From assembly GCF_000373925.1 (NCBI RefSeq), contig NZ_KB892753.1, positions 1-64,000 of the forward strand: a DNA stretch of 64,000 bases. The letters run 5' to 3'. The notes under the pieces were generated by a model, which did no database searches, was not told where the DNA came from, and was given only the letters and a program-made list of their open reading frames with translations. Position numbers and translations under genes: made by a program. Shown piece by piece: positions 1 to 64,000 of this stretch; the stretch's first letter is position 1; every line of letters begins with the position of its first letter. The stretch is from Actinopolymorpha alba DSM 45243. Lineage in GTDB: Bacteria; Actinomycetota; Actinomycetes; Propionibacteriales; Actinopolymorphaceae.

Positions 1-984
1 GCCAAAGCGTTGGAGACCAACCTTCAAGCCACCGGCCAGGCACTTGCCGCAGGCCGAATCTCTTTCCTGCACGCCAAGATCATCCGTGAATCGATCAACC
101 TTCTGCCCAAGGACATCAGCGACGACCAGAAACGCGAGGGCGAGAAGCGTCTACTGGAGTTGGCGACCCGCCACGATCCGAAAGAGCTACGACAGCTGGG
201 GATCCACCTCTACGAGACGATCGACCCCGAAGACGCCGAACGGCGGCTGGGTGAGCAACTCGAACGAGAACGTAAGCGCGCCGAACAGAAGCGATCCATC
301 ACCTTCTCCCACTCCGGCCCAGGTTTGCAGTCCGCCCGCGTGCAACTGCCCACCGACGAAATGGCACGCCTCAAAGCACTCCTCGACCCGCTCGCCAGAC
401 CACGCAAGACCGACGCGAACGGACCCGACACCCGCACCGCCTCCCGCCGCCTCGGCGACGCCTTCGTCGAACTCCTCGACCTCACCCTCGCCGCAGGTGA
501 AGCACCCACCCGGGGCGGGACCAAGCCCCAAATCATCATCACCATGAAACTCACCGACCTCGTCACCGGAATCGGCTACGCCACCCTGGACAGCGGCGAA
601 CAAATCTCCGCCGAAACCGCGAGACTCCTGGCCTGCGACGCCGACGTCATCCCCGCCGTCCTCGACAGCAAAGGCCAGGTCCTCGACCTCGGCCGCACCA
701 CCCGCTTCTTCACCACCGCCCAACGCCACGCCCTAGGCATCCGCGACGGCATGGAATGCAACTTTCCAGGCTGCGATCGCCCCGCCAAATGGTGCGACGC
801 CCACCACATAACCCACTGGGCAGACGGAGGCCGAACCGACCTCAACAACGGCGTCCTGTTGTGCGGAGCCCACCACAACCTCATCCACAACAGCGACTGG
901 CAAGCCCGCATGGGACCAAACGGCAAACCCGAATACATACCCCCACCCTGGATCGACATCAACCAACGCCCCATCCGCACCTAA
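1..984 (+). CDS. DUF222/HNH endonuclease domain protein, 5'-truncated by the window
   Basis: The frame is open from base 1, so the true start lies upstream and only the last 327 residues are visible. The C-terminal part, about residues 250-300 here, is an HNH-type zinc/metal nuclease fold: a C-x4-C pair (CNFPGC), then WCDAHHITHW, then GVLLCGAHHNLIH. The helical part before it resembles the DUF222 region that precedes HNH domains in a family abundant in Nocardioidaceae, Kribbella and Mycobacterium. Members are often present in many copies, and their DNA target is unknown. The last 33 codons recur as a degenerate fragment at 30804-30902, so a relative was once there. Family assignment is firm; cellular role is not. 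Confidence 0.85.
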   Translation, partial: AKALETNLQATGQALAAGRISFLHAKIIRESINLLPKDISDDQKREGEKRLLELATRHDPKELRQLGIHLYETIDPEDAERRLGEQLERERKRAEQKRSITFSHSGPGLQSARVQLPTDEMARLKALLDPLARPRKTDANGPDTRTASRRLGDAFVELLDLTLAAGEAPTRGGTKPQIIITMKLTDLVTGIGYATLDSGEQISAETARLLACDADVIPAVLDSKGQVLDLGRTTRFFTTAQRHALGIRDGMECNFPGCDRPAKWCDAHHITHWADGGRTDLNNGVLLCGAHHNLIHNSDWQARMGPNGKPEYIPPPWIDINQRPIRT

Positions 985-1381
985 AAACGACAGCCATAGA
1001 TCGGAATGTTGGTGTCGTCGGCGTAGTGGCCGACTTCAGCTCGGCGTTGATGGCGTCCGCGGTATCAGCTCCAGCGTTCGAGGCGCCACTGGTCGCGGAC
1101 CGCCGCATCACGCACTCACCGAGGCAGACCTGGACGAGCAGCGACCGAGCCACCTGTGTGGCACGAGGTCGGCGGGCGCCGTAATGCATATCCTGATCGA
1201 CGAGCAGATCCACCACAGCGCCGAACTTACGCTCCTGCGTGACCTCTATCGCTGGACGCCGACGACTTTACATTCACGAGAGCGATGCCTAGCCAATCGG
1301 GCCCTGGTGCACTCATCGTCGCCGGGGCGTGCCGGTCGTTGGAGTCACGCTGGGGCAGCTGGATTTCCACCAGGGTCGCCC
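985..1381. other. No supported gene between HNH gene and next hypothetical
   Basis: About 400 bases with short overlapping open frames on both strands and no ribosome-binding site in front of any of them. I see no recognisable protein motif, strong hairpin or repeat here. It is probably degraded accessory DNA. Confidence 0.4.
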
Positions 1382-1849
1382 TCATTGAGGGATGACTGCA
1401 TCGGGACTGACGCCACGCGCGAGCAACTTCTCGCGGAGTTCGCTGTGTTCACTCGGTGTCAGCGCCATCCACAGACCGGAGCCCGTGTCGCTCGCGCTGT
1501 AGATCAGCTTCTCGGAGTTATCCAACCCCTCCGCACCGGTCGTGAATGGTGACAGAGCCACTACCAGCTCAAACTGTTCGCCATTCCTGGGATCCACCTC
1601 GACGTCCATGTAGAGCACGGAGTCGGCGGCCTCGTGCCGGCCCGCCTTCTCAAGGTTTGCAAGGCGAATCAGAGCCTGGAGCGGGCCTGTCGCCTGCGCC
1701 GGCCACGGCCGGTCGGAAACGCCGTCCACCCACAGGCATCGAAGCTCACCACGAAGAACCCGCAGCCCTTCTTGGTGAGCGGCGAGCGTCGCAGAGTCAT
1801 CGGCGTCGTCGCAAAGGATGCACGCCCGCCGAGGAACCGGACTGGACAT
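1382..1849 (-). CDS. Hypothetical protein, 155 aa
   Basis: A small soluble protein that I do not recognise. The frame is open further upstream, but the ATG at 1849 has a perfect AGGAGG (complement of 1855-1860) five bases before it, so translation surely begins there. The N-terminus has a CxxC pair (ACILCDD). The rest is acidic and mixed alpha/beta, with no signal peptide or membrane segment. It stands alone between two gaps, with no operon partner to suggest a role. It is probably a lineage-specific accessory protein. Confidence 0.6.
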   Translation of the reverse strand: MSSPVPRRACILCDDADDSATLAAHQEGLRVLRGELRCLWVDGVSDRPWPAQATGPLQALIRLANLEKAGRHEAADSVLYMDVEVDPRNGEQFELVVALSPFTTGAEGLDNSEKLIYSASDTGSGLWMALTPSEHSELREKLLARGVSPDAVIPQ

Positions 1850-2213
1850 AGCGACCTCCTGAGTCAGGGAATCCCGCAGACACACGTGCGCTGTCCTGGG
1901 CCAGAGAAGACGGCTCACATGCCCGGGTTGACGACGCCGGCATGATTAGCCCGCGCCGATGTCGCTAAGCCATTGGCGTAGTGAGCGGCGACGGTCGCCG
2001 AGAAGCAGGATCTGTCCGCAGATCGCGGCCGCGCCCAGCCACATGATCGGGATCCAATACCAAGGCACAGTCTGAATCTACGCCCGGTGCCGCAACACAG
2101 TGCAGTACGCAGAGCCCAGTCAGTGAAACAAGCTCAGGCGAGCTTGGACTCGCCGAGTTCCAGATAGGTCGTGAAGGCTTCCTCGGTCTGTGCACGCCCG
2201 TGCACACGTCATG
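1850..2213. other. Intergenic stretch without a supported gene
   Basis: Apart from the ribosome-binding site of the preceding minus-strand gene (1855-1860), I see no gene, repeat or strong terminator. The short frames here lack start signals and recognisable protein sequence. Confidence 0.4.
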
Positions 2214-2549
2214 TCAGTCGTCGATCGGGTCGCCGAGCCAGCGACGCAGGTAGGACGCTGCTGCATCAAGGTCGTCGGCATCGCAGCCCCAGGTGAGCGA
2301 CCTGACCCATTCCCAGCGGGCGTGGCCGTCGTACGCGACGCACCACAGCGTCATCCACGTCAGCGACTGGCGTGGATAGAGGGTTTGTACGCCCCAGCCT
2401 CGGGCCACGTCCTCCACCAGTTCGGCGTCGTATCCCTCGCCGACGAGTCGCTCGCATAGCTTCTCCGCGTACCGCTTGCTGATGTCGCGTTGTTCGGCGA
2501 CTTTTGCTGCCACTCGGTCCCTCGCGCCTGCCATGTCCACCCGGTTCAT
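2214..2549 (-). CDS. Hypothetical protein, about 108-111 aa
   Basis: A small, helix-rich, soluble protein of unknown function. A strong AGGAGG lies directly before the ATG at 2549, leaving almost no spacing. The in-frame GTG at 2540 has better spacing, so the true start is probably 2540 or 2534. The first half is charged and helical, and the second is aromatic-rich with several Trp residues (RWEWVRSLTW). No family is recognised. It lies 160 bases after the MFS exporter end in the same direction, so it could be read from the same transcript or alone. Confidence 0.5.
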   Translation of the reverse strand: MNRVDMAGARDRVAAKVAEQRDISKRYAEKLCERLVGEGYDAELVEDVARGWGVQTLYPRQSLTWMTLWCVAYDGHARWEWVRSLTWGCDADDLDAAASYLRRWLGDPIDD

Positions 2550-2708
2550 CCCTCCTCGTTGAGAACCGCGCCAGCAAGGCCGTCCGGCCGTTTACGTTTC
2601 GAGTTTGAAGGGCGCCGGCAGGACCAGACCAGGACACAGGACGGCCATCTGGCGGCCCACCTCCGGCCATGGGGCGGACGCGAGGCGCGCGAGAACGCGC
2701 GACAGGTT

Positions 2709-4157
2709 CTAGGTTCTGCTGCTTCTGGTCGGAGTCAGCGTCCGGGGCAGGTATGCCGATGCCACCAGTCCTACCAACGCAACTACGGCGAGGACGGCCA
2801 TGGCGAGCCCGTATGAGCGTGCGGGCGTGGCGGTGATTCCAGCGACGAGGATGGTGCCGGCGACGGCAGTGCCAAGGGACGAGCCGAGGTTGGACACGCT
2901 GCGGGAAAGGCCCGAGATCTCGCCTTGGAGGTCCTCGCTGAAGCTCGACTGTACGACGTTGACCGAGGGGGTCAGCATGGTGCCGAGTCCGACACCGATG
3001 AGGAAAAGTCCGGGTGCGAAGGCCCACGCACTCGGGGAGCCGATCACCATGGCGAGCAGGAGGCCGATGCCGGTGATCGAGATGACGAAGCCGCCCAGGA
3101 TGAGGCTGCGCTGCGTGTGCCGCTTCGCGAGGCGTTCGGCGGCAAGCGACGACACGAGAAGGCCGGCGGTGGCGGCGGTGAAGATCACGCCGGTCTGGAT
3201 CGCGTCGTAGCCGCGGACGACCTGCAGGTAGGCGGCGACGACGAACGACGCGCCCATGAGGAGCTGCCACTGGGTGTTCTGCGTGATGAGGCCGAGGTTT
3301 GACGTGCGGTTGCGGAACAGGCCCGTTGACAGCAACGGTTCCTTGCCCGCGCGCTCCTTCGCCCGCACTGACCGGAAGAAGAACGCGAGGACGATGGCCC
3401 CGGCGGCGATCAAGGTGATCATCAGCCAGCCGTTGGTCTCTGCCGCCAGGATGCCCGTAACAAGCAGGATGAGTCCGACGGCCGAGAGGATTGCTCCACC
3501 GATGTCGAAGGGCCGGCTGGGATCCGGAGGAAGTGGGTCGGGGAGTTGGCGGCTCAGCCAGACGATCACGGCGACGACCAATGCCTGGAACACGAACGCC
3601 GCCCGCCAGCTGATCGAAGAAGTGATGATGCCACCGATCAACGGCCCAGCCGCGGCGCCGACCCCTCCGAGAGCGCTGATGGCACCGAACGCACGTGCGC
3701 GCGAGGTGACCTCGGTGAACAGCAGCGTGGCAAGGATGTAGACCGGCGGGATCAGCAGGGCCGTTCCGACGCCTTCAAGGATCGAGTTTCCGAGAATGAG
3801 CACACCCAGTCGGGGAGAGACCGCACTCAACAAGGCGCCGATGCCGTACACCACAAGACCGGTCGTGAAGCAGCGTTTCCTGCCATAGCGGTCGGTCAGC
3901 TTGCCGCCCGGGATCATCAGCGCGGCCATGACCAGCAGGAAGATCGTGATCGCGATCTGTACGCCATGAACGGTGGTGCCGAGATCCCGGCTGATGTCGT
4001 TGATCATCACGTTCATATTGGAGCCGGCGAAGCTGCAGATGAACTGAGCGAGGGCCAACGGAACAAGCGCCCTTCGCAGTGCACGTGGCGGTCGTCCACC
4101 CCGACCAGGCTCAGCCACACCACACCTGCTTTCGCCGCGAGGCGTGGCGCAGCTCAT
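2709..4157 (-). CDS. MFS drug-efflux-type transporter (DHA2/EmrB-QacA like)
   Basis: A 482-residue membrane protein with about 14 hydrophobic segments after a positively charged, cytoplasmic N-terminus. Helix 1 carries the NxNVMINDISRDLG pattern of the drug:H+ antiporter-2 group. The loop between helices 2 and 3 has the MFS signature GGKLTDRYGRKR, and a motif-C-like GxxxGPLIGG segment follows in the middle helices. The family exports small hydrophobic compounds using the proton gradient. No regulator gene is adjacent, but an AT-rich palindrome lies just upstream (4181-4195). Substrate cannot be told from sequence. Confidence 0.9.
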   Translation of the reverse strand: MSCATPRGESRCGVAEPGRGGRPPRALRRALVPLALAQFICSFAGSNMNVMINDISRDLGTTVHGVQIAITIFLLVMAALMIPGGKLTDRYGRKRCFTTGLVVYGIGALLSAVSPRLGVLILGNSILEGVGTALLIPPVYILATLLFTEVTSRARAFGAISALGGVGAAAGPLIGGIITSSISWRAAFVFQALVVAVIVWLSRQLPDPLPPDPSRPFDIGGAILSAVGLILLVTGILAAETNGWLMITLIAAGAIVLAFFFRSVRAKERAGKEPLLSTGLFRNRTSNLGLITQNTQWQLLMGASFVVAAYLQVVRGYDAIQTGVIFTAATAGLLVSSLAAERLAKRHTQRSLILGGFVISITGIGLLLAMVIGSPSAWAFAPGLFLIGVGLGTMLTPSVNVVQSSFSEDLQGEISGLSRSVSNLGSSLGTAVAGTILVAGITATPARSYGLAMAVLAVVALVGLVASAYLPRTLTPTRSSRT

Positions 4158-4180
4158 GCCGTTCCCGCGACATTCAGGAG

Positions 4181-4195
4181 TATTCGTATTCGAAT
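4181..4195. promoter_or_regulatory. ATTCG-type palindrome upstream of MFS gene
   Basis: ATTCGAAT at 4188-4195 is a perfect 8-bp palindrome, and another ATTCG half-site lies at 4182-4186. It is AT-rich against the local GC background, about 25-40 bases upstream of the transporter start, where an operator would sit. No regulator can be assigned. Confidence 0.3.
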
Positions 4196-4343
4196 CTCAT
4201 AATGCCCGAAAACGTCATCGGAGTGGCCACGCGCTTATATCGTAGCTTGGCTTGCGGGGGGCCCTGCCAAGTGATTCCCTTGATTTCAAGGGAAAGTCTC
4301 CTGGCGGGGTTGAACTTGCCGACTTTCCAACACAATTCGATTG

Positions 4344-4379
4344 CCCCAGGGGCCGCGTGTCTTTATCGACACGCTGGGG
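4344..4379 (+). promoter_or_regulatory. Leader hairpin before GH15 gene
   Basis: GCGTGTC (4355-4361) pairs with GACACGC (4368-4374) across a 6-base loop. CCCCA (4344-4348) can pair with TGGGG (4375-4379) outside it. The structure ends about 28 bases before the GH15 start codon, so it would lie in the mRNA leader. Whether it regulates translation or is an upstream terminator is unknown. Confidence 0.35.
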
Positions 4380-4407
4380 GAAATAGGCGATACGCAGGGG
4401 GGTTCGG

Positions 4408-6285
4408 ATGGATAACTATCCGGCGATAGAGGATCACGCTCTGATTGGCGATCTGCAGACGGCGGCCCTGGTGGCGACCGATGGCACGATTGACTGGTTC
4501 TGTGCGCCACGGTTCGACTCGCCCAGCATCTTCGCGGCACTGCTCGATCGGCGACGGGGCGGTAGTTTCCGGATCTCCCCGACCGGAACCAACTATGTGA
4601 CCAGGCAGCTGTACCTACCCGGCACGCCGATCGTGGTGACCCGGTTCCTCAGCGCGGACGGGGTAGGTGAAGTCATCGACTTCGCCCCGATCGCCGGCGA
4701 CCAGGCCACCGACCGCCACCGGCTGGTGCGGATGGTGCGGGTGGTCCGCGGCCAGATGCGGTTCCGCCTCGACTGCGAGCCGCGGTTCAACTACGGACGT
4801 GACCCGGCACAGATCGAGGTGACCTCCGACGGTGCCGTCTTCCGCAGCCCGGCCATGACGATGAACGTCTGCGCCTCGCGCCTGCCGAATCATCGCCTGG
4901 TGCGGGAGGAGGATGTGCACCGCACGGAGCACGGCATCCAGCTCGTGGCAGACCTGGCTGCCGGAGACATCGGCGGCGTCGTGCTCGAGACCTCACCCGC
5001 CGAGCCGGTGCACCTGATCCAGCCGAGAGAGCTGGTCGAGCTGTTCGAACAGACCCGCACCTTCTGGCGCTCGTGGATTGGCCGGTCACGCTACCGAGGT
5101 CGCTGGCGGGAGATGGTCGAGCGCTCCGCGATGACGCTGAAGCTCATGACGTACGCCCCCACCGGCGCGCTCGTCGCCGCACCCACGGCGGGCCTGCCCG
5201 AGCAGATCGGCGGCGAACGCAACTGGGACTACCGGTTCACGTGGGTACGCGACGCCTCGTTCTCCGTGTACGCCCTACTCGGCCTGGGCTTCACCGCCGA
5301 GGCGCAGGCGTTCCTGAGATGGCTCAACAACCGTGTCCGCGACGCTGCCGAAGACTCGGGCCCGCTGCAGATCATGTACCGCATCGACGGATCCCCCCAC
5401 CTAACAGAAGAGATCCTCGACCACTTCGAGGGATACAAAGGTTCCAGCCCGGTCCGCATCGGCAACGCCGCCGCCGACCAACTCCAGCTTGACATCTACG
5501 GTGAGGCGCTGGACTCGCTGTATCTCGCCGACACCCACGATCTGCGGATGTCTCACAAGGCGTGGCAGCACACCAACGCCCTGGTCGAATGGCTTTGCGA
5601 TCACTGGGACCAGCCCGACGACGGGATCTGGGAGACCCGGGGCGGCCGTCAGAACTTCGTGTACGGCCGGCTCATGTCCTGGGTCGCCTTTGACCGAGCC
5701 ATCCGGCTCGCCCAGAGCCGCGGCCGTCCCGCCAACATCAGCCGCTGGACGGATATGCGCGACAAGATCTACCACCAGATCATGACGCACGGCTTTCACG
5801 ACAAGCGCGAGGCGTTCGTCCAGAACTACACCAACGACGTACTCGACGCGTCCCTGCTGTACATGCCACTCGTCGACTTCATCGGCCCCACCGACCCCAT
5901 GTGGCAGTCCACCTTGCGCGCAATGGACGAAGAGCTCGTCTCGGACAGCCTGGTCTACCGCTACGACCCGATCGCCTCACCGGACGGCCTTCGCGGCTCC
6001 GAAGGCACCTTCACCATGTGCACCTTCTGGTATGTCGACGCACTCGCCCGATCGGGCCGACTCGAAGAAGCCCGTCTCACCTTCGAGAAGATGCTGACCT
6101 ACGACAACCACCTCGGCCTCTACTCCGAGGAGATCGCGCCCACCGGAGAGCAGATCGGCAACTTCCCGCAGGCATTCAGCCACCTCTCGCTGATCAGCGC
6201 GGCGATGAACCTGGACTACCAGCTCGACCACGGCGCCGGCTACGTCGAACCCGTCCTCGGACACGGTCTGAAGGCCGCCCCGTAA
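4408..6285 (+). CDS. Glycoside hydrolase family 15 protein (trehalase/glucoamylase-like)
   Basis: A 625-residue cytoplasmic protein with the two-part GH15 layout of actinobacterial trehalases and glucan glucohydrolases: an N-terminal beta-sandwich (about 1-230) and an (alpha/alpha)6 barrel. Diagnostic motifs are NWDYRFTWVRDAS from residue 272, GIWETRGGRQ with a candidate catalytic Glu near 409, and LYSEEIAPTG with the second Glu pair at 574-575. Length and the N-terminal IEDHALIGD...IDWFC segment fit mycobacterial trehalase-like proteins. The ATG follows a purine-rich GCAGGGGGG. It stands alone downstream of a leader hairpin. Family is secure; the choice between trehalase and another alpha-glucosidase is open. 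Confidence 0.88.
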   Translation: MDNYPAIEDHALIGDLQTAALVATDGTIDWFCAPRFDSPSIFAALLDRRRGGSFRISPTGTNYVTRQLYLPGTPIVVTRFLSADGVGEVIDFAPIAGDQATDRHRLVRMVRVVRGQMRFRLDCEPRFNYGRDPAQIEVTSDGAVFRSPAMTMNVCASRLPNHRLVREEDVHRTEHGIQLVADLAAGDIGGVVLETSPAEPVHLIQPRELVELFEQTRTFWRSWIGRSRYRGRWREMVERSAMTLKLMTYAPTGALVAAPTAGLPEQIGGERNWDYRFTWVRDASFSVYALLGLGFTAEAQAFLRWLNNRVRDAAEDSGPLQIMYRIDGSPHLTEEILDHFEGYKGSSPVRIGNAAADQLQLDIYGEALDSLYLADTHDLRMSHKAWQHTNALVEWLCDHWDQPDDGIWETRGGRQNFVYGRLMSWVAFDRAIRLAQSRGRPANISRWTDMRDKIYHQIMTHGFHDKREAFVQNYTNDVLDASLLYMPLVDFIGPTDPMWQSTLRAMDEELVSDSLVYRYDPIASPDGLRGSEGTFTMCTFWYVDALARSGRLEEARLTFEKMLTYDNHLGLYSEEIAPTGEQIGNFPQAFSHLSLISAAMNLDYQLDHGAGYVEPVLGHGLKAAP

Positions 6286-6320
6286 GGGTGTGCTGGCGGC
6301 TCCGTGGTGGCACCACACGG

Positions 6321-6383
6321 GCTTCAGCTCCGCGACCCTCGACTACGAAGCGCTTGATCGTGCGTACGAAACGGCGGTAACGC
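6321..6383 (+). pseudogene. Fragment of FAD-oxidoreductase gene (copy of ~9744-9815)
   Basis: This segment encodes LDYEALDRAYETAVT, which matches NYDALDRAYEAAVT in the FAD oxidoreductase at 9205-10469. The DNA match is near-identical over about 35 bases (6347-6383). There is no gene around it: the frame breaks on both sides. It is a remnant of a second copy, or a small duplication, lying 2.9 kb upstream of the larger copy. Confidence 0.6.
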
Positions 6384-6572
6384 GGTGTACTGCCATCCGG
6401 CGCGTGGAGGTCACCACCGTCGACGAATGGGGCACACCCTCAACGCCGCCACCTGGGCACTCCCAAGCCGCGACGCCCTCGACGGCGGGCGTCCGACGTT
6501 GGCCTTCTACGGTGCGGACGTCGGTGCCCTGATCGCGTCGCCGGCGCTAAGTTCGCTCATGGGACCGCCCCG

Positions 6573-8375
6573 GTGGCTGGTCCGTCGAGGAGGTGGCTCG
6601 CGATCTCAGCGTCGATATCCGCCGACGTGGTGTCCGCGCTCGGGCTGGACGGCCCGGACGCCGAGCCGATCGTCGGCGGTCGGGTCAGCAAGGTCTGGCG
6701 GGCCTACCGGGACGGCGCGCCGGTCGCGCTGCGCCAGTCGCCACCCTTCCGCCGCCTGCCCGAGGTCGCCTACGAGTGTGACCTCCTGGTGACCCTCGCC
6801 GGGGTGGGCGCGCCAGTGGCGGCCGTCATCGCGGGACCGACGCTGGTGAACGGCTCGGTCTGGGTGGCGTTCTCCTGGGTCGACGGCGCACACCCGGCGG
6901 TCCCGGTCGAGGACCCGGCAAGCTACGGCCGTCTGCTCGCCGAGCTCCATGAGCACACCGCTGCGCCGGTGGCTCGGCTCGGGCAACGACCGGGCTGGGG
7001 CCGGCTTGATGAGTTCCTCACGGTGCCGCGCCCCGGCGGCGGCCGCACGATGGCGGAGGTTCTGCCGGACTTCGAGCGGGCGTTCGGTGCGGCGGGGGCG
7101 TGGCTGCGGCAGATGGCTGAGGAGGTGCACGGACGCCTGACCGCGGCGTCGATCGGGTCGTTCCCGCGGGTCGTGGCCCACGGCGACTTCGCTCCGGGCC
7201 AGGTGCTGATGCGCGACGACAGCGTCGGCGCGGTCGTCGACTGGGACTTCGCGCACCTGGACCTGCGGTTGGCCGACCTCGCGGTCGCCGCGTCGCTGGC
7301 GCGGCCCACCGTGGCCCGGGCGGCCGCGTTCGTACGCGGCTACCTCGACGTCGCAGGCACAGATGTCGGTGACCTCGACCTGCTCGCGGATCTGCGCCGT
7401 GCGTTCCACCTGAGCAACCTCGGCAATTATCTCTGCGCGCGCTGGGCCAACGGCGCCGACATCGCGCCGCAGGTGACGATGCTCACCGAACGCCTCGAGC
7501 GCGAGCAGTGGTGGGGTCCGACGCTGGTGGCCGCGGCTCGCGAGGCCACCAGCACCCGTTTCACGCGCCCGAACCCGCCCGGCACGACACCGGTCACCCG
7601 CGCATCATCCGACCTCGAGCTGGCGCAGGCACTTGCCGACCGCGCGGCGGTGGTCGCGCTGCACTACTTCGAGCGCGGCGTCACTACGCAGACCAAGGCG
7701 GACGCGAGCCCGGTCACCGAGGCAGACCGAGCGGTGGAGCGGCTCCTCCGGGACGCGCTGGCCGAGCTCCGGCCCGACGACGGGGTGCTGGGCGAAGAGT
7801 TCGGCGGCCACGGAACCGACGATCGGACCTGGATCCTCGACCCGATCGACGGGACGGGCGCGTTCGCCCGCGGTGACCCGAACTGGCGGATCCAGCTCGC
7901 CCTCGACAGCGGCGGCGAGATCATCGTGGCCGTCGTCGACGCGCCGGCGTTGGACGTCCGCTGGTGGGCGGCGACCGGCACCGGCACCTACGAACGCGTG
8001 GCCGGCGGGCCCGACCGGCGTCTGCGGGTCTCGAAGACGGCGACGGTCGAAGATGCGCTCGTCGCCGCTCACCCGTCGCCACTCGCCGACCGGCTACCGG
8101 CCGCAACCCGCCAACCGGCCCCGACGCCACTCCCCCTCGTCGAGCTCATCCGCGGCGAACTCGACGCCTACCTCGTGCAGTGCTGCCACACCTGGGACCA
8201 CGCGCCCTGGATCCTGCTCGTCCACGAGGCCGGTGGCTCGTTCACCGACCACCGCGGCGGGATCGCTCCGGACCAGCGCGGTGGGTTGTACTCCAACGGC
8301 CGGATCCACCACGATCTGCTTGCCGCGCTGTCACCGCCCATCACGCCCAGGGCGAGCGCGGCGCCGACGGCGTAG
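6573..8375 (+). CDS. Fusion: APH-fold phosphotransferase + inositol-monophosphatase-family phosphatase
   Basis: One 600-residue frame joins two enzymes of opposite activity. Residues about 30-330 are an aminoglycoside/choline-kinase-like domain with the catalytic loop HGDFAPGQV (His203) and the metal-binding VVDWDFA (Asp near 223). The usual Asn of the loop is Gln here. Residues about 350-590 are an IMPase/HisN-like phosphatase: TKADASPVTEAD, LGEEFG, DPIDGTGAFARG (Asp423) and the late WDHAPW (Asp542). The start is unclear. GTG 6573 opens the frame, but the strong GAGGAGG at 6587-6593 has no proper in-frame start after it, only ATC at 6603, so initiation may be impaired. A phosphorylation/dephosphorylation switch is a guess. 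Confidence 0.8.
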   Translation: MAGPSRRWLAISASISADVVSALGLDGPDAEPIVGGRVSKVWRAYRDGAPVALRQSPPFRRLPEVAYECDLLVTLAGVGAPVAAVIAGPTLVNGSVWVAFSWVDGAHPAVPVEDPASYGRLLAELHEHTAAPVARLGQRPGWGRLDEFLTVPRPGGGRTMAEVLPDFERAFGAAGAWLRQMAEEVHGRLTAASIGSFPRVVAHGDFAPGQVLMRDDSVGAVVDWDFAHLDLRLADLAVAASLARPTVARAAAFVRGYLDVAGTDVGDLDLLADLRRAFHLSNLGNYLCARWANGADIAPQVTMLTERLEREQWWGPTLVAAAREATSTRFTRPNPPGTTPVTRASSDLELAQALADRAAVVALHYFERGVTTQTKADASPVTEADRAVERLLRDALAELRPDDGVLGEEFGGHGTDDRTWILDPIDGTGAFARGDPNWRIQLALDSGGEIIVAVVDAPALDVRWWAATGTGTYERVAGGPDRRLRVSKTATVEDALVAAHPSPLADRLPAATRQPAPTPLPLVELIRGELDAYLVQCCHTWDHAPWILLVHEAGGSFTDHRGGIAPDQRGGLYSNGRIHHDLLAALSPPITPRASAAPTA

Positions 8376-8399
8376 GGGTTGAAGCCTCCGACGTACCGG

Positions 8400-8570
8400 T
8401 CACGTCGCGGGCGCGCCCATCCTGGCGATCGAGGTCCGGAACGTGAAGCCGTTGACGGTGGCGGTCACCTTCGGATGGCCACCGCCGCCGAGCTTTTCCA
8501 CGACCGGCTCAGGAACCTCGAAGCCCGCAGTGGCCTTGCCAATCGATTCCAGCTCAGGTCGAAATCTCAT
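8400..8570 (-). pseudogene. Truncated DUF1905 protein
   Basis: From the ATG at 8570, with GAGGAAGG well placed before it, 56 codons encode a recognisable DUF1905 beginning: RFRPELESIGKATAGFEVP, then VVEKLGGGGHPKVTATVNG and FRTSIARMG. Intact family members continue for roughly another 40-100 residues after this point. Here the frame stops at once (GAPAT stop). The gene is therefore cut by a deletion or stop and is probably inactive, though its start signals are intact. Confidence 0.65.
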
Positions 8571-8679
8571 CGCGGCGCCTTCCTCATTGATATTCCCACT
8601 ACGCCGAACGTTGTGAGTAGCGACGGCGATATCTTCGGTGGGATGTTGAAGTTGATTCCCCCGGTGCTCCACGGACGCA

Positions 8680-8766
8680 GCCGAAGTGCCGCAACTCGGT
8701 GACGAACGGCGCGCCCGGCCCGGCCAGAGCGACGATCGCCTCGACGGCGCCAGGCGTCAGTTCGCG
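8680..8766 (-). pseudogene. C-terminal fragment of an FAD-linked (berberine-type) oxidase
   Basis: On the minus strand, 29 codons read RELTPGAVEAIVALAG followed by PFVTELRHFG. This resembles the segment in front of the conserved ELRHLGG motif near the C-terminus of BBE/FAD-binding-4 oxidases. There is no start codon, and the frame loses homology right after HFG. It is a fragment lying between two other decayed genes. Confidence 0.45.
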
Positions 8767-8968
8767 CCCAGATCGCACGGCGGCTCGGGCAATACCTCTG
8801 CCGTCTGGCGCATTCGATCGATGGAATCGAAGGCTCTGGTGACAACAGCCTCCCTACCGTCCGGCCACCGGACGTAGGCAGCGCCGGACTGTCCCTGTTC
8901 GATCAGGCCAACCCACTCCAGACGACAGCCGGCACGCTCGTTCAGCGCCAGAACAACCTCCCGACTCA
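8757..8968 (-). pseudogene. N-terminal fragment of an APH-fold phosphotransferase
   Basis: From the ATG at 8968, 70 codons begin with SREVVLALNERAGCRLEWVG, then SGAAYVRWPDGREAVVTRAF and RMRQTAEVL. The same pattern opens the intact phosphotransferase at 29749-30651 (EVNSRAGCDLAMVG, GGAVYVRWPEGRDGVVTRSP, AHRTAEVL). Here the protein stops after EVL; the catalytic half is missing. It is a paralogous remnant, and its 3' end meets the oxidase fragment. Confidence 0.65.
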
Positions 8969-9204
8969 TCCACCCACCACCGCAGATCGGGTCCACGACA
9001 CAGCACTTGCGCAACACATGGCGCCTCGGCAAGGCGAGCCGTCGCGATCATGCCGAATGCCGGCCTGCCACACCGCGTCCACTCACCGTCACAGCACGGA
9101 GGTGGCCAGAAACGACTGGCGTCCCTGGCCGCTTGATGCGGGGAGCTGTTGGCGTCCAGGATGGCCTGTCACGCGTAGGCAGACTCGCATGGTGGAGCGG
9201 ATAG

Positions 9205-10469
9205 GTGTCGTACGACGTAGTTGTCATCGGTGGCGGTCCCGCGGGATCGACGGCCGCGATTCAGGCGGCACGGCTGGGTGCACGGACCCTGCTGGTGGAA
9301 AAGAACGCCATGCTCGGCGGGACCACGACCAGCGCGGCGATCGACATTCCCGGGTTGTTCCACGCGTGGGGCCGCCAGGTGATCGCGGCATCGGATGGGA
9401 CGTGGTACGCCGGGCGGTCGAGGTCGCGGGCGACAAGCTGCCCGACTTCAGCAACTATGACCAGCCCGCCAACCGGCTCAGCGTACGCGTGAATCGCGCA
9501 ATCTACGCTGCCCTGCTCGATGATGCCGTCGTTGGATCCGGCGCCACGCTGCTCTTCCACACCCTGCTCGCCGCTGTCGAGCGGCAAGACGAGCAATGGC
9601 GCCTGACTCTCTGCGGTAAGGAAGGGCTGTTCGAGGAGCGTGCCCGGGTGCTGGTCGACTGCTCAGGCGACGCCAACGCGGTGGCACTCGCCGGATACGA
9701 ACGCGAACAGAACGACGAACGCCAGCCGGCCACCTACGACGCGTGCTTCAGCGGGTTCGACGCCGCGGCCATCAACTATGACGCGCTCGATCGTGCGTAC
9801 GAAGCAGCGGTAACCGCCGGCGCACTTCGGCTCACCGACCTCGGAACCCACCAGGACCACGCGCGTGGCTTCCTCCGGTATCGCGGTCGCAACTCCATGC
9901 ACCTACCTGGCATCGACGGCAGCACGAGTCGTGGCCGGACGGCCGCCGAGATCGAGGGCCGACGGGGCCTCATGCGAATCTTCGAGTTCCTGCGCGTGCA
10001 GCCCGGACTCGAGAACCTCACGATCGACTACTTCGCTGCCGAATGCGGTATCCGTGAGACCTATACGATCGCGGGCAAGAAACGGATCACCGTCGACGAC
10101 TATGCCGGCGGGCGGATGTGGGACGACGCTGTGTGCTACAGCTTCTACCCGATCGACGTCCACAGACCGAGCGGGCACGGCATCGACTACCGCGTGCTCG
10201 CCAAGGACACCTTTCCGACGATTCCGCGCGGTGCGATGCTCCCCTTTGGTAGCCAATGGCTCCTTGTCGCCGGCCGGTGCGTCGCGGGTGATCAGGAGGC
10301 CAACTCCGCGTACCGCGTCCAGGCGTCCTGCATGGCCATGGGCCAGGCGGCTGGTGCGATGGCCGCTCTTTCCGCGCGGTCGCACACCGAACCGGAGGAG
10401 CTAGCGCTCGCCGACATCCATGCGGCGCTACGCGCCCACGGCGCCATCGTGCCGGGCGACATCTCCTAG
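9205..10469 (+). pseudogene. FAD-dependent oxidoreductase, interrupted by a -1 frameshift
   Basis: GTG at 9205 opens a Rossmann FAD site ([18 protein letters not shown], then [14 protein letters not shown]). This is the FAD_oxidored family of secreted or cytosolic dehydrogenases that often act on sugars or polyketides. After QVIA (about 9386) the reading continues only in another frame, as [20 protein letters not shown] to the C-terminus (GRCVAGDQEANSAYRVQASC, a second FAD-contact motif). Restoring one G in the gcggc at 9386-9389 rejoins the frames into about 421 residues. It is either a real inactivating deletion or a sequence error. The gene lies 10 bases before a GNAT gene that has the same kind of lesion. 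Confidence 0.75.
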
Positions 10470-10479
10470 GATCGCGGCC

Positions 10480-10994
10480 ATGCCTGAATGGGTGAGGCTG
10501 AAGCTCGATTTGGCGACGTTCGACGCGAACGCGTTCGAACCCTACCTCCAGCGAAGTCTAGCGGCGGGGATCGAGCTCATGACCATCGCAGAGTTGAGCG
10601 ACACCCTCGGGAATCGGCGCGCCCTGTACGAGTTGAACAAAACATGTTCGGCCGACATCCCGGAGCGCGGCGAGTTCTTCACCTTCGAGGAGTACGTCGC
10701 CAACCGATTGAACCCGTCGGTCTACGATCCGCAAACGGCGTGTGCGTAGCGATCGACGCCGGCCAATGGATTGGCTTCTCCGCCACCTCGATCCAACGGG
10801 CCGAGGACTGCGCGTACAGCATGATGACGGGCATCCTGCGCAGCCACCGAGGACGCGGTCTGTCGCTGGCCTTGAAACTCGCCGCCATCACCTTCGCCCG
10901 GGAGTCGGGCGTGCAGTGGCTGCGCGCAGACCACCACCCCGCAAACGCCCCCGCTATCGCGATGAACCGCCGTCTCGGGTTCGTTCCGGTCTAG
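10480..10994 (+). pseudogene. GNAT acetyltransferase, interrupted by a -1 frameshift
   Basis: The first part (MPEWVRLKLDLATFDAN to NPSVYDP) and the second (NGVCVAIDAGQWIGFSATSI, RGRGLSLALKLAAI, ADHHPANAPAIAMNRRLGF) together make one GNAT protein of about 171 residues. The acetyl-CoA loop RSHRGRGLSLAL and the C-terminal N-x-MNRRLGF motif are both present. They lie in different frames that join at about 10733, where one base appears lost. A TAGGAT hexamer seven bases before the ATG suggests a leaderless promoter. As found, the product would lose its acetyl-CoA site. Confidence 0.7.
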
Positions 10995-11139
10995 CTGGCA
11001 CGCTGCGGGCAGACCATGAGAGGGAAGCACCACTGAGAGCCGCCCGGCCCGCCGACCGTACCAACCAACCATACGCAACACCAATGGGGAACTCGGGCAG
11101 CCAGCTGACGCGGGTGCCAAAGCTGGCCGGAGACCCGAT

Positions 11140-12153
11140 CTACGGACGACTTGCCCGCTTGAACCGGTTCTTCTTGTACGCCTCGACAGCGCGGCGGCTG
11201 GACCGCCAGGTACCGTCCGAGGCGAGTTCGGCGTCGAGCTTGCCCCGCCTTGCCGCCTGTCGTAAGGCCTCGTACGACAGGTCCTTGGTGGCCAATGACT
11301 TCAGCGGTACCAGCCGCGCTGGCCCGGCGATGTTCGGCACGACGAACCGGTGCAGGTTGTCGATGACGGAGCGGGCTATCAGCTCGGCAAGTGCGCCCGG
11401 GTCGCCATTGTCGGCCCGATCCAGCGCGTCCAGGTAACGGTTGCGATCCCTTTTGAAGATGATCGCCGGCGGGTAGCCGAGGCGAACCAAGATCAGGTTC
11501 AATACCAGCCGGCCGGCGCGGCCGTTCCCATCGATGAACGGATGGATCCGCTCGAAGCCACAATGCAACTCCGCGAGCCTCACCGGGACCTCGACGGCTG
11601 CACTCGTGCCGCCGCGCATCGCCTTCCCGAAGGAGATGACGTCGCGCACCCAATCCGAGATCTGCGGCTCAACGTCTGTCCAGGACGGTGGCCGCATCCC
11701 GTTGCCGAACGGCTGGATGTCGTGGCGGCGGAATTTGCCCGGAGACTCATCCGCGGTGGCTTCGGGATGTGGGGCGATTTCCCACACCTTCACCATCGCC
11801 TCATGGTGAATCTGACGAACTTCGGTGATCGTGACCAGACGGCCAGTCGCCCACCCACTCGGTTCAACAGCCTGCCCATAGACCCAGCGCGCCGCCTCGC
11901 CGTAGCCCAGGACCTCCATGTACTCCTTCAAGTCCTTCGCGCCGACTGCCCGACGCTGCTCCAGCAGCGCCTCCACCTCACGCAACACCAGTGTGTTGCC
12001 CTCGATCGCGGTCGAGTTGTGGGCCTCCAGGTGCCAGATATCATCCCAAATCTGCTGCGCCTCACCAGGCCGAGGCAACCCACCGAACCGCTGCAGCTCC
12101 TCGATCGCAGCTTCAAACCGCGCGTAGATCGTTTCCCTGCTCGGCCGCCCCAT
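11140..12153 (-). CDS. Fic family enzyme with inhibitory motif and C-terminal HTH-like region
   Basis: A 337-residue Fic/DOC protein. The catalytic motif HPFIDGNGRAGR starts at His204 and is complete, so nucleotide transfer (usually AMP from ATP to a protein hydroxyl) is expected. Near the N-terminus STAIEGN (Ser47, Glu51) fits the [S/T]xxxE[G/N] inhibitory helix motif, making it a self-inhibited class II Fic. The last 60 residues (DLSYEALRQAARRGKLDAE) look like a small helix-turn-helix, as in many Fic proteins. Start chosen at 12153, nine bases after GGGAGG; the frame is open further upstream. Targets are unknown. Confidence 0.88.
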   Translation of the reverse strand: MGRPSRETIYARFEAAIEELQRFGGLPRPGEAQQIWDDIWHLEAHNSTAIEGNTLVLREVEALLEQRRAVGAKDLKEYMEVLGYGEAARWVYGQAVEPSGWATGRLVTITEVRQIHHEAMVKVWEIAPHPEATADESPGKFRRHDIQPFGNGMRPPSWTDVEPQISDWVRDVISFGKAMRGGTSAAVEVPVRLAELHCGFERIHPFIDGNGRAGRLVLNLILVRLGYPPAIIFKRDRNRYLDALDRADNGDPGALAELIARSVIDNLHRFVVPNIAGPARLVPLKSLATKDLSYEALRQAARRGKLDAELASDGTWRSSRRAVEAYKKNRFKRASRP

Positions 12154-12499
12154 CTGTGCACGCCTCCCACCTAACGCCGAAGTTGATACACCACTTCGCG
12201 CGGTAACTGTACAGGACAACTTCACCGATCCTGATCCACGCCCTCGCTACCCAACCAGACAGGACAATTTCCTCTCGGGTGTACTCACGGCCGTCCTGCC
12301 GGATGATGGGCTTCGTGGAGATGCCGTTCGACCGGGGTGGAACTGGGTACCACCACTCGGCGCACGCGTCCACGTGGATCGCATGCCGCGATGGGTCCGG
12401 ATCTGGTACCGGACGCCGTTCGTTGACGGGTTCGCCATGGAGTGGATGTGGCATCACGGTGGCTTCGACGTACTGCCACCCGGCGTCGACTAAACCCAA
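12113..12499 (-). CDS. Possible small protein overlapping the Fic start
   Basis: A 128-codon frame whose codons look reasonable and whose end overlaps the first 41 bases of the Fic gene. It contains a Trp/Pro-rich middle (EWWYPVPPRSNG) and a hydrophobic beta-rich end. No family is recognised and no good ribosome-binding site was found. It could encode a partner of Fic or be a remnant. CAGGACAA words on the + strand at 12212 and 12263 fall inside it. Confidence 0.3.
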   Translation of the reverse strand: MGLVDAGWQYVEATVMPHPLHGEPVNERRPVPDPDPSRHAIHVDACAEWWYPVPPRSNGISTKPIIRQDGREYTREEIVLSGWVARAWIRIGEVVLYSYRAKWCINFGVRWEACTDGAAEQGNDLRAV

Positions 12500-12801
12500 G
12501 CGCAGCCGGCCACAGGCGCGGCTGGCAGGCCTTTCAGTAGGGGCTGAATCACTCGAAGCGGCTTTTCAATCAGAAACGGACAATTAGTTCCGTAACAGCT
12601 CATCCGAGGACGTCTTGCTGAATGAGCGGTTGATTATTTGTCCGACAAAACTTCCTGGCGTGCTGTTAGCATGCGTCGCCTTCTTGTGTATCTGGGTGGG
12701 GATGTTCCGCATTTCGGCGTTCTGGGTGGGGAGTTACGCATGTTTGCGGTTGGTTTGCCGGTTCGGGCTGTCTCGTTCAACGTCCGTTGGGCCCGGCTTT
12801 C
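12500..12801. other. Non-coding leader with repeat and palindrome
   Basis: There is no convincing gene. It holds a TTTGTC-C-GACAAA inverted repeat at 12637-12649. It also holds an imperfect direct repeat of about 30 bases (TCTGGGTGGGGA followed by a CGCAT word), with copies starting near 12690 and 12719. The region leads into the envelope operon and presumably contains its promoter. Confidence 0.4.
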
Positions 12802-14181
12802 ATGAGCGGGCCGAGCGGCGCCGACCTCGCGTCTCGCGGTGTCGGGCTTTCGAGGCGAGCGCTGCTGGTCGCCGGGCTTGCGGTGGCTGGTTGCGGCCAG
12901 GTCGAGCGGCCCACGATCAGGACCATCAGCCACGAGAGCAGCAGCGATCCGGAGGCTCAGGCCCTACAGGAGATCCTCGACCGCAGGGCCAAGGCACTCC
13001 GTAACGACGACGAGCGGACGTTTCTCGCTGATCTCGACAGCCGCAGCAGCGGACTGATCGCCCAGCAGAAGATGGTTTTCGGTAACCTGCGCCAACTCGA
13101 GTTCACCAGGTTCGCCTACGTGACCGAGCAGGCCTCCCGTGTCAGCGAGGGAACGAGCCACGTGTTCAGCCGGGTGATCCAGATCACCCAGCTCACCACC
13201 GATGCCGGGCCCGGCGGCGTTGCGCCCGCTGAGACGTTCGAGTACACACTGGCCCCAAGAGACGGCAAGCTCGTCATCACCAAGATCCGGGGAAGCAACC
13301 GCAACACCGCCGCGGACCTCAGGCTGAACAGTCCGATGGCTGATGCGCCGTGGAACTTCACGGCCCTGCGCATCATCCGGGCCGGAAAGGTCTGGCTCGC
13401 CGGGGACTCGAGCGTCAAGAATCTCGACCGTTACGCCGACGCCGCCAAGACCCACCTGCATGAGGTCGAATCCCTCTGGGGCAACCGGATCAAGTTTCCC
13501 GGCCACATCCTGTTCTTCACGCGGAGCACCGAAAGTTTGAAGAACTGGTTTGGCGTGGGCCTGACCGGCGACCTGCTTTCCATGGTCGAAGGTCTCGAGA
13601 TCCCCTTGCAGGGCGTACGCAAGGACGGCCAGATGTACGACGGCCAGTACGCAGGATCGCGGATCGTCGTCAACCTCAGGGCCGCGGAGCGGTGGGACGA
13701 CGATCCAGAACTCGTGATGCGGCACGAGTTGGCGCACGCCGTGACCGCCCGGGCCACCAACGTTGCGGGAAGCTCCGGCTACCTCGCCTTGACAGCGCCA
13801 CGGTGGGCGTTGGAGGGCTTCGCCCGTTGGGTGGAGACGGTAGGTAACCCGAGGCGGATGGACTACGTGCGCTACGTGGTGAGGGTCGCGGTGGCATCCG
13901 GCAACTTCTCGGGAAAGCCGCCCGGCATGAAGGAGTTCTACGGTAAGAACCTCCCCTTCAGCTACGACCTGAGCGCTTCGGTGTTCGCCTACGTCGACGA
14001 CAGGAAGGGCCAGGACGCCGTTGTCGAGTTCTACGCCAACGTGATCAAGCATGCTGAGACAGTTGACTCGCCGTTGATCGACAAGCCGGAGTTCGACGAG
14101 ATCTGCCGGCAGGTGATGGGCGTGCGGGCATCGGTGTTCCTCCAGAGGTGGGCCACCTTCGTTCGGAACGGAGCGAGATGA
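12802..14181 (+). CDS. Lipoprotein with gluzincin-type metallopeptidase motif
   Basis: A 459-residue exported lipoprotein. Its N-terminus has a paired arginine (SRRALLVAG) and a lipobox ending at Cys31 (LAVAGC), so it is probably Tat- or Sec-exported and anchored outside the membrane. Residues about 35-190 form an NTF2-like or adaptor part. The C-terminal half has HELAH (His308, Glu309, His312) followed by WALEGFARW with Glu338, the HExxH...E arrangement of MA-clan (gluzincin) zinc peptidases, so catalysis is likely. It overlaps the next gene by 4 bases, so the three genes here are translated together. No strong ribosome-binding site precedes ATG 12802. Confidence 0.75.
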   Translation: MSGPSGADLASRGVGLSRRALLVAGLAVAGCGQVERPTIRTISHESSSDPEAQALQEILDRRAKALRNDDERTFLADLDSRSSGLIAQQKMVFGNLRQLEFTRFAYVTEQASRVSEGTSHVFSRVIQITQLTTDAGPGGVAPAETFEYTLAPRDGKLVITKIRGSNRNTAADLRLNSPMADAPWNFTALRIIRAGKVWLAGDSSVKNLDRYADAAKTHLHEVESLWGNRIKFPGHILFFTRSTESLKNWFGVGLTGDLLSMVEGLEIPLQGVRKDGQMYDGQYAGSRIVVNLRAAERWDDDPELVMRHELAHAVTARATNVAGSSGYLALTAPRWALEGFARWVETVGNPRRMDYVRYVVRVAVASGNFSGKPPGMKEFYGKNLPFSYDLSASVFAYVDDRKGQDAVVEFYANVIKHAETVDSPLIDKPEFDEICRQVMGVRASVFLQRWATFVRNGAR

Positions 14182-15059
14182 CGAACGTGCCACCTTCCCA
14201 CCGTCGACAACCGGAACGCCCTGCTCCCCGTGGACAGTGGCAAACCCCTGCACACGCACGGCCGCAACCGGGCCATCAGTGGCCGCCACCACCCCCGCAA
14301 CCCCACGTTGACAGGCAGTGGCCGCAGCCTCAACCACCTCAACCGCCTCAATCACAGCGGCCACAGCGGCCACAGCGGCCACAGCAGCCACCTCAATCCG
14401 GTTGGCAGGGGCAGCCATCGCAAGCCCAACGGGCCTGGCCATCGCCGCCTGGGGTGCACGCACCAACTGGTGCTCCCGTAGCAAGGCGAAGGCGGCGACG
14501 CGGGCGCACCCTGTTGATCGCACTGCTGGTCGGGCTGTTCGCGTTCGTCGCGGGCGGGATCGCCAGCTATGCGGTGGCGAGCGATGCGACCCCCACGATC
14601 GGCCCGATGCCATGCGAGGATTCGGCCAGGCCGTGCGTACCCCGGCTCGAGGCCGCGATCGTGATCGGCGCGCTGAAGGCGCAAGGCCACACGTGCACCG
14701 AAAGCTCCGGACGATGGAGCTGCCTGCTGGCGATCGGTGTCACGCAGTACACCTTCTCGCTCGAGGAGACCGGAGGTCAGATCCACAAGTACTCCGCACG
14801 AGTCAGCAACGCTGACCTTGGTCCCTCCAGCGATACCTCGACCTCGCAGAGCAAGGCGGCCATGTCATACCTGTCGTGGTCGGCCCAGCTGACCTATTCG
14901 CACGACCCGGAGTTTTCGGCGGAGATCAGGGAGTGGCTCTCCAAGCAGGCCGGTAGCCAGGGCAAGACGGTGGCCGACGTCGGAGGCTACGAATACACAG
15001 TAGATGCCACCGATGAGCTGATCATCGACCTCAATGTGGAACCGGTGGTGCCGGAATGA
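14178..15059 (+). CDS. Proline/glutamine-rich single-pass membrane protein
   Basis: A 293-residue protein of three parts: a disordered N-terminal tail of about 110 residues made of Pro, Gln, Trp and Arg (repeats such as PQRPQRPQRPQQPPQ), a basic RRRRRRGR stop followed by one membrane helix (LLIALLVGLFAFVAGG), and an exported domain with four Cys residues (CEDSARPC, CTESSGRWSC). The Cys spacing suggests disulfides outside the cell. It starts in the ATGA overlap with the metallopeptidase gene and ends in an ATGA overlap with the next. The family is not named; the layout resembles actinobacterial cell-wall or secretion accessory proteins. Confidence 0.7.
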   Translation: MTNVPPSHRRQPERPAPRGQWQTPAHARPQPGHQWPPPPPQPHVDRQWPQPQPPQPPQSQRPQRPQRPQQPPQSGWQGQPSQAQRAWPSPPGVHAPTGAPVARRRRRRGRTLLIALLVGLFAFVAGGIASYAVASDATPTIGPMPCEDSARPCVPRLEAAIVIGALKAQGHTCTESSGRWSCLLAIGVTQYTFSLEETGGQIHKYSARVSNADLGPSSDTSTSQSKAAMSYLSWSAQLTYSHDPEFSAEIREWLSKQAGSQGKTVADVGGYEYTVDATDELIIDLNVEPVVPE

Positions 15060-15790
15060 ATCCCCAACGGCCCACCGAACCCTCCCAGCCACAACCGGTC
15101 TGGCAGCCCGCACCGTCGTATCCGCCGCAGCATTCGCAGCACCATTCTCCGTACTATTCATCACAGTATTCGCCACCGCCGGTGCACCCGCCCGTACCCG
15201 ACAAACCCGTGCGGCGGCGTCGAAGGACCGTGTTGATCGTGCTGGTGAGCGTATTCGCGTTCCTGCTCGGCGGGTCTGGCGGCGTGGCCACTGGGCTCTT
15301 CCTTGGCAGCAGGCCGCACGGCCCCACGGACACGCCTACGGCCGCCGGCGGCTTTCCCAATGCGAAGCACAGTTATCTGCACGGCGTTACCGTTTCCGCC
15401 GTCGCGGACGACTGGCTTACGAAAAGGAAACGCTGGAAGTGCGACCTGCCGGTAACCTACTCCGGCTCCAACAAGGGAACCAAGAAACGTATCGGGTGCG
15501 AGCCGCGCGACGACACCAGACTCCGCCTCCAGGTCAACATCGAGTACGCCGATGATGACCGCGTGCACGAGGTGAACCTCCGCTGCGATTACGGTCCTGG
15601 TGACCGCACCTGTGCCGAGCTGTTCACCGGCCTGGCCGAAGTCCTGCTGGCAAAGGACAACGAACTCCGTAAACAGGCTGTTGACTGGGCGCGGGTGAAC
15701 GTCGACAGCGACGACTCGACAGTCGTCGGTAACGCCCGGCTGGTCGTCAGCCTGTCGCCGCACTACCTGCGGTGCACGCCCGCCAGTTGA
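15056..15790 (+). CDS. Proline-rich single-pass membrane protein, paralogous layout
   Basis: A 244-residue protein with the same plan as its neighbour: a disordered Pro/Gln/Ser/Tyr tail (QPVWQPAPSYPPQHSQ), a basic RRRRR cluster, one membrane helix (TVLIVLVSVFAFLLGG), then an exported domain with Cys pairs (WKCDLPV, IGCEPR, RCDYGPGDRTC). The same TLLIALL/TVLIVLV helix and C-rich outer domain suggest an old duplication with strong divergence. It is the last gene of the coupled trio; the stop is followed by 36 bases before a converging gene. The role is probably envelope-related, in step with the metallopeptidase. Confidence 0.7.
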   Translation: MNPQRPTEPSQPQPVWQPAPSYPPQHSQHHSPYYSSQYSPPPVHPPVPDKPVRRRRRTVLIVLVSVFAFLLGGSGGVATGLFLGSRPHGPTDTPTAAGGFPNAKHSYLHGVTVSAVADDWLTKRKRWKCDLPVTYSGSNKGTKKRIGCEPRDDTRLRLQVNIEYADDDRVHEVNLRCDYGPGDRTCAELFTGLAEVLLAKDNELRKQAVDWARVNVDSDDSTVVGNARLVVSLSPHYLRCTPAS

Positions 15791-15826
15791 TTCGCCGGCC
15801 CCGCAGGCAGCGCAAGCGAAAGCTGC

Positions 15827-17335
15827 TCAGTCGAGCTGGCCGATCACGGTCGACTCCACGAGAGGTTCGAACGCCACGTTGTCGCTCGAGGTCATCGTCA
15901 CCTGGCCGCCATCGAACACCAGCGTGATCGTCCGGACGAACGGCGTTCCGACGGCACAGACGCGCAGCACGCAGGTGTCGTCGTCGGTCCAGGTCGCACG
16001 AGCGGCGACGGGGCGGTCCTCGCCCTCCAGCGTGGCGCTGCCGGAACGCCACTCACCGGTCCCAGCGGAAACCTCGTGGACACCTTCGCTGTCCTGCACC
16101 GTGAGGCGGCAGTCGTCCGGGCTGACGTCCAGACGGAGCTTCTCGACCTTCCGACCGGAATCCGCCGCCGGCGTCCCGGATCCGTCGCCCGCCACCGACG
16201 GAGAAGCCAGCACGCGGTACGTACGCCCGGACACGCGCGCCGCAGTCGGTGACGACGCCCGTCCGGCCGGCATCGAGAGCGTCAATCCGGCAAGGCGCTC
16301 ATCCAGCCGGTCACGCCCCGCGGGATCAGCCGGCAGCGGTGCGGGTCCCATCGCCGGCAGCGGTGCGGGTCCCATCGCCGGCAGCAGGTGCTCCCACGCC
16401 AGGTCCAGCACGGACTGCATGTTCGAAACGCCGCTGACCACCGCCAGGACGGCATCCTGCTCAGGCATGACGACGCAGAACTGCCCGAACGCCCCGTCCC
16501 CTCGATAGGCATCGTGCTGGCAACGCCAGAACTGGTAGCCGTAACCCTGCCGCCAGTCGAGCTCAGCCTCGGGATCGTTGCTCACCTGGCGCGCGGTGGC
16601 GGCGGCGACCCACGACCGCGGGAGCACCTGCTTCCCCCGCCACCTCCCGCCCTGTAGGTACAGCTGCCCGAACCGCGCGATCTCCGTCGTCCGCAGCGTG
16701 AGTCCCCAGCCGCCGGTGTTGATCCCGCGCGGGCAGGTCTGCCACGTCGCGTCCGTGATGCCCAGCGGGCTGAGGAGCCGGGGCCGCAGATAATCCAGCA
16801 GCGTTAGCCCGGTGACCCGCTGCACGATCGCGGAAAGCAGGTAGCTCGCGCCGCTGTTGTAGACGAACCGCGTGCCCGGCTCGTACTCCACCGGCTGCGC
16901 CAACACCGACCGTACCCAGTCGTTCTCGGATCCCCGCTCGACATGGGCCAGCGACTCCGAGGCGTGGCCGGCGGTCATGGTCAACAGGTGCTCCACCCGG
17001 AGCCGGGCGAGGTTGTCACTCACCACGTCCGGCGCCTGGCTGGCAAAGAACGGCAGCACCAGGTCGTCAACCGACAGCAGTCCCTCGTCGACCGCCAGGC
17101 CCACCGCGCTCGAGGTGAAGCTCTTGCTCAGCGAGAAGAGCATCCGCGGGGTGTGCACGTCGTGCGGCGCCCATCCGCCCTGCGCCACCACGTGACCGTG
17201 CCGGACAAGCACGAACGCGTGTACGGCGTCGATCCGTTCGTCCACCGCCGTCACGAAGTCGAGAACGGCCGACGCCGGAATGCCCTGCTCCTCAGGAGAG
17301 GTACAAGGCAGCTCTTCACCGGTCAGCAGATCCAC
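15827..17335 (-). CDS. Serine hydrolase of the beta-lactamase/PBP4 family
   Basis: A 502-residue protein with a class-C beta-lactamase-like fold in its first 370 residues: SxxK is S68-LSK71 (FSLSKSF), the YxN motif is YNSGAS near residue 157, and GDGAFGQF stands where the third motif lies. No signal peptide is seen, so it is probably a cytoplasmic esterase or aminohydrolase relative. The C-terminal 130 residues form a separate beta-rich part joined by a Pro/Ala linker in which MGPAPLPA is exactly duplicated. The GTG at 17335 lies at the end of three 14-base repeats, each holding a GGAGG. Confidence 0.82.
   Translation of the reverse strand: MDLLTGEELPCTSPEEQGIPASAVLDFVTAVDERIDAVHAFVLVRHGHVVAQGGWAPHDVHTPRMLFSLSKSFTSSAVGLAVDEGLLSVDDLVLPFFASQAPDVVSDNLARLRVEHLLTMTAGHASESLAHVERGSENDWVRSVLAQPVEYEPGTRFVYNSGASYLLSAIVQRVTGLTLLDYLRPRLLSPLGITDATWQTCPRGINTGGWGLTLRTTEIARFGQLYLQGGRWRGKQVLPRSWVAAATARQVSNDPEAELDWRQGYGYQFWRCQHDAYRGDGAFGQFCVVMPEQDAVLAVVSGVSNMQSVLDLAWEHLLPAMGPAPLPAMGPAPLPADPAGRDRLDERLAGLTLSMPAGRASSPTAARVSGRTYRVLASPSVAGDGSGTPAADSGRKVEKLRLDVSPDDCRLTVQDSEGVHEVSAGTGEWRSGSATLEGEDRPVAARATWTDDDTCVLRVCAVGTPFVRTITLVFDGGQVTMTSSDNVAFEPLVESTVIGQLD
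16332..16379. repeat. 24-bp exact tandem duplication inside the serine hydrolase gene
   Basis: Two identical 24-base units (16332-16355 and 16356-16379) encode MGPAPLPA twice in the interdomain linker. The unit is a multiple of three, so it lengthens the linker without a frameshift. Confidence 0.8.
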
Positions 17336-17372
17336 TGAGCCTCCTCCACTGGACCTCCTCCACTGGGCCTCC
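17331..17372 (-). repeat. Three 14-bp repeats carrying ribosome-binding sites and GTG
   Basis: On the minus strand the unit GGAGGYYCAGTGGA occurs three times in a row (17359-17372, 17345-17358, 17331-17344). Each copy has a ribosome-binding GGAGG four bases before a GTG. As 14 is not divisible by three, the three GTGs lie in three different frames, and only the last opens the serine hydrolase. Confidence 0.7.
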
Positions 17373-17401
17373 CTGAAGATGTCGTCGCGCACCGCGCCTC
17401 A

Positions 17402-18106
17402 TCACTGAGAGAACCAAAATGGCTTGAACTCGTCGAACGCTGGCTCGAAGGGGTGATCCGGCAGTCGCAGAACCCGCATGCGCGGGTGGCCGGTCGCCGG
17501 GTTGACCGTACCCCCGCCCGCCAGGGCGCCTTCCACGACCTGGCATCCGAGGTTCGTTTCGTAGTAGCGCGCGGCGGTCTGGACGGACGGCCACCGGTAG
17601 TCGTCCATGATGATGAGTCCACCCGGCCGGACGATCTTGCGCAGGAAATAGAGATCGACGAACACCTCGTGGTATCGGTGGCTCCCGTCGACGAACGCCG
17701 CATCGGCGGTGAAGCCCTCCGCCAGGAGCCGCGGAAGCGCCAGCGACGAAGGTTGGAGAATCAACCGCGCGATCGTGTCCAGCCCAGCCGAGGTGAGCAG
17801 GTTCCAGCCCACATTCGCCCAGGCCGTTGCCTGGAAGGGATCGATGATGACGTGGACCGGCTCCTCCGCACTGACGGAGACGAGCGCTTCGCCGATCGCG
17901 AGGGCCGACCGGCCGTAGGCCAGGCCCACTTCGATGACCCTCGTGACACCTTCACCGATCAGGAGGTCACGGATGGCGTCGCAGTCCTCCTCGGGGACCG
18001 TGACCTTCGTGAAGTCGTCCGCATCTTCCCGCGTCCACGGCGGCCCGTCCTGAGCGAGTTGCCGGCGTACAGCCGCAATCCGGTCGCGGTGGTGCTCTCG
18101 GCTCAT
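17402..18106 (-). CDS. Class I SAM-dependent methyltransferase (Methyltransf_24 type)
   Basis: A 234-residue cytoplasmic Rossmann enzyme. Motif I is VIEVGLAYGRSALAIGEAL, which binds S-adenosylmethionine. The acidic loop is VHVIIDPFQ, and the substrate-side motif AAFVDGSHRYHEVFVDLYFL, then IVRPGGLIIMDDYRWPS, fits the Methyltransf_24 / CmcI-like group of O-methyltransferases. The start is set at the MSREHH ATG (18106) rather than the upstream codon. It ends 66 bases before the serine hydrolase start, in the same direction, and the two may be co-transcribed. The substrate is unknown. Confidence 0.82.
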   Translation of the reverse strand: MSREHHRDRIAAVRRQLAQDGPPWTREDADDFTKVTVPEEDCDAIRDLLIGEGVTRVIEVGLAYGRSALAIGEALVSVSAEEPVHVIIDPFQATAWANVGWNLLTSAGLDTIARLILQPSSLALPRLLAEGFTADAAFVDGSHRYHEVFVDLYFLRKIVRPGGLIIMDDYRWPSVQTAARYYETNLGCQVVEGALAGGGTVNPATGHPRMRVLRLPDHPFEPAFDEFKPFWFSQ

Positions 18107-18248
18107 GTCAGCCTGCGATCCACCCTGCACAGTTCAACCCGTCCCTTCAGCTCCGAGCCGGCCAGGCCGTGTCCCGTCAATCTTCCTGGAGGTCTTGGCT
18201 TGACTGGCCGTTGCGAGCTTCGTCTCACACTCTGGTCAATCCAGAGGG

Positions 18249-18269
18249 CTGTCTCACATTGCGTACACC
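18249..18269 (+). repeat. 21-bp interspersed word, copy 1
   Basis: CTGTCTCACATTGCGTACACC recurs with small changes at 37942-37962 (minus strand) and 38043-38063. The other two copies lie in opposite orientation within a large intergenic inverted repeat. Here it lies directly before the hairpin and palindrome of 18279-18355. Confidence 0.5.
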
Positions 18270-18278
18270 TGACGGGTA

Positions 18279-18355
18279 CTTCACATGGCTAGCACCTGCC
18301 TTGCATGGCGTCCATGCCATGTGAAGCCCCTAATGACCACGTAAACGTGATCATT
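18279..18355. repeat. Composite hairpin + palindrome element, copy 1
   Basis: An 11-bp perfect hairpin (CTTCACATGGC at 18279-18289 with GCCATGTGAAG at 18316-18326) is followed by the near-perfect palindrome AATGACCACGTAAACGTGATCATT (18332-18355). The same pair of structures, with 12-24 bases of matching sequence, occurs at 56168-56228, and a variant at 50433-50520. It lies between the end of the discoidin-protein gene and the start of the methyltransferase gene. Confidence 0.7.
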
Positions 18356-18401
18356 CAGGGGGCTGGCGTCCACCGGAAAGCCGGATCTCACGGGACACGC
18401 G

Positions 18402-21400
18402 CTAGGCCGGCGGTGGTTCGACGCGGAGTTCGGTGAGGTCGGCGTCGCCGGGCCGCCAGCGGGGTACGCCGACCGCGACGTACCTCGCCGTCGTACCCCC
18501 GAGTTTGACCCGCTGCGCACGCTCCCCCTCGTCCGGCTGCCCGGCGACCGTCCAGTCCAGCCCGTCACCGGACGTTTCGACGCGTACGGCTGACACCCGG
18601 CCGGACGTCCAGCGGAGCACGGCGGCACCCAGGGCCCTGCTGGCCCCGAGGTCCACCACCATCCGCCCTGACGGGCCGGGTCGCCAAGCCGTGTCCGTAC
18701 GCCCGTCCACCGCGGCGTCGGGGTCGCTCATGCCGGCCGGCAAGGGAGAGGTGGGGTACGTCCGGCAGGTCAGCGCGAGGTCGGCGACCGGAGTCAGCGG
18801 ACCGTCCAGGTGCGCCTTGGTCGTCTGGCCCGGCGGCACCACCACGGGCGTGCTCCTGCCGGTGGCCGCCGAGGTGAGCCGGACCCGCGCCGTCACAGAG
18901 CCGGTGTTGGTGACCCGCACGTCCCGCGAGTCGAGCACCTCAACCGAGAGCGCCGGAACGCTGGCCCCAGACTCGCTCGGCACCAGCGTGCACCGCGGCG
19001 GCTCGACCCGAGCCTCGGCAGCCGCGAGCGACACGAGGTACGCCGTACCGGCCGCGTCCGTGCGCTGCGTACCGCGGAAGAGCACCACACCGTCCTCCCC
19101 CGCAGGCCGCGGGATCCGCAGTGCGGCCTCGGTGATCGGCTCCGCGGACAGGTTGAACAGACTGAGGCAGCCGCCGGCCAGGCTCGCCCGCAGACTGTCG
19201 GGACCACCCGAGGGCGCTGGTTCGGACGCGAGCCGCGCCGTCGCCTCCGCCGTCGTAGCTGGGTACCCCTCCACCACCATCCCCCGCGCGCCCGACGCGG
19301 GACCGGCGGACAGGACGACCGACGTCGGCGTCACCTCCACGGGATTGCGGCTGCCACGGATGACGAAACCCACCCGGTCGTCGAGGTTCAGCCAGGGCCC
19401 GGCGAAGGAGCGCGTGTCCGGGATCCGTGCCACGTCCCGCCACGACACCCCGTCGCTCGAGACCTGCAGCCGATAGCCCCGGGCGTACGCCGCCTCGAAC
19501 CGCACCCGGATCCGGTCGATCGGCACCGACGAACCGAGGTCCACGTCCAGCCAGGAGTCGTCGCGGGTGCGTTGGGTCCGGTCGACCGCCCAGCGGGTCA
19601 GCGGATCGTCGTCGGTCGCGAAGCCCGGCGGGTACGGCCCGCCGGCGGTGACCGTGCCGTCGTCGTACGACGATGCCGTCGCCGGCCGGCCCAGCGCGAG
19701 GTCGGGTCCCGTGCCGGCGTACACCTCGAACGCGTAGATCGAGTAGCCGTACGCCGTGGCCCGCTCGGCGCCGAGGAACCGCACATGGCGCGCCTCCACC
19801 GGCGCGAACCGCACCTCGTCGACGCCGCCGTCGCCGTTCCCTCCGGCGAGCGTGGCCGAGCCGTCGGGTCCGTGGAACGTCCGGTCGCCGGCCAGCCCGC
19901 GCACGCCTGGCATGGTGAGGTTGAAGAGCCGCAGGACGCCGTCGCCCTCGGCCAGCCCCGAGGTGGCGTACACCACCGAGCCGTCGGGAAGGGTGGTGAA
20001 GCCGGCAAAGCCCGTGCTGGTCGCGAGCAGCGTGGCCGACCCGTCGAACCCATCCCGCGCCAACCGGTAGACCCGCGCCGTCCGGCCCGTCACCGACGTG
20101 CTCACGCTGGGGATGAACGCCGGACTCCCGCCAGCCGGATCGAGCAGCCAGTCGTCATGCTCGGGTACGAACGCGAACTTCACGTACCCCGGTTTACTCA
20201 CCGCCATCGCAAGCCCGGCAGCGGTCTGGTGCCCGACGAGTCCCACCTCGGCCCCGTAGTCGGTGGCCCCAGAGATCCGCGCGAAGAGCTCCTCGGCGCT
20301 CACCGGGTCGACGTCGCCGGCCAGCCGGTCCCGCCAGTAGTGCAGGAGGTACGCCATCGCCAGCTCCGCCCGCGCCTCGGGCTCGTACTTCGGCTCGCCA
20401 CTGAACTTCGTCAGCAGGTTCACCGGCGGGTAGGCGACGTAAGGCCCGAGCCGGTCGGCGAGCAGCCGCTCCGCCCCGGCGGCGTAGCGGTCGCCCACCA
20501 CTGTCGTGCGGTACGTCAGCGGCAGGACGTCCCGCCCGTAGAGGTGGTAGCGATCGGCGATCATCGGGTGCGCCGACAGCCCGGCATCGGTGCCGAGGTG
20601 GGCGAGCGTCGCCCACAGCTCGTCGGCGTTCGGAAGCCGCAGCTGGCTCTCGGGCACCGGCTGACCCGCGACCAGGAACTGCACGGCGTTCCGTCCCGGG
20701 TAGGCGCCCATGGACGCTTGGTACATCGGGGCGTAGGTGCCGTGGTTCTCGATCGCGAACGTGTCGAAGATGTTCTGCGACCGCAGCCACGCCGACACCG
20801 GACGCCCGGCGATCAGGGCGGGGTTGGCCTGGTCCGCCGGTGGCAGCCCGCCCATGTTGAGCGACCACAGGTCCAGCCACTCCCACCAGGTGCCGGCGGC
20901 CGGATCGTCGGGCAGCAGGGCGTACGCCGCCGCGAGCGGCATCGACTTCGCACCCATCTCCTCGACCTTGGAGTCGCCCCGGAAGCCGCCGGCGAGGGTG
21001 GTGTTCTCGTCCCGGCCGGGACCGACGATGTGGCCGGCGGACCCACGCGCGATGGTCTCGACGTTCGCCCGCGTCGCGCTGTCGAGCCGGTCCCAGAGGA
21101 GGCGCGTGGCGGCGATGAAGTACGCTTCGAAGGTGCTGTCCCAGTAGATCCGAGCGCCCCACTCGCTGCCGCCCGCCCACTTGTTGCTCGCCGCGAAGTG
21201 CCGGATCGTCGCGAGGGTGCGCTGCTCGAGAAGGTCGCGGGAGATGCCGGCGACCTCGGCGTCGTACGTACCGAAGTTCAACAGGACCGCGTGGCCGAGG
21301 ACGACGGTGAAGTTGAAGTCGCGCGCCTGGTAGTGGCCGGCCGCGCCGTCCCACACGGTCTCGGTCCACCGGGTGTGCTGGAGCAGCAGGCGGTAGTAGT

Positions 21401-21560
21401 CCCGGGCGAAGGCATTCTCCGAACCACTCGCGAGTGCCTGCGACGCCTGACCCATCTGACCTGCCTTCGTACGTCCCGCGCCGGTCGCCGACGCGCCGCC
21501 GGCGACGAGGGTGGCACTGGTCGCGGTGAGGAACGTCCTTCTGCTCAAGGGGTTCACCAT
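18402..21560 (-). CDS. Large Tat-exported carbohydrate-locus protein with discoidin domains
   Basis: A 1052-residue exported protein. The start at 21560 follows GGGAGAACTCGGC. The signal LSRRTFLTATSATLVAGG is a twin-arginine leader. Residues about 60-520 are helix-rich (DYYRLLLQHTRWTETVW, MGAYPGRNAVQF, ENHGTYAP), reminiscent of alpha/alpha-toroid hydrolases or lyases, but I cannot assign a family. Later come at least two F5/8-type discoidin modules, around residues 600-720 (LALGRPATASSYDDG, WLDVDLGSSVPIDRIRVRFE) and near the C-terminus (VDGRTDTAWRPG, VVDLGASRALGAAVLRW), which usually bind glycans. It precedes the importer genes on the strand's downstream side, so it likely processes the imported substrate outside the cell. 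Confidence 0.8.
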   Translation of the reverse strand: MVNPLSRRTFLTATSATLVAGGASATGAGRTKAGQMGQASQALASGSENAFARDYYRLLLQHTRWTETVWDGAAGHYQARDFNFTVVLGHAVLLNFGTYDAEVAGISRDLLEQRTLATIRHFAASNKWAGGSEWGARIYWDSTFEAYFIAATRLLWDRLDSATRANVETIARGSAGHIVGPGRDENTTLAGGFRGDSKVEEMGAKSMPLAAAYALLPDDPAAGTWWEWLDLWSLNMGGLPPADQANPALIAGRPVSAWLRSQNIFDTFAIENHGTYAPMYQASMGAYPGRNAVQFLVAGQPVPESQLRLPNADELWATLAHLGTDAGLSAHPMIADRYHLYGRDVLPLTYRTTVVGDRYAAGAERLLADRLGPYVAYPPVNLLTKFSGEPKYEPEARAELAMAYLLHYWRDRLAGDVDPVSAEELFARISGATDYGAEVGLVGHQTAAGLAMAVSKPGYVKFAFVPEHDDWLLDPAGGSPAFIPSVSTSVTGRTARVYRLARDGFDGSATLLATSTGFAGFTTLPDGSVVYATSGLAEGDGVLRLFNLTMPGVRGLAGDRTFHGPDGSATLAGGNGDGGVDEVRFAPVEARHVRFLGAERATAYGYSIYAFEVYAGTGPDLALGRPATASSYDDGTVTAGGPYPPGFATDDDPLTRWAVDRTQRTRDDSWLDVDLGSSVPIDRIRVRFEAAYARGYRLQVSSDGVSWRDVARIPDTRSFAGPWLNLDDRVGFVIRGSRNPVEVTPTSVVLSAGPASGARGMVVEGYPATTAEATARLASEPAPSGGPDSLRASLAGGCLSLFNLSAEPITEAALRIPRPAGEDGVVLFRGTQRTDAAGTAYLVSLAAAEARVEPPRCTLVPSESGASVPALSVEVLDSRDVRVTNTGSVTARVRLTSAATGRSTPVVVPPGQTTKAHLDGPLTPVADLALTCRTYPTSPLPAGMSDPDAAVDGRTDTAWRPGPSGRMVVDLGASRALGAAVLRWTSGRVSAVRVETSGDGLDWTVAGQPDEGERAQRVKLGGTTARYVAVGVPRWRPGDADLTELRVEPPPA

Positions 21561-21610
21561 GCCGAGTTCTCCCTTCCCACTGTGGGGCCCGTGGAGTGCG
21601 GTGGTACGCC

Positions 21611-22654
21611 CTACGCGCGTTCCCGGGCGCGCCGGCGTACCTGGTCGAGGTAGACAGCCGCGACGAGGACCGCGCCGACGGCGACGTTCTGCCAGTACGG
21701 GTTGACGCCGATGGTGACGAAGCCGCTCTGCAACACGGCCGGGATGAGAACGCCGATGACGGTGCCGGTGACCCGGCCGCTGCCACCGAACAGGCTGGTG
21801 CCACCGAGCACGACCGCCGCGATCGCGGCGAGGTTGTCGGCACTGTGCCCGGAGATCGTGGTGGTGCTGAAGTGCGCGAGCGACATCACGCCGGCAAGCC
21901 CGGACAGCAACCCCATCAGGGCGTACACCTTGATGAGGTGGCGGTCGACCCGGATGCCGACCCGCCGGGCGGCTTCGGGGTTGGAGCCGATCGCGTAGGT
22001 GTACCTGCCGAACCTCGTGTACGCCAAAACCAGACCCAGCACCACCGCGACCCCGGCGGCGATCACGACCAGCCAGGGCACGGAGTTGAGCACGAGGCCG
22101 AAGCCCAGGGTGCCGGCCAGCTGGCGCGGGATGCCGCGTACGTCGGTTCCGCCGGTCAGGAGGTACGACGCGCCGAGCGCCATGCCGAGGGTGCCGAGCG
22201 TCGCGATCAGCGGAGGGACCCGCGCCTTGGCCACCAGCAGTCCGTTGATGACACCCCAGGCCAGGCCGGCCAGCAGACCGGCGAGGATGCCGAGGCCGAT
22301 GACCCCCCAGCCGGCGTCGGCGGCGCCAGCCGACGGGTCCCGTGGATCGCCTCCGACCGCGAGCATCACCTTGGCCGCCACCACACCGGAGAAGATCAGG
22401 ACCGACCCGATCGAGAGGTCGATGCCGGCCGAGACGATGACGAACGTCATGCCCACCGCCAGCACCAGCAGGGCGGCGTTGTCGGCGGCGATACTGCGGA
22501 TGTTGAGTGGGTTGGCGAAGTTGGGCTGGACCGCGGTGAAGAACAGCACCAGCGCGACGAGCACCACGAAGATCCAGAGCACGTTGGTGGTCGCGAGCCG
22601 GGACGCCAGCGTTGCCGGCGGGCGCGCCGGGAGCGCCTTCGACGTACCACTCAT
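21611..22654 (-). CDS. ABC sugar importer permease (RbsC/BPD_transp_2 family)
   Basis: A 347-residue membrane protein of the ribose/xylose/galactose permease family, with about ten hydrophobic segments. Typical family signatures are VIVSAGIDLSIGSVLIFSGV near residues 75-95, GVINGLLVAKARVPPLIATLGT near 135-155, YAIGSNPEAARRVGI, and AAVVLGGTSLFGGSGRVTGT near 265. It forms the membrane channel with the ATPase encoded just upstream, which overlaps its start by 4 bases, and with the lipoprotein binding protein at 26637-27644. The gene lies 50 bases before the discoidin protein start. Confidence 0.93.
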   Translation of the reverse strand: MSGTSKALPARPPATLASRLATTNVLWIFVVLVALVLFFTAVQPNFANPLNIRSIAADNAALLVLAVGMTFVIVSAGIDLSIGSVLIFSGVVAAKVMLAVGGDPRDPSAGAADAGWGVIGLGILAGLLAGLAWGVINGLLVAKARVPPLIATLGTLGMALGASYLLTGGTDVRGIPRQLAGTLGFGLVLNSVPWLVVIAAGVAVVLGLVLAYTRFGRYTYAIGSNPEAARRVGIRVDRHLIKVYALMGLLSGLAGVMSLAHFSTTTISGHSADNLAAIAAVVLGGTSLFGGSGRVTGTVIGVLIPAVLQSGFVTIGVNPYWQNVAVGAVLVAAVYLDQVRRRARERA

Positions 22655-23418
22655 GCGGCACCGTCCGTCACGTCCAACGCGCCTGTCATTGCCCCGACGA
22701 GGTCGTCCAGCGAGACGCCAGCGATGTCGAACCGAGCGACCCGCTGGCCCAGCCGCAGCACCTCCACCCGGTCGGCGACGGCAAGCACCTCAGGCATGTT
22801 GTGGCTGATGAGCACCACAGCGATGCCCCGGTCCCGGACCCGCCGCATCACGTCGAGGACCCGCTCGCGCTGGACGACGCCGAGGGCCGCGGTCGGCTCG
22901 TCCATGAAGATGACCTTGGAGGCCCACGCGACCGACCGCGCGACCGCGACACTCTGTCGCTGGCCGCCGGAGAGCGAGCTGACGCGGGTACCGGCGTCGG
23001 GCAGCTCGATGCCCAGCTCACCGAACGCCGCGGTGGCCTCCTCCCGCATACGCCGGCGATCGAGGACGCCGAACCATCCGAGCACCCCGGGCCGCATGAG
23101 CTCACGGCCGAGGAAGAGGTTGGCCGCGGGATCGAGGTCGGCGGCGAGCGCGAGGTCCTGGTAGACCACCTCGATCCCCAGCCGTTGGGCGTGCGCGGGA
23201 CTGTCAAGCCGGACTTGACGACCCTCGAACCACACCTCACCGGCATCGGCCTGCGACGTACCCGACAGGCAGCTGACCAGCGTGCTCTTGCCGGCGCCGT
23301 TGTCGCCGATGAGGGCGACGACCTCACCGGCGTACGCCGTGAAGTTGGCGCCGCGCAGCGCCTGGACGTGGCCGTACGTCTTCACCAGCGCCCTGGCTTC
23401 CAGGAGCGGTGTCGTCAT
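22651..23418 (-). CDS. ABC sugar importer ATPase, single nucleotide-binding domain
   Basis: A 255-residue ATPase with Walker A GDNGAGKST (about 40), signature LSGGQRQSVAVARS, Walker B KVIFMDEPTAAL and switch His ISHN. Ribose-type importers usually have a double ATPase of about 500 residues; this one has a single domain, like the FrcA-type importers, so two copies would pair. The frame is open far upstream, but the ATG at 23418 opens the conserved PLLEARALVKTYGHVQAL start. The stop overlaps the permease start by 4 bases. It powers import of an unknown, probably sugar-like, substrate. Confidence 0.92.
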   Translation of the reverse strand: MTTPLLEARALVKTYGHVQALRGANFTAYAGEVVALIGDNGAGKSTLVSCLSGTSQADAGEVWFEGRQVRLDSPAHAQRLGIEVVYQDLALAADLDPAANLFLGRELMRPGVLGWFGVLDRRRMREEATAAFGELGIELPDAGTRVSSLSGGQRQSVAVARSVAWASKVIFMDEPTAALGVVQRERVLDVMRRVRDRGIAVVLISHNMPEVLAVADRVEVLRLGQRVARFDIAGVSLDDLVGAMTGALDVTDGAA

Positions 23419-23479
23419 GGCGGTTCCGTCCTCTCTCGGTCGTCGTGGACGGCTGGGTCTCCTCAGTCCTCGGGTCTCC

Positions 23480-24307
23480 TCAGTCCCCCGTGAAGGCCGG
23501 GTCGCGCTTCTCGATGAAGGCCCGGATTCCCTCGCGGGCGTCGGCGGTCGCGTAGAGGCTGGACAGCACCCCCTGCTCGAGCGTCCAGCCGGTCTCCAGG
23601 GAGGCCTCCACACCGTCGTCGATCAGGCGCTTGGCCTCGCGGACGGCCCGCGGGGCGCGGGCGGCCAGCGTCCGGGCGAGCTCCCGCGCGGCCGGCATCA
23701 GCTCGTCCGGCTCCACCACTCGGGCCACGAGCCCACGCCGCTCCGCCTCGTCCGGACGCATGCTCCGGCCCGTCATGACCAGCTCCTTCGTCGCGCGTAC
23801 GCCGATCGCCCGGGCCAGCCGCTGCGTACCCCCACCACCCGGCAGCAGGCCCAGCTTGACCTCGGGCAACGCGAACCGGGCCGCCGTCGAGGCGAGGATC
23901 AGGTCGCAGGCGAGCGCCACCTCGAAGCCGCCGCCGAAGGCGTAGCCGTTGACCGCCGCGATCGTCGGCTGTGGGAGGCTCGCGAGCCGTCCGAACGCCG
24001 CCCGCCCGAGCCGCTGGTAGTCGTCGAACGCCGCCTGGGACACGCCGTCGTACTCACGAATGTCGGCCCCCGCAATGAATCCCCGACCGGTGCCGGTGAC
24101 CACCAGCACCCGCACGCTGTCGTCGTGGGCGAGCCCGTCGAGATAAGCGACCAGCGCCTCCACCATGCCGCGGGACAGCGCACCGAGGGCGTGTTCACGG
24201 TCGATCCGGAGGACGGCGACGGCGCCGTCGCGCTCCTCGACCAGATGCTCATGGGGCTGCTCTTTTCGCCCACTCAGCTGCTCGGTCGACTCACTCACCT
24301 CGGTCAT
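23480..24307 (-). CDS. Enoyl-CoA hydratase/isomerase (crotonase superfamily)
   Basis: A 275-residue crotonase. The oxyanion-hole segments are FIAGADIREYD (about 77-87) and NGYAFGGGFEVALACDL. Both catalytic Glu residues of hydratases are present: Glu129 in GGGFEV and Glu149 in LPEVKLGLLPGGGGTQRL, so hydration of an enoyl-CoA is likely. It overlaps the CoA transferase gene by 4 bases, so the CoA ester made by that enzyme is the likely substrate. A 20-residue N-terminal tail is extra. Substrate chain cannot be told. Confidence 0.9.
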   Translation of the reverse strand: MTEVSESTEQLSGRKEQPHEHLVEERDGAVAVLRIDREHALGALSRGMVEALVAYLDGLAHDDSVRVLVVTGTGRGFIAGADIREYDGVSQAAFDDYQRLGRAAFGRLASLPQPTIAAVNGYAFGGGFEVALACDLILASTAARFALPEVKLGLLPGGGGTQRLARAIGVRATKELVMTGRSMRPDEAERRGLVARVVEPDELMPAARELARTLAARAPRAVREAKRLIDDGVEASLETGWTLEQGVLSSLYATADAREGIRAFIEKRDPAFTGD

Positions 24308-25482
24308 GACTCCCTCCTCCCGGAAACGACCCGCGCGAGCTGCTCCGGCGTGAGCACCTCGGCGAGCACCTCCTCCGTATGCTCGCCGACAAGCGGCGGC
24401 GGACGGCGTACCGACCAGGGCGTTCCCGTGTACGTCACCGGGCAGCCGACCAGCTCAAGCGTCCCGGCCCGCGGATGCTCGACCTGGCAGAGCAACGGGG
24501 AACCCTCGTCGCGGAGCTCGTCCACGGCCTCGGCCAGGCTGCGTACCCGCGCCGCCCAGATACCGGCGGGCATCAGGAGATCCAGCCATTCCTTGGTCGT
24601 CCGGCTCGGGGTGATCGCGTCGAGCCGGTCCTTCGCCTCGTCGCGGTCGATCCACGGGTCGAGCTCGGCGAGCGCCGGGTCGTCGACCAGCCGGGCGATA
24701 TCGGCCAGCGGAGCCATCGCGACGGCGAGCCAGCCGTCCGCGGTCTGGTAGATGCCGCACGGCGCCGACAACCAGGGGGACGCGATACCCGCGCGCGACC
24801 GGTCGAAGGTCTGCTTCTGGTTGACCATCGCCGAGATCTCCTGGCACTGCACCGCGATCGCGGTGGAGTACAGATCCACCTGGACCCATTGGCCGATCCC
24901 CTGGCGTTCGCGGGCGACCAGCGCGCCGAGGATGCCGGTCGCCAGCGTGAGCGCGGTCATGGCGTCGACCACCGACGTACCCGCGAAGGTCGGCGGCCCG
25001 CTGCCCGGTCCCGTGTTCGCCGCGAGGCCGGACATCGCCTGGATGAGCAGGTCCTGGCCGGGGCGGTTCTCCTCCGCGAACCGTCCCTGCTGCCCCCACC
25101 CCGAGCCCGAGCAGTAGATGACGTCGGGTCTGACCGCGCGAATCTGGTCGTAGCCGAGGCCGAGCCGGTCCATGACGCCGGGCCGGAAGTTCTCGACCAC
25201 CACGTCGCAGGTGGCGGCGAGCGCCAGCAGCGCCTCGCGGGCCGCCGGGTCCTTGAGGTCGAGCGCCACCGACCGCTTGTTGCGGTTCATCGCAAGGAAC
25301 GCCGCACTGTCGCCGGCCACCAGCTCGCCCATCATGGCGAGGCCGCGTTCCCACTCCCCGCTGTCGGGTCGCTCGATTTTGATGACGTCGGCGCCGAGGT
25401 CGCCGAGGAGTTGGGTGGCGTACGGCCCGAGCATCATCTGGGTGAAGTCGAGCACCCTGATGCCGTCGAGAGCAGCGGGCAT
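24304..25482 (-). CDS. CaiB/BaiF family (type III) CoA transferase
   Basis: A 392-residue class III CoA transferase. It opens with LDGIRVLDFTQMMLGPYATQLLGDLGADVIKIE, and the nucleophilic Asp is Asp144 in RPGQDLLIQAMSG, as in formyl-CoA transferase. ALDLKDPAAREAL and VVENFRPGVMDRLGLGYD are also standard. The start at 25482 follows GGAAGGA, and the longer open frame upstream is an artefact of the overlapping binding-protein gene. It sits one base after the signal-less binding protein and overlaps the enoyl-CoA hydratase. It likely moves CoA onto a carboxylic acid; which acid is unknown. Confidence 0.92.
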   Translation of the reverse strand: MPAALDGIRVLDFTQMMLGPYATQLLGDLGADVIKIERPDSGEWERGLAMMGELVAGDSAAFLAMNRNKRSVALDLKDPAAREALLALAATCDVVVENFRPGVMDRLGLGYDQIRAVRPDVIYCSGSGWGQQGRFAEENRPGQDLLIQAMSGLAANTGPGSGPPTFAGTSVVDAMTALTLATGILGALVARERQGIGQWVQVDLYSTAIAVQCQEISAMVNQKQTFDRSRAGIASPWLSAPCGIYQTADGWLAVAMAPLADIARLVDDPALAELDPWIDRDEAKDRLDAITPSRTTKEWLDLLMPAGIWAARVRSLAEAVDELRDEGSPLLCQVEHPRAGTLELVGCPVTYTGTPWSVRRPPPLVGEHTEEVLAEVLTPEQLARVVSGRRES

Positions 25483-25483
25483 G

Positions 25484-26644
25484 TCACGTCCTTCCGGCCG
25501 GTCGGTGTTGGTCGAGCAGGTGGTCGAGCCCGCGCAGGATCTCGCCCGGCCGGCGGCCCTCCTGGAGACCCGCGGCGAGCTGCCGGCCCGCGGCCTCCTG
25601 GAACGCCCGCCACCACGGGTCCCTCGGCCGGGTCCAGGCGGCGTCCATCGTCGCCCGCGTACCCGAGAAGAACCCACCCACGACCGCGTCCGCCGCGGGA
25701 TCCGACCAGGTGGCGCTGGCCGCCGGCTGCCCGTCGTGAGCGAGTCCGACGTAGCGCTGCGCGGCCGGACTCGCCACCCAGCAGGCGAACTCCGCGGCCT
25801 CCGCACGGTGGACGCTGCTCGCGGACACCGCGATACCCGCACCGCCCAGGATCGAGCCGTGCGGCTCGCCGCCCGGCACCGCGACCGGGATGTCGGCGAA
25901 CCGCAGCCAGGCCCCTCCCTCCAGAGTCGGGCGGGAGTAGGTGGTGTAGCCGAAGCTGAGCGGCACGTACCCGATCTCGTCGCCGGCCCTCATCCGGTCG
26001 AGCAGGGCCGGCGGGTTGAGGTCGTACGACGAAGGATCGACCACGCGCGCGAGCTCATAGAGCAGTTCGACCGCCTCGCCGCTGAACCCCCCGTCGAGCG
26101 CCTGGAGTGGCGTGCCCAGGCTGGCGGACATGGTGAGCAGGCAGCAGATCGCGTCGGCCGGGTCGAGCGGCATCGCGACCAGGCCAGGTCGCTCCCCCGC
26201 CAACCGCAGCACGTCGTCCCACGTGCTCGGCATCGGGACGCCGTGCCGCACCAGGAGGTCGTCGCGTACGACGCTCACCTGGCACGCGGCGTCGAGAGCC
26301 AGCCCCCACTGGTGTCCGGCGTACGCATAGCTCTGGTGGCTCCGGCCCACCGTGCCGGCGGCGGCCGCGGCCAACGCCTCGCCCGGCAGCAGTTCGTCAA
26401 GGGGCGCGAGGCAGCGCGTGCGGGCGGCGGCGCCGACCATCGGATGATCGAAGATCAGCAGGTCGTACTGCCCGCTGATCGTTTCCAGCGGTTGGTCGTT
26501 GAACGCCGACAGCGCCCGGACGTCCCACACCACCTCTACGTCGGGCCGCGCCGACTGCCACACGGCCGCGGCAGCCGCCATCGGGTGCGTGCAGCGCGGG
26601 TGGTCCCAGCAGATGCCGCGCAGGCTGATGCTCGGGCTACCCAC
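25484..26644 (-). CDS. Solute-binding-protein-fold protein without a signal peptide
   Basis: A 386-residue protein with the pattern of ABC solute-binding proteins of the maltose/multiple-sugar type: TWDDVLRLAGERPG, MRAGDEIGYVPLSFGYTTY, HGSILGGAGIAVSASSVHRAEAAEFACWVASPAAQRYV. It begins directly with the mature fold (SISLRGICWDHPRCTHPM) and has no signal peptide or lipobox, so it should stay in the cytoplasm. The GTG at 26644 overlaps the end of the true binding lipoprotein by 8 bases, and the CoA transferase starts one base after its stop. This placement suggests a cytosolic ligand-binding or enzymatic role in the CoA pathway rather than transport. Confidence 0.75.
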   Translation of the reverse strand: MGSPSISLRGICWDHPRCTHPMAAAAAVWQSARPDVEVVWDVRALSAFNDQPLETISGQYDLLIFDHPMVGAAARTRCLAPLDELLPGEALAAAAAGTVGRSHQSYAYAGHQWGLALDAACQVSVVRDDLLVRHGVPMPSTWDDVLRLAGERPGLVAMPLDPADAICCLLTMSASLGTPLQALDGGFSGEAVELLYELARVVDPSSYDLNPPALLDRMRAGDEIGYVPLSFGYTTYSRPTLEGGAWLRFADIPVAVPGGEPHGSILGGAGIAVSASSVHRAEAAEFACWVASPAAQRYVGLAHDGQPAASATWSDPAADAVVGGFFSGTRATMDAAWTRPRDPWWRAFQEAAGRQLAAGLQEGRRPGEILRGLDHLLDQHRPAGRT

Positions 26645-27644
26645 CGGTGCACGACTCCTGGTAGAGGTACTTCTGGACCTCCGGCGTACGCAGGTTCTCC
26701 TTCGTCGCCACCAACGACCCGGTGAGCGTGACCTTCTCGACCTGCTTGTCAGACAGCGCGTTCACCGCCTGCGTGACGCCCTGAAAGCCGATGTCGAGCG
26801 GTTGGAGCACCACCTGGCCCTGGGCGGCGCCGTCCTCGATCGCCTGCACGCCACTCGGATTCGCGTCGAAGCCGACCAGCTTGATCGCGCCACTCTTGTG
26901 GGCGTTCTTGATGCCGGTCGCCGCACCCTGGCCGGTCAGGGTGTTGGTCGCGAAGACCGCCGCCAGATCAGGATGGGCCGCGAGGGTCGACGTGACCACC
27001 GAACTCGCCTTCGCCGCGTCATCACCGGCGAACTTCTCGCCGACGTACTCGATGGCGGACTCCTGCTTCAGGCGTTTCTCGAATCCCCTGACCCGCGCCT
27101 CGACCGTCGACACTCCGGGTTGGGTGTTGACGGTGACCACCGAACCCTTGCCGCCGGTGAGCCGGATGACCTCCTCGGCGGCCTTCTCACCGGCGAGTTC
27201 GTCGTTGGACGTCACCCGCGCGGCGGCGAACGCCGGATCCTTGACGTTCGTGTCGACCAGGACCACCTTGATGCCCTGTGCGGCGGCCTGTTCGAGCGGC
27301 GTCTGCAGCGCGGTGTCGTCGACCGGGGCGATGAGGATGGCATCGGGCCGGGACGCGATCACGGAGTTGAGGACCGGGATCTGCTCGGACGGATCCCACC
27401 TGTTGGGCCCCTGGACGTCGACCTCGGCGCCCAGCTTGTCGGCGGCCTGCCTGGCGCCACAGGCGAGGGAGCCATAGAAATCGTCCCCCTTGAGACCGAC
27501 GATCAGGCTGATCTTGTAGCGCTTCGCTCCGTCGTCACCGCCATTGCCGGTGGCTTTCGTGTCGGAGCCGCAGCTCGCGATTCCGGCGGCGGCGAGAACG
27601 ACCGCCGCACTGGCCGCCGCCATTCGAGCGGGCAGCTTGGTCAT
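26637..27644 (-). CDS. Sugar ABC transporter substrate-binding lipoprotein (Peripla_BP_4)
   Basis: A 335-residue periplasmic-binding-protein type 1 of the ribose/autoinducer-2 group. The lipoprotein signal ends in IASC, so it is anchored on the outer membrane face. The ribose-binding pattern follows: YKISLIVGLKGDDFYGSLACGARQAADKLG, then NSVIASRPDAILIAPVDDTAL, VVLVDTNV, GSVVTVNTQPG, and FATNTLTGQGAATGIKNA. It pairs with the permease and ATPase 3-5 kb downstream; the CoA genes are placed between them. Start set at 27644 after GGGGGG; the longer frame overlaps the SDR gene. Confidence 0.92.
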   Translation of the reverse strand: MTKLPARMAAASAAVVLAAAGIASCGSDTKATGNGGDDGAKRYKISLIVGLKGDDFYGSLACGARQAADKLGAEVDVQGPNRWDPSEQIPVLNSVIASRPDAILIAPVDDTALQTPLEQAAAQGIKVVLVDTNVKDPAFAAARVTSNDELAGEKAAEEVIRLTGGKGSVVTVNTQPGVSTVEARVRGFEKRLKQESAIEYVGEKFAGDDAAKASSVVTSTLAAHPDLAAVFATNTLTGQGAATGIKNAHKSGAIKLVGFDANPSGVQAIEDGAAQGQVVLQPLDIGFQGVTQAVNALSDKQVEKVTLTGSLVATKENLRTPEVQKYLYQESCTGG

Positions 27645-27661
27645 GATGCTGACCCCCCTTC

Positions 27662-28447
27662 TCACCACGCCGCCGCCCGCGAGCCAAGGATGGTGAGCCC
27701 GCCGTCGACCGGCAGGCACGTACCAGTGATGAACGACGCGTCGTCGGACGCCAGGAACGCCACCGCCGCGGCCACCTCCTCGGGCTCGCCGAACCGTCCG
27801 AGAGCGTGCATGGCGTTCCAGCTCTCGATGAGCGCCTGCGGGTCGGGCGCGGTGCGGAAGATCGCTTCGTTCAGTGGGGTCATGATGGTGCCGGGCGCGA
27901 TGGAGTTGACCCGGATCCGGTCAGGGGCGTACTCCACGGCCGCCTGCTGCGTGAGCGAGACGATCGCGCCCTTCGTCGCCGCGTACGCCGCCCATCCGGG
28001 GAACCCGCGGAACGCCTGCGCGCTGGAGGCGTTGACGATCGCGCCGCCGCCGGCCGCGCGCAGGTGCGGGATCGCTGCCTTCATCGCGTACCAGATCCCC
28101 TTGAGGTTGATCGCGAAGACCCGGTCCCAGTCGTCCTCGGAAATGTCGGTGACCGTGCCCCCGACCGCGATGCCGGCGATGTTGACCAGCAGGTCGAGGC
28201 GGTCGTACCGCTCGACGACGGTGGCCACGAGTTCGTCGACCTCGCCGGCGCGGCTGACGTCCGTGCGCACCGCCACCGCCTGACCGCCCGCGTCAGCGAT
28301 CTGCCGCGCCACCTCCCCCGCACCCGCCTCGTCGACGTCGGCGATGCCGACGGCCGCGCCTTCGGCGCCCAGTCGCAGGGCGCATGCCCGGCCGATTCCC
28401 TTGGCGCCGCCGGTCACGATGCCGACCTTGCCGTCGAGTCTGCGCAT
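27662..28447 (-). CDS. SDR family NAD(P)-dependent oxidoreductase
   Basis: A 261-residue classical short-chain dehydrogenase. The cofactor loop is TGGAKGIG (residues 12-19), the NNAG equivalent is NIAG (89-92), and the active site has Ser141/142, Tyr155 and Lys159 (YAATK). The acidic residue after strand 2 (IADVDEAG) favours NAD. The C-terminal PVDGGLTILG is standard. It is the first gene of the minus-strand catabolic operon, right behind the LacI operator region, so it probably oxidises the imported substrate or an intermediate. The stop lies 17 bases before the binding lipoprotein start. Confidence 0.92.
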   Translation of the reverse strand: MRRLDGKVGIVTGGAKGIGRACALRLGAEGAAVGIADVDEAGAGEVARQIADAGGQAVAVRTDVSRAGEVDELVATVVERYDRLDLLVNIAGIAVGGTVTDISEDDWDRVFAINLKGIWYAMKAAIPHLRAAGGGAIVNASSAQAFRGFPGWAAYAATKGAIVSLTQQAAVEYAPDRIRVNSIAPGTIMTPLNEAIFRTAPDPQALIESWNAMHALGRFGEPEEVAAAVAFLASDDASFITGTCLPVDGGLTILGSRAAAW

Positions 28448-28496
28448 GAAAGAAGGGCTCCTTCGTCAGCGTTCGCTGGGATGTCCGCCAGGCCGG

Positions 28497-28527
28497 TGAA
28501 ACGTTTCTCTAAGAAAATCGTTTATCT
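28497..28527. promoter_or_regulatory. Paired LacI-family operators in divergent promoter
   Basis: GAAACGTTTC (28498-28507) is a perfect palindrome with the CG centre typical of LacI-family operators (TGAAACGTTTCt in full). A second looser site, AGAAAATCGTTTATCT (28512-28527), lies 9 bases on. Both sit in the gap between the SDR operon start (28447, minus) and the LacI gene start (28609, plus), so they likely serve the LacI protein encoded next to them. Confidence 0.65.
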
Positions 28528-28608
28528 TCTAGTCCCGCACGGCTGCCGTGTCAAGGGTGCTGGTGTGTGCGTGAACCAGCTTGAGTGGTACGCGAGAATC
28601 GAGGTTCG

Positions 28609-29661
28609 ATGGCCAGCATCACCGACGTGGCCCGGGAGGCCGGCGTCTCAGCGTCGATCGTCTCCCGTGTGCTCAACGGCGATCCCACGCTGCGGGTCCG
28701 CGACGACACCCGCGCCCGCGTGCTCGCGGCGGTTGATGCGCTCGACTACGCACCCAACCACGCCGCGCGGGCTCTGCGGCGGTCGCAGGTCGGCACCCTC
28801 GGACTCGCCGTTCCTGACATGCACAACCCCGTTTACGCGGCGATCCTGGCAGGCGCGCGTCCGGCTGCCACGCAGCATGGCTACGTCCTCATGCTCACCG
28901 ACCTCGACGACCTGGCCTCCGACACCACGACGTTCCGCCGGGTCGTGCGGGGCGGCGCGGTCGACGGGCTACTCCTGCAACGCGATGGCGCCGCGGCGGG
29001 TCGGGTGGTCGAGCGGATCGCGCCCGCGCGGATCCCGATGGTCTTCCTGAACGAACGTGTCCGCCCACCCACCTCGGGCGTCGCCGTCGACGACCGGACC
29101 GCCGCGGCGCTCGCGACCCGGCACCTCGTCGACCTCGGCCATACCGATATCGGTCATCTCCGCGTCCGCGGCCGCAACTCCCGCTCCCGCGACCGCCAGG
29201 CCGGCTGGGAGGACGCGCTCAAGGAGGCGGGCCTTCCGGTCCGCCACGACCTGCTCGGGTACGGCGGCGCGGTGCCCGAAGCCGGCTACCGCGGACTCAC
29301 CGAACTCCTCGCCCACCCGCGCCGGCCGACCGCGGTCTTCGTCGGCAGCGTGCTCGCCGCCGTTGGGGCGCTCGCGGCCGCCCGCGACGCGGGACTCAGT
29401 GTGCCGGACGACCTGTCCGTGATCGGCTACCACGACACCTGGCTGGCCGATCATGTCGACCCGCCGCTCAGTGTCGTACGCCTGCCCCTCGACGAGATGG
29501 GCCGCGAGGCGGTTCGCATCCTGGTCGACCTGATCGATGGCAAGCCGGCCCAGCAAGCGTTGGTGACGACGCCAGCACCGCGACTGGTCCTGCGCGCGTC
29601 CACCGCCCCGCCGCGTTCTCCGCGTTCGGCGCGTTCGGCATCGCGCACCCGCCTGCGCTGA
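28609..29661 (+). CDS. LacI family transcriptional regulator
   Basis: A 350-residue repressor. The DNA-binding head is complete: ASITDVAREAGVSASIVSRVLNG, then RVLAAVDALDYAPNHAARALRR with the hinge helix. The remaining residues are the periplasmic-binding-like sensor domain (LGLAVPDMHNPVYAAILAGA, TRHLVDLGHTDIGHL, AVFVGSVLAAVGALAAARDAGLSVPDDLSVIGYHD). The C-terminus has a basic SRSR-rich tail of about 20 residues that is not part of the fold. It is divergent from the SDR-importer-CoA operon, with paired CG-centred operators between them, so it most likely controls that operon and itself in response to the imported substrate. Confidence 0.95.
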   Translation: MASITDVAREAGVSASIVSRVLNGDPTLRVRDDTRARVLAAVDALDYAPNHAARALRRSQVGTLGLAVPDMHNPVYAAILAGARPAATQHGYVLMLTDLDDLASDTTTFRRVVRGGAVDGLLLQRDGAAAGRVVERIAPARIPMVFLNERVRPPTSGVAVDDRTAAALATRHLVDLGHTDIGHLRVRGRNSRSRDRQAGWEDALKEAGLPVRHDLLGYGGAVPEAGYRGLTELLAHPRRPTAVFVGSVLAAVGALAAARDAGLSVPDDLSVIGYHDTWLADHVDPPLSVVRLPLDEMGREAVRILVDLIDGKPAQQALVTTPAPRLVLRASTAPPRSPRSARSASRTRLR

Positions 29662-29748
29662 CCTGCGTCGGGGGCACTCTTGTACGGCTCTATCGGCCAC
29701 GGGCGCCCCCGACCCAAGGCGCCACCTCTGCCGCAGCGTTCGGCGACG

Positions 29749-30651
29749 TCAGCCGAGGCGGATCTCGCCCAGCCGGATGTGCAGGTCGATGACCTCGCGG
29801 GTATGGCCGAGAATCGCCCAGTGGAGTTGGTACAAGGTCCAGTGGGCCCAGTACATCCGGAGCACGGACGGCTCGAGGCTGGCGTCGAGGGCCTCGTCGA
29901 CCCGGTCGATGGCCTCCTGCTTGACTCGGTCCCCGCCCGGTGAGGCGGCCGCCCAGGTGAGGTCGAACCGCAGCTTGACGAGGGCGAACCTCCGATCGCC
30001 GCGGGCCACCCCGAAGTTCCAGTCGATCACGCCGGTGATCTGGCCTGCGTCGTCGAAGAGGACGTTCGGGACGGTGTAGTCGGTGTGGACGAGATCGTCA
30101 CCGACCATCTCGGGTTGCTCGGAGCGGCCGACGTCGCGGATCAGCTTGAGCAGGCGACGAGTGCGGTCGTCGTACCCCTTCAGCGTCTCGTGCCTCGGAA
30201 AGACTGGTCCGCTCCGGCGGAGGTACATCGGCGGCACGGGTACGTCGTGGCGGTCAACGAGCAGGCCGGCGAACCGTTCGTTCATCGCGAGCATCGCGTC
30301 GATCACCGAGACATCGACACGACGTGCCGGCTTTCCTGGCAGGCGTTCCTGAACGTTCGCCACGGTGCCGTCGCTGAGTTCGACGATCAGATCGTGACGT
30401 GGAACCGGCAGACCACGCGAGCGGGCCATTGCCAGGACCTCGGCCGTCCGGTGTGCCTGCTCGAGCGGGCCCGGTGAACGAGTCACGACGCCGTCCCGGC
30501 CCTCAGGCCAGCGCACATAGACCGCACCACCGGATTCGCCGTGGTCGGCAACGCCCACCATCGCGAGGTCGCAGCCGGCGCGACTGTTGACCTCGGCCAC
30601 CAGAGCGTGCGGTCCTTCCTGCTCACCTGCGGAAATGGCATCCTCGCTCAT
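29749..30651 (-). CDS. APH-fold phosphotransferase (aminoglycoside/choline kinase-like)
   Basis: A 300-residue kinase-fold protein. The catalytic loop is LVHTDYTVPNVLFD, with His-x-Asp and the loop Asn in place. The metal-binding Asp follows in GVIDWNFGVARGD. The N-lobe has VYVRWPEGRDGVVTRSP, in place of the usual Lys-rich strand. The start has a strong GAGGAGG before ATG 30651. Substrate is unknown; such proteins phosphorylate small hydroxyl compounds, sometimes antibiotics. Its N-terminal third is repeated as a decayed fragment at 8757-8968. A 16-bp hairpin lies 34-95 bases upstream, in its probable leader. Confidence 0.85.
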   Translation of the reverse strand: MSEDAISAGEQEGPHALVAEVNSRAGCDLAMVGVADHGESGGAVYVRWPEGRDGVVTRSPGPLEQAHRTAEVLAMARSRGLPVPRHDLIVELSDGTVANVQERLPGKPARRVDVSVIDAMLAMNERFAGLLVDRHDVPVPPMYLRRSGPVFPRHETLKGYDDRTRRLLKLIRDVGRSEQPEMVGDDLVHTDYTVPNVLFDDAGQITGVIDWNFGVARGDRRFALVKLRFDLTWAAASPGGDRVKQEAIDRVDEALDASLEPSVLRMYWAHWTLYQLHWAILGHTREVIDLHIRLGEIRLG

Positions 30652-30684
30652 GTTCCTCCTCGGAAGGGGCTTCCCGGAGCCAGC

Positions 30685-30746
30685 CTCGGATCATCGTGGA
30701 AACAAAGGGGGCCTATAGCACCTCGCAGTCTCCACGATGATCCGAG
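30685..30746. repeat. 16-bp perfect inverted repeat upstream of phosphotransferase
   Basis: CTCGGATCATCGTGGA (30685-30700) pairs perfectly with TCCACGATGATCCGAG (30731-30746) around a 30-base loop. It lies upstream of the kinase gene at 29749-30651 and holds the same CCACGATG word found in the hairpin of the composite element at 50459-50496. Confidence 0.65.
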
Positions 30747-30803
30747 CCAGCCCATCAACGCACCTCGTCTGCGCGGGCATTCAGCGTCAATAGCCGCAAC
30801 GGT

Positions 30804-30902
30804 TCAGGTGCGGATGAGGCGTTGGCTGATGTCGATCCAGGGCGGGGGTCTGTATTCGGGTCTGCCATTTCGGCCCATGCGGACTCGCCAGCCGCCGTTG
30901 TG
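30804..30902 (-). pseudogene. C-terminal remnant of a DUF222/HNH endonuclease gene
   Basis: Thirty-two codons and a stop read HNGGWRVRMGRNGRPEYRPP then PWIDISQRLIRT, matching the end of the HNH protein at 1-984 (HNSDWQARMGPNGKPEYIPP, PWIDINQRPIRT). Nothing of the HNH core or the DUF222 part remains upstream (30903 onward). It is a terminal fragment left by deletion. Confidence 0.75.
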
Positions 30903-31310
30903 GAGCCCGAAAGAGCCCATTCCAAAATGTCCCGGCGTCCCGCTCCGCAGGAAAGCGGTGAACCTACCCTGACCCCAAGGACCAGACGGGATTCGTTCAA
31001 ACCGGACGACCACTACCCGGTTTCCCAGACAGCCTCACAAAGGGCACTGGAGAACCGGACAACCCCACCTTGAACCCGCCCGAATCGGACCGTCCGCATA
31101 ATGACGCACAGCCGTACGTGTTCTTCTCAGACACCTACTGATCGCACCACCAAAACCTTCACTAGGCGTCGTGTCGCAAGTCGGTTCGGTAATCTTTCTG
31201 TGGCACAGCCCGGCATTCCTCTTCGAGAAAGCCGGAACCCTTCGGTCGCAACGACGCCTTCCTGAAGGGTTGCGCAAGCCTGTCGTAGGCCGCCGACACA
31301 GGGGGTCGAG
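30903..31310. other. Intergenic DNA upstream of L,D-transpeptidase
   Basis: About 400 bases with no supported gene. The transpeptidase promoter must lie here. Reading frames crossing it on the minus strand extend the HNH fragment into unrelated sequence, showing the deletion point near 30903. Confidence 0.4.
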
Positions 31311-32504
31311 ATGAATCGACGGAGGCGCCCAGGGCCGTCGGCGCGACTTATCGGGTTTCTTGTGGTCATGCTGGCCGCCGCATTGGTGGCCGGCTGCGAA
31401 TCGGGATCCCCGAAAGAGTCGCCCCGGAATGGGAACGTGGAAAACGGCGTCACCAGGCAGTCGCCGCGGATTATTATCACGCCAGCCGACAATTCGGTAG
31501 AGGTGCTTCTGACGTCCCCCGTCAGGGTTTCCGCCAACGGTGGCACCCTCACAAAGGTTCAGGTGATCGGCGGCCCCGGAAGGTCGGTCAAGGGGACGCT
31601 GAATGCCGCCCGGTCCGAATGGAAGGCCAGCCGGCTACTGTTCCCGGATTCGGTGTATCGGGTGGATGCCGAAGCCACGAACGCCGCCGGCGAGCGGGTG
31701 ACCAGGACACAGACCTTCAGCACGGTCAGGGCCCCGAAGGTGCTCGCCGCCGACATCACGCCGTCGGAAGGCGACAGCGTCGGCGTCGCGATGCCGATCG
31801 CCGTGAAGTTCAACGAGCCGGTGAAGGACCGCGCCGCCGTCGAACGCGTCCTCCAGGTGACGACCACCAAGCCCATCGAGGGCGCCTGGCACTGGCTCAA
31901 TCCGAAAGAGGTTCACTACCGGCCCAGGACGTACTGGCCGGCGCAGAGCAAGGTGACGTTGACAGCCAACCTGCGGAACGTCAGCGCCAGCGCGGACACC
32001 TGGGGTACGACGAACCTGCGGCGTACCTTCTCCATCACCAACTCGGTGGTCACCAAGGTCGACCTCACCACCCACGAGGCGAAGACGTACATCGACGGCC
32101 GCCTCGCTCGCACCATTCCGGTGACCGGTGGCAAGCCTGGCTGGGACACCCGGAACGGCATCAAAGTCATCCTCGACAAGGAGGAGAACAAACTCTTCAC
32201 CAACGAAATGATCGGCGCTGCGGAAAGCTACCGGCTCTATTCCAAGTGGGCGCTCCGGGTCACTCTGAGCGGTGAGTTCCTCCATACGGCGTCCTGGTCG
32301 ACGGGCTCGCAGGGAAATGCCAACGTCAGCCACGGCTGTGTCGGTATGAACACCGAGAATTCCGCCTGGCTGTGGAAGGTGTCCCACGTCGGCGACCCGG
32401 TCGAGGTCAAGAGCCCCACCGGCGGACCCATGGAACTCACCAACGGGTACGGCGACTGGAACCTCACCTGGGAGGAGTGGAAGGCGGGTAGCGCGTTGAG
32501 CTGA
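31311..32504 (+). CDS. L,D-transpeptidase lipoprotein (YkuD, LdtMt2-like)
   Basis: A 397-residue cell-wall enzyme. The signal and lipobox end at Cys29 (LVAGC). Two immunoglobulin-like domains follow (about 45-135 and 140-245; the second has PSEGDSVGVAMPIAVKFNEPV). The catalytic YkuD domain (about 250-375) has the nucleophile Cys343 in SHGCVGM and the partner His in FLHTASW. A C-terminal Trp-rich tail (YGDWNLTWEEWK) matches mycobacterial LdtMt2-type enzymes. It forms 3-3 crosslinks in peptidoglycan outside the membrane. The ATG follows GGGGGTCG. It is a single gene facing a HAD phosphatase, with a hairpin between them. Confidence 0.93.
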   Translation: MNRRRRPGPSARLIGFLVVMLAAALVAGCESGSPKESPRNGNVENGVTRQSPRIIITPADNSVEVLLTSPVRVSANGGTLTKVQVIGGPGRSVKGTLNAARSEWKASRLLFPDSVYRVDAEATNAAGERVTRTQTFSTVRAPKVLAADITPSEGDSVGVAMPIAVKFNEPVKDRAAVERVLQVTTTKPIEGAWHWLNPKEVHYRPRTYWPAQSKVTLTANLRNVSASADTWGTTNLRRTFSITNSVVTKVDLTTHEAKTYIDGRLARTIPVTGGKPGWDTRNGIKVILDKEENKLFTNEMIGAAESYRLYSKWALRVTLSGEFLHTASWSTGSQGNANVSHGCVGMNTENSAWLWKVSHVGDPVEVKSPTGGPMELTNGYGDWNLTWEEWKAGSALS

Positions 32505-32587
32505 GCCGATCCGCAAGGACGGGCGCGGGACGATCGCCGGCGCACGGCGCATCCATGCCGAGCGGACGAAATCCGCGCCCGCACAGT

Positions 32588-32638
32588 GGGGAGCGGTCCG
32601 CCCTATCGTCGAGAGGCGAAGGCGGTGGGCCGCTCCCC
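32588..32638. terminator. Hairpin between converging ldt and HAD genes
   Basis: GGGGAGCGG (32588-32596) pairs with CCGCTCCCC (32630-32638), and inner bases extend the stem. It lies between two converging genes, as a bidirectional terminator would. There is no T-run, which is normal in high-GC actinobacteria. Confidence 0.6.
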
Positions 32639-32702
32639 GCCCCCGCTGAGTTGCCCGCCCCGCTGAGACCGCCTGACTATCGCGCGGCGAACTCCCGCCC
32701 GA

Positions 32703-33356
32703 TCAGCCGACCTCGCCGAGCAACCGGGGCAGCTCGCGCATGTCGGTGAAGAGCACCGTGCCCGGGCCCTCCAGTCGCTCCGACGGCACGACGCCGCCGG
32801 CATAGCCGAACGCCGCCATACCCGCGGCCCGCGCCGCCGCCACGCCGTACTCGCTGTCCTCGATGACCGCGCACTCGCCCGGGTCGACGCCGAGCGTCCG
32901 CGCCGCGTGCAGGAAGAGATCAGGCGCCGGCTTGCCGTGTGCGACCTCGCTGGCGCTGAAGATGCGTCCCTCGAACCGCTCGTACAGTCCGGTCAGCCCC
33001 AACGTGAAGCGCATCTTGTCGTGCCCGCCGCTGGAGGCGACGCAGGTGAGGGTGCTGATCGCGTCCAGGGCCTCGACGACCCCGTCGACCGGGGCGAGCT
33101 CGGCGGCGAAGATCTCGCGGTAGAGCTCAGCGAACTTCGCGTCAACCTCCGGTGGCACCGCGCGGCCGATGTGGGCCTCGAGCTCCCCGATCATGTAGTC
33201 GTGGGTACGCCCCACGAACCGCCGGGCGATCTCGTCCTCCGGCAACGGCCAGCCGAGTTCGGCGAAGAGCATGGCGTCGACCCGGAGCGCGAGGGGTTCG
33301 CTGTCGACGAGGATGCCGTCGCAGTCGAAGATGAGGAGTTTGTACGTCGCGGCCAC
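32703..33356 (-). CDS. HAD family phosphatase/phosphomutase (beta-PGM-like, subfamily IA)
   Basis: A 217-residue HAD hydrolase with the four expected motifs: DCDGILVDSEP (nucleophile Asp11, acid Asp13), the Ser/Thr motif in CVASSGGHDKM, the Lys in HGKPAPDLFLHAARTLG, and the acidic motif CAVIEDSEYGVAAARAAG. A helical cap between motifs 1 and 2 (FVGRTHDYMIGELEAHIGR) fits the beta-phosphoglucomutase / GS1 / DOG1 group, acting on sugar phosphates. It starts with GTG at 33356 and stands alone. Exact substrate is not evident. Confidence 0.9.
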   Translation of the reverse strand: MAATYKLLIFDCDGILVDSEPLALRVDAMLFAELGWPLPEDEIARRFVGRTHDYMIGELEAHIGRAVPPEVDAKFAELYREIFAAELAPVDGVVEALDAISTLTCVASSGGHDKMRFTLGLTGLYERFEGRIFSASEVAHGKPAPDLFLHAARTLGVDPGECAVIEDSEYGVAAARAAGMAAFGYAGGVVPSERLEGPGTVLFTDMRELPRLLGEVG

Positions 33357-33423
33357 GCCTGCACCCTATGAGCTCCGCCGACCCGCACCAGCACCGAGGT
33401 ACGCCGCTCCCGGGCCGGACGCG

Positions 33424-33473
33424 CTCAGGCACCCGACCCAGCCCTCGACTCAGGCACCCGACCCAGCCCTCGA
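33424..33473. repeat. 25-bp exact tandem duplication at the marR-like gene end
   Basis: Two identical 25-base units (33424-33448, 33449-33473), followed by the start of a third. The regulator's stop codon (33450-33452) falls in the second unit, so the last seven residues derive from the duplication. Confidence 0.75.
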
Positions 33474-33962
33474 CTCAGGCCGCGTCTCAGACCGCCGGGG
33501 GTCACCGTCGGGCGTCAGGTGCTCGACGACCGCCTCGCTGATCCGGCGAAGCTCCGCCACCTGACCTGGGCTCAGCTGGTCGAACAGGTGAGTTCGTACG
33601 CCTTTGACATGACCGGGCGCGGCCGCGACCAGCGCAACGTACCCCTGGTCGGTCAGCTCGGCGAGCTGCCCCCGCCGGTCGGCGGGAGTGGCCCGGCGCC
33701 GCAGCCAGCCGCGCTCCTCCAGCCGGGCCACCGCGTGGGACAGCCGGCTGCGCGACGACCCGAGACACTCCGCGAGCTCGCTCATGCGCATCGCCCGGTC
33801 GGGGTGCTCGGAGAGGCGTACCAGCACCTCGTAATAGGCGTGCGGCATGCCCGCGTCCGCCTGCAACTCCTGGTCGAGGCGCTCGAAGAACAGCCTCGTC
33901 GCCGCCAGGAAGGCCCGCCAGGTCCGCTGCTCGTCGGCGTCCAGCCATCTGGTTTCGGGCAT
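33450..33962 (-). CDS. MarR family transcriptional regulator
   Basis: A 170-residue winged-helix regulator. The core is standard: YEVLVRLSEHPDRAMRMSELAECLGSSRSRLSHAVARLEERGWLRR and the wing in TPADRRGQLAELTDQGY. The N-terminal helices (EQRTWRAFLAATRLFFERLDQELQ) form the dimer surface. It is divergent from the VOC/DoxX pair, and the palindrome TTGTTGA-4-TCAACAA covers the promoter between them, so it most likely represses that pair and is released by a phenolic or oxidant-type ligand. A TATGGT seven bases before ATG suggests a leaderless message. Confidence 0.93.
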   Translation of the reverse strand: MPETRWLDADEQRTWRAFLAATRLFFERLDQELQADAGMPHAYYEVLVRLSEHPDRAMRMSELAECLGSSRSRLSHAVARLEERGWLRRRATPADRRGQLAELTDQGYVALVAAAPGHVKGVRTHLFDQLSPGQVAELRRISEAVVEHLTPDGDPRRSETRPESRAGSGA

Positions 33963-33981
33963 GCCACCACCATACGTGACG

Positions 33982-33999
33982 TTGTTGAAAGCTCAACAA
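33982..33999. promoter_or_regulatory. MarR-type operator palindrome
   Basis: TTGTTGA (33982-33988) and TCAACAA (33993-33999) form a perfect inverted repeat with a 4-base spacer, between the divergent MarR and VOC genes. It overlaps the -35 box of the VOC promoter. A weaker 20-base palindrome (GTAGTCAAGCGTTCAACTAC) follows near 34020-34039. Confidence 0.7.
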
Positions 34000-34013
34000 A
34001 CGGCTGCTAGGGT
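33985..34013 (+). promoter_or_regulatory. Sigma-70-type promoter for the VOC gene
   Basis: TTGAAA (33985-33990) and TAGGGT (34008-34013) are separated by exactly 17 bases and lie about 50 bases before the VOC start codon. The -35 box lies inside the MarR operator. Confidence 0.6.
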
Positions 34014-34060
34014 GGCTGGGTAGTCAAGCGTTCAACTACTCCCCTCGGATCGGGGTCTCC

Positions 34061-34579
34061 ATGCCCATCACCCGCCTCAACCACGCCGTCCTCTATGTCC
34101 GCGACGTGGAGCGCAGCGTCGCGTTCTACACCACCGTCCTCGGGTTTCGTCGCCTCGACATGACGCCTGACGGGTTCACCGGCGCGGCGTTCCTCCAGGC
34201 CGCCGGCTCGCGCAACGACCACGACCTCGGGTTGTTCGAGATCGGCTCGGCGGCAGGACCCTCGCGAGCGGGGCGCGGCACTGTCGGGCTCTACCACCTC
34301 GCGTGGGAGGTCGACACCCTGGCGGAGCTCGAGGCGATCCAGGCCAGGCTCGTCCAGGCCGGGGCCCTCGTCGGCACGAGCGACCACAGTACGAGCAAGA
34401 GTTTGTACGGCCAGGACCCCGACGGCATCGAGTTCGAGGTGGCGTGGTTCGTGCCGCTGGACCTGCTCGACGAGGCCACCCTCGCCGGCCGCAAGGGAAT
34501 CCGGCCACTCGACCTCGCGAGGGAGCAGGCGCGGTACGGCGCCACCACCCTGGGCGCCAGCTCGACCACCACCGGCTGA
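34061..34579 (+). CDS. VOC family protein (glyoxalase/extradiol-dioxygenase superfamily)
   Basis: A 172-residue vicinal-oxygen-chelate protein, like CatE/catechol-2,3-dioxygenase-type members. Metal-ligand positions are visible: His in RLNHAVLYVRDVERSVAFY, His in GLYHLAWEVDTL, and Glu in DPDGIEFEVAW. It is divergent from a MarR regulator and followed by a DoxX membrane protein 130 bases on, an arrangement common in quinone, electrophile or thiol-stress detoxification. Substrate cannot be told. Confidence 0.88.
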   Translation: MPITRLNHAVLYVRDVERSVAFYTTVLGFRRLDMTPDGFTGAAFLQAAGSRNDHDLGLFEIGSAAGPSRAGRGTVGLYHLAWEVDTLAELEAIQARLVQAGALVGTSDHSTSKSLYGQDPDGIEFEVAWFVPLDLLDEATLAGRKGIRPLDLAREQARYGATTLGASSTTTG

Positions 34580-34709
34580 GCGACTGAACCACACCGCCAC
34601 CAGCTACGTGTCTGAACCGGGACCCGGTATCTCACGATCCGTTCCGCGTGCCCGACCCGGCCGGCTCCACCGAACCCGCCGAGCCTCGACCACGGAAGGA
34701 CCAACCTCC

Positions 34710-35156
34710 ATGTCCACGACTCTCGTCCGCGACCTCGCGCTTCTCCTCGCTCGCATCGGGCTCGGCATCGTGCTGGTCACCCACGGCTGGCAGAAGTTCT
34801 CCGACCAGGGGCTGTCCGCGACCGCAGGGGGCTTCTCGAAGATGGGCATCCCACTGCCGACCCTCAGCGCCTACTTCGCGACGTTCGTCGAGCTGATTGG
34901 CGGCGCCGCGCTCATCATCGGCTTCGCCGTCCCGATCGCGGGCATCCTCGTCGCGCTCAACATGGCCGGAGCCTTCCTCTTCGTTCACTCCGGGAACGGC
35001 GTGTTCGTCAACGAGGGCGGCTTCGAACTCGTGCTCGTCATCGCGCTGACCGGGTTGCTCCTGGCGGCGTTCGGCTCGGGCCGGATCGGCGTGGACGCGC
35101 TGCTGTTCGGGCGCCGGCGGTCCTCGGCCGACGCGACGTCCCACGCCGCGTCCTGA
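34710..35156 (+). CDS. DoxX family membrane protein
   Basis: A 148-residue protein with four membrane helices and the DoxX pattern LLLARIGLGIVLVTHGWQKF, FVELIGGAALIIGF, AGILVALNMAGAFLFVH. In mycobacteria a DoxX protein works with a superoxide dismutase and a thiosulfate transferase in oxidative-stress defence; here the partner is the VOC protein upstream. The ATG at 34710 follows GGAAGGA; the upstream extension is not conserved. Its last 172 bases overlap, antisense, the end of the EamA gene. Confidence 0.9.
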   Translation: MSTTLVRDLALLLARIGLGIVLVTHGWQKFSDQGLSATAGGFSKMGIPLPTLSAYFATFVELIGGAALIIGFAVPIAGILVALNMAGAFLFVHSGNGVFVNEGGFELVLVIALTGLLLAAFGSGRIGVDALLFGRRRSSADATSHAAS

Positions 35157-36094
35157 CCGGTACTCCCACTGGCCGGGCCGGTCCGATCCACCGGGCCGGC
35201 CCGGTCCCCCGTTCGTCCACCGGCCCGGCCCGCCGCCGCCCGCAGGCCCCACCCGAGTCCGGCGATCACGAGGGCCGCGCCGACCAGGTCGGCGTACGAC
35301 GGGCGGCCCGTCCCCACCAGCGCCGCCGTCCCGATCGCCCCTACCGGCACCATCCCCGCGAACAACCCGGCCCGGTCCGCGCCGAGCCGGGGCAGCGCGT
35401 CGTACCAACACAGGAACGCCACCACCGTCACGACAATCGCGATGTACGCCAGCGCTCCCAGCTCGGTGCCGCTCGGGGCGCGGAGGAACCCCCACCCGTC
35501 GGCCAGCAGCCCGACCACTGTGAGCATCGGCACGGCCGCGGCGGTGGCGTACGCGGATGTACGCAGCGGACCCAGCCGGGCCAGCAGCGGTACGGCGAGC
35601 AGGGAGAAGCCCGCCTCGCAGGCCAGGGTCGCCAGCGAGTACGCGACGCCGAGCCTGTCCGTCGTACCCAGCCCCGTCGTGACCGCCGCACCGCACACCA
35701 CGACGCCGGCCGCGAGGACCACCCGGGGTTCGGGCCGGCGCCGGGCGGCCAGTGGGGCGACCACCGCGAGCACGACCGGCACGGTGGCGAGGATCGTGCC
35801 GACGACGGCGGGTGCGGCATGCCTGAGGGCCGCGAGTTGGACGACGTTGAACGTCACCAGGCCGACCGCCGCCAGAGCTCCGAGAAGGATGAGCTCACGC
35901 GCCGTGAGCCGGATCCGCGGGAGCCGGCGTACCCGGACGAACAGGAACAGGATGGCGGCGGCGAGCGCATAGCGCGCGGCCTGACCGCCATAGACCGGAT
36001 AGTCCGTGATGAGTACGCCGACCGCAGTCATGCTCCCGACGAGCAGCATGCCGGTCGCGGCTCCGAGTACCCCTCGGACTGGAACTGAGCGCAT
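34985..36094 (-). CDS. EamA/DMT family transporter
   Basis: A 369-residue protein with two EamA repeats and about ten membrane helices (VRGVLGAATGMLLVGSMTAVG; ALRHAAPAVVGTILATVPVVLAVVAP; LGADRAGLFAGMVPVGAIGTAALV). The family exports amino acids or other metabolites. After the last helix (about residue 290) a disordered tail runs on to a stop inside the DoxX gene, on the opposite strand. It is divergent from a MocR regulator, with GGACCA repeats between them. ATG 36094 is chosen; the longer frame runs into the operator region. Confidence 0.85.
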   Translation of the reverse strand: MRSVPVRGVLGAATGMLLVGSMTAVGVLITDYPVYGGQAARYALAAAILFLFVRVRRLPRIRLTARELILLGALAAVGLVTFNVVQLAALRHAAPAVVGTILATVPVVLAVVAPLAARRRPEPRVVLAAGVVVCGAAVTTGLGTTDRLGVAYSLATLACEAGFSLLAVPLLARLGPLRTSAYATAAAVPMLTVVGLLADGWGFLRAPSGTELGALAYIAIVVTVVAFLCWYDALPRLGADRAGLFAGMVPVGAIGTAALVGTGRPSYADLVGAALVIAGLGWGLRAAAGRAGGRTGDRAGPVDRTGPASGSTGQDAAWDVASAEDRRRPNSSASTPIRPEPNAARSNPVSAMTSTSSKPPSLTNTPFPE

Positions 36095-36140
36095 GGCTTG
36101 CACGCTAGGGGTCGATTGGTTCAAGGTTGAGGGCCAATCC

Positions 36141-36160
36141 GGACCAGCTATTGAGGACCA
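36141..36160. promoter_or_regulatory. Direct repeats GGACCA between EamA and MocR genes
   Basis: GGACCA occurs at 36141-36146 and 36155-36160, with 14 bases between starts, and CCAAT at 36134-36138. MocR-type regulators bind spaced direct repeats next to their own gene, so this is the likely operator for the divergent pair. Confidence 0.45.
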
Positions 36161-36283
36161 TTTCCTGCTGGGCGGGGCCCACACCTGGCCTGCCCACATC
36201 GGCCTGCGGCGATCCGCGGCCGGCATGGCATCGTGCCGGCGTCGCGCCAGCCGTCGCGGGGTTTAGAGACGTACGAGGATCCT

Positions 36284-37771
36284 GTGACCGACCTGCTCCT
36301 GGTACTCGACCGCCGCCGCGGCCACCTCGCGACCCAGTTGGCGAGTGAGTTACGCGCGGCCATCCGGTCTGGCCGGCTGGCACCGGGCCTACGCCTCCCG
36401 GCCACCCGCACACTCGCTCGCGACCTGGGCGTCTCCCGGGGCGTGGTGGTGGAGGCGTACGACCAACTGATCGCGGAGGGCTTCCTCGTCGCGCGGCAGG
36501 GCGACTGCACGCGGGTCGCCTCACCGGGCGCGGTGCCCGCTTCGCCACCGGCACCCGTTTTGCCACCGGTGCCGGTCCCGCAATCGGCGCCCGCTCCGCA
36601 TTCGCGGCCCACGCTCCAGCGGGCCTCCAACGCACGGCCGTCCACCCGACCAGACCTGTTCCGGCCGTACGGCCGCGAGGTGCCGCGTTACGACCTGCGG
36701 CCAGGCACGCCCGATCTCGCCGCGTTCCCGCGCCAGCGCTGGGCGAGCCTGGTACGCCGGGTGCTCAACGACCTCCCGGCCGACGCCCTCGGCTACCCCG
36801 ATCCCGCCGGCGTTCCCGCATTGCGGGCCGGCCTCGCGGCGTACCTACGCCGGGTGCGGGCTGCCCAGGCTGAAGCGACGCAGGTGGTGGTCCTCAGTGG
36901 AGTCGCCCAGGGGATCGCCGCGCTGGCCAGCCTGCTCCGCCGACGGCACGAGTTGCCGGTCGTGGCGATCGAGGACCCGTCGTCACCGGGTGAGCATCAG
37001 GTCCTGCGGGCTGCCGGCATCGAACCCATCGGCGTACCCGTGGACGACGAGGGCCTGGACGTCGAGTACCTCAACCGAACCCGGGCGCACGCGGCCCTCG
37101 TCACACCCGCCCATCAGTACCCCACCGGCGTGGTCCTCTCGCCCCGCCGCCGCGCTGCCCTGGTCGCCTGGGCCCGGGAGCGGGACGCGCTGATCATCGA
37201 AGATGACTACGACGCGGAGTTCAGGTACGACCGGGAACCCGTCGGCTGCCTACAGGGGCTCGCCCCCGACCACGTCGTACTCCTCGGCTCCGTCAGCAAG
37301 TCGCTGGCGCCCGGCTTCCGGATCGGCTGGGCGGTCGCGCCGGCGGAGGTTGCCGCGGAGTTGGGTGCGTACCGCGCCGTGAGCGATCTCGGCAGCCCGG
37401 TGCTCGAACAACACACACTGGCCGCGATGCTCTCCGAGGGCTATTTCGATCGGCATGTGCGGACGATGCGGCGTACCTACCGCGCCCGCCGGGACGCACT
37501 CGTCGGCGAACTCACCACCCGCCTGCCATGGGCGCCGATCCGCGGTGTCTCGGCTGGCTTGCATGTGTACGTCGACCTGGCCGATCTCTCCGAGGACGCC
37601 GTGGTGTCCGCCGCACGCGAACGCGGAGTCGCCGTCGAGGGTGGCCGGTCCACCTGGCTCGCCGCGGACAACCCGCCGCCGGCACTGATCCTGGGCTACG
37701 CCCGCCTCCCCGAACGCCGGATCGCCGAGGCGGTAGCTCTACTGGCCGAGGTATGTCCGCCGCGAACGTAG
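36284..37771 (+). CDS. MocR/PdxR-type GntR regulator with aminotransferase domain
   Basis: A 495-residue chimera: a GntR winged helix at the N-terminus (HLATQLASELRAAIRSGRLAPG, LARDLGVSRGVVVEAYDQLIAEGFL), a long Pro-rich linker (about 82-120), then a fold-type-I aminotransferase domain. The PLP site is present: EDDYDAEFRYD and the Schiff-base Lys in GSVSKSLAPGFRIGW. Such proteins sense PLP or an amino acid. GTG 36284 follows GAGGA. The divergent EamA exporter is its probable target; a pyridoxal or amino-acid export link is inference. Confidence 0.93.
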   Translation: MTDLLLVLDRRRGHLATQLASELRAAIRSGRLAPGLRLPATRTLARDLGVSRGVVVEAYDQLIAEGFLVARQGDCTRVASPGAVPASPPAPVLPPVPVPQSAPAPHSRPTLQRASNARPSTRPDLFRPYGREVPRYDLRPGTPDLAAFPRQRWASLVRRVLNDLPADALGYPDPAGVPALRAGLAAYLRRVRAAQAEATQVVVLSGVAQGIAALASLLRRRHELPVVAIEDPSSPGEHQVLRAAGIEPIGVPVDDEGLDVEYLNRTRAHAALVTPAHQYPTGVVLSPRRRAALVAWARERDALIIEDDYDAEFRYDREPVGCLQGLAPDHVVLLGSVSKSLAPGFRIGWAVAPAEVAAELGAYRAVSDLGSPVLEQHTLAAMLSEGYFDRHVRTMRRTYRARRDALVGELTTRLPWAPIRGVSAGLHVYVDLADLSEDAVVSAARERGVAVEGGRSTWLAADNPPPALILGYARLPERRIAEAVALLAEVCPPRT

Positions 37772-37844
37772 AGCCTGCAGCAGCATCGCCCGCCCGCATC
37801 ACCGACTTGTCCGAAGTTTGCTGGTTGTCAAACGCAGGCGTCAT

Positions 37845-37891
37845 GATCATGAAGGATTCTCGTCGCTATTTGACCAAAATCTTTCATGATC
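37845..37891. repeat. 14-bp hairpin GATCATGAA...TTCATGATC
   Basis: GATCATGAAGGATT (37845-37858) pairs with AATCTTTCATGATC (37878-37891), with one wobble and a 19-base loop. It is the first of three inverted-repeat structures in the gap between the MocR and HtrA genes. Confidence 0.6.
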
Positions 37892-37916
37892 CTCGAATAC
37901 CCACGATCCAAATGCC

Positions 37917-38090
37917 CAGGTCTCAGCATCCGGGCGGGCAGGGTGTACGCCATGTGAGACGGCTGGGACTTCGCACGCCAAATCGTCACTATGCAAGGTG
38001 AATTGAGCTTGCTTGGTGGGGAGATGCCGCGTGAGGTCGTGGCCGTCTCGAATGGCGTACACCTGACCGTATCGGATGCTGAGAAACCAG
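37917..38090. repeat. Large imperfect inverted repeat (about 175 bp)
   Basis: The left arm holds CCAGGTCTCAGCATCC (near 37918-37932) and GGTGTACGCCATGTGAGACGG (37942-37962). The right arm holds the complements in mirror order: CCGTCTCGAATGGCGTACACC (38043-38063) and GGATGCTGAGAAACCAGG (from 38074). Inner segments (ACTTCGCACG; CGTGAGGTCGT) also pair. No protein is encoded. A third copy of the 21-base word is at 18249-18269. It could fold as a long branched RNA or mark a small non-autonomous mobile element. Confidence 0.6.
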
Positions 38091-38134
38091 GCCCGTGCCT
38101 CAAATCCTGGGCGGAACTGAATAGGCCCTGCTTC

Positions 38135-38189
38135 GAACCTTGAGTAGATGCCCAGTTCTGCGTGCAAACTGGGCATCTACTCAAGGTTC
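38135..38189. repeat. 23-bp perfect inverted repeat with 9-base loop
   Basis: GAACCTTGAGTAGATGCCC (38135-38153) continued by AGTT pairs perfectly with AACTGGGCATCTACTCAAGG continued by TTC (38167-38189). Only nine bases (38158-38166) separate the arms. It is too long and too perfect for an ordinary terminator and lies downstream of the HtrA-like gene end (38352, minus). Confidence 0.75.
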
Positions 38190-38351
38190 AACAAGCACGA
38201 GCCCGCCAGCCCAGCCCGCTGACGCGGAGACGATCGGGCGACATCACTCACCGAGACGTCAAGGCGAGCCTGCGAGCAGTCCGGTGAGGGCTGTCGCCCG
38301 ATCGACCCCGCCCCAACAATCAGCCAGCGCCGCACCCCGCGCGAAACCGGG

Positions 38352-39233
38352 TCAACGAATCGGCGAGGCCGGAGAGTCGAATCGCGCGATGACATGCTTC
38401 GCCTGGTTGATCGGGATGGCGAAGCCGAGGCCGGCGTACGCGGACCTGTCACCTGAAGCGGACGGCGAATAGATCGCCGAATTCACGCCGATCACTTCGC
38501 CGGCGAGATTGAAGAGCGGTCCACCGGAATTGCCTGGATTAAGCGGCGCATCGGTTTGGATCGCCCGGTAGGTCACGGTCTCACCAACTGAGGTCAGGCC
38601 CGGACTGCCAACCACCCGCACCCGCCGGTCGAGCGCGCTCACGATACCTGCCGTGACGGTTTCCTGAAGCCCTTCGGGCGAACCAATCGCGACGACCGAC
38701 ATGCCCACCCGCGCCTTCGAGGAGTCGCCGAGTTTGGCGGGAGTGAGCCCGCCCACGCCTTGGGCCCGTAGCAGTGCAAGGTCTCTCGCGGCGTCGGTCT
38801 CGACAATCTTCACATTGGCGGAACGCCCGCTGCTGAAGCGAACCGCGGCCTGCCCGCCGTACCGCGTCCGCGCTATGACGTGGTTGTTGGTGAGGATCAG
38901 GCCGTCCGAGGTGAGGATGATGCCGGAGCCGGTCTCCTGCCCGTCAGCGGATCTGACGTCCACTTCCACCACGCTCGGCGAGACGTCAGACACCACGCGC
39001 GCGATCGGCGTACGCGTCACCGCTTCCGTGGGCACAGAGCCGTCGACGTTCGGCGCGTCCGCATCCCCTGCCTGGCTAGCCCCCAGCGCCCCGCCCACGA
39101 GGCCGCCCGCCATACCCGCGCTCAACGCGACCGCGGCGAGGAGGGCAGCGAGCCGTCCGGTTCCCCGATCTTTCCGGGTGGGCCGCCACCATCGGCCCTT
39201 ACCCGGTTGGGTTGGGTTCGGCGTCTCGCTCAT
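38352..39233 (-). CDS. Trypsin-like serine protease (HtrA/DegP family, no PDZ)
   Basis: A 293-residue membrane-anchored protease. A basic cytoplasmic head (WWRPTRKDRGTGR) precedes one helix (about 28-52). The catalytic triad is complete: His118 in LTNNHVIA, Asp151 in DAARDLALL, Ser236 in NPGNSGGPL. VTAGIVSALDR and GFAIPINQAK are S1C hallmarks. The protein ends right after the protease domain, where HtrA proteins usually have a PDZ domain, so it is a shortened form. It probably cleaves misfolded or envelope proteins outside the membrane. Confidence 0.92.
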   Translation of the reverse strand: MSETPNPTQPGKGRWWRPTRKDRGTGRLAALLAAVALSAGMAGGLVGGALGASQAGDADAPNVDGSVPTEAVTRTPIARVVSDVSPSVVEVDVRSADGQETGSGIILTSDGLILTNNHVIARTRYGGQAAVRFSSGRSANVKIVETDAARDLALLRAQGVGGLTPAKLGDSSKARVGMSVVAIGSPEGLQETVTAGIVSALDRRVRVVGSPGLTSVGETVTYRAIQTDAPLNPGNSGGPLFNLAGEVIGVNSAIYSPSASGDRSAYAGLGFAIPINQAKHVIARFDSPASPIR

Positions 39234-39307
39234 ATTCCCCAGCGTCCCGTCCTGCGATCATGTCCGGCGTGGGACCTCCGTCCCTTGTTACGCGACGAAC
39301 GCCCCAC

Positions 39308-41098
39308 TCAGCGGTAGGCACGGGCCTGGAGTTCGAACAGATGCGCATATCTACCAGCTCGGGCGAGCAACTCCTCATGGGAGCCCATCTCTTCGACCTG
39401 CCCGTCATGGAGTACGACAATCAGGTCGGCCATGCGTACGGTCGAGAACCGATGTGACACCAGCACGGTCACTCCACCGGACCGGTGCGCGGCTGCCTTC
39501 GACGCAGCCGTGAACCGCTCGAACAACGCGTGCTCCGCCTCCGGATCCAAGGCCGCGGTCGGCTCGTCGAGCAACAGGAGCAACGGCTCGTCGCGCATGA
39601 AGGCGCGCGCCAGGGCCAGCCGCTGCCACTGGCCGCCCGACAGCTCGTGCCCCTCGCTGAAATCCCTGCCCAGCTGGGTGTCCAGGCCGGACGGCAACCG
39701 CTCGACCACGGCCGTGGCGTCACCGCGTTCGAGCGCCTTCGCGACCGCGGCACGATCTTTGATCCGGTCCACGTCGCCGACCCCGACGGTCTCGCGGGCT
39801 GTGAACGCGAAGCGCACGAAGTCCTGGAACCCCGCGGCCACCCGTGACCGCCATGCGGACGGGTCCATCGAGCGCAGATCGCGACCGTCAACAAGGACTT
39901 GCCCCTCGTCGGGGTCGTAGAGCCTCGCCAGGAGCTTGACCAGCGTCGACTTGCCCGCGCCATTCTCGCCCACCAGTGCCACGGTCGATCCGGCGGGCAA
40001 GGCCAGGTTGACGTCCTGGAGCGCCGGTCGATCAGTGCCTGGATAGAGAAAGGCGACGTTCCGGAACTCGATGGCGGACCTGATCGCGGTCGGTGCCGGC
40101 TCCGTGCCGTCTCGCCAGCCATGAGTACGCGCGTACGTCCGGAGCCAGACGTAGTTGCCGAACAGCTTCGCCATCTGGACCAGGTTGTGGACACTGGCCG
40201 CGACACGGCCAGCCGCCTGGTCGACCTGAGGCGCGAGGAGGACGACGAGCGCCACGTCGCCGGCGGTCACCTGACCGCCGCGCGCCAGATAGACAACCCA
40301 TCCGATCGCCGCGCCGTAGGCGAGCCCGAAGCCGAGCCGGATCAGCGCCTCGATCGCCGCGCCATTCCGTACCACCCGGCGTTGTTCGCGGAACCGCTGT
40401 CCGAACAGGTCCCCGATCCGATCAAGCAGGAACGTACCCAACCCGAAGACCCGGAGCTCCATGGCATGGGCAGGCGCCTCGACGACGCTCAGCAACCGGT
40501 CGGCGAGACGGAACTGCGGTGTCGTGCGTTCGACAACGGCGAAGAACATCCGGACGTTGACAACACGCGCCCACACCCGGAGCAGCGCCAACAACGGCAG
40601 CACCAGCAGCCCTGGATGCACCGACCACAGAAGGACGCCCACCGTGCTCACATTCGTGAGGGCGGTGACGGCGTACATCACGTGTCCCGCGCTCCACGTC
40701 ATCTCCCGGGACTGCTGCTGGACCAGCGCGATCTTGTCGGCCAGGTCCGATCGCTCATGGTGCGCGATTCCGGGGATCTTGGTCGTGAGGGCGAGCAGAT
40801 CCGCATGGAGGCGCGCATCCACACGGTCGCTGAGCGTTGGCGTCAAGGCGTTGTTGACAGCAAGTCCGGCAAAGGAAACCGCCAGGGCAACGGCGACAAT
40901 CACCACGCCGGTGACGGACGTACCGCTTCCCACGCCGGTGAGACCGTCGACCAGCAGTTTCACGCCGTACGCCTGAAGCGGTGCGGCTGCGGCGGTCAGA
41001 ACGACGACCAGAGTGTCGACAACCGCGAGGAGCGGCGCCGCCTTGAACGCCGTCGACAGGCACAGGCGCAGGGCCAGCAAGCTGTTACGCATCGACAT
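39308..41098 (-). CDS. ABC exporter subunit, fused membrane and ATPase domains (B)
   Basis: A 596-residue half-transporter. Residues 1-320 carry about six membrane helices. The ATPase domain has Walker A GENGAGKST, the signature LSGGQWQRLALARAF, Walker B LLLLLDEPTAALD and the switch His in VLVSHRFST. It begins inside the end of the upstream partner gene (start at 41098 or 41092, overlapping by 8-14 bases), so the two subunits are made together and likely form a heterodimer. Type IV exporters of this kind move lipids, peptides or drugs; the substrate is not shown. Confidence 0.92.
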   Translation of the reverse strand: MSMRNSLLALRLCLSTAFKAAPLLAVVDTLVVVLTAAAAPLQAYGVKLLVDGLTGVGSGTSVTGVVIVAVALAVSFAGLAVNNALTPTLSDRVDARLHADLLALTTKIPGIAHHERSDLADKIALVQQQSREMTWSAGHVMYAVTALTNVSTVGVLLWSVHPGLLVLPLLALLRVWARVVNVRMFFAVVERTTPQFRLADRLLSVVEAPAHAMELRVFGLGTFLLDRIGDLFGQRFREQRRVVRNGAAIEALIRLGFGLAYGAAIGWVVYLARGGQVTAGDVALVVLLAPQVDQAAGRVAASVHNLVQMAKLFGNYVWLRTYARTHGWRDGTEPAPTAIRSAIEFRNVAFLYPGTDRPALQDVNLALPAGSTVALVGENGAGKSTLVKLLARLYDPDEGQVLVDGRDLRSMDPSAWRSRVAAGFQDFVRFAFTARETVGVGDVDRIKDRAAVAKALERGDATAVVERLPSGLDTQLGRDFSEGHELSGGQWQRLALARAFMRDEPLLLLLDEPTAALDPEAEHALFERFTAASKAAAHRSGGVTVLVSHRFSTVRMADLIVVLHDGQVEEMGSHEELLARAGRYAHLFELQARAYR

Positions 41099-42950
41099 CA
41101 CCGCTCGCCGTGAGATACCGGTCGGCCTGGAGCCGGAACATCGTGGCGTACCGCCCACCCAGGCGAAGGAGCTGGTCGTGGTTGCCCTGTTCGACAATGC
41201 GACCGGCTTCCAGCACACAGATCCGATCCGCGTCGCGGACCACCGAGAAGCGGTGCGAGATGATCAGCGAGGTGACCCCACCCGTCAGCTCGAGATAGCG
41301 ATCCACCAATTCGGCCTCGGCACGCACGTCGAGCGCGGCTGCCGGCTCGTCCAACACCAGGACACCAGCGCCGGCCTGCACGGCGAACAACGCGCGGGCC
41401 AACGCGATCCGTTGCCACTGGCCACCCGACAGCTCGGCACCACCGTCGAAACTCTTGTCCAACAAGGTGTCCCAGCCATCGCCGAGGCCCTGCACCACCT
41501 CCGTGATGGCCGCTCGGCGCGCGACCACCTCAAGCGCCTCCCTGTCGTCTCGACGCTCGACGGCGCCGAGGCTGACATTCTCAGCGGCAGACAATGGAAA
41601 GTGAACGAAATCCTGGACGATCGCCGCGATCCGGCGTTGCCACGCGCCCAGTGCCGCGGGGTCCAAGGAGGCGAGATCCACACCGTCGACGGTGATCCGC
41701 CCACTCGTGGGTTGGTAACAACCCGCGAGCAGCTTGACGAGCGTGGACTTTCCGGCGCCGTTGACGCCCACCAGCGCCACTGACTCCCCCGCGACGATCT
41801 CGAGATCGAGGTCGTGCAAGACATCGCGATCCTGTCCGGGATAACGGAAGCTCACCCCCTCGAACCTGATGCTCGCCGTTGGCATCGCCCCGATCTCGTT
41901 GTCCTGACCACCCGGTCCTTCTCGACCACCCGCTCTCTCTCGACTGGCAGCCGACGGCGGCTCGGGCTCCGGGTGGCGGGCGGCGATGAGAGCGGGTAAG
42001 CCCACGAGCCTGTCGTACGCCGCACGTCCCCGCCGGAGCGTCGAGACCCCCTGAGCACCGTGGGAGACGCCGACCCGAAGGATCGCGGGAATAGCAGCGG
42101 CGGCGTCAGCCAACGGCAGCCGACCATCCACAGCCGCGCGACCCGCGAGCACCACGGCCGCGACCAGCATGACCACGTGTCCCGCATACACGACACCACT
42201 GCGCAGGGCATGGCCGCGGCGGGTACGCCAAACCGGCGCCAGCGCGGCCGTCACCTCGTCGAGATACCGCCTGCCCAGCCAGTCGGCCAACCCGAACACC
42301 CGCAACTCCTTGGTCGCCGTGAGCATGCCGAGGTTGAAGACGTACGTGGCCTTCCGCTGTCCCTCGATACGCCGGGTCCGCTCGGCGTTCTCCTTCGCCA
42401 GAAGACCGGTGAAATACCACTCCACCAGGACGGTCGACGCCACCAGAGCGAGCGCCACCCACCAGGAGAACACCGCGCCGACCAGGGCGGCGGAACCAAT
42501 GAGCGTGAGCCTGACGGGGAGGAGCATCGAGAGCCCCCAGATCCCAGCCTGTGGTGCGAAGTCGCCTTTCCCCTGCGCGCGTTCCATCTCGTCCCGGACA
42601 ACGGGATCCTCCGCGGCCGCGATCCGCCGGGGATGCAGCAGCGCCCTGCCCACGCGCAGCGGGACGTCACGGTCAACGAGGTTGACGAGGTTGCGGACCG
42701 CCACATCCGTGACCACCGGCAGCATCGATTGGAGAACGAACACACCAATGAGCGCGGCGATGAGAAACGAGAACCGCGCCGCCGGCATGGCGCCAACCTC
42801 ATTGGCGACAACGGCGGGTATCGCCCCCACGACCTGACCCGTGAGATAGGTGAGCAGGACCGCGAATCCCGCTGACGCCGCACACGCGAGCACCGTCAGC
42901 GTCGTACTGCCGCGAGAAAGACTGAAGGCATACCGCGCCATGGTCCACAT
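41085..42950 (-). CDS. ABC exporter subunit, fused membrane and ATPase domains (A)
   Basis: A 621-residue half-transporter with six membrane helices (for example LTVLACAASAGFAVLLTYLTG and VALALVASTVLVEWYF) and an ATPase domain with Walker A GVNGAGKST, signature LSGGQWQRIALARAL, Walker B VLVLDEPAAALD and switch His ISHRFS. Walker B has PAA where most have PTA or PTS. A linker around residue 345 is Arg/Gly/Glu rich. GGGAGG stands nine bases before ATG 42950. It is the first gene of the two-gene exporter operon. Confidence 0.92.
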   Translation of the reverse strand: MWTMARYAFSLSRGSTTLTVLACAASAGFAVLLTYLTGQVVGAIPAVVANEVGAMPAARFSFLIAALIGVFVLQSMLPVVTDVAVRNLVNLVDRDVPLRVGRALLHPRRIAAAEDPVVRDEMERAQGKGDFAPQAGIWGLSMLLPVRLTLIGSAALVGAVFSWWVALALVASTVLVEWYFTGLLAKENAERTRRIEGQRKATYVFNLGMLTATKELRVFGLADWLGRRYLDEVTAALAPVWRTRRGHALRSGVVYAGHVVMLVAAVVLAGRAAVDGRLPLADAAAAIPAILRVGVSHGAQGVSTLRRGRAAYDRLVGLPALIAARHPEPEPPSAASRERAGGREGPGGQDNEIGAMPTASIRFEGVSFRYPGQDRDVLHDLDLEIVAGESVALVGVNGAGKSTLVKLLAGCYQPTSGRITVDGVDLASLDPAALGAWQRRIAAIVQDFVHFPLSAAENVSLGAVERRDDREALEVVARRAAITEVVQGLGDGWDTLLDKSFDGGAELSGGQWQRIALARALFAVQAGAGVLVLDEPAAALDVRAEAELVDRYLELTGGVTSLIISHRFSVVRDADRICVLEAGRIVEQGNHDQLLRLGGRYATMFRLQADRYLTASGDVDA

Positions 42951-43055
42951 GGCAGAACACCTCCCGGCGGGGTTCGGCGAGGCCGCCGATCGTAAGGGAA
43001 ACCACCCCCACGAAGGCCCTCGACAACGGACCGTCTTCGGCAGAGAACGCGACCC

Positions 43056-43619
43056 TCAGGCCCGGAACCTCCGCGCCACCGCCAGACCCACCGCCGCCAG
43101 CAACACCACCGGCGCCACCACGACCAACGATGCCGCAGGTGGGAACGGCAGAACCACGACGACCGCCAGCACAACCGCGCCCACCACGGCGGATGCCAGC
43201 ACCGGAGTCAGGGTCCGCACCCAGCCGGCCAGTCGGGGTACGTCAGCGCTGGCACCGTCCCCGTCCGGATCGTCGCCTTCGCCCGCGAGTTCGTCGGCCA
43301 ACTCCACAAGCAGCAGGTATCCCACGACGAGCAGCCCGATCACCGCGGCGGTCGGGGCTGAGAGGCGGTGCGCGTCCGCGGCGAGGAGGACGCCCACGAC
43401 CATCGCCAGTAGCGAGATCGGCGTCCACCAGGGAAAGCCGCGCAGCAGCCATCCGAGCACGACGCCCAACGCGGCGACGGCACCCACCCAGCGTGCGTCG
43501 GCGGGTACGACGGCCACCGTCACCGCGGCGAGCGAGAGCCCGCACCCCAAGGCCACGGCACGGACCACCTCAGCGCTCACCCGTCGCTCCCGCGCGCCAG
43601 CCCGCCCCTCCGCGCTCAC
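43056..43619 (-). CDS. Small membrane protein, last gene of the MoxR-DUF58 operon
   Basis: A 187-residue protein with about five membrane helices (VVRAVALGCGLSLAAVTVAVV, WVGAVAALGVVLGWLLRG, VIGLLVVGYLLLVELADEL). The GTG at 43619 overlaps the DUF58 stop by 4 bases; the longer open frame is not used. Proteins of this kind regularly end actinobacterial MoxR/DUF58 operons, but no family function is known. It is likely translated by coupling to DUF58. Confidence 0.75.
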   Translation of the reverse strand: MSAEGRAGARERRVSAEVVRAVALGCGLSLAAVTVAVVPADARWVGAVAALGVVLGWLLRGFPWWTPISLLAMVVGVLLAADAHRLSAPTAAVIGLLVVGYLLLVELADELAGEGDDPDGDGASADVPRLAGWVRTLTPVLASAVVGAVVLAVVVVLPFPPAASLVVVAPVVLLAAVGLAVARRFRA

Positions 43620-44980
43620 CGGCCACCCCTCAGCAGCGGTTCCAGACGGACCCGATCCAGTGGTACGCCGTCCTGCTCGTCCCACCTGAGCACCGTCACC
43701 CCCATTGCCTCGAGACCGTGGACCAGCACCTCCCGGTCCAGCCGCCACAGCCGCAACGCGAGCCGTGCCTCGCGATCCTCACCCGCCGGCGGCTCCACGG
43801 GAAGGACGTCGACCACGACCACCGGATGCCCACGTTCGCGAAGGTCCCGGATCGCCTCGACCACCCGTCCGTCGAGCAATGGAGTAAAGACGAACGCCAG
43901 TGCGCCCGGCGGGGGCGCCTGTCGCGGCAGCCGGTTCAGGTCTGGGTCGACGTAGCTGTTGTCCCGGCGGGAGGCCAGCAGCGTCTCGACGATCCGGTAG
44001 TACTGCCGCAGCCCGACGTCTGGTGAGAGCCAGCGCAGCGCCCCACCGAGCGCGACCACGCCCACCCGGTCGGCGTACCGCAGGTACGCCTGCACCACGG
44101 CGGCCGCACCCCGCACGCCGAGGTCAAGGCTCGACCGGCCGAACAACCCCACGTCCACGGTCGTGTCGACGACCGCCACGATGTCCGCGGCCCGCTCCGC
44201 CGCGAACTCGTTGACGTACAACTCGCCGCGCCGGCTGCTCACCGGCCAGTTGATCCGGCGGACGGCGTCGCCGGGCGCGAACGCCCGCAGCCCGGCGAAC
44301 TCCACCCCGGCGCCCGCCCGGCGGGCCACGTGGCTGCCGACCCGCGCCAACAGCATCGGGGGTACGGCGATGTCGCGGGCGCGGGCCGGCGGTGGGAAGA
44401 CCGTCAGCTCAGACAGGGTGAGTTCGGCGGTTCCGACGTAGCCCCATCCCCGCGTGCGGACCCGCAGATGGAGCGGCCCCAGTCGCCAGCGGCCCCAGCG
44501 CCCCACCCGGACCGTCCAGGTCCGGGCGTACTCGGCGACGCCGAACGCCGAGTCCCGGCGGCCCTCCTCCACGTCGAACAACGCCGACGCCACGACCCGC
44601 GGGTTCCGGTCGCCCTCGCCCACCTCGTTCAGCGCGCCCTCCGACCCCACAGCCGTTGGCAGGGCCAGCTCCAGCCCGATGCCACCCAACTCCGCCTCGG
44701 CCCGCACCCGCACGGCGATCTCGATCGCGTCCTGCTCGAAACACCGCAGCTCCGAAACCGTGGCCGTGACCATGACCGTCTCGGGCCGGGGCTGCCGCAG
44801 CGCCACCACGACCGCGAGCAGGCACGGCGCCGCCACGACGATCGGCTCGGGCCGGGCCGTCAGCACACCCGCGACTACCGCGAGGATCCCGACCGCTGCG
44901 AGCCGGCGGGCCAGCCGGCTCATCCTCCAGTGCGGTCTGGCCTCGAGGGAGCTGAGCGGTCGGGCGGCCGGTGTCGTCAT
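43616..44980 (-). CDS. DUF58 domain-containing protein
   Basis: A 454-residue protein with two close N-terminal membrane helices (AAVGILAVVAGVLTARP, IVVAAPCLLAVVVAL), then a beta-rich part, then the DUF58 core RAFAPGDAVRRINWPVSSRRGELYV and a von-Willebrand-A-like region (DIVAVVDTTVD, DRVGVVALGG). DUF58 proteins work with MoxR ATPases, which act as chaperones for them, in envelope or stress functions. It overlaps the MoxR and following genes by 4 bases each. Confidence 0.9.
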   Translation of the reverse strand: MTTPAARPLSSLEARPHWRMSRLARRLAAVGILAVVAGVLTARPEPIVVAAPCLLAVVVALRQPRPETVMVTATVSELRCFEQDAIEIAVRVRAEAELGGIGLELALPTAVGSEGALNEVGEGDRNPRVVASALFDVEEGRRDSAFGVAEYARTWTVRVGRWGRWRLGPLHLRVRTRGWGYVGTAELTLSELTVFPPPARARDIAVPPMLLARVGSHVARRAGAGVEFAGLRAFAPGDAVRRINWPVSSRRGELYVNEFAAERAADIVAVVDTTVDVGLFGRSSLDLGVRGAAAVVQAYLRYADRVGVVALGGALRWLSPDVGLRQYYRIVETLLASRRDNSYVDPDLNRLPRQAPPPGALAFVFTPLLDGRVVEAIRDLRERGHPVVVVDVLPVEPPAGEDREARLALRLWRLDREVLVHGLEAMGVTVLRWDEQDGVPLDRVRLEPLLRGGR

Positions 44981-45987
44981 CGGGGTACGCCGGACCGCTC
45001 GGCGAGCCGGTCCTCCAACCCCACCTGCGTGGGCGGTGTGGGTACCCCCGCCAGCACCTCAGCGACGACATCCTCGCCCGACACCCGGCGGACCCAGAGC
45101 TCGGGCCGGAGCACGAGCCGGTGCCCGAGCGCTGCCGGCGCCACCTGCTTGACGTCCTCGGGCGTGACGTAGTCGCGGCCGGCGAGCACAGCCGCACCGC
45201 GCGCCAGGTGGGTCACGGCGAACGTGCCGCGTGGGCTCGCGCCGACCTGCGCCTTCGCGTGCTCGCGGGTGGCGCGGACGATCGCCACGATGTACGCCAG
45301 CACGTCGTCGTGCACCTCGACCTGCTCCAGCGACTCCGTCATGGCGAGGAGCTCCGCGGCGTCGACGACCTGCGTGAGGGCCGGCGGTGCCGTACCCCGG
45401 TCAAGGCGGCGGCGCACCATGTCGGCCTCGAGTTCGGCGGACAGATAGCCGAGTCTGGTACGAAGGACGAACCGGTCCAGCTGTGCCTCCGGCAGCGGAT
45501 AGGTTCCTTCGTACTCAATCGGGTTCTGCGTCGCGAGCACCACGAACGGCGCCGGCAGCGGCCGGGTCACCCCCTCCACGGAGACCTGGCGTTCCTCCAT
45601 CGCCTCCAGGAGCGCGGCCTGTGTCTTGGGTGGCGTCCGGTTGATCTCGTCCGCGAGCAGGAGCTGGGTAAAGACCGGCCCTTCCCGGAACGCGAACTCG
45701 CCGGTCTTCTGGTTGTAGATCGACGCGCCGGTCAGGTCCTGCGGCAACAGGTCCGGCGTGAACTGCACCCGGCCGAACCCGAGGCCGAGCACCCGCGCGA
45801 AGGACCGCGCCAGCATCGTCTTGCCGAGCCCGGGCAGGTCCTCGAGTAGGACGTGTCCACCGGCCAGGATCCCGAGCAGCACGAGGGTGAGCGGCGCACG
45901 CTTGCCGACGATCACCCGCTCCATCTCGTCGAGGACGGCCACCGCCCGGTCGCGGGTCTGGCGCGGGGTCATCGTCGTGACGGTCAT
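44977..45987 (-). CDS. MoxR family AAA+ ATPase
   Basis: A 336-residue ATPase. Walker A is EDLPGLGKT (about 50-57), Walker B LLLADEINRTPPKTQAALLEAMEE, sensor 1 VLATQNPIEYEGTYPLPEAQLDRF. These are the MoxR/RavA hallmarks. The C-terminal lid follows (ASPRGTFAVTHLARGAAVLAGRDYVTPEDV). It is thought to insert cofactors or remodel its VWA/DUF58 partner, encoded next. ATG 45987 follows GGAAGGA and overlaps the upstream stop by 4 bases; the longer open frame is an artefact of overlap. Confidence 0.94.
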   Translation of the reverse strand: MTVTTMTPRQTRDRAVAVLDEMERVIVGKRAPLTLVLLGILAGGHVLLEDLPGLGKTMLARSFARVLGLGFGRVQFTPDLLPQDLTGASIYNQKTGEFAFREGPVFTQLLLADEINRTPPKTQAALLEAMEERQVSVEGVTRPLPAPFVVLATQNPIEYEGTYPLPEAQLDRFVLRTRLGYLSAELEADMVRRRLDRGTAPPALTQVVDAAELLAMTESLEQVEVHDDVLAYIVAIVRATREHAKAQVGASPRGTFAVTHLARGAAVLAGRDYVTPEDVKQVAPAALGHRLVLRPELWVRRVSGEDVVAEVLAGVPTPPTQVGLEDRLAERSGVPR

Positions 45988-46625
45988 GGTCGTCCTTCCG
46001 GTCCGGGTGCTGGCGCAGGTGGAGACAGTCGCTCGATCGCGGTGACCAGGCGCTCGATGTCTGGTACGTCGAGACCGGGAGCCCCGCGGTCGTTGGACCT
46101 CGGCTGGTCGGGTGCGAGGACGGTCCATGCCTCCTCGCCGAGCGCGCGGCGGGCGGCCTCGGGGTCGCGTGCCAGGTCGATACCGTGGCCCTCGGCGAGC
46201 CGGACGGTCGCGGCCGCGACCAGCCGCCTCCGCAGACCGACGTCGAAGTCCCGCCGCGAGAACCTCGCCCAGGCCAGATCGCTCACCACCTGGTCGTACG
46301 ACGGAAAGAGCCCCGCAGGGTGCCGCCGGGTCCGTCGCCACCGGCTCAGCCATCGCGGCAGTCGCGGCCTCCGCACCGACCGCAACGGTCCCGCCGAGCG
46401 CAGCCGCTGGCCCCACCGCCTCCCCAACCGGCGCAGCCACGCGGGCGGGCGCAGCCACCCCGACCAGCGGCGTACGCGGGACCGGCCCGGGCCCTCGAGG
46501 TGGATCAGCAGGCCCGCCAGCTCGTTGACCGCGAGGACGGTGAGGCCGAGAAGCAGGCCGCTCAGTCCCTGGGTCACCGTCGCGAGGATGAGCAGCAGTG
46601 CCACCAGCAGGCGGAGTTGTCTCAC
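45984..46625 (-). CDS. Conserved hypothetical membrane protein of the MoxR operon
   Basis: A 213-residue protein that starts with a hydrophobic segment (LRLLVALLLILATVTQGLSGLLLGLTVLAVNELAG; two short helices), followed by an Arg/Trp-rich stretch and a soluble helical C-terminal part (LAWARFSRRDFDVGLRRRLVAAATVRLAEGHG). The GTG start overlaps the DUF4129 gene stop and its own stop overlaps MoxR. It belongs to the conserved set between DUF4129 and MoxR in Nocardioidaceae-type operons; function unknown. Confidence 0.75.
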   Translation of the reverse strand: MRQLRLLVALLLILATVTQGLSGLLLGLTVLAVNELAGLLIHLEGPGRSRVRRWSGWLRPPAWLRRLGRRWGQRLRSAGPLRSVRRPRLPRWLSRWRRTRRHPAGLFPSYDQVVSDLAWARFSRRDFDVGLRRRLVAAATVRLAEGHGIDLARDPEAARRALGEEAWTVLAPDQPRSNDRGAPGLDVPDIERLVTAIERLSPPAPAPGPEGRP

Positions 46626-47575
46626 CCGCCCGCCTCCGGTGTCGAACGTGTCGAACGCGCACCCGTGGCAGTGTCCGAACCAGCCGCCGCCCGAAGCTCT
46701 TCCTCCAGCTTCTGGAGTGCCGCCAGCGCGTCCGACCGGGCCGATGCGGGGAGTTCGCGGCTGGAGAAGCGTGCCTGGCGGAAGAGTTCGGTGAGGTCGC
46801 GGACCGCCACCGCGCCCGATGGCCCGAGGAGCCCCGCCTCCCGAGAACGCTCGAGCAGGTCGGTGGGTGTGTCGGCGAGGTTTCGCACGAGTCCGAGGTC
46901 GCCGAGGGTGCGTTCCATCGCGGCGTACGCCCCGATCACCGCGACCCGCGGCGCGTCGAGCTCGGCCAGTGCGGCCCGCCCGGCGGCGACGACCTGGCGT
47001 ACCTGCTCGGGGCTGGGACTGTCATCGCCCTTCGCGCCGGCGGCCGCCGCTGCCCGGCGAGAGAGGAGGACGATCGCGACGATGGCGAGCGTGAGCACGA
47101 ACCCCGCGCCGATCGCGACCGGCCACGACCAGGCGGGCGCGTCATACCTCCAGCCATCGGGCGCGGCCGGTGAGGCTGTGCCACCCGGTGACGGAGTCGG
47201 CGGGGTCGGAGTAGGCACGGGTCGAGCGCCGCTGCCGAAGGATTCCCTGATCCGGTCGCGGTTCTGGAACAGCAAGACGACCGCGACGAGGAAGAGGATG
47301 CCCTGGATGACGACGGCGAGCGGGCTGGTGCGGGACCGCCGCCTCGGGGGCGGACCGCCACCGCGACCGGTCAGGACCGCCACCACGGTGAACGCGAGTC
47401 CGATTCCCACCAGGACACCGACAATCGGGCCGATCACGTCGACCGACAGTGACTGGCTGCCGAGGGGCGTGCGTTCCTGCCATCCCAGACCGAGGGCGCC
47501 CACCGCCAGGAGAGCCACGACGATGGCGACCGTGCCTGCCGCTGTGTATCTGCCGAAGCTCCAACGCTTACGCAC
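46622..47575 (-). CDS. DUF4129 domain-containing membrane protein
   Basis: A 317-residue protein, first gene of the five-gene operon. Membrane helices lie near residues 13-31, 48-69, 87-103 and 150-171. The C-terminal soluble part (VIGAYAAMERTLGDLGLVRNLADTPTDLLERS, LTELFRQARFSSREL) is the DUF4129 domain. GTG 47575 is preceded by GGAGGGG. DUF4129 proteins with transglutaminase-like partners are often linked to MoxR/DUF58. It is separated from bldC by a strong hairpin terminator, so the operon has its own promoter in 47576-47830. Confidence 0.88.
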   Translation of the reverse strand: MRKRWSFGRYTAAGTVAIVVALLAVGALGLGWQERTPLGSQSLSVDVIGPIVGVLVGIGLAFTVVAVLTGRGGGPPPRRRSRTSPLAVVIQGILFLVAVVLLFQNRDRIRESFGSGARPVPTPTPPTPSPGGTASPAAPDGWRYDAPAWSWPVAIGAGFVLTLAIVAIVLLSRRAAAAAGAKGDDSPSPEQVRQVVAAGRAALAELDAPRVAVIGAYAAMERTLGDLGLVRNLADTPTDLLERSREAGLLGPSGAVAVRDLTELFRQARFSSRELPASARSDALAALQKLEEELRAAAGSDTATGARSTRSTPEAGG

Positions 47576-47820
47576 GGTCGCCCCTCCATCCCCGGGCGCG
47601 CCTTGGCGGTCACTCTATGGGGTCATAGTCGGTGAATACAGCGGTAAAAGGTACCGATTCGGCAACGGAATGGGGGTACTTTCACGGATTGTCAGGATCT
47701 GGTCGGGCCGAGCGCCTTGACCCGCCACCCACCGTGTCGATCGTGGTCTCCGGCGGCAGTGCCGACGGACCAGGGGGTGCCAGCGACTGTGCGCCGGCGA
47801 CGCACGCAGGACGAAACGCG

Positions 47821-47873
47821 CACCACACAAAAGTGTGGCGGCCCCGTCCCCTTCGGGATGGAGCCGCCACACT
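47821..47873 (-). terminator. Strong terminator after bldC
   Basis: On the minus strand AGTGTGGCGGC (47873-47863) pairs with GCCGCCACACT (47842-47832), an 11-bp stem. Further pairing is possible inside the loop, and TTTTGTGTGG follows. It lies 40 bases after the bldC stop and before the DUF4129 operon. Confidence 0.75.
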
Positions 47874-47914
47874 GCCTGTCTGATTATCCGAGTTGCTTTG
47901 AGGACCGAATCGGC

Positions 47915-48133
47915 TTAGCGGCCCTCAGCTCCCCCACGTTGTTCGGGGAGCACGCCAGCAAGCAGCGCGCGCACCTCGGACTCACGGTAACGCCGGTGTC
48001 CCCCCAGCGTCCGGATCGAGCTGAGCTTGCCGGCCTTGGCCCACCGGGTCACCGTCTTGGGGTCAACCCGGAACATGGCCGCGACCTCTGCCGGCGTTAG
48101 CAGAGACTCGGTCTCCGGCGTACGTGTCGTCAT
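47915..48133 (-). CDS. bldC: BldC, MerR-like developmental regulator
   Basis: A 72-residue protein that is almost only a MerR-type winged helix-turn-helix: LLTPAEVAAMFRVDPKTVTRW, AKAGKLSSIRTLGGHRRYRE, SEVRALLAG. BldC in Streptomyces binds DNA as head-to-tail oligomers on direct repeats and delays sporulation genes; the conserved core is identical in type here. ATG 48133 is placed eight bases after GGAGGAGG. It lies next to vdh and a conserved protein as in Streptomyces. The upstream open frame is not part of the protein. Confidence 0.95.
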   Translation of the reverse strand: MTTRTPETESLLTPAEVAAMFRVDPKTVTRWAKAGKLSSIRTLGGHRRYRESEVRALLAGVLPEQRGGAEGR

Positions 48134-48156
48134 GAGCGGCCTCCTCCACGAGAACC

Positions 48157-48174
48157 GGACGGTTAAGTCCGTCC
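48157..48174 (-). promoter_or_regulatory. 6-bp hairpin in bldC leader
   Basis: GGACGG and CCGTCC form a perfect inverted repeat with a 6-base centre, 24-41 bases upstream of the bldC start codon and just before its ribosome-binding site. It may be an operator or leader hairpin. Confidence 0.35.
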
Positions 48175-48374
48175 CGCACCCTCCATTGGTGCATCGAATC
48201 CCTGTCCGAGAAAGAGAACTACCGGACAAACACCTCAAAGCGATCACGCCGCGTTATGCATCCCCCACGTGACGTATCGGTGCGAGTCCTCCCTTTCTCC
48301 ACGTGACTCACCGTAACCCGAATCCAGGGGTTCCGCCCAGATTTTCCAGAATTTCCCTGTCTCGGTCCGATGTT

Positions 48375-49208
48375 TCACGATGCGCGCTCCTTCACGCGCA
48401 GCGTCCACCACCGCTTCCGTAACCGGCGGTAGACGATCACTGCCTCCTCGTCGTTACCCTGTGCTACCGCTTGAAGTGCGGCAGTGACATCCTTTGCGGA
48501 TCGGTCCGCGGCAAGCACCTCCGGATCCATGAGCTGGACCAGTCCCCCGTAGTCCAGCTCCACCCAGGAGTGCGGATGGAACGTCTCGATCCATCGCCCC
48601 AGCTCCCTGAGCGGCTCGAGCTCCCAGTCGGGGTGTGCCCGCTTGAGCAGCCGATAGGCTCGGCCTACCCTGCGACGCGCCTCAACCATTGGCGTTCGGT
48701 ACCGGAGTTCTCGCACCGGATCCATGGCGATACTGCGGTCCTCATCACCAAAGATGACGAACCAAACCAGCGGAACGTGCCATCGAGCGGTGAGAATGTG
48801 GGGTACGGCGTCAGCAGGGCACGCCTCGTCCTGTAATGCCCCGAAATCCACGCGGTCCAACCCACCGGCCGGCAGGATGACCTGGAGCACGTGCTCGGGC
48901 AGCGACTCCATCAGGTCGGCGAGCGCCTGCCTGATGCGCAGGGCTGGTTCGTCGGGGCAGACGAGCAGCATTCCGTCCACTTCAAGGGTGTACGCCCGAC
49001 TTTCCCCACCGACCGCCCCCAGGGGCAGGACCGGCAGGAGTGCCGCCAGCGCCTCCCGCTGCTCGGCCACGGCCAATGCCCCCGTCTGGGCGGGTTCGGG
49101 CACAGAAAGCCCGGCCTCCCCCGAGGAGCGCTCCCCCTCCGGGAGGGCCGCCAGCGGTTCATAGACCCGTAGGTAGCAGCAGTACGGCGCCACGACCGAA
49201 GTCCGCAT
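48375..49208 (-). CDS. Conserved actinobacterial protein between bldC and vdh
   Basis: A 277-residue soluble protein beginning [22 protein letters not shown]. It has a mixed fold, with clear conserved stretches: [40 protein letters not shown], and [19 protein letters not shown]. No signal or membrane segment. I know the family only as a conserved hypothetical next to bldC and vdh in actinobacteria (compare the gene between SCO4089 and SCO4091). The start at 49208 excludes a longer frame that would run into the vdh promoter region. It is divergent from vdh. Confidence 0.82.
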
Positions 49209-49340
49209 GCTCCCATCGTGCACCTCTCCGTTGGTTCGCGGCACCTGTCCGGAGAGATCCAGAGGAGGCGTTCTCGCTCTAAGGTGGTGATGGAGCGTGG
49301 CTGCCACCCATGCGGCCCGCCCGGACAAGGAGTCACCACC

Positions 49341-50414
49341 GTGACCGAATTCTTCGGCCGGCATTCCGGCCATGAGCAGGTCGTGTTCTGCGCCGACGAA
49401 CCCTCAGGCCTCAAGGTCATCATCGCCATCTACTCCACCGCACTCGGTCCCGCGCTCGGCGGGACCCGCTTTCACCCCTATCCCAGCGAGGACGCGGCGC
49501 TCACCGACGCGCTCAACCTCTCGACCGCGATGGCATACAAAGCCGCCCTCGCCGGACTCGATCTCGGTGGGGGCAAAGCGGTCATCATCGGCGATCCCGA
49601 CCAGGACAAGACCGAGGCGCTCCTCCGGGCGTACGGCAGATTCATCCAGTCCCTCGGTGGCCGCTACATCACCGCCTGCGACGTCGGCACCTACTCGCCC
49701 GACATGGACGTCATCGCCCGGGAATGCGAGTTCGTCACCGGCCGCACGGTCGAGCAGGGCGGTGCGGGTGATTCGTCCGTCCTGACGGCGTACGGCGTCT
49801 TCCAGGGCATGCGGGCCGGAGTCGAGCGGCTCTGGGGCACTCCCAACCTGCGCGGGCGGAGGGTCGGCATCGCAGGCGTGGGCAAGGTCGGCCGGCATCT
49901 CGTCGAGCACGTGCTGGGCGCGGGCGCCGAGGCGGTGGTGACTGACGTATCCCCGCAGGCCCTCGCGGAGGTACGTCGTACCCACCCACAGGTCGAGGTC
50001 GTCGACGACAGCTCGAAGCTGGTGCGCTCCGACATCGACATCTTCGCGCCCTGCGCCCTCGGCGGCGCTCTGGACGAGGAGACCGTCTCAGTCCTGCGCG
50101 CCCGGCTGGTCTGCGGCGGCGCCAACAACCAACTCGCCCACCCGGGGATCGACAAGATGCTGGAGGAAAGGGCGATTCTGTACGCCCCCGACTACCTCGT
50201 GAACGCCGGCGGGCTGATCCAGGTGGCCGATGAGCTGCACGGCTTCAGCTTCGAGCGGGCCAAGGCACGCGCGGCCAGGATCCTCGAGACGACTCACCGC
50301 GTGTTCGACCTCGCGTCCGAGGAGGGCGTACCCCCGGCCGTGGCCGCCGACCGGCTGGCCGAACGCCGGATCGCCGAGGTTGGCCGCCTCCGCTCGATCT
50401 GGCTCCGCCGCTAG
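49341..50414 (+). CDS. vdh: Glu/Leu/Phe/Val dehydrogenase (valine/leucine dehydrogenase type)
   Basis: A 357-residue NAD-dependent amino-acid dehydrogenase. The catalytic Lys residues are Lys67 ([10 protein letters not shown]) and Lys79 ([12 protein letters not shown]). [10 protein letters not shown] is the substrate-side motif, and [21 protein letters not shown] is the NAD loop. Length and motifs fit branched-chain dehydrogenases (Leu/Val) rather than glutamate dehydrogenase. Its location beside bldC matches vdh of Streptomyces, hence the symbol; substrate preference is not proven. GTG 49341 follows AAGGAG at proper distance. It deaminates branched-chain amino acids, feeding acyl-CoA starters. 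Confidence 0.88.
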
Positions 50415-50432
50415 GCGACTCCCCCGCCAGGC

Positions 50433-50520
50433 GGAATGATCACGTTAACGTGATCATTCCCCACGATGCGTGGTGAATTGGACGTGCATCGTGGGGACTT
50501 GCCGAGTAAACGTGATCATT
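50433..50520. repeat. Composite palindrome-hairpin-half-palindrome element, copy 2
   Basis: A perfect 28-bp palindrome (50433-50460; half-site GGAATGATCACGTT) is followed by an 11-bp hairpin (CCCCACGATGC 50459-50469 with GCATCGTGGGG 50486-50496) and by the half-palindrome TAAACGTGATCATT (50507-50520). It fills the gap between vdh and the next regulator. The ACGTGATCATT half-site is shared with 18332-18355 and 56137-56228. Confidence 0.75.
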
Positions 50521-50584
50521 TCGAGCCAGCCCGCGTCCCAACCCGATGTCGCGTCGCCGTGCCGTCTGGCGGATCATCATTGAT

Positions 50585-51703
50585 ATGGCAAAGGCGGAGC
50601 CGAAATACCTGTGGATCAAGCAGCAGCTGTTGGGCGAGATCCGACGGGGTACGCACGCCGCGGGGCAGGCGTTCATCACCGAACGCGAGGTCTGTGAACG
50701 CTTCGGGGTCTCCCGGATCACTGCGGTCCGCGCCCTCAACGACCTCGTCCACGAAGGTGTCCTGACCCGCAAGCGCGGCGTCGGCACCTTCGTCGCGGAC
50801 CAGACCGAGCAGCGCCCGCGCCCGCCGTCGTTGATCGGCTGCGTCTTCGCCGAACTCAGCGGCCACCACGTGCTCGAGATCCTGGCCGGGATCCAGCAGG
50901 CCTGCGGCTCCGTCGGCGCGAGCGTACGGCTCTTCGACTCGGCCTCCGACCCCGCACGCGAGCTGGCCAATCTCGACCAGGCCCGCCGAGCCGGTGTGGA
51001 CGGACTGGTGGTCTACCCCGTCGATGGCCAGACGAACGCCAGCGCGATCGCCGATCCAGGACCGCCGGTCGTGCTCGTGGACCGCTACCACCCGGCGTTC
51101 CCGACCAACGCCGTCCTGCCTGACAGTTTCCGGGCCGCCGTCGTCGTCACCGAGGACCTCCTCGCCCGCGGACATACGCGGATCGGCGTCGCCTGGGGCG
51201 AGGTCGACTGCAGCAGCGTGCTCGAGCACCTCGCGGGTCATCGCCGGGCACTGCTCGACCATGGCGTCCGGGTCGACCCGGAGCTGTCCGCACTGCTGCC
51301 GTACGACCGTTGGCCGGAGGCCGAACGCCGCAACCTGCTGCGGTCCTGGCTCGACCGCTCTCCGGCCGATCAGCCAACAGCGCTGGTCGGTGTGAACAGC
51401 GAGGTGGTGTTTCTCCTACGTACGGACCTCGCGGTGCTCGGGGTCGCGCCGGACCGGTTCGCCTGGGCGGCGTTCGGCGATGACAACCCGACCGCTCTCC
51501 GCGCGATCGGCGCCGCGGGCGCGACCCTCCCGTCGCGGCAGATGGGTGTCGCGGCTGGCAGGTTCCTCCTCGACCGGCTGGCCGAGGAGGTCGCACTCCC
51601 CATCACCCACCTCGTCCTGCCGGTACGCCTGACGACGGCAACCACCGGGAGGCCTGAACCTGACAGCGCAATTGACATATCAAAGGGAGCGCGCCGAGCC
51701 TGA
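50585..51703 (+). CDS. GntR-headed regulator with LacI-type sugar-sensing domain
   Basis: A 372-residue regulator. The N-terminal 75 residues are a GntR winged helix (YLWIKQQLLGEIRRGTHAAG, FITEREVCERFGVSRITAVRAL, GVLTRKRGVGTFVAD). The rest is a periplasmic-binding-like sensor as in LacI/AraR proteins (LEILAGIQQACGSVGASVRL, VDGLVVYPVDGQ, LLARGHTRIGVAWGE). AraR-type regulators of this build sense sugars. ATG 50585 is chosen. The word CATATCAA (or its complement) overlaps its own start (50580-50587) and recurs at 51676-51683 just before the glycosidase genes, a possible operator. It likely controls the two downstream glycosidase genes. Confidence 0.92.
   Translation: MAKAEPKYLWIKQQLLGEIRRGTHAAGQAFITEREVCERFGVSRITAVRALNDLVHEGVLTRKRGVGTFVADQTEQRPRPPSLIGCVFAELSGHHVLEILAGIQQACGSVGASVRLFDSASDPARELANLDQARRAGVDGLVVYPVDGQTNASAIADPGPPVVLVDRYHPAFPTNAVLPDSFRAAVVVTEDLLARGHTRIGVAWGEVDCSSVLEHLAGHRRALLDHGVRVDPELSALLPYDRWPEAERRNLLRSWLDRSPADQPTALVGVNSEVVFLLRTDLAVLGVAPDRFAWAAFGDDNPTALRAIGAAGATLPSRQMGVAAGRFLLDRLAEEVALPITHLVLPVRLTTATTGRPEPDSAIDISKGARRA
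51672..51683. promoter_or_regulatory. TTGACATATCAA operator-like palindrome
   Basis: TTGA-CATA-TCAA is a short palindrome at the end of the regulator gene, 25 bases before the first glycosidase start. The core CATATCAA also occurs in the opposite orientation at 50580-50587, overlapping the regulator's start codon. Confidence 0.4.
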
Positions 51704-51707
51704 GCGC

Positions 51708-54308
51708 ATGGCGGGCATCCCTGAAAGGTCACGCCGGTGGTTCCTCTCCCGAGGCGGTGGCCTGTTCCTCACCTCTTCCACACTCGGGCCCGGCCTGGTC
51801 GGGCCGTTCCTCGGTAAGGGTCGTGCGGCCGCCTCGGCCGGAACGCGGGCGTTCCGGCTCGGCGAGGTACGACCCGGCAACGTCTTCCATCCCAGCCAAC
51901 CGATGGCCCTGCGCCAGGTCGTGACGGATCTGTCCGGACTCGGCGGGACGTACGAAATCGATCTGACGACCAAGGACGCGGCCGGCGAGGTCATCAGCCA
52001 CCGCACCGACACCGTGCGCCTCGCGCCCGGTCAGACGCACGAGCGGGACGTACCTGTCGGGGGCGACACACTCGGCCACTACACGGCCACCGCGGTCGTC
52101 CGAACGGACGGCGGCACGACAGTCGCCACCACGGCCAGCGCGCTGGCCCGCGTACCCAGCCCACCGGGACAACTCCAGCCGCACTCGCCGTGGGGCATTG
52201 GCAGCGGCGGCGCCTGGATCGGGATCCGTTTCGACGCGGCGGAGGCCGCCAAGCGGCTGCGGCTGGTCGCCGAGGCCGGTATCGCCTTCACCCGCGAGGA
52301 GATCTTCTGGGACAACCTCGAACCCAGCAAGGGCGAGTGGCACTGGGAGCGGTTCGACCCAGCGGTCATCGCCGCCCGCGAGCACCAGGTGTCGTTCCTC
52401 GGCCTGCTGGACTACTGGGCACGCTGGTCCATCCCGGACGGCTACCAGGAACGGCCACATCCGACGCCCTGGCCGCAGGCCGTCGACAACTTCGCGAACT
52501 TCTGCTTCCAGGTCGTGAGTAGATACAAGCCGGGCGGAGTCCTCGCCCGTAGCCAGGGATGGCGGGACGGCTACGGCATCCGGCACTGGGAGGTGTGGAA
52601 CGAGCCGCCGACCTTCTGGTTCGGGACCGCGCAGGAGTTCGGCCGGATCGTCCGCGCGGCGTCGGCGGCAATCCGGCGCGCCGACCCCAAGGCGTTCGTC
52701 GTCGTGTCGAACGGCGGACCGACCTTCGACCAGCAGGTGATCGACGTCGCCGGCGTCGAGGCGTACGACGCGCTGGCGATCCACCTCTACCCGGGTCCGA
52801 CCGGTCCGGAGGCCGGCGGGTTCGTCGAGCAGATCCGCGAGTCCCGGGCGTTCCTCGACCGCAACGACGGCAGGCGGGTGAAGCTGTGGGTCACCGAGAC
52901 CGGCTGGAACGTCAAGGGCGGCGTGTCGGCGTGGGAGCAGGCCAGCTACCTCGTCCGCGCGAACATCGAGTCGGTCGCGGCCGGGGTCGAGCGGATCCTC
53001 GACTTCACCCTGCTGTACGGCGGTGAGGGCTGGGGCATCCTCGACGACGAAACGCATCCGAGGATCGCCTACGCGGCGTACGCGACCCTCGCCGACCGGC
53101 TGCGCGACCACCGGCCCCGCACGGCCGAGCCGATGGGTGCCGCGGTGCGGGCCTACGTCTTCCAGGGCGCCGACCGCGCGACCGCCGCGGTGTGGAGTAC
53201 CGCCGAAGATGGCCGGCTCGAACTCGACGCAGGTGGTTCCGTCCTTGATACGTACGACCTGATGGGAAACCGGATCGGGTCGGCTCGTGGTGCGACAGAC
53301 CTCGCGCTCACCGGGCGGCCGGCGTTCATCGTCGCCCGGGATCTCTCCGCGCAGCGACTTGGCCGGATCATCCGCGACGGCCGGGTCCGCGGCATCGCGC
53401 CGCTCGGGATCGCGATCGACAATCTCGCCGACCTGCCGTCCAGGCTGCCGGATCTGACGGTCACGATCACCAACCGGATCAACGTGCCGCAGCAGGGCCG
53501 CGCCACGATCTCGCTGCCGGAAGGCTGGCAGGTCCGCGACCGGTCGTTGGCGTACGGCCCGCTCGCGCCGGGTGAGTCGGTGGTGCTGAGGTACGCCCTG
53601 ACGCGGGTCGCCCCGAACGCCGACAACGCCTACCCGGTCGAGGTCACCGCGACCACGAACGCCGACCCTGGCCAGCTGACCGCGCGGACGACGCTGTTCG
53701 TCACGGCCGTCGTACGCGGGAGCCCGGCGATCAACGGGACGCTGGACGGCTTCCGGGCGGGCGCCCCCGTGCATGTCGACCGCCCGGATCAGGTGGTCGG
53801 CATCCCGGAGTGGACGCCGACCAACTGTTCCGCGATCGCGTGGGCGATGTGGGACCACGAGTACTTCTACTTCGCCGCCAGCGTCACCGACGACGCGTTC
53901 AGCCAGCCCCACACCGGCGGCGACATCTGGAACGGCGACAGCGTCCAGCTGATGTTCGACCCGCAGAACATCAAGCAGGGCAAGCCTCCTTCGGCTCAGG
54001 AGGTCGGCCTCGCGCTGACATCACAGGGCGAGCAGGTCTACCGCTGGAGTGGCGGGTCCAGCTCCGTCCCCGGGGCGCGGCTGGTCTGCGGCCGGGGCGA
54101 GAACGGCAACCTGGTCTACACCTGCGCGCTGCCGCTGTCGGAGCTGCGGATCGATGCGCGGGTGGGCACGCGGATCGGCCTGGACTTCCTCGTCAACGAC
54201 AACGACGGCGGCGGCCGGTCGGGCTGGATCTACTGGACGCCCGGCATCGGCAACGCCTGGGACTCGTCGAAGTTCTCGACCTGGACCTTTGTGGATACGG
54301 AGATCTGA
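51708..54308 (+). CDS. Tat-exported clan-A glycoside hydrolase-like protein with CBM9-like domain
   Basis: An 866-residue secreted protein. The leader RSRRWFLSRGGGLFL is a twin-arginine signal. After a beta-sandwich part (about 50-160) comes a TIM barrel (about 165-470) of the GH-A type, closest in style to GH39/GH5: acid/base Glu299 in WEVWNEPP and nucleophile Glu397 in LWVTETGW, about 100 residues apart as expected. A beta-rich region follows, and the last 190 residues (YFYFAASVTDDAFSQ, IWNGDSVQLMFDPQ) look like a CBM9-type sugar-binding domain. Start 51708 is a choice; TTG 51672 is in frame upstream. It shares the TGATG junction with the next glycosidase. Confidence 0.82.
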   Translation: MAGIPERSRRWFLSRGGGLFLTSSTLGPGLVGPFLGKGRAAASAGTRAFRLGEVRPGNVFHPSQPMALRQVVTDLSGLGGTYEIDLTTKDAAGEVISHRTDTVRLAPGQTHERDVPVGGDTLGHYTATAVVRTDGGTTVATTASALARVPSPPGQLQPHSPWGIGSGGAWIGIRFDAAEAAKRLRLVAEAGIAFTREEIFWDNLEPSKGEWHWERFDPAVIAAREHQVSFLGLLDYWARWSIPDGYQERPHPTPWPQAVDNFANFCFQVVSRYKPGGVLARSQGWRDGYGIRHWEVWNEPPTFWFGTAQEFGRIVRAASAAIRRADPKAFVVVSNGGPTFDQQVIDVAGVEAYDALAIHLYPGPTGPEAGGFVEQIRESRAFLDRNDGRRVKLWVTETGWNVKGGVSAWEQASYLVRANIESVAAGVERILDFTLLYGGEGWGILDDETHPRIAYAAYATLADRLRDHRPRTAEPMGAAVRAYVFQGADRATAAVWSTAEDGRLELDAGGSVLDTYDLMGNRIGSARGATDLALTGRPAFIVARDLSAQRLGRIIRDGRVRGIAPLGIAIDNLADLPSRLPDLTVTITNRINVPQQGRATISLPEGWQVRDRSLAYGPLAPGESVVLRYALTRVAPNADNAYPVEVTATTNADPGQLTARTTLFVTAVVRGSPAINGTLDGFRAGAPVHVDRPDQVVGIPEWTPTNCSAIAWAMWDHEYFYFAASVTDDAFSQPHTGGDIWNGDSVQLMFDPQNIKQGKPPSAQEVGLALTSQGEQVYRWSGGSSSVPGARLVCGRGENGNLVYTCALPLSELRIDARVGTRIGLDFLVNDNDGGGRSGWIYWTPGIGNAWDSSKFSTWTFVDTEI

Positions 54309-56026
54309 TGCGGAACGACGACAGACGACTTCACCGCAGGCGCTTCCTCGAACTCGGGGGTGGGGCGGTGGCCGGCCTCTCGGTCGCCGGAGCAGGTGCC
54401 CTGCGGCCATCATCGGCCGCAGCCGACGCCACGCGCTCGCGCAGCTTGGAGATTGACGCCAACCAGCGCACGGGAGAGTTCAACCGCAAGCTGTTCAGCG
54501 TGGTGGGCGTCACCCAGGACACCGGCCTGAAGGTGGACAGCTGGAAACTCCTCAACCCCGCCGGCACGCAGTCACGGCTCGAGGTCGCCATGGCGGAGGT
54601 GGCGCCACAACGCGGCGCGTTCGACGTCAAAGAGATGTTCATCTACCTGGACAACACCAACGACCGATTCTTCAACCAGGTCGTGGGCGCGGGTCTGGAG
54701 CCGGTGCTGCTGTGCTGCTATTCGACGTCCTGGTTGGGTAATCCGCCAACCGATCCGCAGGGTTGGGCGGACATCGTGGCCCAGGTCGTCGAGCACTTCA
54801 ACGGCGTACCCGGACCGGACTACCAGCTCCGGGTGAAATACCTCGAGATCTGGAACGAGCCCAACCATCCGATGTTCTGGAAGGGTACGCCCGAGCAGTT
54901 CCACGCCCTGTTCAAGATCGCCGCACACACGATTCACGACAGGTTCCCGGGCGTCCTCGTCGGTGGTCCGGCGTTCTCACCCGGTTTTGACGGCTATTAC
55001 GAATACGGCAAGGCCTTCGTCGACGCCGCCGGCGACGACATGGACTACTTCATCTACCACTCCTACGGCGATGACCCGCCGAAGATCGCCGCCGACATCA
55101 CCTTCTGGCGCGACTACATCAGGACGCACACCCGGCACGCCGACCCGCGCCTCATGGTCACCGAAGCCGAGTCGTTCAAGGACTCCGACGCGGTGAAGGT
55201 GCAGAACCTCATCGGGCGGCAGTTCACGCTGCTCGACCACGCGGATTCGCTGATCGGCTGGCATCAGTTCAAGCTGTACGAGTACAAGGAGGGTTGGTAC
55301 ACCTTCGGGCTGGTCTACAACGACGGCTCGGTCTTCGGGCGCAACTACTGGCCCTACTGGCTGTTCCGCGACGCCGACGGACAGACGGTCCGCGGCAGCG
55401 GCGCCGAGGACGATCCGGGTGGCCACCAGGTCGCCACGGTCTCCCGCGCGGGTGCCCGGGTCAACACGGTCTACTGGCGCGACCCCGAGGTGGCGACCGG
55501 CCGCCAGCTCACCAGGTTTTCCATCCGGCTGCCGCGGGAGCCGCGGATCGACCGGATACTCACGGTGTCCCGGGTACGCGGGACGACCGGCGAGGTGATC
55601 GCCGCCCGCAAGGTGAGCCGCGGGGTGCCGCTCTGCGAGTACTCCGTGCAGGTCGAGCCAGGCGAGGCAGTCTCGCTGACCCTCGACGACGCCGCGGCGG
55701 CAACCACGCCCTGGGTGGGGCTGGCGGCGACCGCCTCTTCGGTCGCGGTGGGTACGCCGTTCACCGCCGCGGTGAACGTCCTCAACACCACGCCGCACCC
55801 GATCTCCGGTGAGGTCCACCTGGCCGGCCTCCCCGCCGGATGGACCACCGAGCTTCAGTCGGGTACCCCCACCTTCGGCGGTCTCGACACCGGCGATCAG
55901 GCCAGGACGACCTGGCGGATCACGCCAACCGCGCCGACCAAGGGTGCCGTCGCCTACCGGGCGATCGCGATGCTCGGCGCTGGAGCGACCCACCACTCGA
56001 TCCCGATCCGGATCACAGCCGCCTGA
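54308..56026 (+). CDS. Tat-exported clan-A glycoside hydrolase-like protein (GH39-like)
   Basis: A 572-residue secreted enzyme. The signal HRRRFLELGGGAVAGLSVAG is twin-arginine. The barrel (about 50-345) has acid/base Glu184 in YLEIWNEPNHPMFW and nucleophile Glu286 in LMVTEAES, with YFIYHSYGDDP between, as in GH39 xylosidase/iduronidase relatives. The C-terminal 120 residues (ATASSVAVGTPFTAAVNVLN, PHPISGEVHLAGLPAGW) are a NEW3-like alpha-galactosidase-associated beta domain. ATG overlaps the previous TGA by one base, so the pair is coupled. A 16-bp hairpin lies 49 bases after the stop. Substrate unknown; a uronic-acid or xylose glycan is plausible from the neighbour Udh-like gene. Confidence 0.83.
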   Translation: MRNDDRRLHRRRFLELGGGAVAGLSVAGAGALRPSSAAADATRSRSLEIDANQRTGEFNRKLFSVVGVTQDTGLKVDSWKLLNPAGTQSRLEVAMAEVAPQRGAFDVKEMFIYLDNTNDRFFNQVVGAGLEPVLLCCYSTSWLGNPPTDPQGWADIVAQVVEHFNGVPGPDYQLRVKYLEIWNEPNHPMFWKGTPEQFHALFKIAAHTIHDRFPGVLVGGPAFSPGFDGYYEYGKAFVDAAGDDMDYFIYHSYGDDPPKIAADITFWRDYIRTHTRHADPRLMVTEAESFKDSDAVKVQNLIGRQFTLLDHADSLIGWHQFKLYEYKEGWYTFGLVYNDGSVFGRNYWPYWLFRDADGQTVRGSGAEDDPGGHQVATVSRAGARVNTVYWRDPEVATGRQLTRFSIRLPREPRIDRILTVSRVRGTTGEVIAARKVSRGVPLCEYSVQVEPGEAVSLTLDDAAAATTPWVGLAATASSVAVGTPFTAAVNVLNTTPHPISGEVHLAGLPAGWTTELQSGTPTFGGLDTGDQARTTWRITPTAPTKGAVAYRAIAMLGAGATHHSIPIRITAA

Positions 56027-56069
56027 GAACGCGTACCGCCTACCACCGAACCCACGGAGAACACGGCCT

Positions 56070-56114
56070 ACGTAGAACGCGGCCCAGGCAAACTGCCTGG
56101 GCCGCGTTCCACGT
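56070..56114. terminator. 16-bp perfect hairpin after glycosidase operon
   Basis: GAACGCGGCCCAGGCA (56075-56090) pairs with TGCCTGGGCCGCGTTC (56094-56109) around a 3-base loop, and flanking ACGT bases extend the stem past one mismatch. It lies 49 bases after the glycosidase stop and probably ends that transcript. Confidence 0.75.
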
Positions 56115-56136
56115 CCCCGGCCGCGCCGCCCCGGCC

Positions 56137-56228
56137 AAATGATCACGTATACGTGGTCATTTGCTGCTTCACACGGCATCGGCACCATGTAAGGCCCGTA
56201 ATGACCACGTAAACGTGATCATTACGGG
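56137..56228. repeat. Composite palindrome-hairpin-palindrome element, copy 3
   Basis: A 26-bp palindrome (56137-56162, half-site AAATGATCACGTA) and a 34-bp palindrome (56195-56228, half-site CCCGTAATGACCACGTA), each with one mismatch pair, flank a hairpin (CTTCACACGGC... near 56168-56193). The right half matches copy 1 at 18279-18355 in both structure and sequence. It lies between the converging glycosidase and ThuA-like genes. Confidence 0.75.
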
Positions 56229-56262
56229 TCGCGCGCCGGTCCTCCGTCAGAACAGGAAGGGT

Positions 56263-56931
56263 CTACGAGCGGCCGGCCACCCAGCGGGCGGCGTTGCGGA
56301 TGATGTGGCGTACGTCGTCGCGGTAGTACGTGGGGTTCTCCTCATGGCCCGGCCGGAAGTAGAACACCCGGCCAGCACCCACCGTGTAGGCGCAGCCCGA
56401 CCGGAACTCATGGCCGCCCGGGAAGCGCGAGTGGAACACCACCGTGTCCGGTTTGCCGCAGCCGAACTCCTCGTCGTACATCTCCTCCTCTTCGATCGCG
56501 AAGTCGCTCACACCCGCGGCCACCGGGTGGTCGGGCGCGAGCACCGTGATCGATTCGGGGCCGGCGTCGTGCTTCACGCCACCGATCCGGCCGTCGTCAC
56601 CGATGAGCCTGGTGAACGGCTTGGCCATGTGGGAGGAGTGGAGGGCGAGGAAGCCCATCCCGCGCTCCTTCACGTGCCGCTCGATCCGGTCGACGGTCTC
56701 GTCCCGGACCGCGCCGTGGAGCATGTGTCCCCACCAGGCGAGCACGTCGGTCTGAGCGAGGACCTCCTCCGGAACGCCCTGACCCGGGTCGACGAGTTCG
56801 GCGGTGCTCACCGCGAAGTCGGGGCTCTGGCGCAGCCCGTCCGCGACCGCGCCGTTGATGTCGTACGGGTACATCTCCTTGGGGGCGGTGTGCTCAGACC
56901 ACACCAGTACGCGGATCTTCTGCTCGCTCAC
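56263..56931 (-). CDS. ThuA-like trehalose-utilisation domain protein
   Basis: A 222-residue class-I-amidotransferase-like protein of the ThuA family. Typical stretches are IRVLVWSEHTAPKEMYPYDING, DVLAWWGHMLHGAV, GMGFLALHSSHMAKPFTRLIG, and the C-terminal GRVFYFRPGHEENPTYY. The nucleophile Cys of true amidotransferases is His/Ser here (ALHSSH), as in ThuA. ThuA in rhizobia acts in disaccharide oxidation (3-keto sugars). GTG 56931 follows GGAGGACG. It is transcribed together with the Udh-like gene, which ends 110 bases upstream. Confidence 0.88.
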   Translation of the reverse strand: MSEQKIRVLVWSEHTAPKEMYPYDINGAVADGLRQSPDFAVSTAELVDPGQGVPEEVLAQTDVLAWWGHMLHGAVRDETVDRIERHVKERGMGFLALHSSHMAKPFTRLIGDDGRIGGVKHDAGPESITVLAPDHPVAAGVSDFAIEEEEMYDEEFGCGKPDTVVFHSRFPGGHEFRSGCAYTVGAGRVFYFRPGHEENPTYYRDDVRHIIRNAARWVAGRS

Positions 56932-57041
56932 GTTTCGTCCTCCTACGCCGCCAGGCGGCGGTTCTTCGTGGGATGGGTTCTCCGGGGGGTGCCCTGAGTC
57001 AGAGGGATCGTCGGGATTCGTGCAGGTCAGACAGGTCAGGG

Positions 57042-57815
57042 TCAGGCCACGGGTCCGCGCGGGCACAGCGACCTGCGGGGATTCGGGTCAAGCTCGGTGA
57101 AGAAGACCTCGGAGTCACCGGTCGGCGCGTACCCGATCTCCGCCCGCGCGTTGGAGGTGTCCCACTCGTGCCGGGTGTTGGCCGAGACACCGTGGTAGAC
57201 ACCGAACCGGACGTCCGCGGCCTCGATGGCGCGAACGACCAGGTGCCGGAGGTCTGCCGGCGCGAGCCAGGACGGCATCGACCCGACGGCGAAGGGCCGG
57301 TCCTGGACCGCACCGAACCGCAGGCACACCACTGACAGGCCGGTGCGGTAGCTGTACGTGCGGCCAAGGGCCTCGGCGAACGCCTTTGTCGCGCCGTACG
57401 CACAACACGGAGAGGGTGGCCAGAACGGGTCAACCGGGTGCTGCTCCTGCTGGACGTAGCCACCCATGGCGTGGACCGAGCTGGCCAGGATCACCCGGCG
57501 GACGTCTGCCCGCTGGGCGGCATCGAGGATGGTGGCCACCAGGTCGACGTTCGGGGTCCGCAGCGCGTCCCAGCTGGCCTGGGCCCGCGGGTTGGCGGCG
57601 AGGTGCACGACGGTGTCGACGCCCTGCACGACCTCCGTCGCGAACGCCCGGTCGGCGAGATCACCGACGCGGACGTCGGTGTGCTCCGGAGGGTCCGCGG
57701 CGGGGAGGGGCTGGACGACGTCGACGAGGCGACGCGCGTAACCACTGAGCCCCGGCAACAGGTGCCGGGCGACCTGACCGGCCGCACCGGTCAGTAGCAC
57801 CGTCCGCTCGATCAT
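57042..57815 (-). CDS. NAD-dependent epimerase/uronate dehydrogenase-like protein
   Basis: A 257-residue extended SDR. The NAD loop is TGAAGQVA (9-16); the active site is Ser113 (SSVHAMGGY), Tyr140 and Lys144 (YGATK). Length and the segments VVHLAANPRAQASWD, VDLVATILDAAQ, LASSVHAMGGYV and CLRFGAVQ resemble bacterial uronate dehydrogenases (Udh), which oxidise galacturonate or glucuronate to the lactone. It is upstream of ThuA in the same direction, so both probably act on the products of the glycosidases facing them. Confidence 0.82.
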   Translation of the reverse strand: MIERTVLLTGAAGQVARHLLPGLSGYARRLVDVVQPLPAADPPEHTDVRVGDLADRAFATEVVQGVDTVVHLAANPRAQASWDALRTPNVDLVATILDAAQRADVRRVILASSVHAMGGYVQQEQHPVDPFWPPSPCCAYGATKAFAEALGRTYSYRTGLSVVCLRFGAVQDRPFAVGSMPSWLAPADLRHLVVRAIEAADVRFGVYHGVSANTRHEWDTSNARAEIGYAPTGDSEVFFTELDPNPRRSLCPRGPVA

Positions 57816-58241
57816 CGCCGTTTCCGTTCCGGGCCCGTCCGGTGTGTTGGCGAGCCGTCCCCCGAGATCGCTGGCCTCTCTTTCGTCGCATTCCTATCGC
57901 ACCGGAGGGGGCAGCTTCGAGCGGATTCCGGCGTACGGACGTCTTGCCCGATCCCGGACTCTGTCCGGCCGCGTCACGAGCCGTCGACGCTCTATGAAGT
58001 CGTACGATTACTTTCCGTTGGCAACGCGAGCCTCCGGTAGGTGTCGCCATCCCGGTCTTTGTGGATAGCCTGTGGAAAGACTGTGGATGTTGCGCAATTC
58101 GGCGCGGACGCACCCCGACCCCAGGTGCGAGATCGGGCCGCCTGCCGGTACCGTTGACCTACGAGCAGATGAGACCGTGAGCCCGCGGGCACGCGTGTAA
58201 TGCGTGTTGCCCCGGTTTATGTTGTGCGAGGGGGTCGACCC
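57816..58241. other. Divergent promoter region of Udh-like and DUF3073 genes
   Basis: Over 400 bases with no gene. It must hold both promoters. Three TGTGGA words lie exactly 11 bases apart at 58060-58087. No hairpin of note is present. Confidence 0.5.
58060..58089 (+). repeat. Three TGTGGA direct repeats with 11-bp phase
   Basis: TGTGGATA (58060-58067), TGTGGAAA (58071-58078) and TGTGGATG (58082-58089) begin exactly 11 bases apart, so they lie on one helix face. Each resembles a DnaA box (TGTGGATAA type). They lie 150-180 bases upstream of the DUF3073 start. Confidence 0.5.
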
Positions 58242-58457
58242 ATGGGGCGCGGCCGTGCTAAGGCCAAGCAGACGAAGGTCGCCCGGGAGCTGAAGTACCG
58301 CACCCACGACACCGACCTCGACGCGCTGCAGCGAGAGCTGTCGAGTCGACAGGACGGCGCGAATGGTGATATTCGCGCAGAGCAGGACGACCCCGACGAA
58401 GAGCCTGACGAAGACGGGGCCGACGAGGATCAGCAACGCATCGCACGTCACCGCTGA
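58242..58457 (+). CDS. DUF3073 family protein
   Basis: A 71-residue protein with the conserved actinobacterial DUF3073 start: GRGRAKAKQTKVARELKYRT, DTDLDALQRELSS. A very acidic tail follows (DDPDEEPDEDGADEDQQ). The basic head and acidic tail suggest nucleic-acid or ribosome contact, but no function is known. It sits beside purM as in Streptomyces and Mycobacterium. ATG 58242 follows GAGGGGG. It converges with purM, 24 bases away. Confidence 0.92.
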   Translation: MGRGRAKAKQTKVARELKYRTHDTDLDALQRELSSRQDGANGDIRAEQDDPDEEPDEDGADEDQQRIARHR

Positions 58458-58481
58458 CCTCATCAGCAGTAGACGTCGCGG

Positions 58482-59558
58482 TCAGCTCCGTCCGTAGCTA
58501 CCCGCGAGATGCGCCGAACCCTCACCTGCGAACACGCTTCCGGCGATCCAAGCGTGGATGCCGCGGTTGGCGAGGATGCCGACCGCGGCATCGGCGTCCC
58601 TGGGATCCACCATCGCGAGCATGCCCACCCCCATGTTGAAGGTGCGCTCGAGTTCCGCCTGCTCGACACCACCCAGTTCACCGAGCAGGGAGAAGACCCG
58701 CGGCGGCGACCAGGTTGACCGGTCGAGTGCGACCTCGAGGCCGGCCGGCACGACCCGAGCGGTGTTCGCCGCGAGCCCACCACCGGTGATGTGCGCCATC
58801 GCGTGCACGCCGGTCTCGCGGGCGAGCGCGAGGCAGTCCTTGGCGTAGACCCGGGTGGGCTCGAGCAACTCCTCGCCGAGCGTCCGACCGAAGTCGTCCA
58901 CGTGGCGGTCGAGGGTCCAGCCAGCCTCGCGGATCACATGGCGTACCAGCGAATAGCCGTTGGAGTGCAACCCGGACGAGGCCATCGCCACCACCACGTC
59001 GCCGGCGCGTACCCGATCAGGGCCGAGCACCTCGTCGGCCTCGACGACGCCGGTCGTCGCACCTGCCACGTCGTACTCGTCCGGCTCCAGCAGACCCGCG
59101 TGCTCGGCGGTCTCGCCGCCGATGAGCGCACAGCCGGCCACCACGCAGGCCTCGGCGATGCCCTTGACGATCTGGGCGATGCGTTCGGGCACGACCTTGC
59201 CGCAGGCGATGTAGTCGGTGAGGAACAGCGGCTCCGCCCCACACACCACCAGGTCGTCGACCAGCATCCCGATCAGGTCGAAGCCGATCGTGTCGTGCTT
59301 GTCGAGCGCCTGGGCGATCGCGACCTTGGTGCCGACGCCATCCGTCGAGGTGGCGAGCAGTGGACGGCGGTACGACCGGAGAGCCGAGGCGTCGAAGAGC
59401 CCGGCGAAGCCGCCCACACCCCCGACCACCTCCGGCCGGCGGGTCTTCTCGATCCAGTCCCGCATCAGGGCAACGGCCCGGTCACCGGCCTCGATGTCGA
59501 CCCCGGCCTCGGCGTACGACGCCCCACGACCTCGGGAGGCCCCCATCGACTCGGTCAC
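58482..59558 (-). CDS. purM: Phosphoribosylformylglycinamidine cyclo-ligase
   Basis: A 358-residue AIR synthetase (purine pathway step 5, ATP-dependent ring closure of FGAM to AIR). Expected motifs: SYAEAGVDIEAGDRAV, LLATSTDGVGTKVAIA, GFDLIGMLVDDLVVCGAEPLFLTDYIACGK, LIGGETAEHAG, ASSGLHSNGYSLVR and HITGGGLAANTARVVP. GTG 59558 follows AAGGACA. The gene follows purF by 53 bases, and the two are probably one transcript from upstream of purF. Confidence 0.97.
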   Translation of the reverse strand: MTESMGASRGRGASYAEAGVDIEAGDRAVALMRDWIEKTRRPEVVGGVGGFAGLFDASALRSYRRPLLATSTDGVGTKVAIAQALDKHDTIGFDLIGMLVDDLVVCGAEPLFLTDYIACGKVVPERIAQIVKGIAEACVVAGCALIGGETAEHAGLLEPDEYDVAGATTGVVEADEVLGPDRVRAGDVVVAMASSGLHSNGYSLVRHVIREAGWTLDRHVDDFGRTLGEELLEPTRVYAKDCLALARETGVHAMAHITGGGLAANTARVVPAGLEVALDRSTWSPPRVFSLLGELGGVEQAELERTFNMGVGMLAMVDPRDADAAVGILANRGIHAWIAGSVFAGEGSAHLAGSYGRS

Positions 59559-59611
59559 GTCACGGTGTCCTTTCTGCGGCGTACGGGACAGCACGCCCGG
59601 GCCACGCCCGG

Positions 59612-61093
59612 TCACTGGCGGGGTGCCGCGACCTCGAGCTGGAACTTGCCCAGGCGGGCGGACTCGGGAATCTCGACCGGGTAGCTGCCGTCGAAACAGG
59701 CCCGACACAGCTGGCTGGCCGGAACCATGCTGGCTTCCGTGAGCTCCTCGAGCGAGATGAAGCCGAGAGAGTCAGCGCCGATCGACGCGCAGATCTCCGC
59801 CACGCTCTGCTCGGCCGCGATCAGCTCGGAGGGGGACGCGAAGTCGATGCCGTAGAAGCACGGCCACTTGACCGGCGGGCTGGAGATCCGGACGTGCACC
59901 TCGCGGGCACCGGCCTCTCGCAGCATCCGCACCAGCGCCTGCTGGGTGTTGCCGCGCACGATGGAGTCGTCGACCATCACCAGGCGCTTGCCCTCGATGA
60001 CCTCGCGCAGGGGGTTGTACTTCAGCCGGATGCCGAGCTGACGAAGGGTCTGGCTGGGTTGGATGAACGTCCGGCCGACGTAGCTGTTCTTGACCAGGCC
60101 GTGGCCGTATGGGATGCCGCTCTCCTCGGCGTACCCGATCGCCGCCGGTGTCGCCGACTCCGGGACCGGGATGACGAGGTCGGCGTCCACGGGGAAGTCC
60201 CGCGCCAGCCGGCGTCCCACCTCGACCCGGGTCGCATGCACTGACTGGCCGGAGATCTTGGTGTCAGGACGGGCCAGGTAGACGAACTCGAACAGGCAGC
60301 CCTTCGGCTCGGGCGACGCGAACCGGCGGGACCGGATGCCGTCCCCGTCGATCGCCACGATCTCGCCGGGCTCCACCTCGCGGACGAACGTCGCGCCCAC
60401 GATGTCGAGAGCGGCGTTCTCGCTGGCCACGACCCAACCGCGCGCGAGCTCGCCGATCACCAGCGGCCGGATGCCCTGCGGGTCGCGGGCGGCGTACAAC
60501 GTGCCCTCGTCCATGAAGACCAACGAGAAGGCGCCCCGGAGCTCGACGAAGACCTCGGCGGCCGCGTCGATCAGCGGCCGATCGGGGTACGTCGCGAGCA
60601 GGCGGGTGATCAGGCCCGTGTCGGTCGACGCGCCCTTGTCGCCCACCGGCTCGAACAGGCTGGTCTCGACCGAGCGCTTCGCAGCGAGCTCGACGAGGTC
60701 GCCGCTGTTGGTGAGGTTGCCGTTGTGGGCGAGCGCCACCCCGCCGACCGCAGTGGACCGGAACGTCGGCTGGGCGTTCTCCCAGACGCTCGATCCGGTG
60801 GTCGAGTAGCGGCAGTGGCCGACCGCGAGGTGCCCTGAGAGCGACTCGAGGATCGCTTCGTCGAACACCTGGGACACCAGACCCATGTCCTTGTAGACCA
60901 GGATCTGTCGACCGTTGCCTACCGCGATGCCCGCTGACTCCTGTCCGCGGTGTTGCAACGCGTAAAGACCAAAATAGGTAAGCTTCGCGACCTCTTCCCC
61001 TGGAGCCCAGACACCGAAGACGCCACATGCGTCCTTGGGTCCTTTGTCTTCGGGGTGAGGGTCATGGGAGAGCAGTCCGTCGCCACCCGGCAC
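59612..61093 (-). CDS. purF: Amidophosphoribosyltransferase
   Basis: A 493-residue enzyme for the first purine step (PRPP + glutamine to phosphoribosylamine). A short leader is cleaved before Cys23 of DACGVFGVWAPGEE, exposing the N-terminal nucleophile. The glutaminase domain has LTYFGLYALQHRGQESAG and GHCRYSTTGSS. The PRPP-binding loop is KRLVMVDDSIVRGNT. Cys residues near the end (SQLCRACFDGSYP) fit the iron-sulfur type of Bacillus PurF. The GTG at 61093 fits the family start; a longer open frame exists, and the ribosome-binding site is weak. Confidence 0.96.
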   Translation of the reverse strand: MPGGDGLLSHDPHPEDKGPKDACGVFGVWAPGEEVAKLTYFGLYALQHRGQESAGIAVGNGRQILVYKDMGLVSQVFDEAILESLSGHLAVGHCRYSTTGSSVWENAQPTFRSTAVGGVALAHNGNLTNSGDLVELAAKRSVETSLFEPVGDKGASTDTGLITRLLATYPDRPLIDAAAEVFVELRGAFSLVFMDEGTLYAARDPQGIRPLVIGELARGWVVASENAALDIVGATFVREVEPGEIVAIDGDGIRSRRFASPEPKGCLFEFVYLARPDTKISGQSVHATRVEVGRRLARDFPVDADLVIPVPESATPAAIGYAEESGIPYGHGLVKNSYVGRTFIQPSQTLRQLGIRLKYNPLREVIEGKRLVMVDDSIVRGNTQQALVRMLREAGAREVHVRISSPPVKWPCFYGIDFASPSELIAAEQSVAEICASIGADSLGFISLEELTEASMVPASQLCRACFDGSYPVEIPESARLGKFQLEVAAPRQ

Positions 61094-61181
61094 GGTTCGA
61101 GTGTAACCAGACGCCTCCAAACCACCCGACGGCGCGGTCTCCCGAAGGCGTCGCCAGGGGTACGGCACTACCCTGGCGCGC

Positions 61182-62636
61182 ATGTCGCTTCCGCCTGACC
61201 AGTCGCTCCAGCCCGCATCGGCCGCCGGCGCGGCGCCGCCTGCCGAGAGCCCTTCGGGACCCGCGGCAGGGGTGCTCCCCACGACCGCGCACGAGCTGCT
61301 CCGCCGGGTCGCGCGGGAGCAGGCGGACGGGCGAGCTCCCGCGCTGGTCGCCGGCGTCCTGCGTTCCGGAGCGCTCGTCTGGGACGGCGCGCGCGGCCGG
61401 GCGGGCCAGTCCGCGCCGGACACCGACACGCAGTCGCGGATCGGGTCGATCACCAAGACCTTCACAGCGGTCCTCGTGGCCAGGCTTCGCGACGAGGGGC
61501 GGTTGGACTTTTCCGACCCGCTCGAACGCCACGTACCCGGCACCCCACTGGGCGACCGGACGCTGGCGCAGCTGCTGTCACATACCTCCGGCGTCCAGGC
61601 GGAGAGCGACGGCCCGTGGTGGGAGCGCACGCCCGGAGCCGCCTGGCCCGGCCTGGCCGCCACCCTGACCGACGCCACGCTCAGGCACGAAGCGGGCCGG
61701 CGCTTCCACTACTCCAACGTCGGCTTCGCGGCGCTGGGCGAGGTCGTCGCCCGCCACCGCGGGCGCTCCTGGTGGGAGGCGCTCGCTGAGGAGGTCCTGG
61801 CTCCGCTGGAGCTGCGACGGACGACGTACCACCCGCAGGCTCCGCACCTGTCCGGCTTCGCGGTGCACCCGTGGGCAGACCTGCTGCTGCCGGAGCCCGC
61901 CCATGACGCCGGCGCGATGGCTCCCGCCGGGCAGCTGTGGTCGACGATCACCGACCTGTCCCGCTGGGCGGCGTTCCTTGCCGGCGACACCGGTGACGTC
62001 CTCGACCCCGACACGCTGGCCGAGATGCGGGAGCCGATCACCGTCGACCGGGCGCCCACCTGGACCTCGGGGTACGGGCTCGGCTGGCAGGTCCTCAAGG
62101 TCGACGGGCGGACTCTTGTCGGGCATGGCGGCTCGATGCCCGGCTTCCTCGCTGGCCTCTACGTCGACGTCGAGGATGAGCTCGGCGCGGTCGCGCTCGC
62201 CAACACGACTTCCGGTATCAACCCGGTCGCGCTCGGCAGCGATCTGATCAGCATCGTCGCCGAGCGCGAACCAAGGTTGCCGGCCGAGTGGGCTCCGGTG
62301 GCGTCCCTGCCTGAGAGTGTGTTCGACATCCTCGGCGGGTGGCACTGGGGGCCAGCGGCGTACGTCCTGCGCGTTCGCGGCACCGGCGAGCTCGAACTCG
62401 GCCCGATGGGGAACGCCGGGCGGGCGTCGCGCTTTCGACCGAACGCCGATGGCACGTGGACCGGACTCGACGGCTACTACGCGGGCGAGACGCTCGAGGT
62501 CGTACGGCGGCCGGATGGCAGCGTGAGCCACCTCAACCTCGCGACGTTCGTCTTCACCCGCAAGCCGTACGACCCGAGCACGCCGATCCCGGGCGGGGTC
62601 GACGAGGCGGGATGGTCGGGCACCGCCGGTCTCTGA
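61182..62636 (+). CDS. Serine hydrolase of the beta-lactamase/PBP family
   Basis: A 484-residue protein. SxxK is the SITK in RIGSITKTFTAVLVARL; YxN is YSN in RRFHYSNVGFAALGEVV; the third motif is HGG (GHGGSMPGF). No signal peptide appears: the N-terminus is a low-complexity Ala/Pro/Ser stretch. The last 150 residues are a separate beta-rich part (ILGGWHWGPAAYVLRVRG). A TACCCT hexamer 10 bases before ATG 61182 suggests a leaderless promoter. It is divergent from purF and likely unrelated to it; an esterase or amidase role is likely. Confidence 0.87.
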   Translation: MSLPPDQSLQPASAAGAAPPAESPSGPAAGVLPTTAHELLRRVAREQADGRAPALVAGVLRSGALVWDGARGRAGQSAPDTDTQSRIGSITKTFTAVLVARLRDEGRLDFSDPLERHVPGTPLGDRTLAQLLSHTSGVQAESDGPWWERTPGAAWPGLAATLTDATLRHEAGRRFHYSNVGFAALGEVVARHRGRSWWEALAEEVLAPLELRRTTYHPQAPHLSGFAVHPWADLLLPEPAHDAGAMAPAGQLWSTITDLSRWAAFLAGDTGDVLDPDTLAEMREPITVDRAPTWTSGYGLGWQVLKVDGRTLVGHGGSMPGFLAGLYVDVEDELGAVALANTTSGINPVALGSDLISIVAEREPRLPAEWAPVASLPESVFDILGGWHWGPAAYVLRVRGTGELELGPMGNAGRASRFRPNADGTWTGLDGYYAGETLEVVRRPDGSVSHLNLATFVFTRKPYDPSTPIPGGVDEAGWSGTAGL

Positions 62637-62637
62637 C

Positions 62638-63006
62638 CTACCCGTCTGGGATGCTCGCAGATCGCTGGCGCGGCGCCATGCGGTGCTCACGGGCGAGCAC
62701 CGTGCGCGCCCGCAGGCACATGGCCGCGACCGCCTCGGCCTGGCGTTCGTCTTCGTTGCTCAACACGTGGGAGTGGGCAGGGTCGGCGAAGGCACCGATG
62801 GCGCGCATGAGGATGCTCCACTGCGGATGCGGCAGGGTCCCTTCGAGGTCGGTCATTCCGTCGGCACGCTCCTCCACGGTGGCGTACCGTGCGAGGATCG
62901 CGGTGCCAGCCAGCGCCAGCGCCTGCAGGCCGGCCTGACCAAGGGCGACGGGGTCGATCTCGGCCAGCGAGCCGGAGATCGATGAGCTTGAGTGGTTCGA
63001 AAGCAT
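62638..63006 (-). CDS. Hypothetical protein, 122 aa
   Basis: A small helical, soluble protein (LGQAGLQALALAGTAILARYAT; DERQAEAVAAMCLRARTVLAREHR) with no named family. It converges with the serine hydrolase with one base between stops, and is divergent from the mycothiol-type protein. A TAGCGT about 6 bases before the ATG (63006) points to a leaderless message. Coding nature is supported by codon pattern, not by homology I can recall. Confidence 0.6.
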   Translation of the reverse strand: MLSNHSSSSISGSLAEIDPVALGQAGLQALALAGTAILARYATVEERADGMTDLEGTLPHPQWSILMRAIGAFADPAHSHVLSNEDERQAEAVAAMCLRARTVLAREHRMAPRQRSASIPDG

Positions 63007-63090
63007 GTTCGAACGCTAGCAGCTTTGTCCGCCTCCACGCCATCCCTCGCCGAGGTTCGGACGGTCCCAGTTCGGGGGAGGCGAGGGGTT

Positions 63091-63663
63091 ATGACGAAGA
63101 CGCAGGAATCCGCACGGACGTTGATGCCGCGCGCCGCGCGGGTGTTCAGCGACCGGGTCCACGGCGTGCCCGCCAATCAGTGGACCGGGTCCACGCCGTG
63201 CACCGAGTGGACCGTTCGCGATCTGGTCAATCACCTGGCCTCAGAACACCTGTGGGCACCGCACATCCTGGGGGGCGAGACCATCGAGCAGGTCGGCGAT
63301 CGTTACGACGGCGACGTCCTGGGAACCGACCCGGTGGCCACCTGGGACGCGGCGATCGCGGACTCGCTGGCCGCGTGGGCGCGTACGTCCGACGACGCGC
63401 AGGTCCATCTCTCCTTCGGCGACACGAGCGCCGAAGAGTACGCCGAGCAGATGCTGTTCGACCTCGCCGTCCATGCGTGGGACCTGGCTCGGGGCGCAGG
63501 ACTCGACGAGCGTCTCGATCCGGTGGTCGTCCGGCACGTGTGGGCGTACGCCTCCGAGGCCGTACCCCAGTGGCAGGGCACCCCGATGATGGCGCCGCCG
63601 GTGCCGATCAAGTCGGACGACCAGCAGGACAAGCTGATCGCGCTGACCGGCCGCCGTCCGTGA
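63091..63663 (+). CDS. Maleylpyruvate-isomerase/TIGR03086-type mycothiol metal-binding protein
   Basis: A 190-residue DinB-fold protein of the mycothiol-dependent group. [19 protein letters not shown] carries the first metal His, and [19 protein letters not shown] carries the second metal site, as in TIGR03086 proteins. They use mycothiol as cofactor in isomerase or transferase reactions; the exact reaction here is unknown. ATG 63091 follows GGGGAGGCGAGG. The threonine-dehydrogenase-like gene starts 20 bases after its stop. Confidence 0.88.
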
Positions 63664-63682
63664 CGACCAGGACAGGTCCACG

Positions 63683-64000
63683 ATGCGCGCGCTGGTGAAG
63701 GCCAAGCCGGAGCCGGGCCTGTGGCTGGAGGACGTGCCCGACCCCACCCCCGGCACCGGCGAGGTCCTCATCGAGGTGCTGCAGACAGGTATCTGCGGGA
63801 CCGATCTCCACATCGTCGCGTGGGACGAGTGGGCCCAGGCGCACATTCCCACGCCGCTGGTCGTCGGCCACGAGTTCGTCGGGCGGATCGTCGCGCTCGG
63901 CGCGGGCGTGGACGATCTCACGGTCGGTGACCTCGTGGGCGGCGAGGGGCACCTGGTGTGCGGGCGTTGCCGCAACTGCATGGCTGGCCGGCGACACCTG
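63683..64000 (+). CDS. tdh: Zinc-binding alcohol dehydrogenase, threonine 3-dehydrogenase-like (3'-truncated by window)
   Basis: From ATG 63683 the frame is open to the window end (106 codons): [46 protein letters not shown]-type [18 protein letters not shown], then [18 protein letters not shown]. Cys, His and Glu zinc ligands and the structural-zinc Cys group are in place. [17 protein letters not shown] is characteristic of Tdh, which makes 2-amino-3-ketobutyrate from threonine; the gene after it may be the ligase, outside the window. Confidence 0.83.

Follow-up and report, generated by a model that had tools for sequence, protein, structure and literature searches.

Palindromes in the intergenic DNA of Actinopolymorpha alba DSM 45243, including two that lie at the ends of a GntR-glycosidase gene island, belong to an apparently undescribed family of about 200 near-identical copies. 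We propose that this family is probably a non-autonomous mosaic repeat of the REP/BIME kind, though not a tagged REP, whose half-site is recognised by a putative protein. The stretch of DNA from which the analysis started (the window) is 64 kb long and corresponds to C47:1-64000 of the A. alba genome (G000). A sequence-only reading of this window had known of no such family, and we likewise found no description of this palindrome repeat in open-licence full texts. The three window elements and the genes between two of them are listed in Table 1, where P denotes the palindrome and H the hairpin linker.

Table 1. Repeat elements and neighbouring genes in the 64-kb window.
Feature	Position	Strand	Details
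Element 1, left palindrome (P)	50433..50460		perfect, 28 bp, core TA, GGAATGATCACGTTAACGTGATCATTCC
Element 1, hairpin linker (H)	50459..50496		subfamily B (CGTGGGG / AATT type); arms 50459-50469 and 50486-50496, 11 bp; loop 16 nt
Element 1, right palindrome	50498..50520		outer half-site ACGTGATCATT retained at 50510-50520; inner half is the recurrent variant CTTGCCGAGT
Element 2, left palindrome	56138..56161		24 bp, AATGATCACGTATACGTGGTCATT
Element 2, hairpin linker (H)	56162..56199		subfamily A (GCTTCACACGGC..ACCATGTAAGGC)
Element 2, right palindrome	56200..56223		24 bp, AATGACCACGTAAACGTGATCATT; centre 62 bp from that of the left palindrome
Element 3, single palindrome	18332..18355		AATGACCACGTAAACGTGATCATT
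Element 3, outer module with hairpin	18214..18332	-	11-bp arms 18279-18289 and 18316-18326
Gene island between elements 1 and 2	50546..56026	+	
GntR/LacI-type regulator	50546-51703	+	
CBM9-domain protein	51708-54308	+	
GH39-like protein	54308-56026	+	

The sequence-only reading had described a perfect 28-bp palindrome, an 11-bp hairpin and a half-palindrome at 50433-50520, a palindrome-hairpin-palindrome order at 56137-56228, and a partial copy with hairpin and palindrome at 18279-18355, all sharing one half-site and lying between genes, with one element at each end of the GntR/two-glycosidase unit. Positions, order, half-site (ACGTGATCATT) and placement were borne out. The "half-palindrome" of element 1 stood in part: its half-site is present, but the other half is not simply missing, being a variant that recurs at C2:107207. 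This variant right half (..GGGGACTTGCCGAGT) resembles the caps (..GACTTGCCGCGTGAG) of related repeats that lack P, which suggests that P, H and caps have been recombined, and element 1 looks like a mosaic that has kept the 62-bp layout. In element 2, each 24-bp palindrome departs from symmetry at one T/C or A/G position outside the core, and the right palindrome is prolonged to 56195-56228 by the flanks CCCGTA and TACGGG. Modules related to the outer one of element 3, each about 200 bp long, are present at C1:272221, C1:279009 and C62:34660. The 22-mer ATGAYCACGTNNACGTGRTCAT matches four times in the window, against a mean of 0.02 and a maximum of 1 in 100 dinucleotide shuffles. As single-stranded DNA the three loci fold with z-scores of -6.7, -5.4 and -4.9 (5-7 SD better than shuffles), and Rfam has no match in the window at the gathering threshold. 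A separate terminator-like hairpin is seen at 56070-56114, ahead of element 2.

Genome-wide, the 7.98 Mb of A. alba (127 contigs) contain 199-200 palindromes with up to three mismatches, against none for a reversed-pattern control, and 41 exact P-N40-P units. The palindrome is thus not confined to three places in one genome: about 200 copies, intergenic in 51 of the 54 examined, and a homologous version in another genus (genome G007) support the repeat family for which the sequence-only reading had proposed a genome search.

The full unit, P-H-P, is an 84-bp quasi-palindrome in which two palindromes of 22-24 bp enclose a folding linker of 40 bp. P takes the form AATGATCACGT-NN-ACGTGATCATT, NN being A/T in the 35 units that were read, and the palindrome centres lie 62 bp apart in every one of these units. 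Left and right palindromes are reverse complements of each other, with outer half ATGATCACGT and inner half ACGTGGTCAT, exactly so in 20 of the 35; the unit is therefore one 84-bp inverted repeat, each arm of which is itself palindromic. Linkers fall into subfamilies A (28/35) and B (7/35). A shortened unit with a spacing of 27 bp (C35:37959-37986) stands outside the 35, as does one chance palindrome pair at 219 bp, and length is not absolute, one A. alba unit in the covariance-model search being 102 long rather than 104.

We read 1.64 Mb (20% of the genome: C1, C2 and C3 whole, most of C25, and parts of C35, C47 and C62), and because these contigs were picked for holding copies (81 of about 200) their palindrome density is not that of the genome. 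Palindromes in this sequence number 65 with no mismatch, 16 with one, 0 with two, 1 with three, 10 with four and 31 with five. Among the 41 with four or five, seven are variant partners in units and one belongs to the shortened unit, while the remainder look random. In seven of the 35 units the weaker palindrome has 4-5 mismatches, and in one it has 3.

The family also occurs in the genome as solo P, as larger mosaics, and as H-like units with other ends. Five of the 19 solo palindromes are made exactly of two outer halves, a form that would arise most simply by loss of the 62-bp interior between palindrome centres. One host repeat carries a solo P in two copies and a full P-H-P in another, in each case between the same two module halves, which indicates that the two forms interconvert or replace each other. 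Outer modules recur around the palindromes, giving mosaic composites. A covariance model found six weaker places (22-31 bits) distant from any palindrome: in five, a hairpin resembling the linker carries another inverted repeat (CTCACGCGGCA..TGCCGCGTGAG type) as its cap, and the sixth belongs to a second repeat family. Each outer half-site contains the palindrome TGATCA, which is not avoided here (631 observed, 524 expected).

Conservation is distributed very unevenly along the unit. Pairs of subfamily-A units (28 compared) differ on average by 2.5% in one outer half-site and 1.3% in the other; for the inner half-sites the values are 9.3% and 5.0%, the linker reaches 28%, and the distal flanks about 70%. 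These figures are biased towards conserved palindromes because units were recognised by them, though up to five mismatches were allowed in one palindrome. Neutral decay after insertion would not look like this. Nor would passive decay of old insertions leave so few palindromes with 2-3 mismatches next to a linker that has diverged by 28%; it follows that either selection acts at each site or insertions are recent and come from diverse sources. The divergence pattern poses the same choice: it needs either selection per site, or young copies of diverged sources that would be mobile only with intact half-sites.

The two arms also vary in concert to some degree. In an alignment of 28 of the 35 units (A1, from which the seven variant-palindrome units were left out), a whole-unit hairpin pairs 88.6% of cells with a covariation of 0.146, compared with 84.2% and 0.109 for three local hairpins, and the 2-bp cores of the two palindromes change together (A-U 14, U-A 10, unpaired 4). 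Of the five pair measures computed for the whole unit as one hairpin, two are no higher than in shuffles (both-side changes 12 vs 12.9; further pair types 31 vs 31.4). Flank positions -2, -3 and -4 are complementary within the unit in 22, 21 and 27 of 35 cases, against shuffled means of 14.3, 13.4 and 21.9, and from position -5 outward the 35 units show no clear excess over shuffled ones. A function in RNA only was considered and rejected: differences between the arms of the 35 units comprise 79 of G-T and 88 of A-C type, with no strand preference, and the half-site sequence is fixed.

The elements lie between predicted genes in 51 of 54 cases, the other three overlapping predicted genes. Of the intergenic ones, 20 are between convergent, 23 between tandem and 8 between divergent genes, where the background of 875 intergenic regions is 145, 510 and 220, so that convergent positions are enriched (20/51 vs 145/875, Fisher p 5e-5) on gene calls from a simple custom caller compared by eye with the window only. 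The context in G007 is similar, all of 33 sampled loci (27 of them chosen for a perfect palindrome) being intergenic and 13 convergent. Elements show no general clustering, as 12 of 46 spacings are below 7 kb (9.5 expected) and 3 below 2 kb (2.9 expected).

This excess between convergent genes, often a short distance behind stop codons, and the strongly folding DNA of the three window loci are what one would look for if the palindromes were RNA hairpins behind genes, acting as bidirectional transcription terminators or stabilisers of mRNA 3' ends. We consider this quite unlikely. Pairing is all that a stem requires, whereas the 11-bp half-sites hardly vary in sequence; of the 28 right palindromes in A1, 27 have a C-A mismatch on the + strand and are conserved all the same. 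Only one of 54 elements is followed by a run of four T, and element 2 is already preceded by a terminator-like hairpin of its own. The same positional data bear on the suggestion in the sequence-only reading that the palindromes are an operator family of one regulator, namely the neighbouring GntR/LacI-type protein or a carbohydrate regulon. One element does end 26 bp ahead of the GntR gene, and another lies behind the glycosidase genes. However, some 200 copies are spread over many contigs and enriched between convergent genes, divergent intergenic regions hold fewer than expected (8/51 vs 220/875), G007 carries about as many copies, and neighbours elsewhere are, by eye, not only carbohydrate genes; they include what we take to be glutamine synthetase-like, alanyl-tRNA synthetase-like and trpD-like proteins. 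The number of copies and their scarcity between divergent genes led us to reject a GntR operator, and any operator of this kind is very improbable.

Outside A. alba the distribution is narrow. The 22-mer with at most one mismatch occurs in none of five congeners and in two of 57 genomes searched, A. alba and G007 (one place), the latter being one genome of another genus of the family. Among 396 genomes of the phylum it matches in six, which are A. alba and five with a single one-mismatch place each, and at those five loci there is no unit (best 11.9 bits, E 0.84). The covariance model of the unit gives at least 150 matches in A. alba and 23 in G007 (150 candidates scored per genome). In six further genomes of the family, each again with 150 candidates scored, nothing reaches E 0.001; the single genome of the family's third genus yielded no repeat. 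G007 units carry CATGT..ACATG where A. alba has CACGT..ACGTG, the same transition in both half-sites, and G007 holds 227 places within three mismatches of AATGATCATGTNNACATGATCATT. A pattern with Y/R at this position matches exactly 159 times in G007, 163 times in A. alba and not at all in 243 other genomes of the order sample. Most of the 27 perfect-palindrome loci read in G007 are flanked by two different modules, a hairpin module and, across the palindrome from it, a second one; by eye, the outer module of element 3 is similar to this hairpin module.

Searches further afield returned nothing comparable. An exact scan for the G007-type palindrome in a collection of 84,980 species gave no match, and viral contigs, phages and plasmids hold no relative of the unit: three viral pattern matches extend over no more than the palindrome (best 20 bits), and by eye they lie in what appears to be coding sequence. 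A rough look at 400 kb from each of two congeners revealed no other high-copy palindrome. The draft state of the assembly (127 contigs) might raise the question of chance, assembly artefact or contamination, which we regard as scarcely credible: copies sit on many contigs in different unique flanks, contig C1 is syntenic with the congeners, the reversed-pattern control is empty, and the related family of G007 comes from a genome in a single contig.

The same letter change in both half-sites of the G007 version suggests that a sequence-specific putative protein recognises the palindromes. One such protein could be chromosomal, of the nucleoid-associated or nucleoid-occlusion type, with P as its binding site and the copies kept by selection for chromosome organisation. 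Noc and SlmA bind palindromic NBS and SBS sites, respectively, and systems of this type have sites that are conserved across relatives and depleted near the terminus, with a cognate DNA-binding protein. Half-sites that stay almost invariant while linkers diverge by 28%, the small number of partly decayed palindromes, and some 160-230 copies in each of two genera, with a paired half-site change as if site and protein had changed together, would all be expected of such a network, and among the perfect matches listed for G007 (to 4.64 Mb) there are long thin stretches, for instance at 3.12-3.53 and 3.76-4.17 Mb. An essential chromosome system would not, however, be absent from five congeners and from the third-genus genome, and the P-H-P units, the mosaic modules and the presence or absence relative to congeners resemble mobile repeats. 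We hold a binding-site network to be unlikely.

For the mobile mosaic repeat that we favour, evidence of gain comes from comparison with congeners. In C1:1-400k, aligned with the congeners G002 and G004, each of the 17 elements sits inside an alignment gap or at one; for 14 of the 17 the A. alba gap is longer than that of G004 (the exceptions being 77362, 266200 and 272221); 800 kb from G002 and G004 contain no match to the unit model. This comparison yields no exact target site, the intergenic DNA being too diverged and the junctions unclear. Likewise, occupied and empty copies of the host repeat (two empty) give no single clean junction. Repeats of 2-5 bp at offsets of 0-13 around 35 units show no excess of target-site duplication over shuffled pairings: 93 of 500 shuffles equalled or surpassed the best of them, a 2-bp direct repeat at 10 of 35, and longer repeats did no better.

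The sequence-only reading had likened the layout to REP/BIME mosaics. Copy number, intergenic position, mosaic structure and palindrome-hairpin-palindrome order agree with this, but the tag and the transposase link do not. A GTAG or CGTC tag within 8 bp of 108 element ends, on either strand, is found once and three times, respectively. Y1 transposases (PF01797) have nine matches in A. alba and seven in the congener G003, and none in G007, so a Y1 transposase is not the common present mover. Four of the nine A. alba Y1 loci were read (1.5 kb on each side); a palindrome lies about 1 kb away in one and there is none in three. With no tag, no Y1 gene flanked by the repeat at the four loci read and no Y1 transposase in G007, a REP/RAYT origin was rejected as a matter of membership. 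BIMEs proper are built from REPs and bind IHF, gyrase or Pol I, whereas the A. alba units are not tagged REPs. No mobilising gene was found in the sequence examined.

We hypothesize that the 11-bp half-site is the recognition sequence of a putative sequence-specific protein and that the repeats would have spread non-autonomously, moved in trans by that protein, which may be a transposase, a recombinase or a nuclease. Insertions would land, or survive, mostly just behind gene ends. In view of these patterns, the gene behind the sites should be common to A. alba and G007 and missing from the congeners, given two genera with about 160-230 near-perfect copies, five congeners with none, and a G007 genome that has no Y1 transposase.

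The elements that flank the GntR-glycosidase unit may matter in their own right. In each of the five congeners, the counterparts of the genes that end at 50414 and 56263 (the latter ThuA-like) sit next to each other, with 114-230 bp between aligned ends; in A. alba about 5.8 kb separates them, with one element per end. G002 has relatives of both enzyme genes of the island at other places (partial matches of 77% and 67% DNA identity), as G004 has of the GH39-like gene, so these genes are not foreign to the genus. The island may simply happen to be bounded by the two elements, or it may have been carried or targeted by them. In C1:1-400k there are 27 (vs G002) or 28 (vs G004) clean A. alba-specific insertions longer than 500 bp, of which five contain elements. 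In two of 27 islands each edge has an element no more than 150 bp away, against 0.04-0.06 by random intergenic placement (P about 0.001); over tolerances of 100-400 bp P ranges from 0 to 0.012 (3,000 placements), and at 60 bp only one island qualifies (P 0.008-0.017). Because the tolerance and the test were chosen post hoc and the window island was the starting point, we treat this excess as a lead and not as proof.

A stronger version of the same idea would make P a putative recombinase or nuclease site and P-H-P units the ends of gene-carrying mobile cassettes, enzyme and sites co-evolving so that their spelling becomes lineage-specific. Its cassettes would be the GntR-glycosidase island, a 1.4-kb methyltransferase-like island (C1:210916-212486) and a P-H...H-P unit that encloses one AbiEi-like gene (C1:229298-230583). 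We think it doubtful that the repeats work in this way. The AbiEi-like gene was also tried as the partner gene of the family and discarded, because a single close copy and four weak matches are all that the genome has. Should the island association hold, the mosaic repeats would also be a route of gene gain in these actinobacteria.

Several known systems share features with the A. alba repeat. Crossover sites of serine recombinases such as hix and gix consist of inverted half-sites of about 12 bp around a 2-bp core. The A. alba palindrome would be analogous in its succession of half-site, 2-bp core and half-site, its core varying among A/T dinucleotides while the arms are fixed; unlike hix/gix, it is present in hundreds of copies and is a candidate site only. 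The CIR repeats of Caulobacter differ from it in sequence and phylum. In the part of PMC10969869 drawn on here they are the CcrM-associated intergenic repeats, a name that connects them with a methylation site; the likeness lies in the intergenic position and in the TGATCA held by the A. alba half-site, a candidate counterpart of such a site.

MITEs of the ERIC, Correia and RUP type, as treated in that part of PMC10969869, are likewise intergenic imperfect inverted repeats of about 100 bp with no gene inside, and their copy number varies widely between relatives. The 84-bp unit has the terminal inverted repeats (its arms being reverse complements), the shortness and the lack of coding capacity of a MITE; in the 20% of the genome that was read, ends resembling those of a larger element are found only at the AbiEi-like unit. 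It differs from these MITEs in that no target-site duplication is seen, no parent insertion sequence was found in the sequence read, each arm is palindromic, and solo palindromes are common.

The closest likeness is to REP and BIME repeats, as far as the portions of PMC3733652 and PMC2817692 used here describe them: more than 100 copies, intergenic palindromes of 20-40 bp, lineage-specific sequence, mosaic modules, and positions mostly downstream of genes and between convergent or tandem ones. The same portions give BIME-1 as inverted palindrome pairs with a linker, comparable to the regular 62-bp spacing of 35 of 35 A. alba units (PMC3733652, PMC2817692). REPs are placed there mostly between tandem and convergent genes, near gene ends (PMC3733652). 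Unlike tagged REPs, the A. alba repeat has no GTAG/CGTC tag and no flanking RAYT was found at the four of nine Y1 loci read; unlike REPs, it has a long, AT-rich, near-perfect palindrome with an A/T core and a 62-bp pitch. Untagged REP-like families are noted in the consulted part of PMC3733652 for M. tuberculosis, D. radiodurans, Bordetellae, Brucellae and cyanobacteria, their relation to proteins being left open there, and these untagged palindromic repeats are therefore the nearest class. We conclude that the A. alba repeat behaves like a BIME or like an untagged REP-like repeat; we do not file it as a member of the REPs.

The P palindrome (22-24 bp, mostly intergenic) shares the 9-mer CGTGATCAT with a second hairpin repeat in the A. 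alba genome, CGTGATCATGATCGTGATCATGAAGG ... CTTCATGATCACG, which gave 27 motif matches, including some lone ones without the hairpin, in the 1.64 Mb of contigs chosen for their P copies. It is possible that the two families have recognition or origin in common. At five loci a hairpin resembling the linker H is capped by a different inverted repeat, of the CTCACGCGGCA..TGCCGCGTGAG type, in place of P; some of these are nested within a larger repeat whose ends are GTGTACGNNATGTGAGACA.

Some copies of a small MITE-like repeat, whose 11-bp ends are TTCAAAACTCC / GGAGTTTTGAA, contain P or the full P-H-P unit; two copies contain neither. Other words, CCGAGAAAC / AGGTTTCTC and AGAGGTCGC / AGGTCGCGC, are also over-represented between genes of A. 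alba, which points to additional putative repeat families there. Y1 transposase (PF01797) matches number nine in A. alba, seven in the congener G003 and none in the four other congeners.

Within the window, a strong terminator-like inverted repeat directly precedes element 2 (the P-H-P at 56138-56223), and by eye a G+C-rich hairpin occupies the corresponding gap in each of five congeners. Two further inverted repeats lie near each other.

Repeats and associated features in A. alba
Feature	Position	Detail
Terminator-like inverted repeat	window 56070-56114	21 bp
Inverted repeat	window 38135-38189	23 bp, perfect
Inverted repeat	window 38224-38311	30 bp, 87% complementary
Second hairpin repeat (further copies exist)	window 37838-37895	
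	C1:101582-101719	
	C1:208366-208524	
	C62:21817-21873	
H-like hairpin, other caps	C1:68863-68966	
	C1:401253-401312	
	C1:512785-512842	
	C2:231973-232038	
	C62:86279-86381	
MITE-like repeat	C1:185165-185275	L217
	C117:144486-144565	L218
	C2:305548-305671	L219
P-H, AbiEi-like gene, H-P	C1:229298-230583	L033:9298-10583

In G007, a genome of another genus with its own version of P, the orientation of the P core, TT or AA on the plus strand, appears to switch in long blocks along the chromosome (C1, 0.15-4.64 Mb; by eye, among the matches listed), and these blocks could reflect the replication strand.

At one A. alba locus, P-H and H-P in inverted order enclose a single AbiEi-like gene (PF13338, PF09407), an arrangement missing between the same genes of two congeners, G002 and G004. 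The C-terminal part of the encoded protein presumably resembles a nuclease domain.
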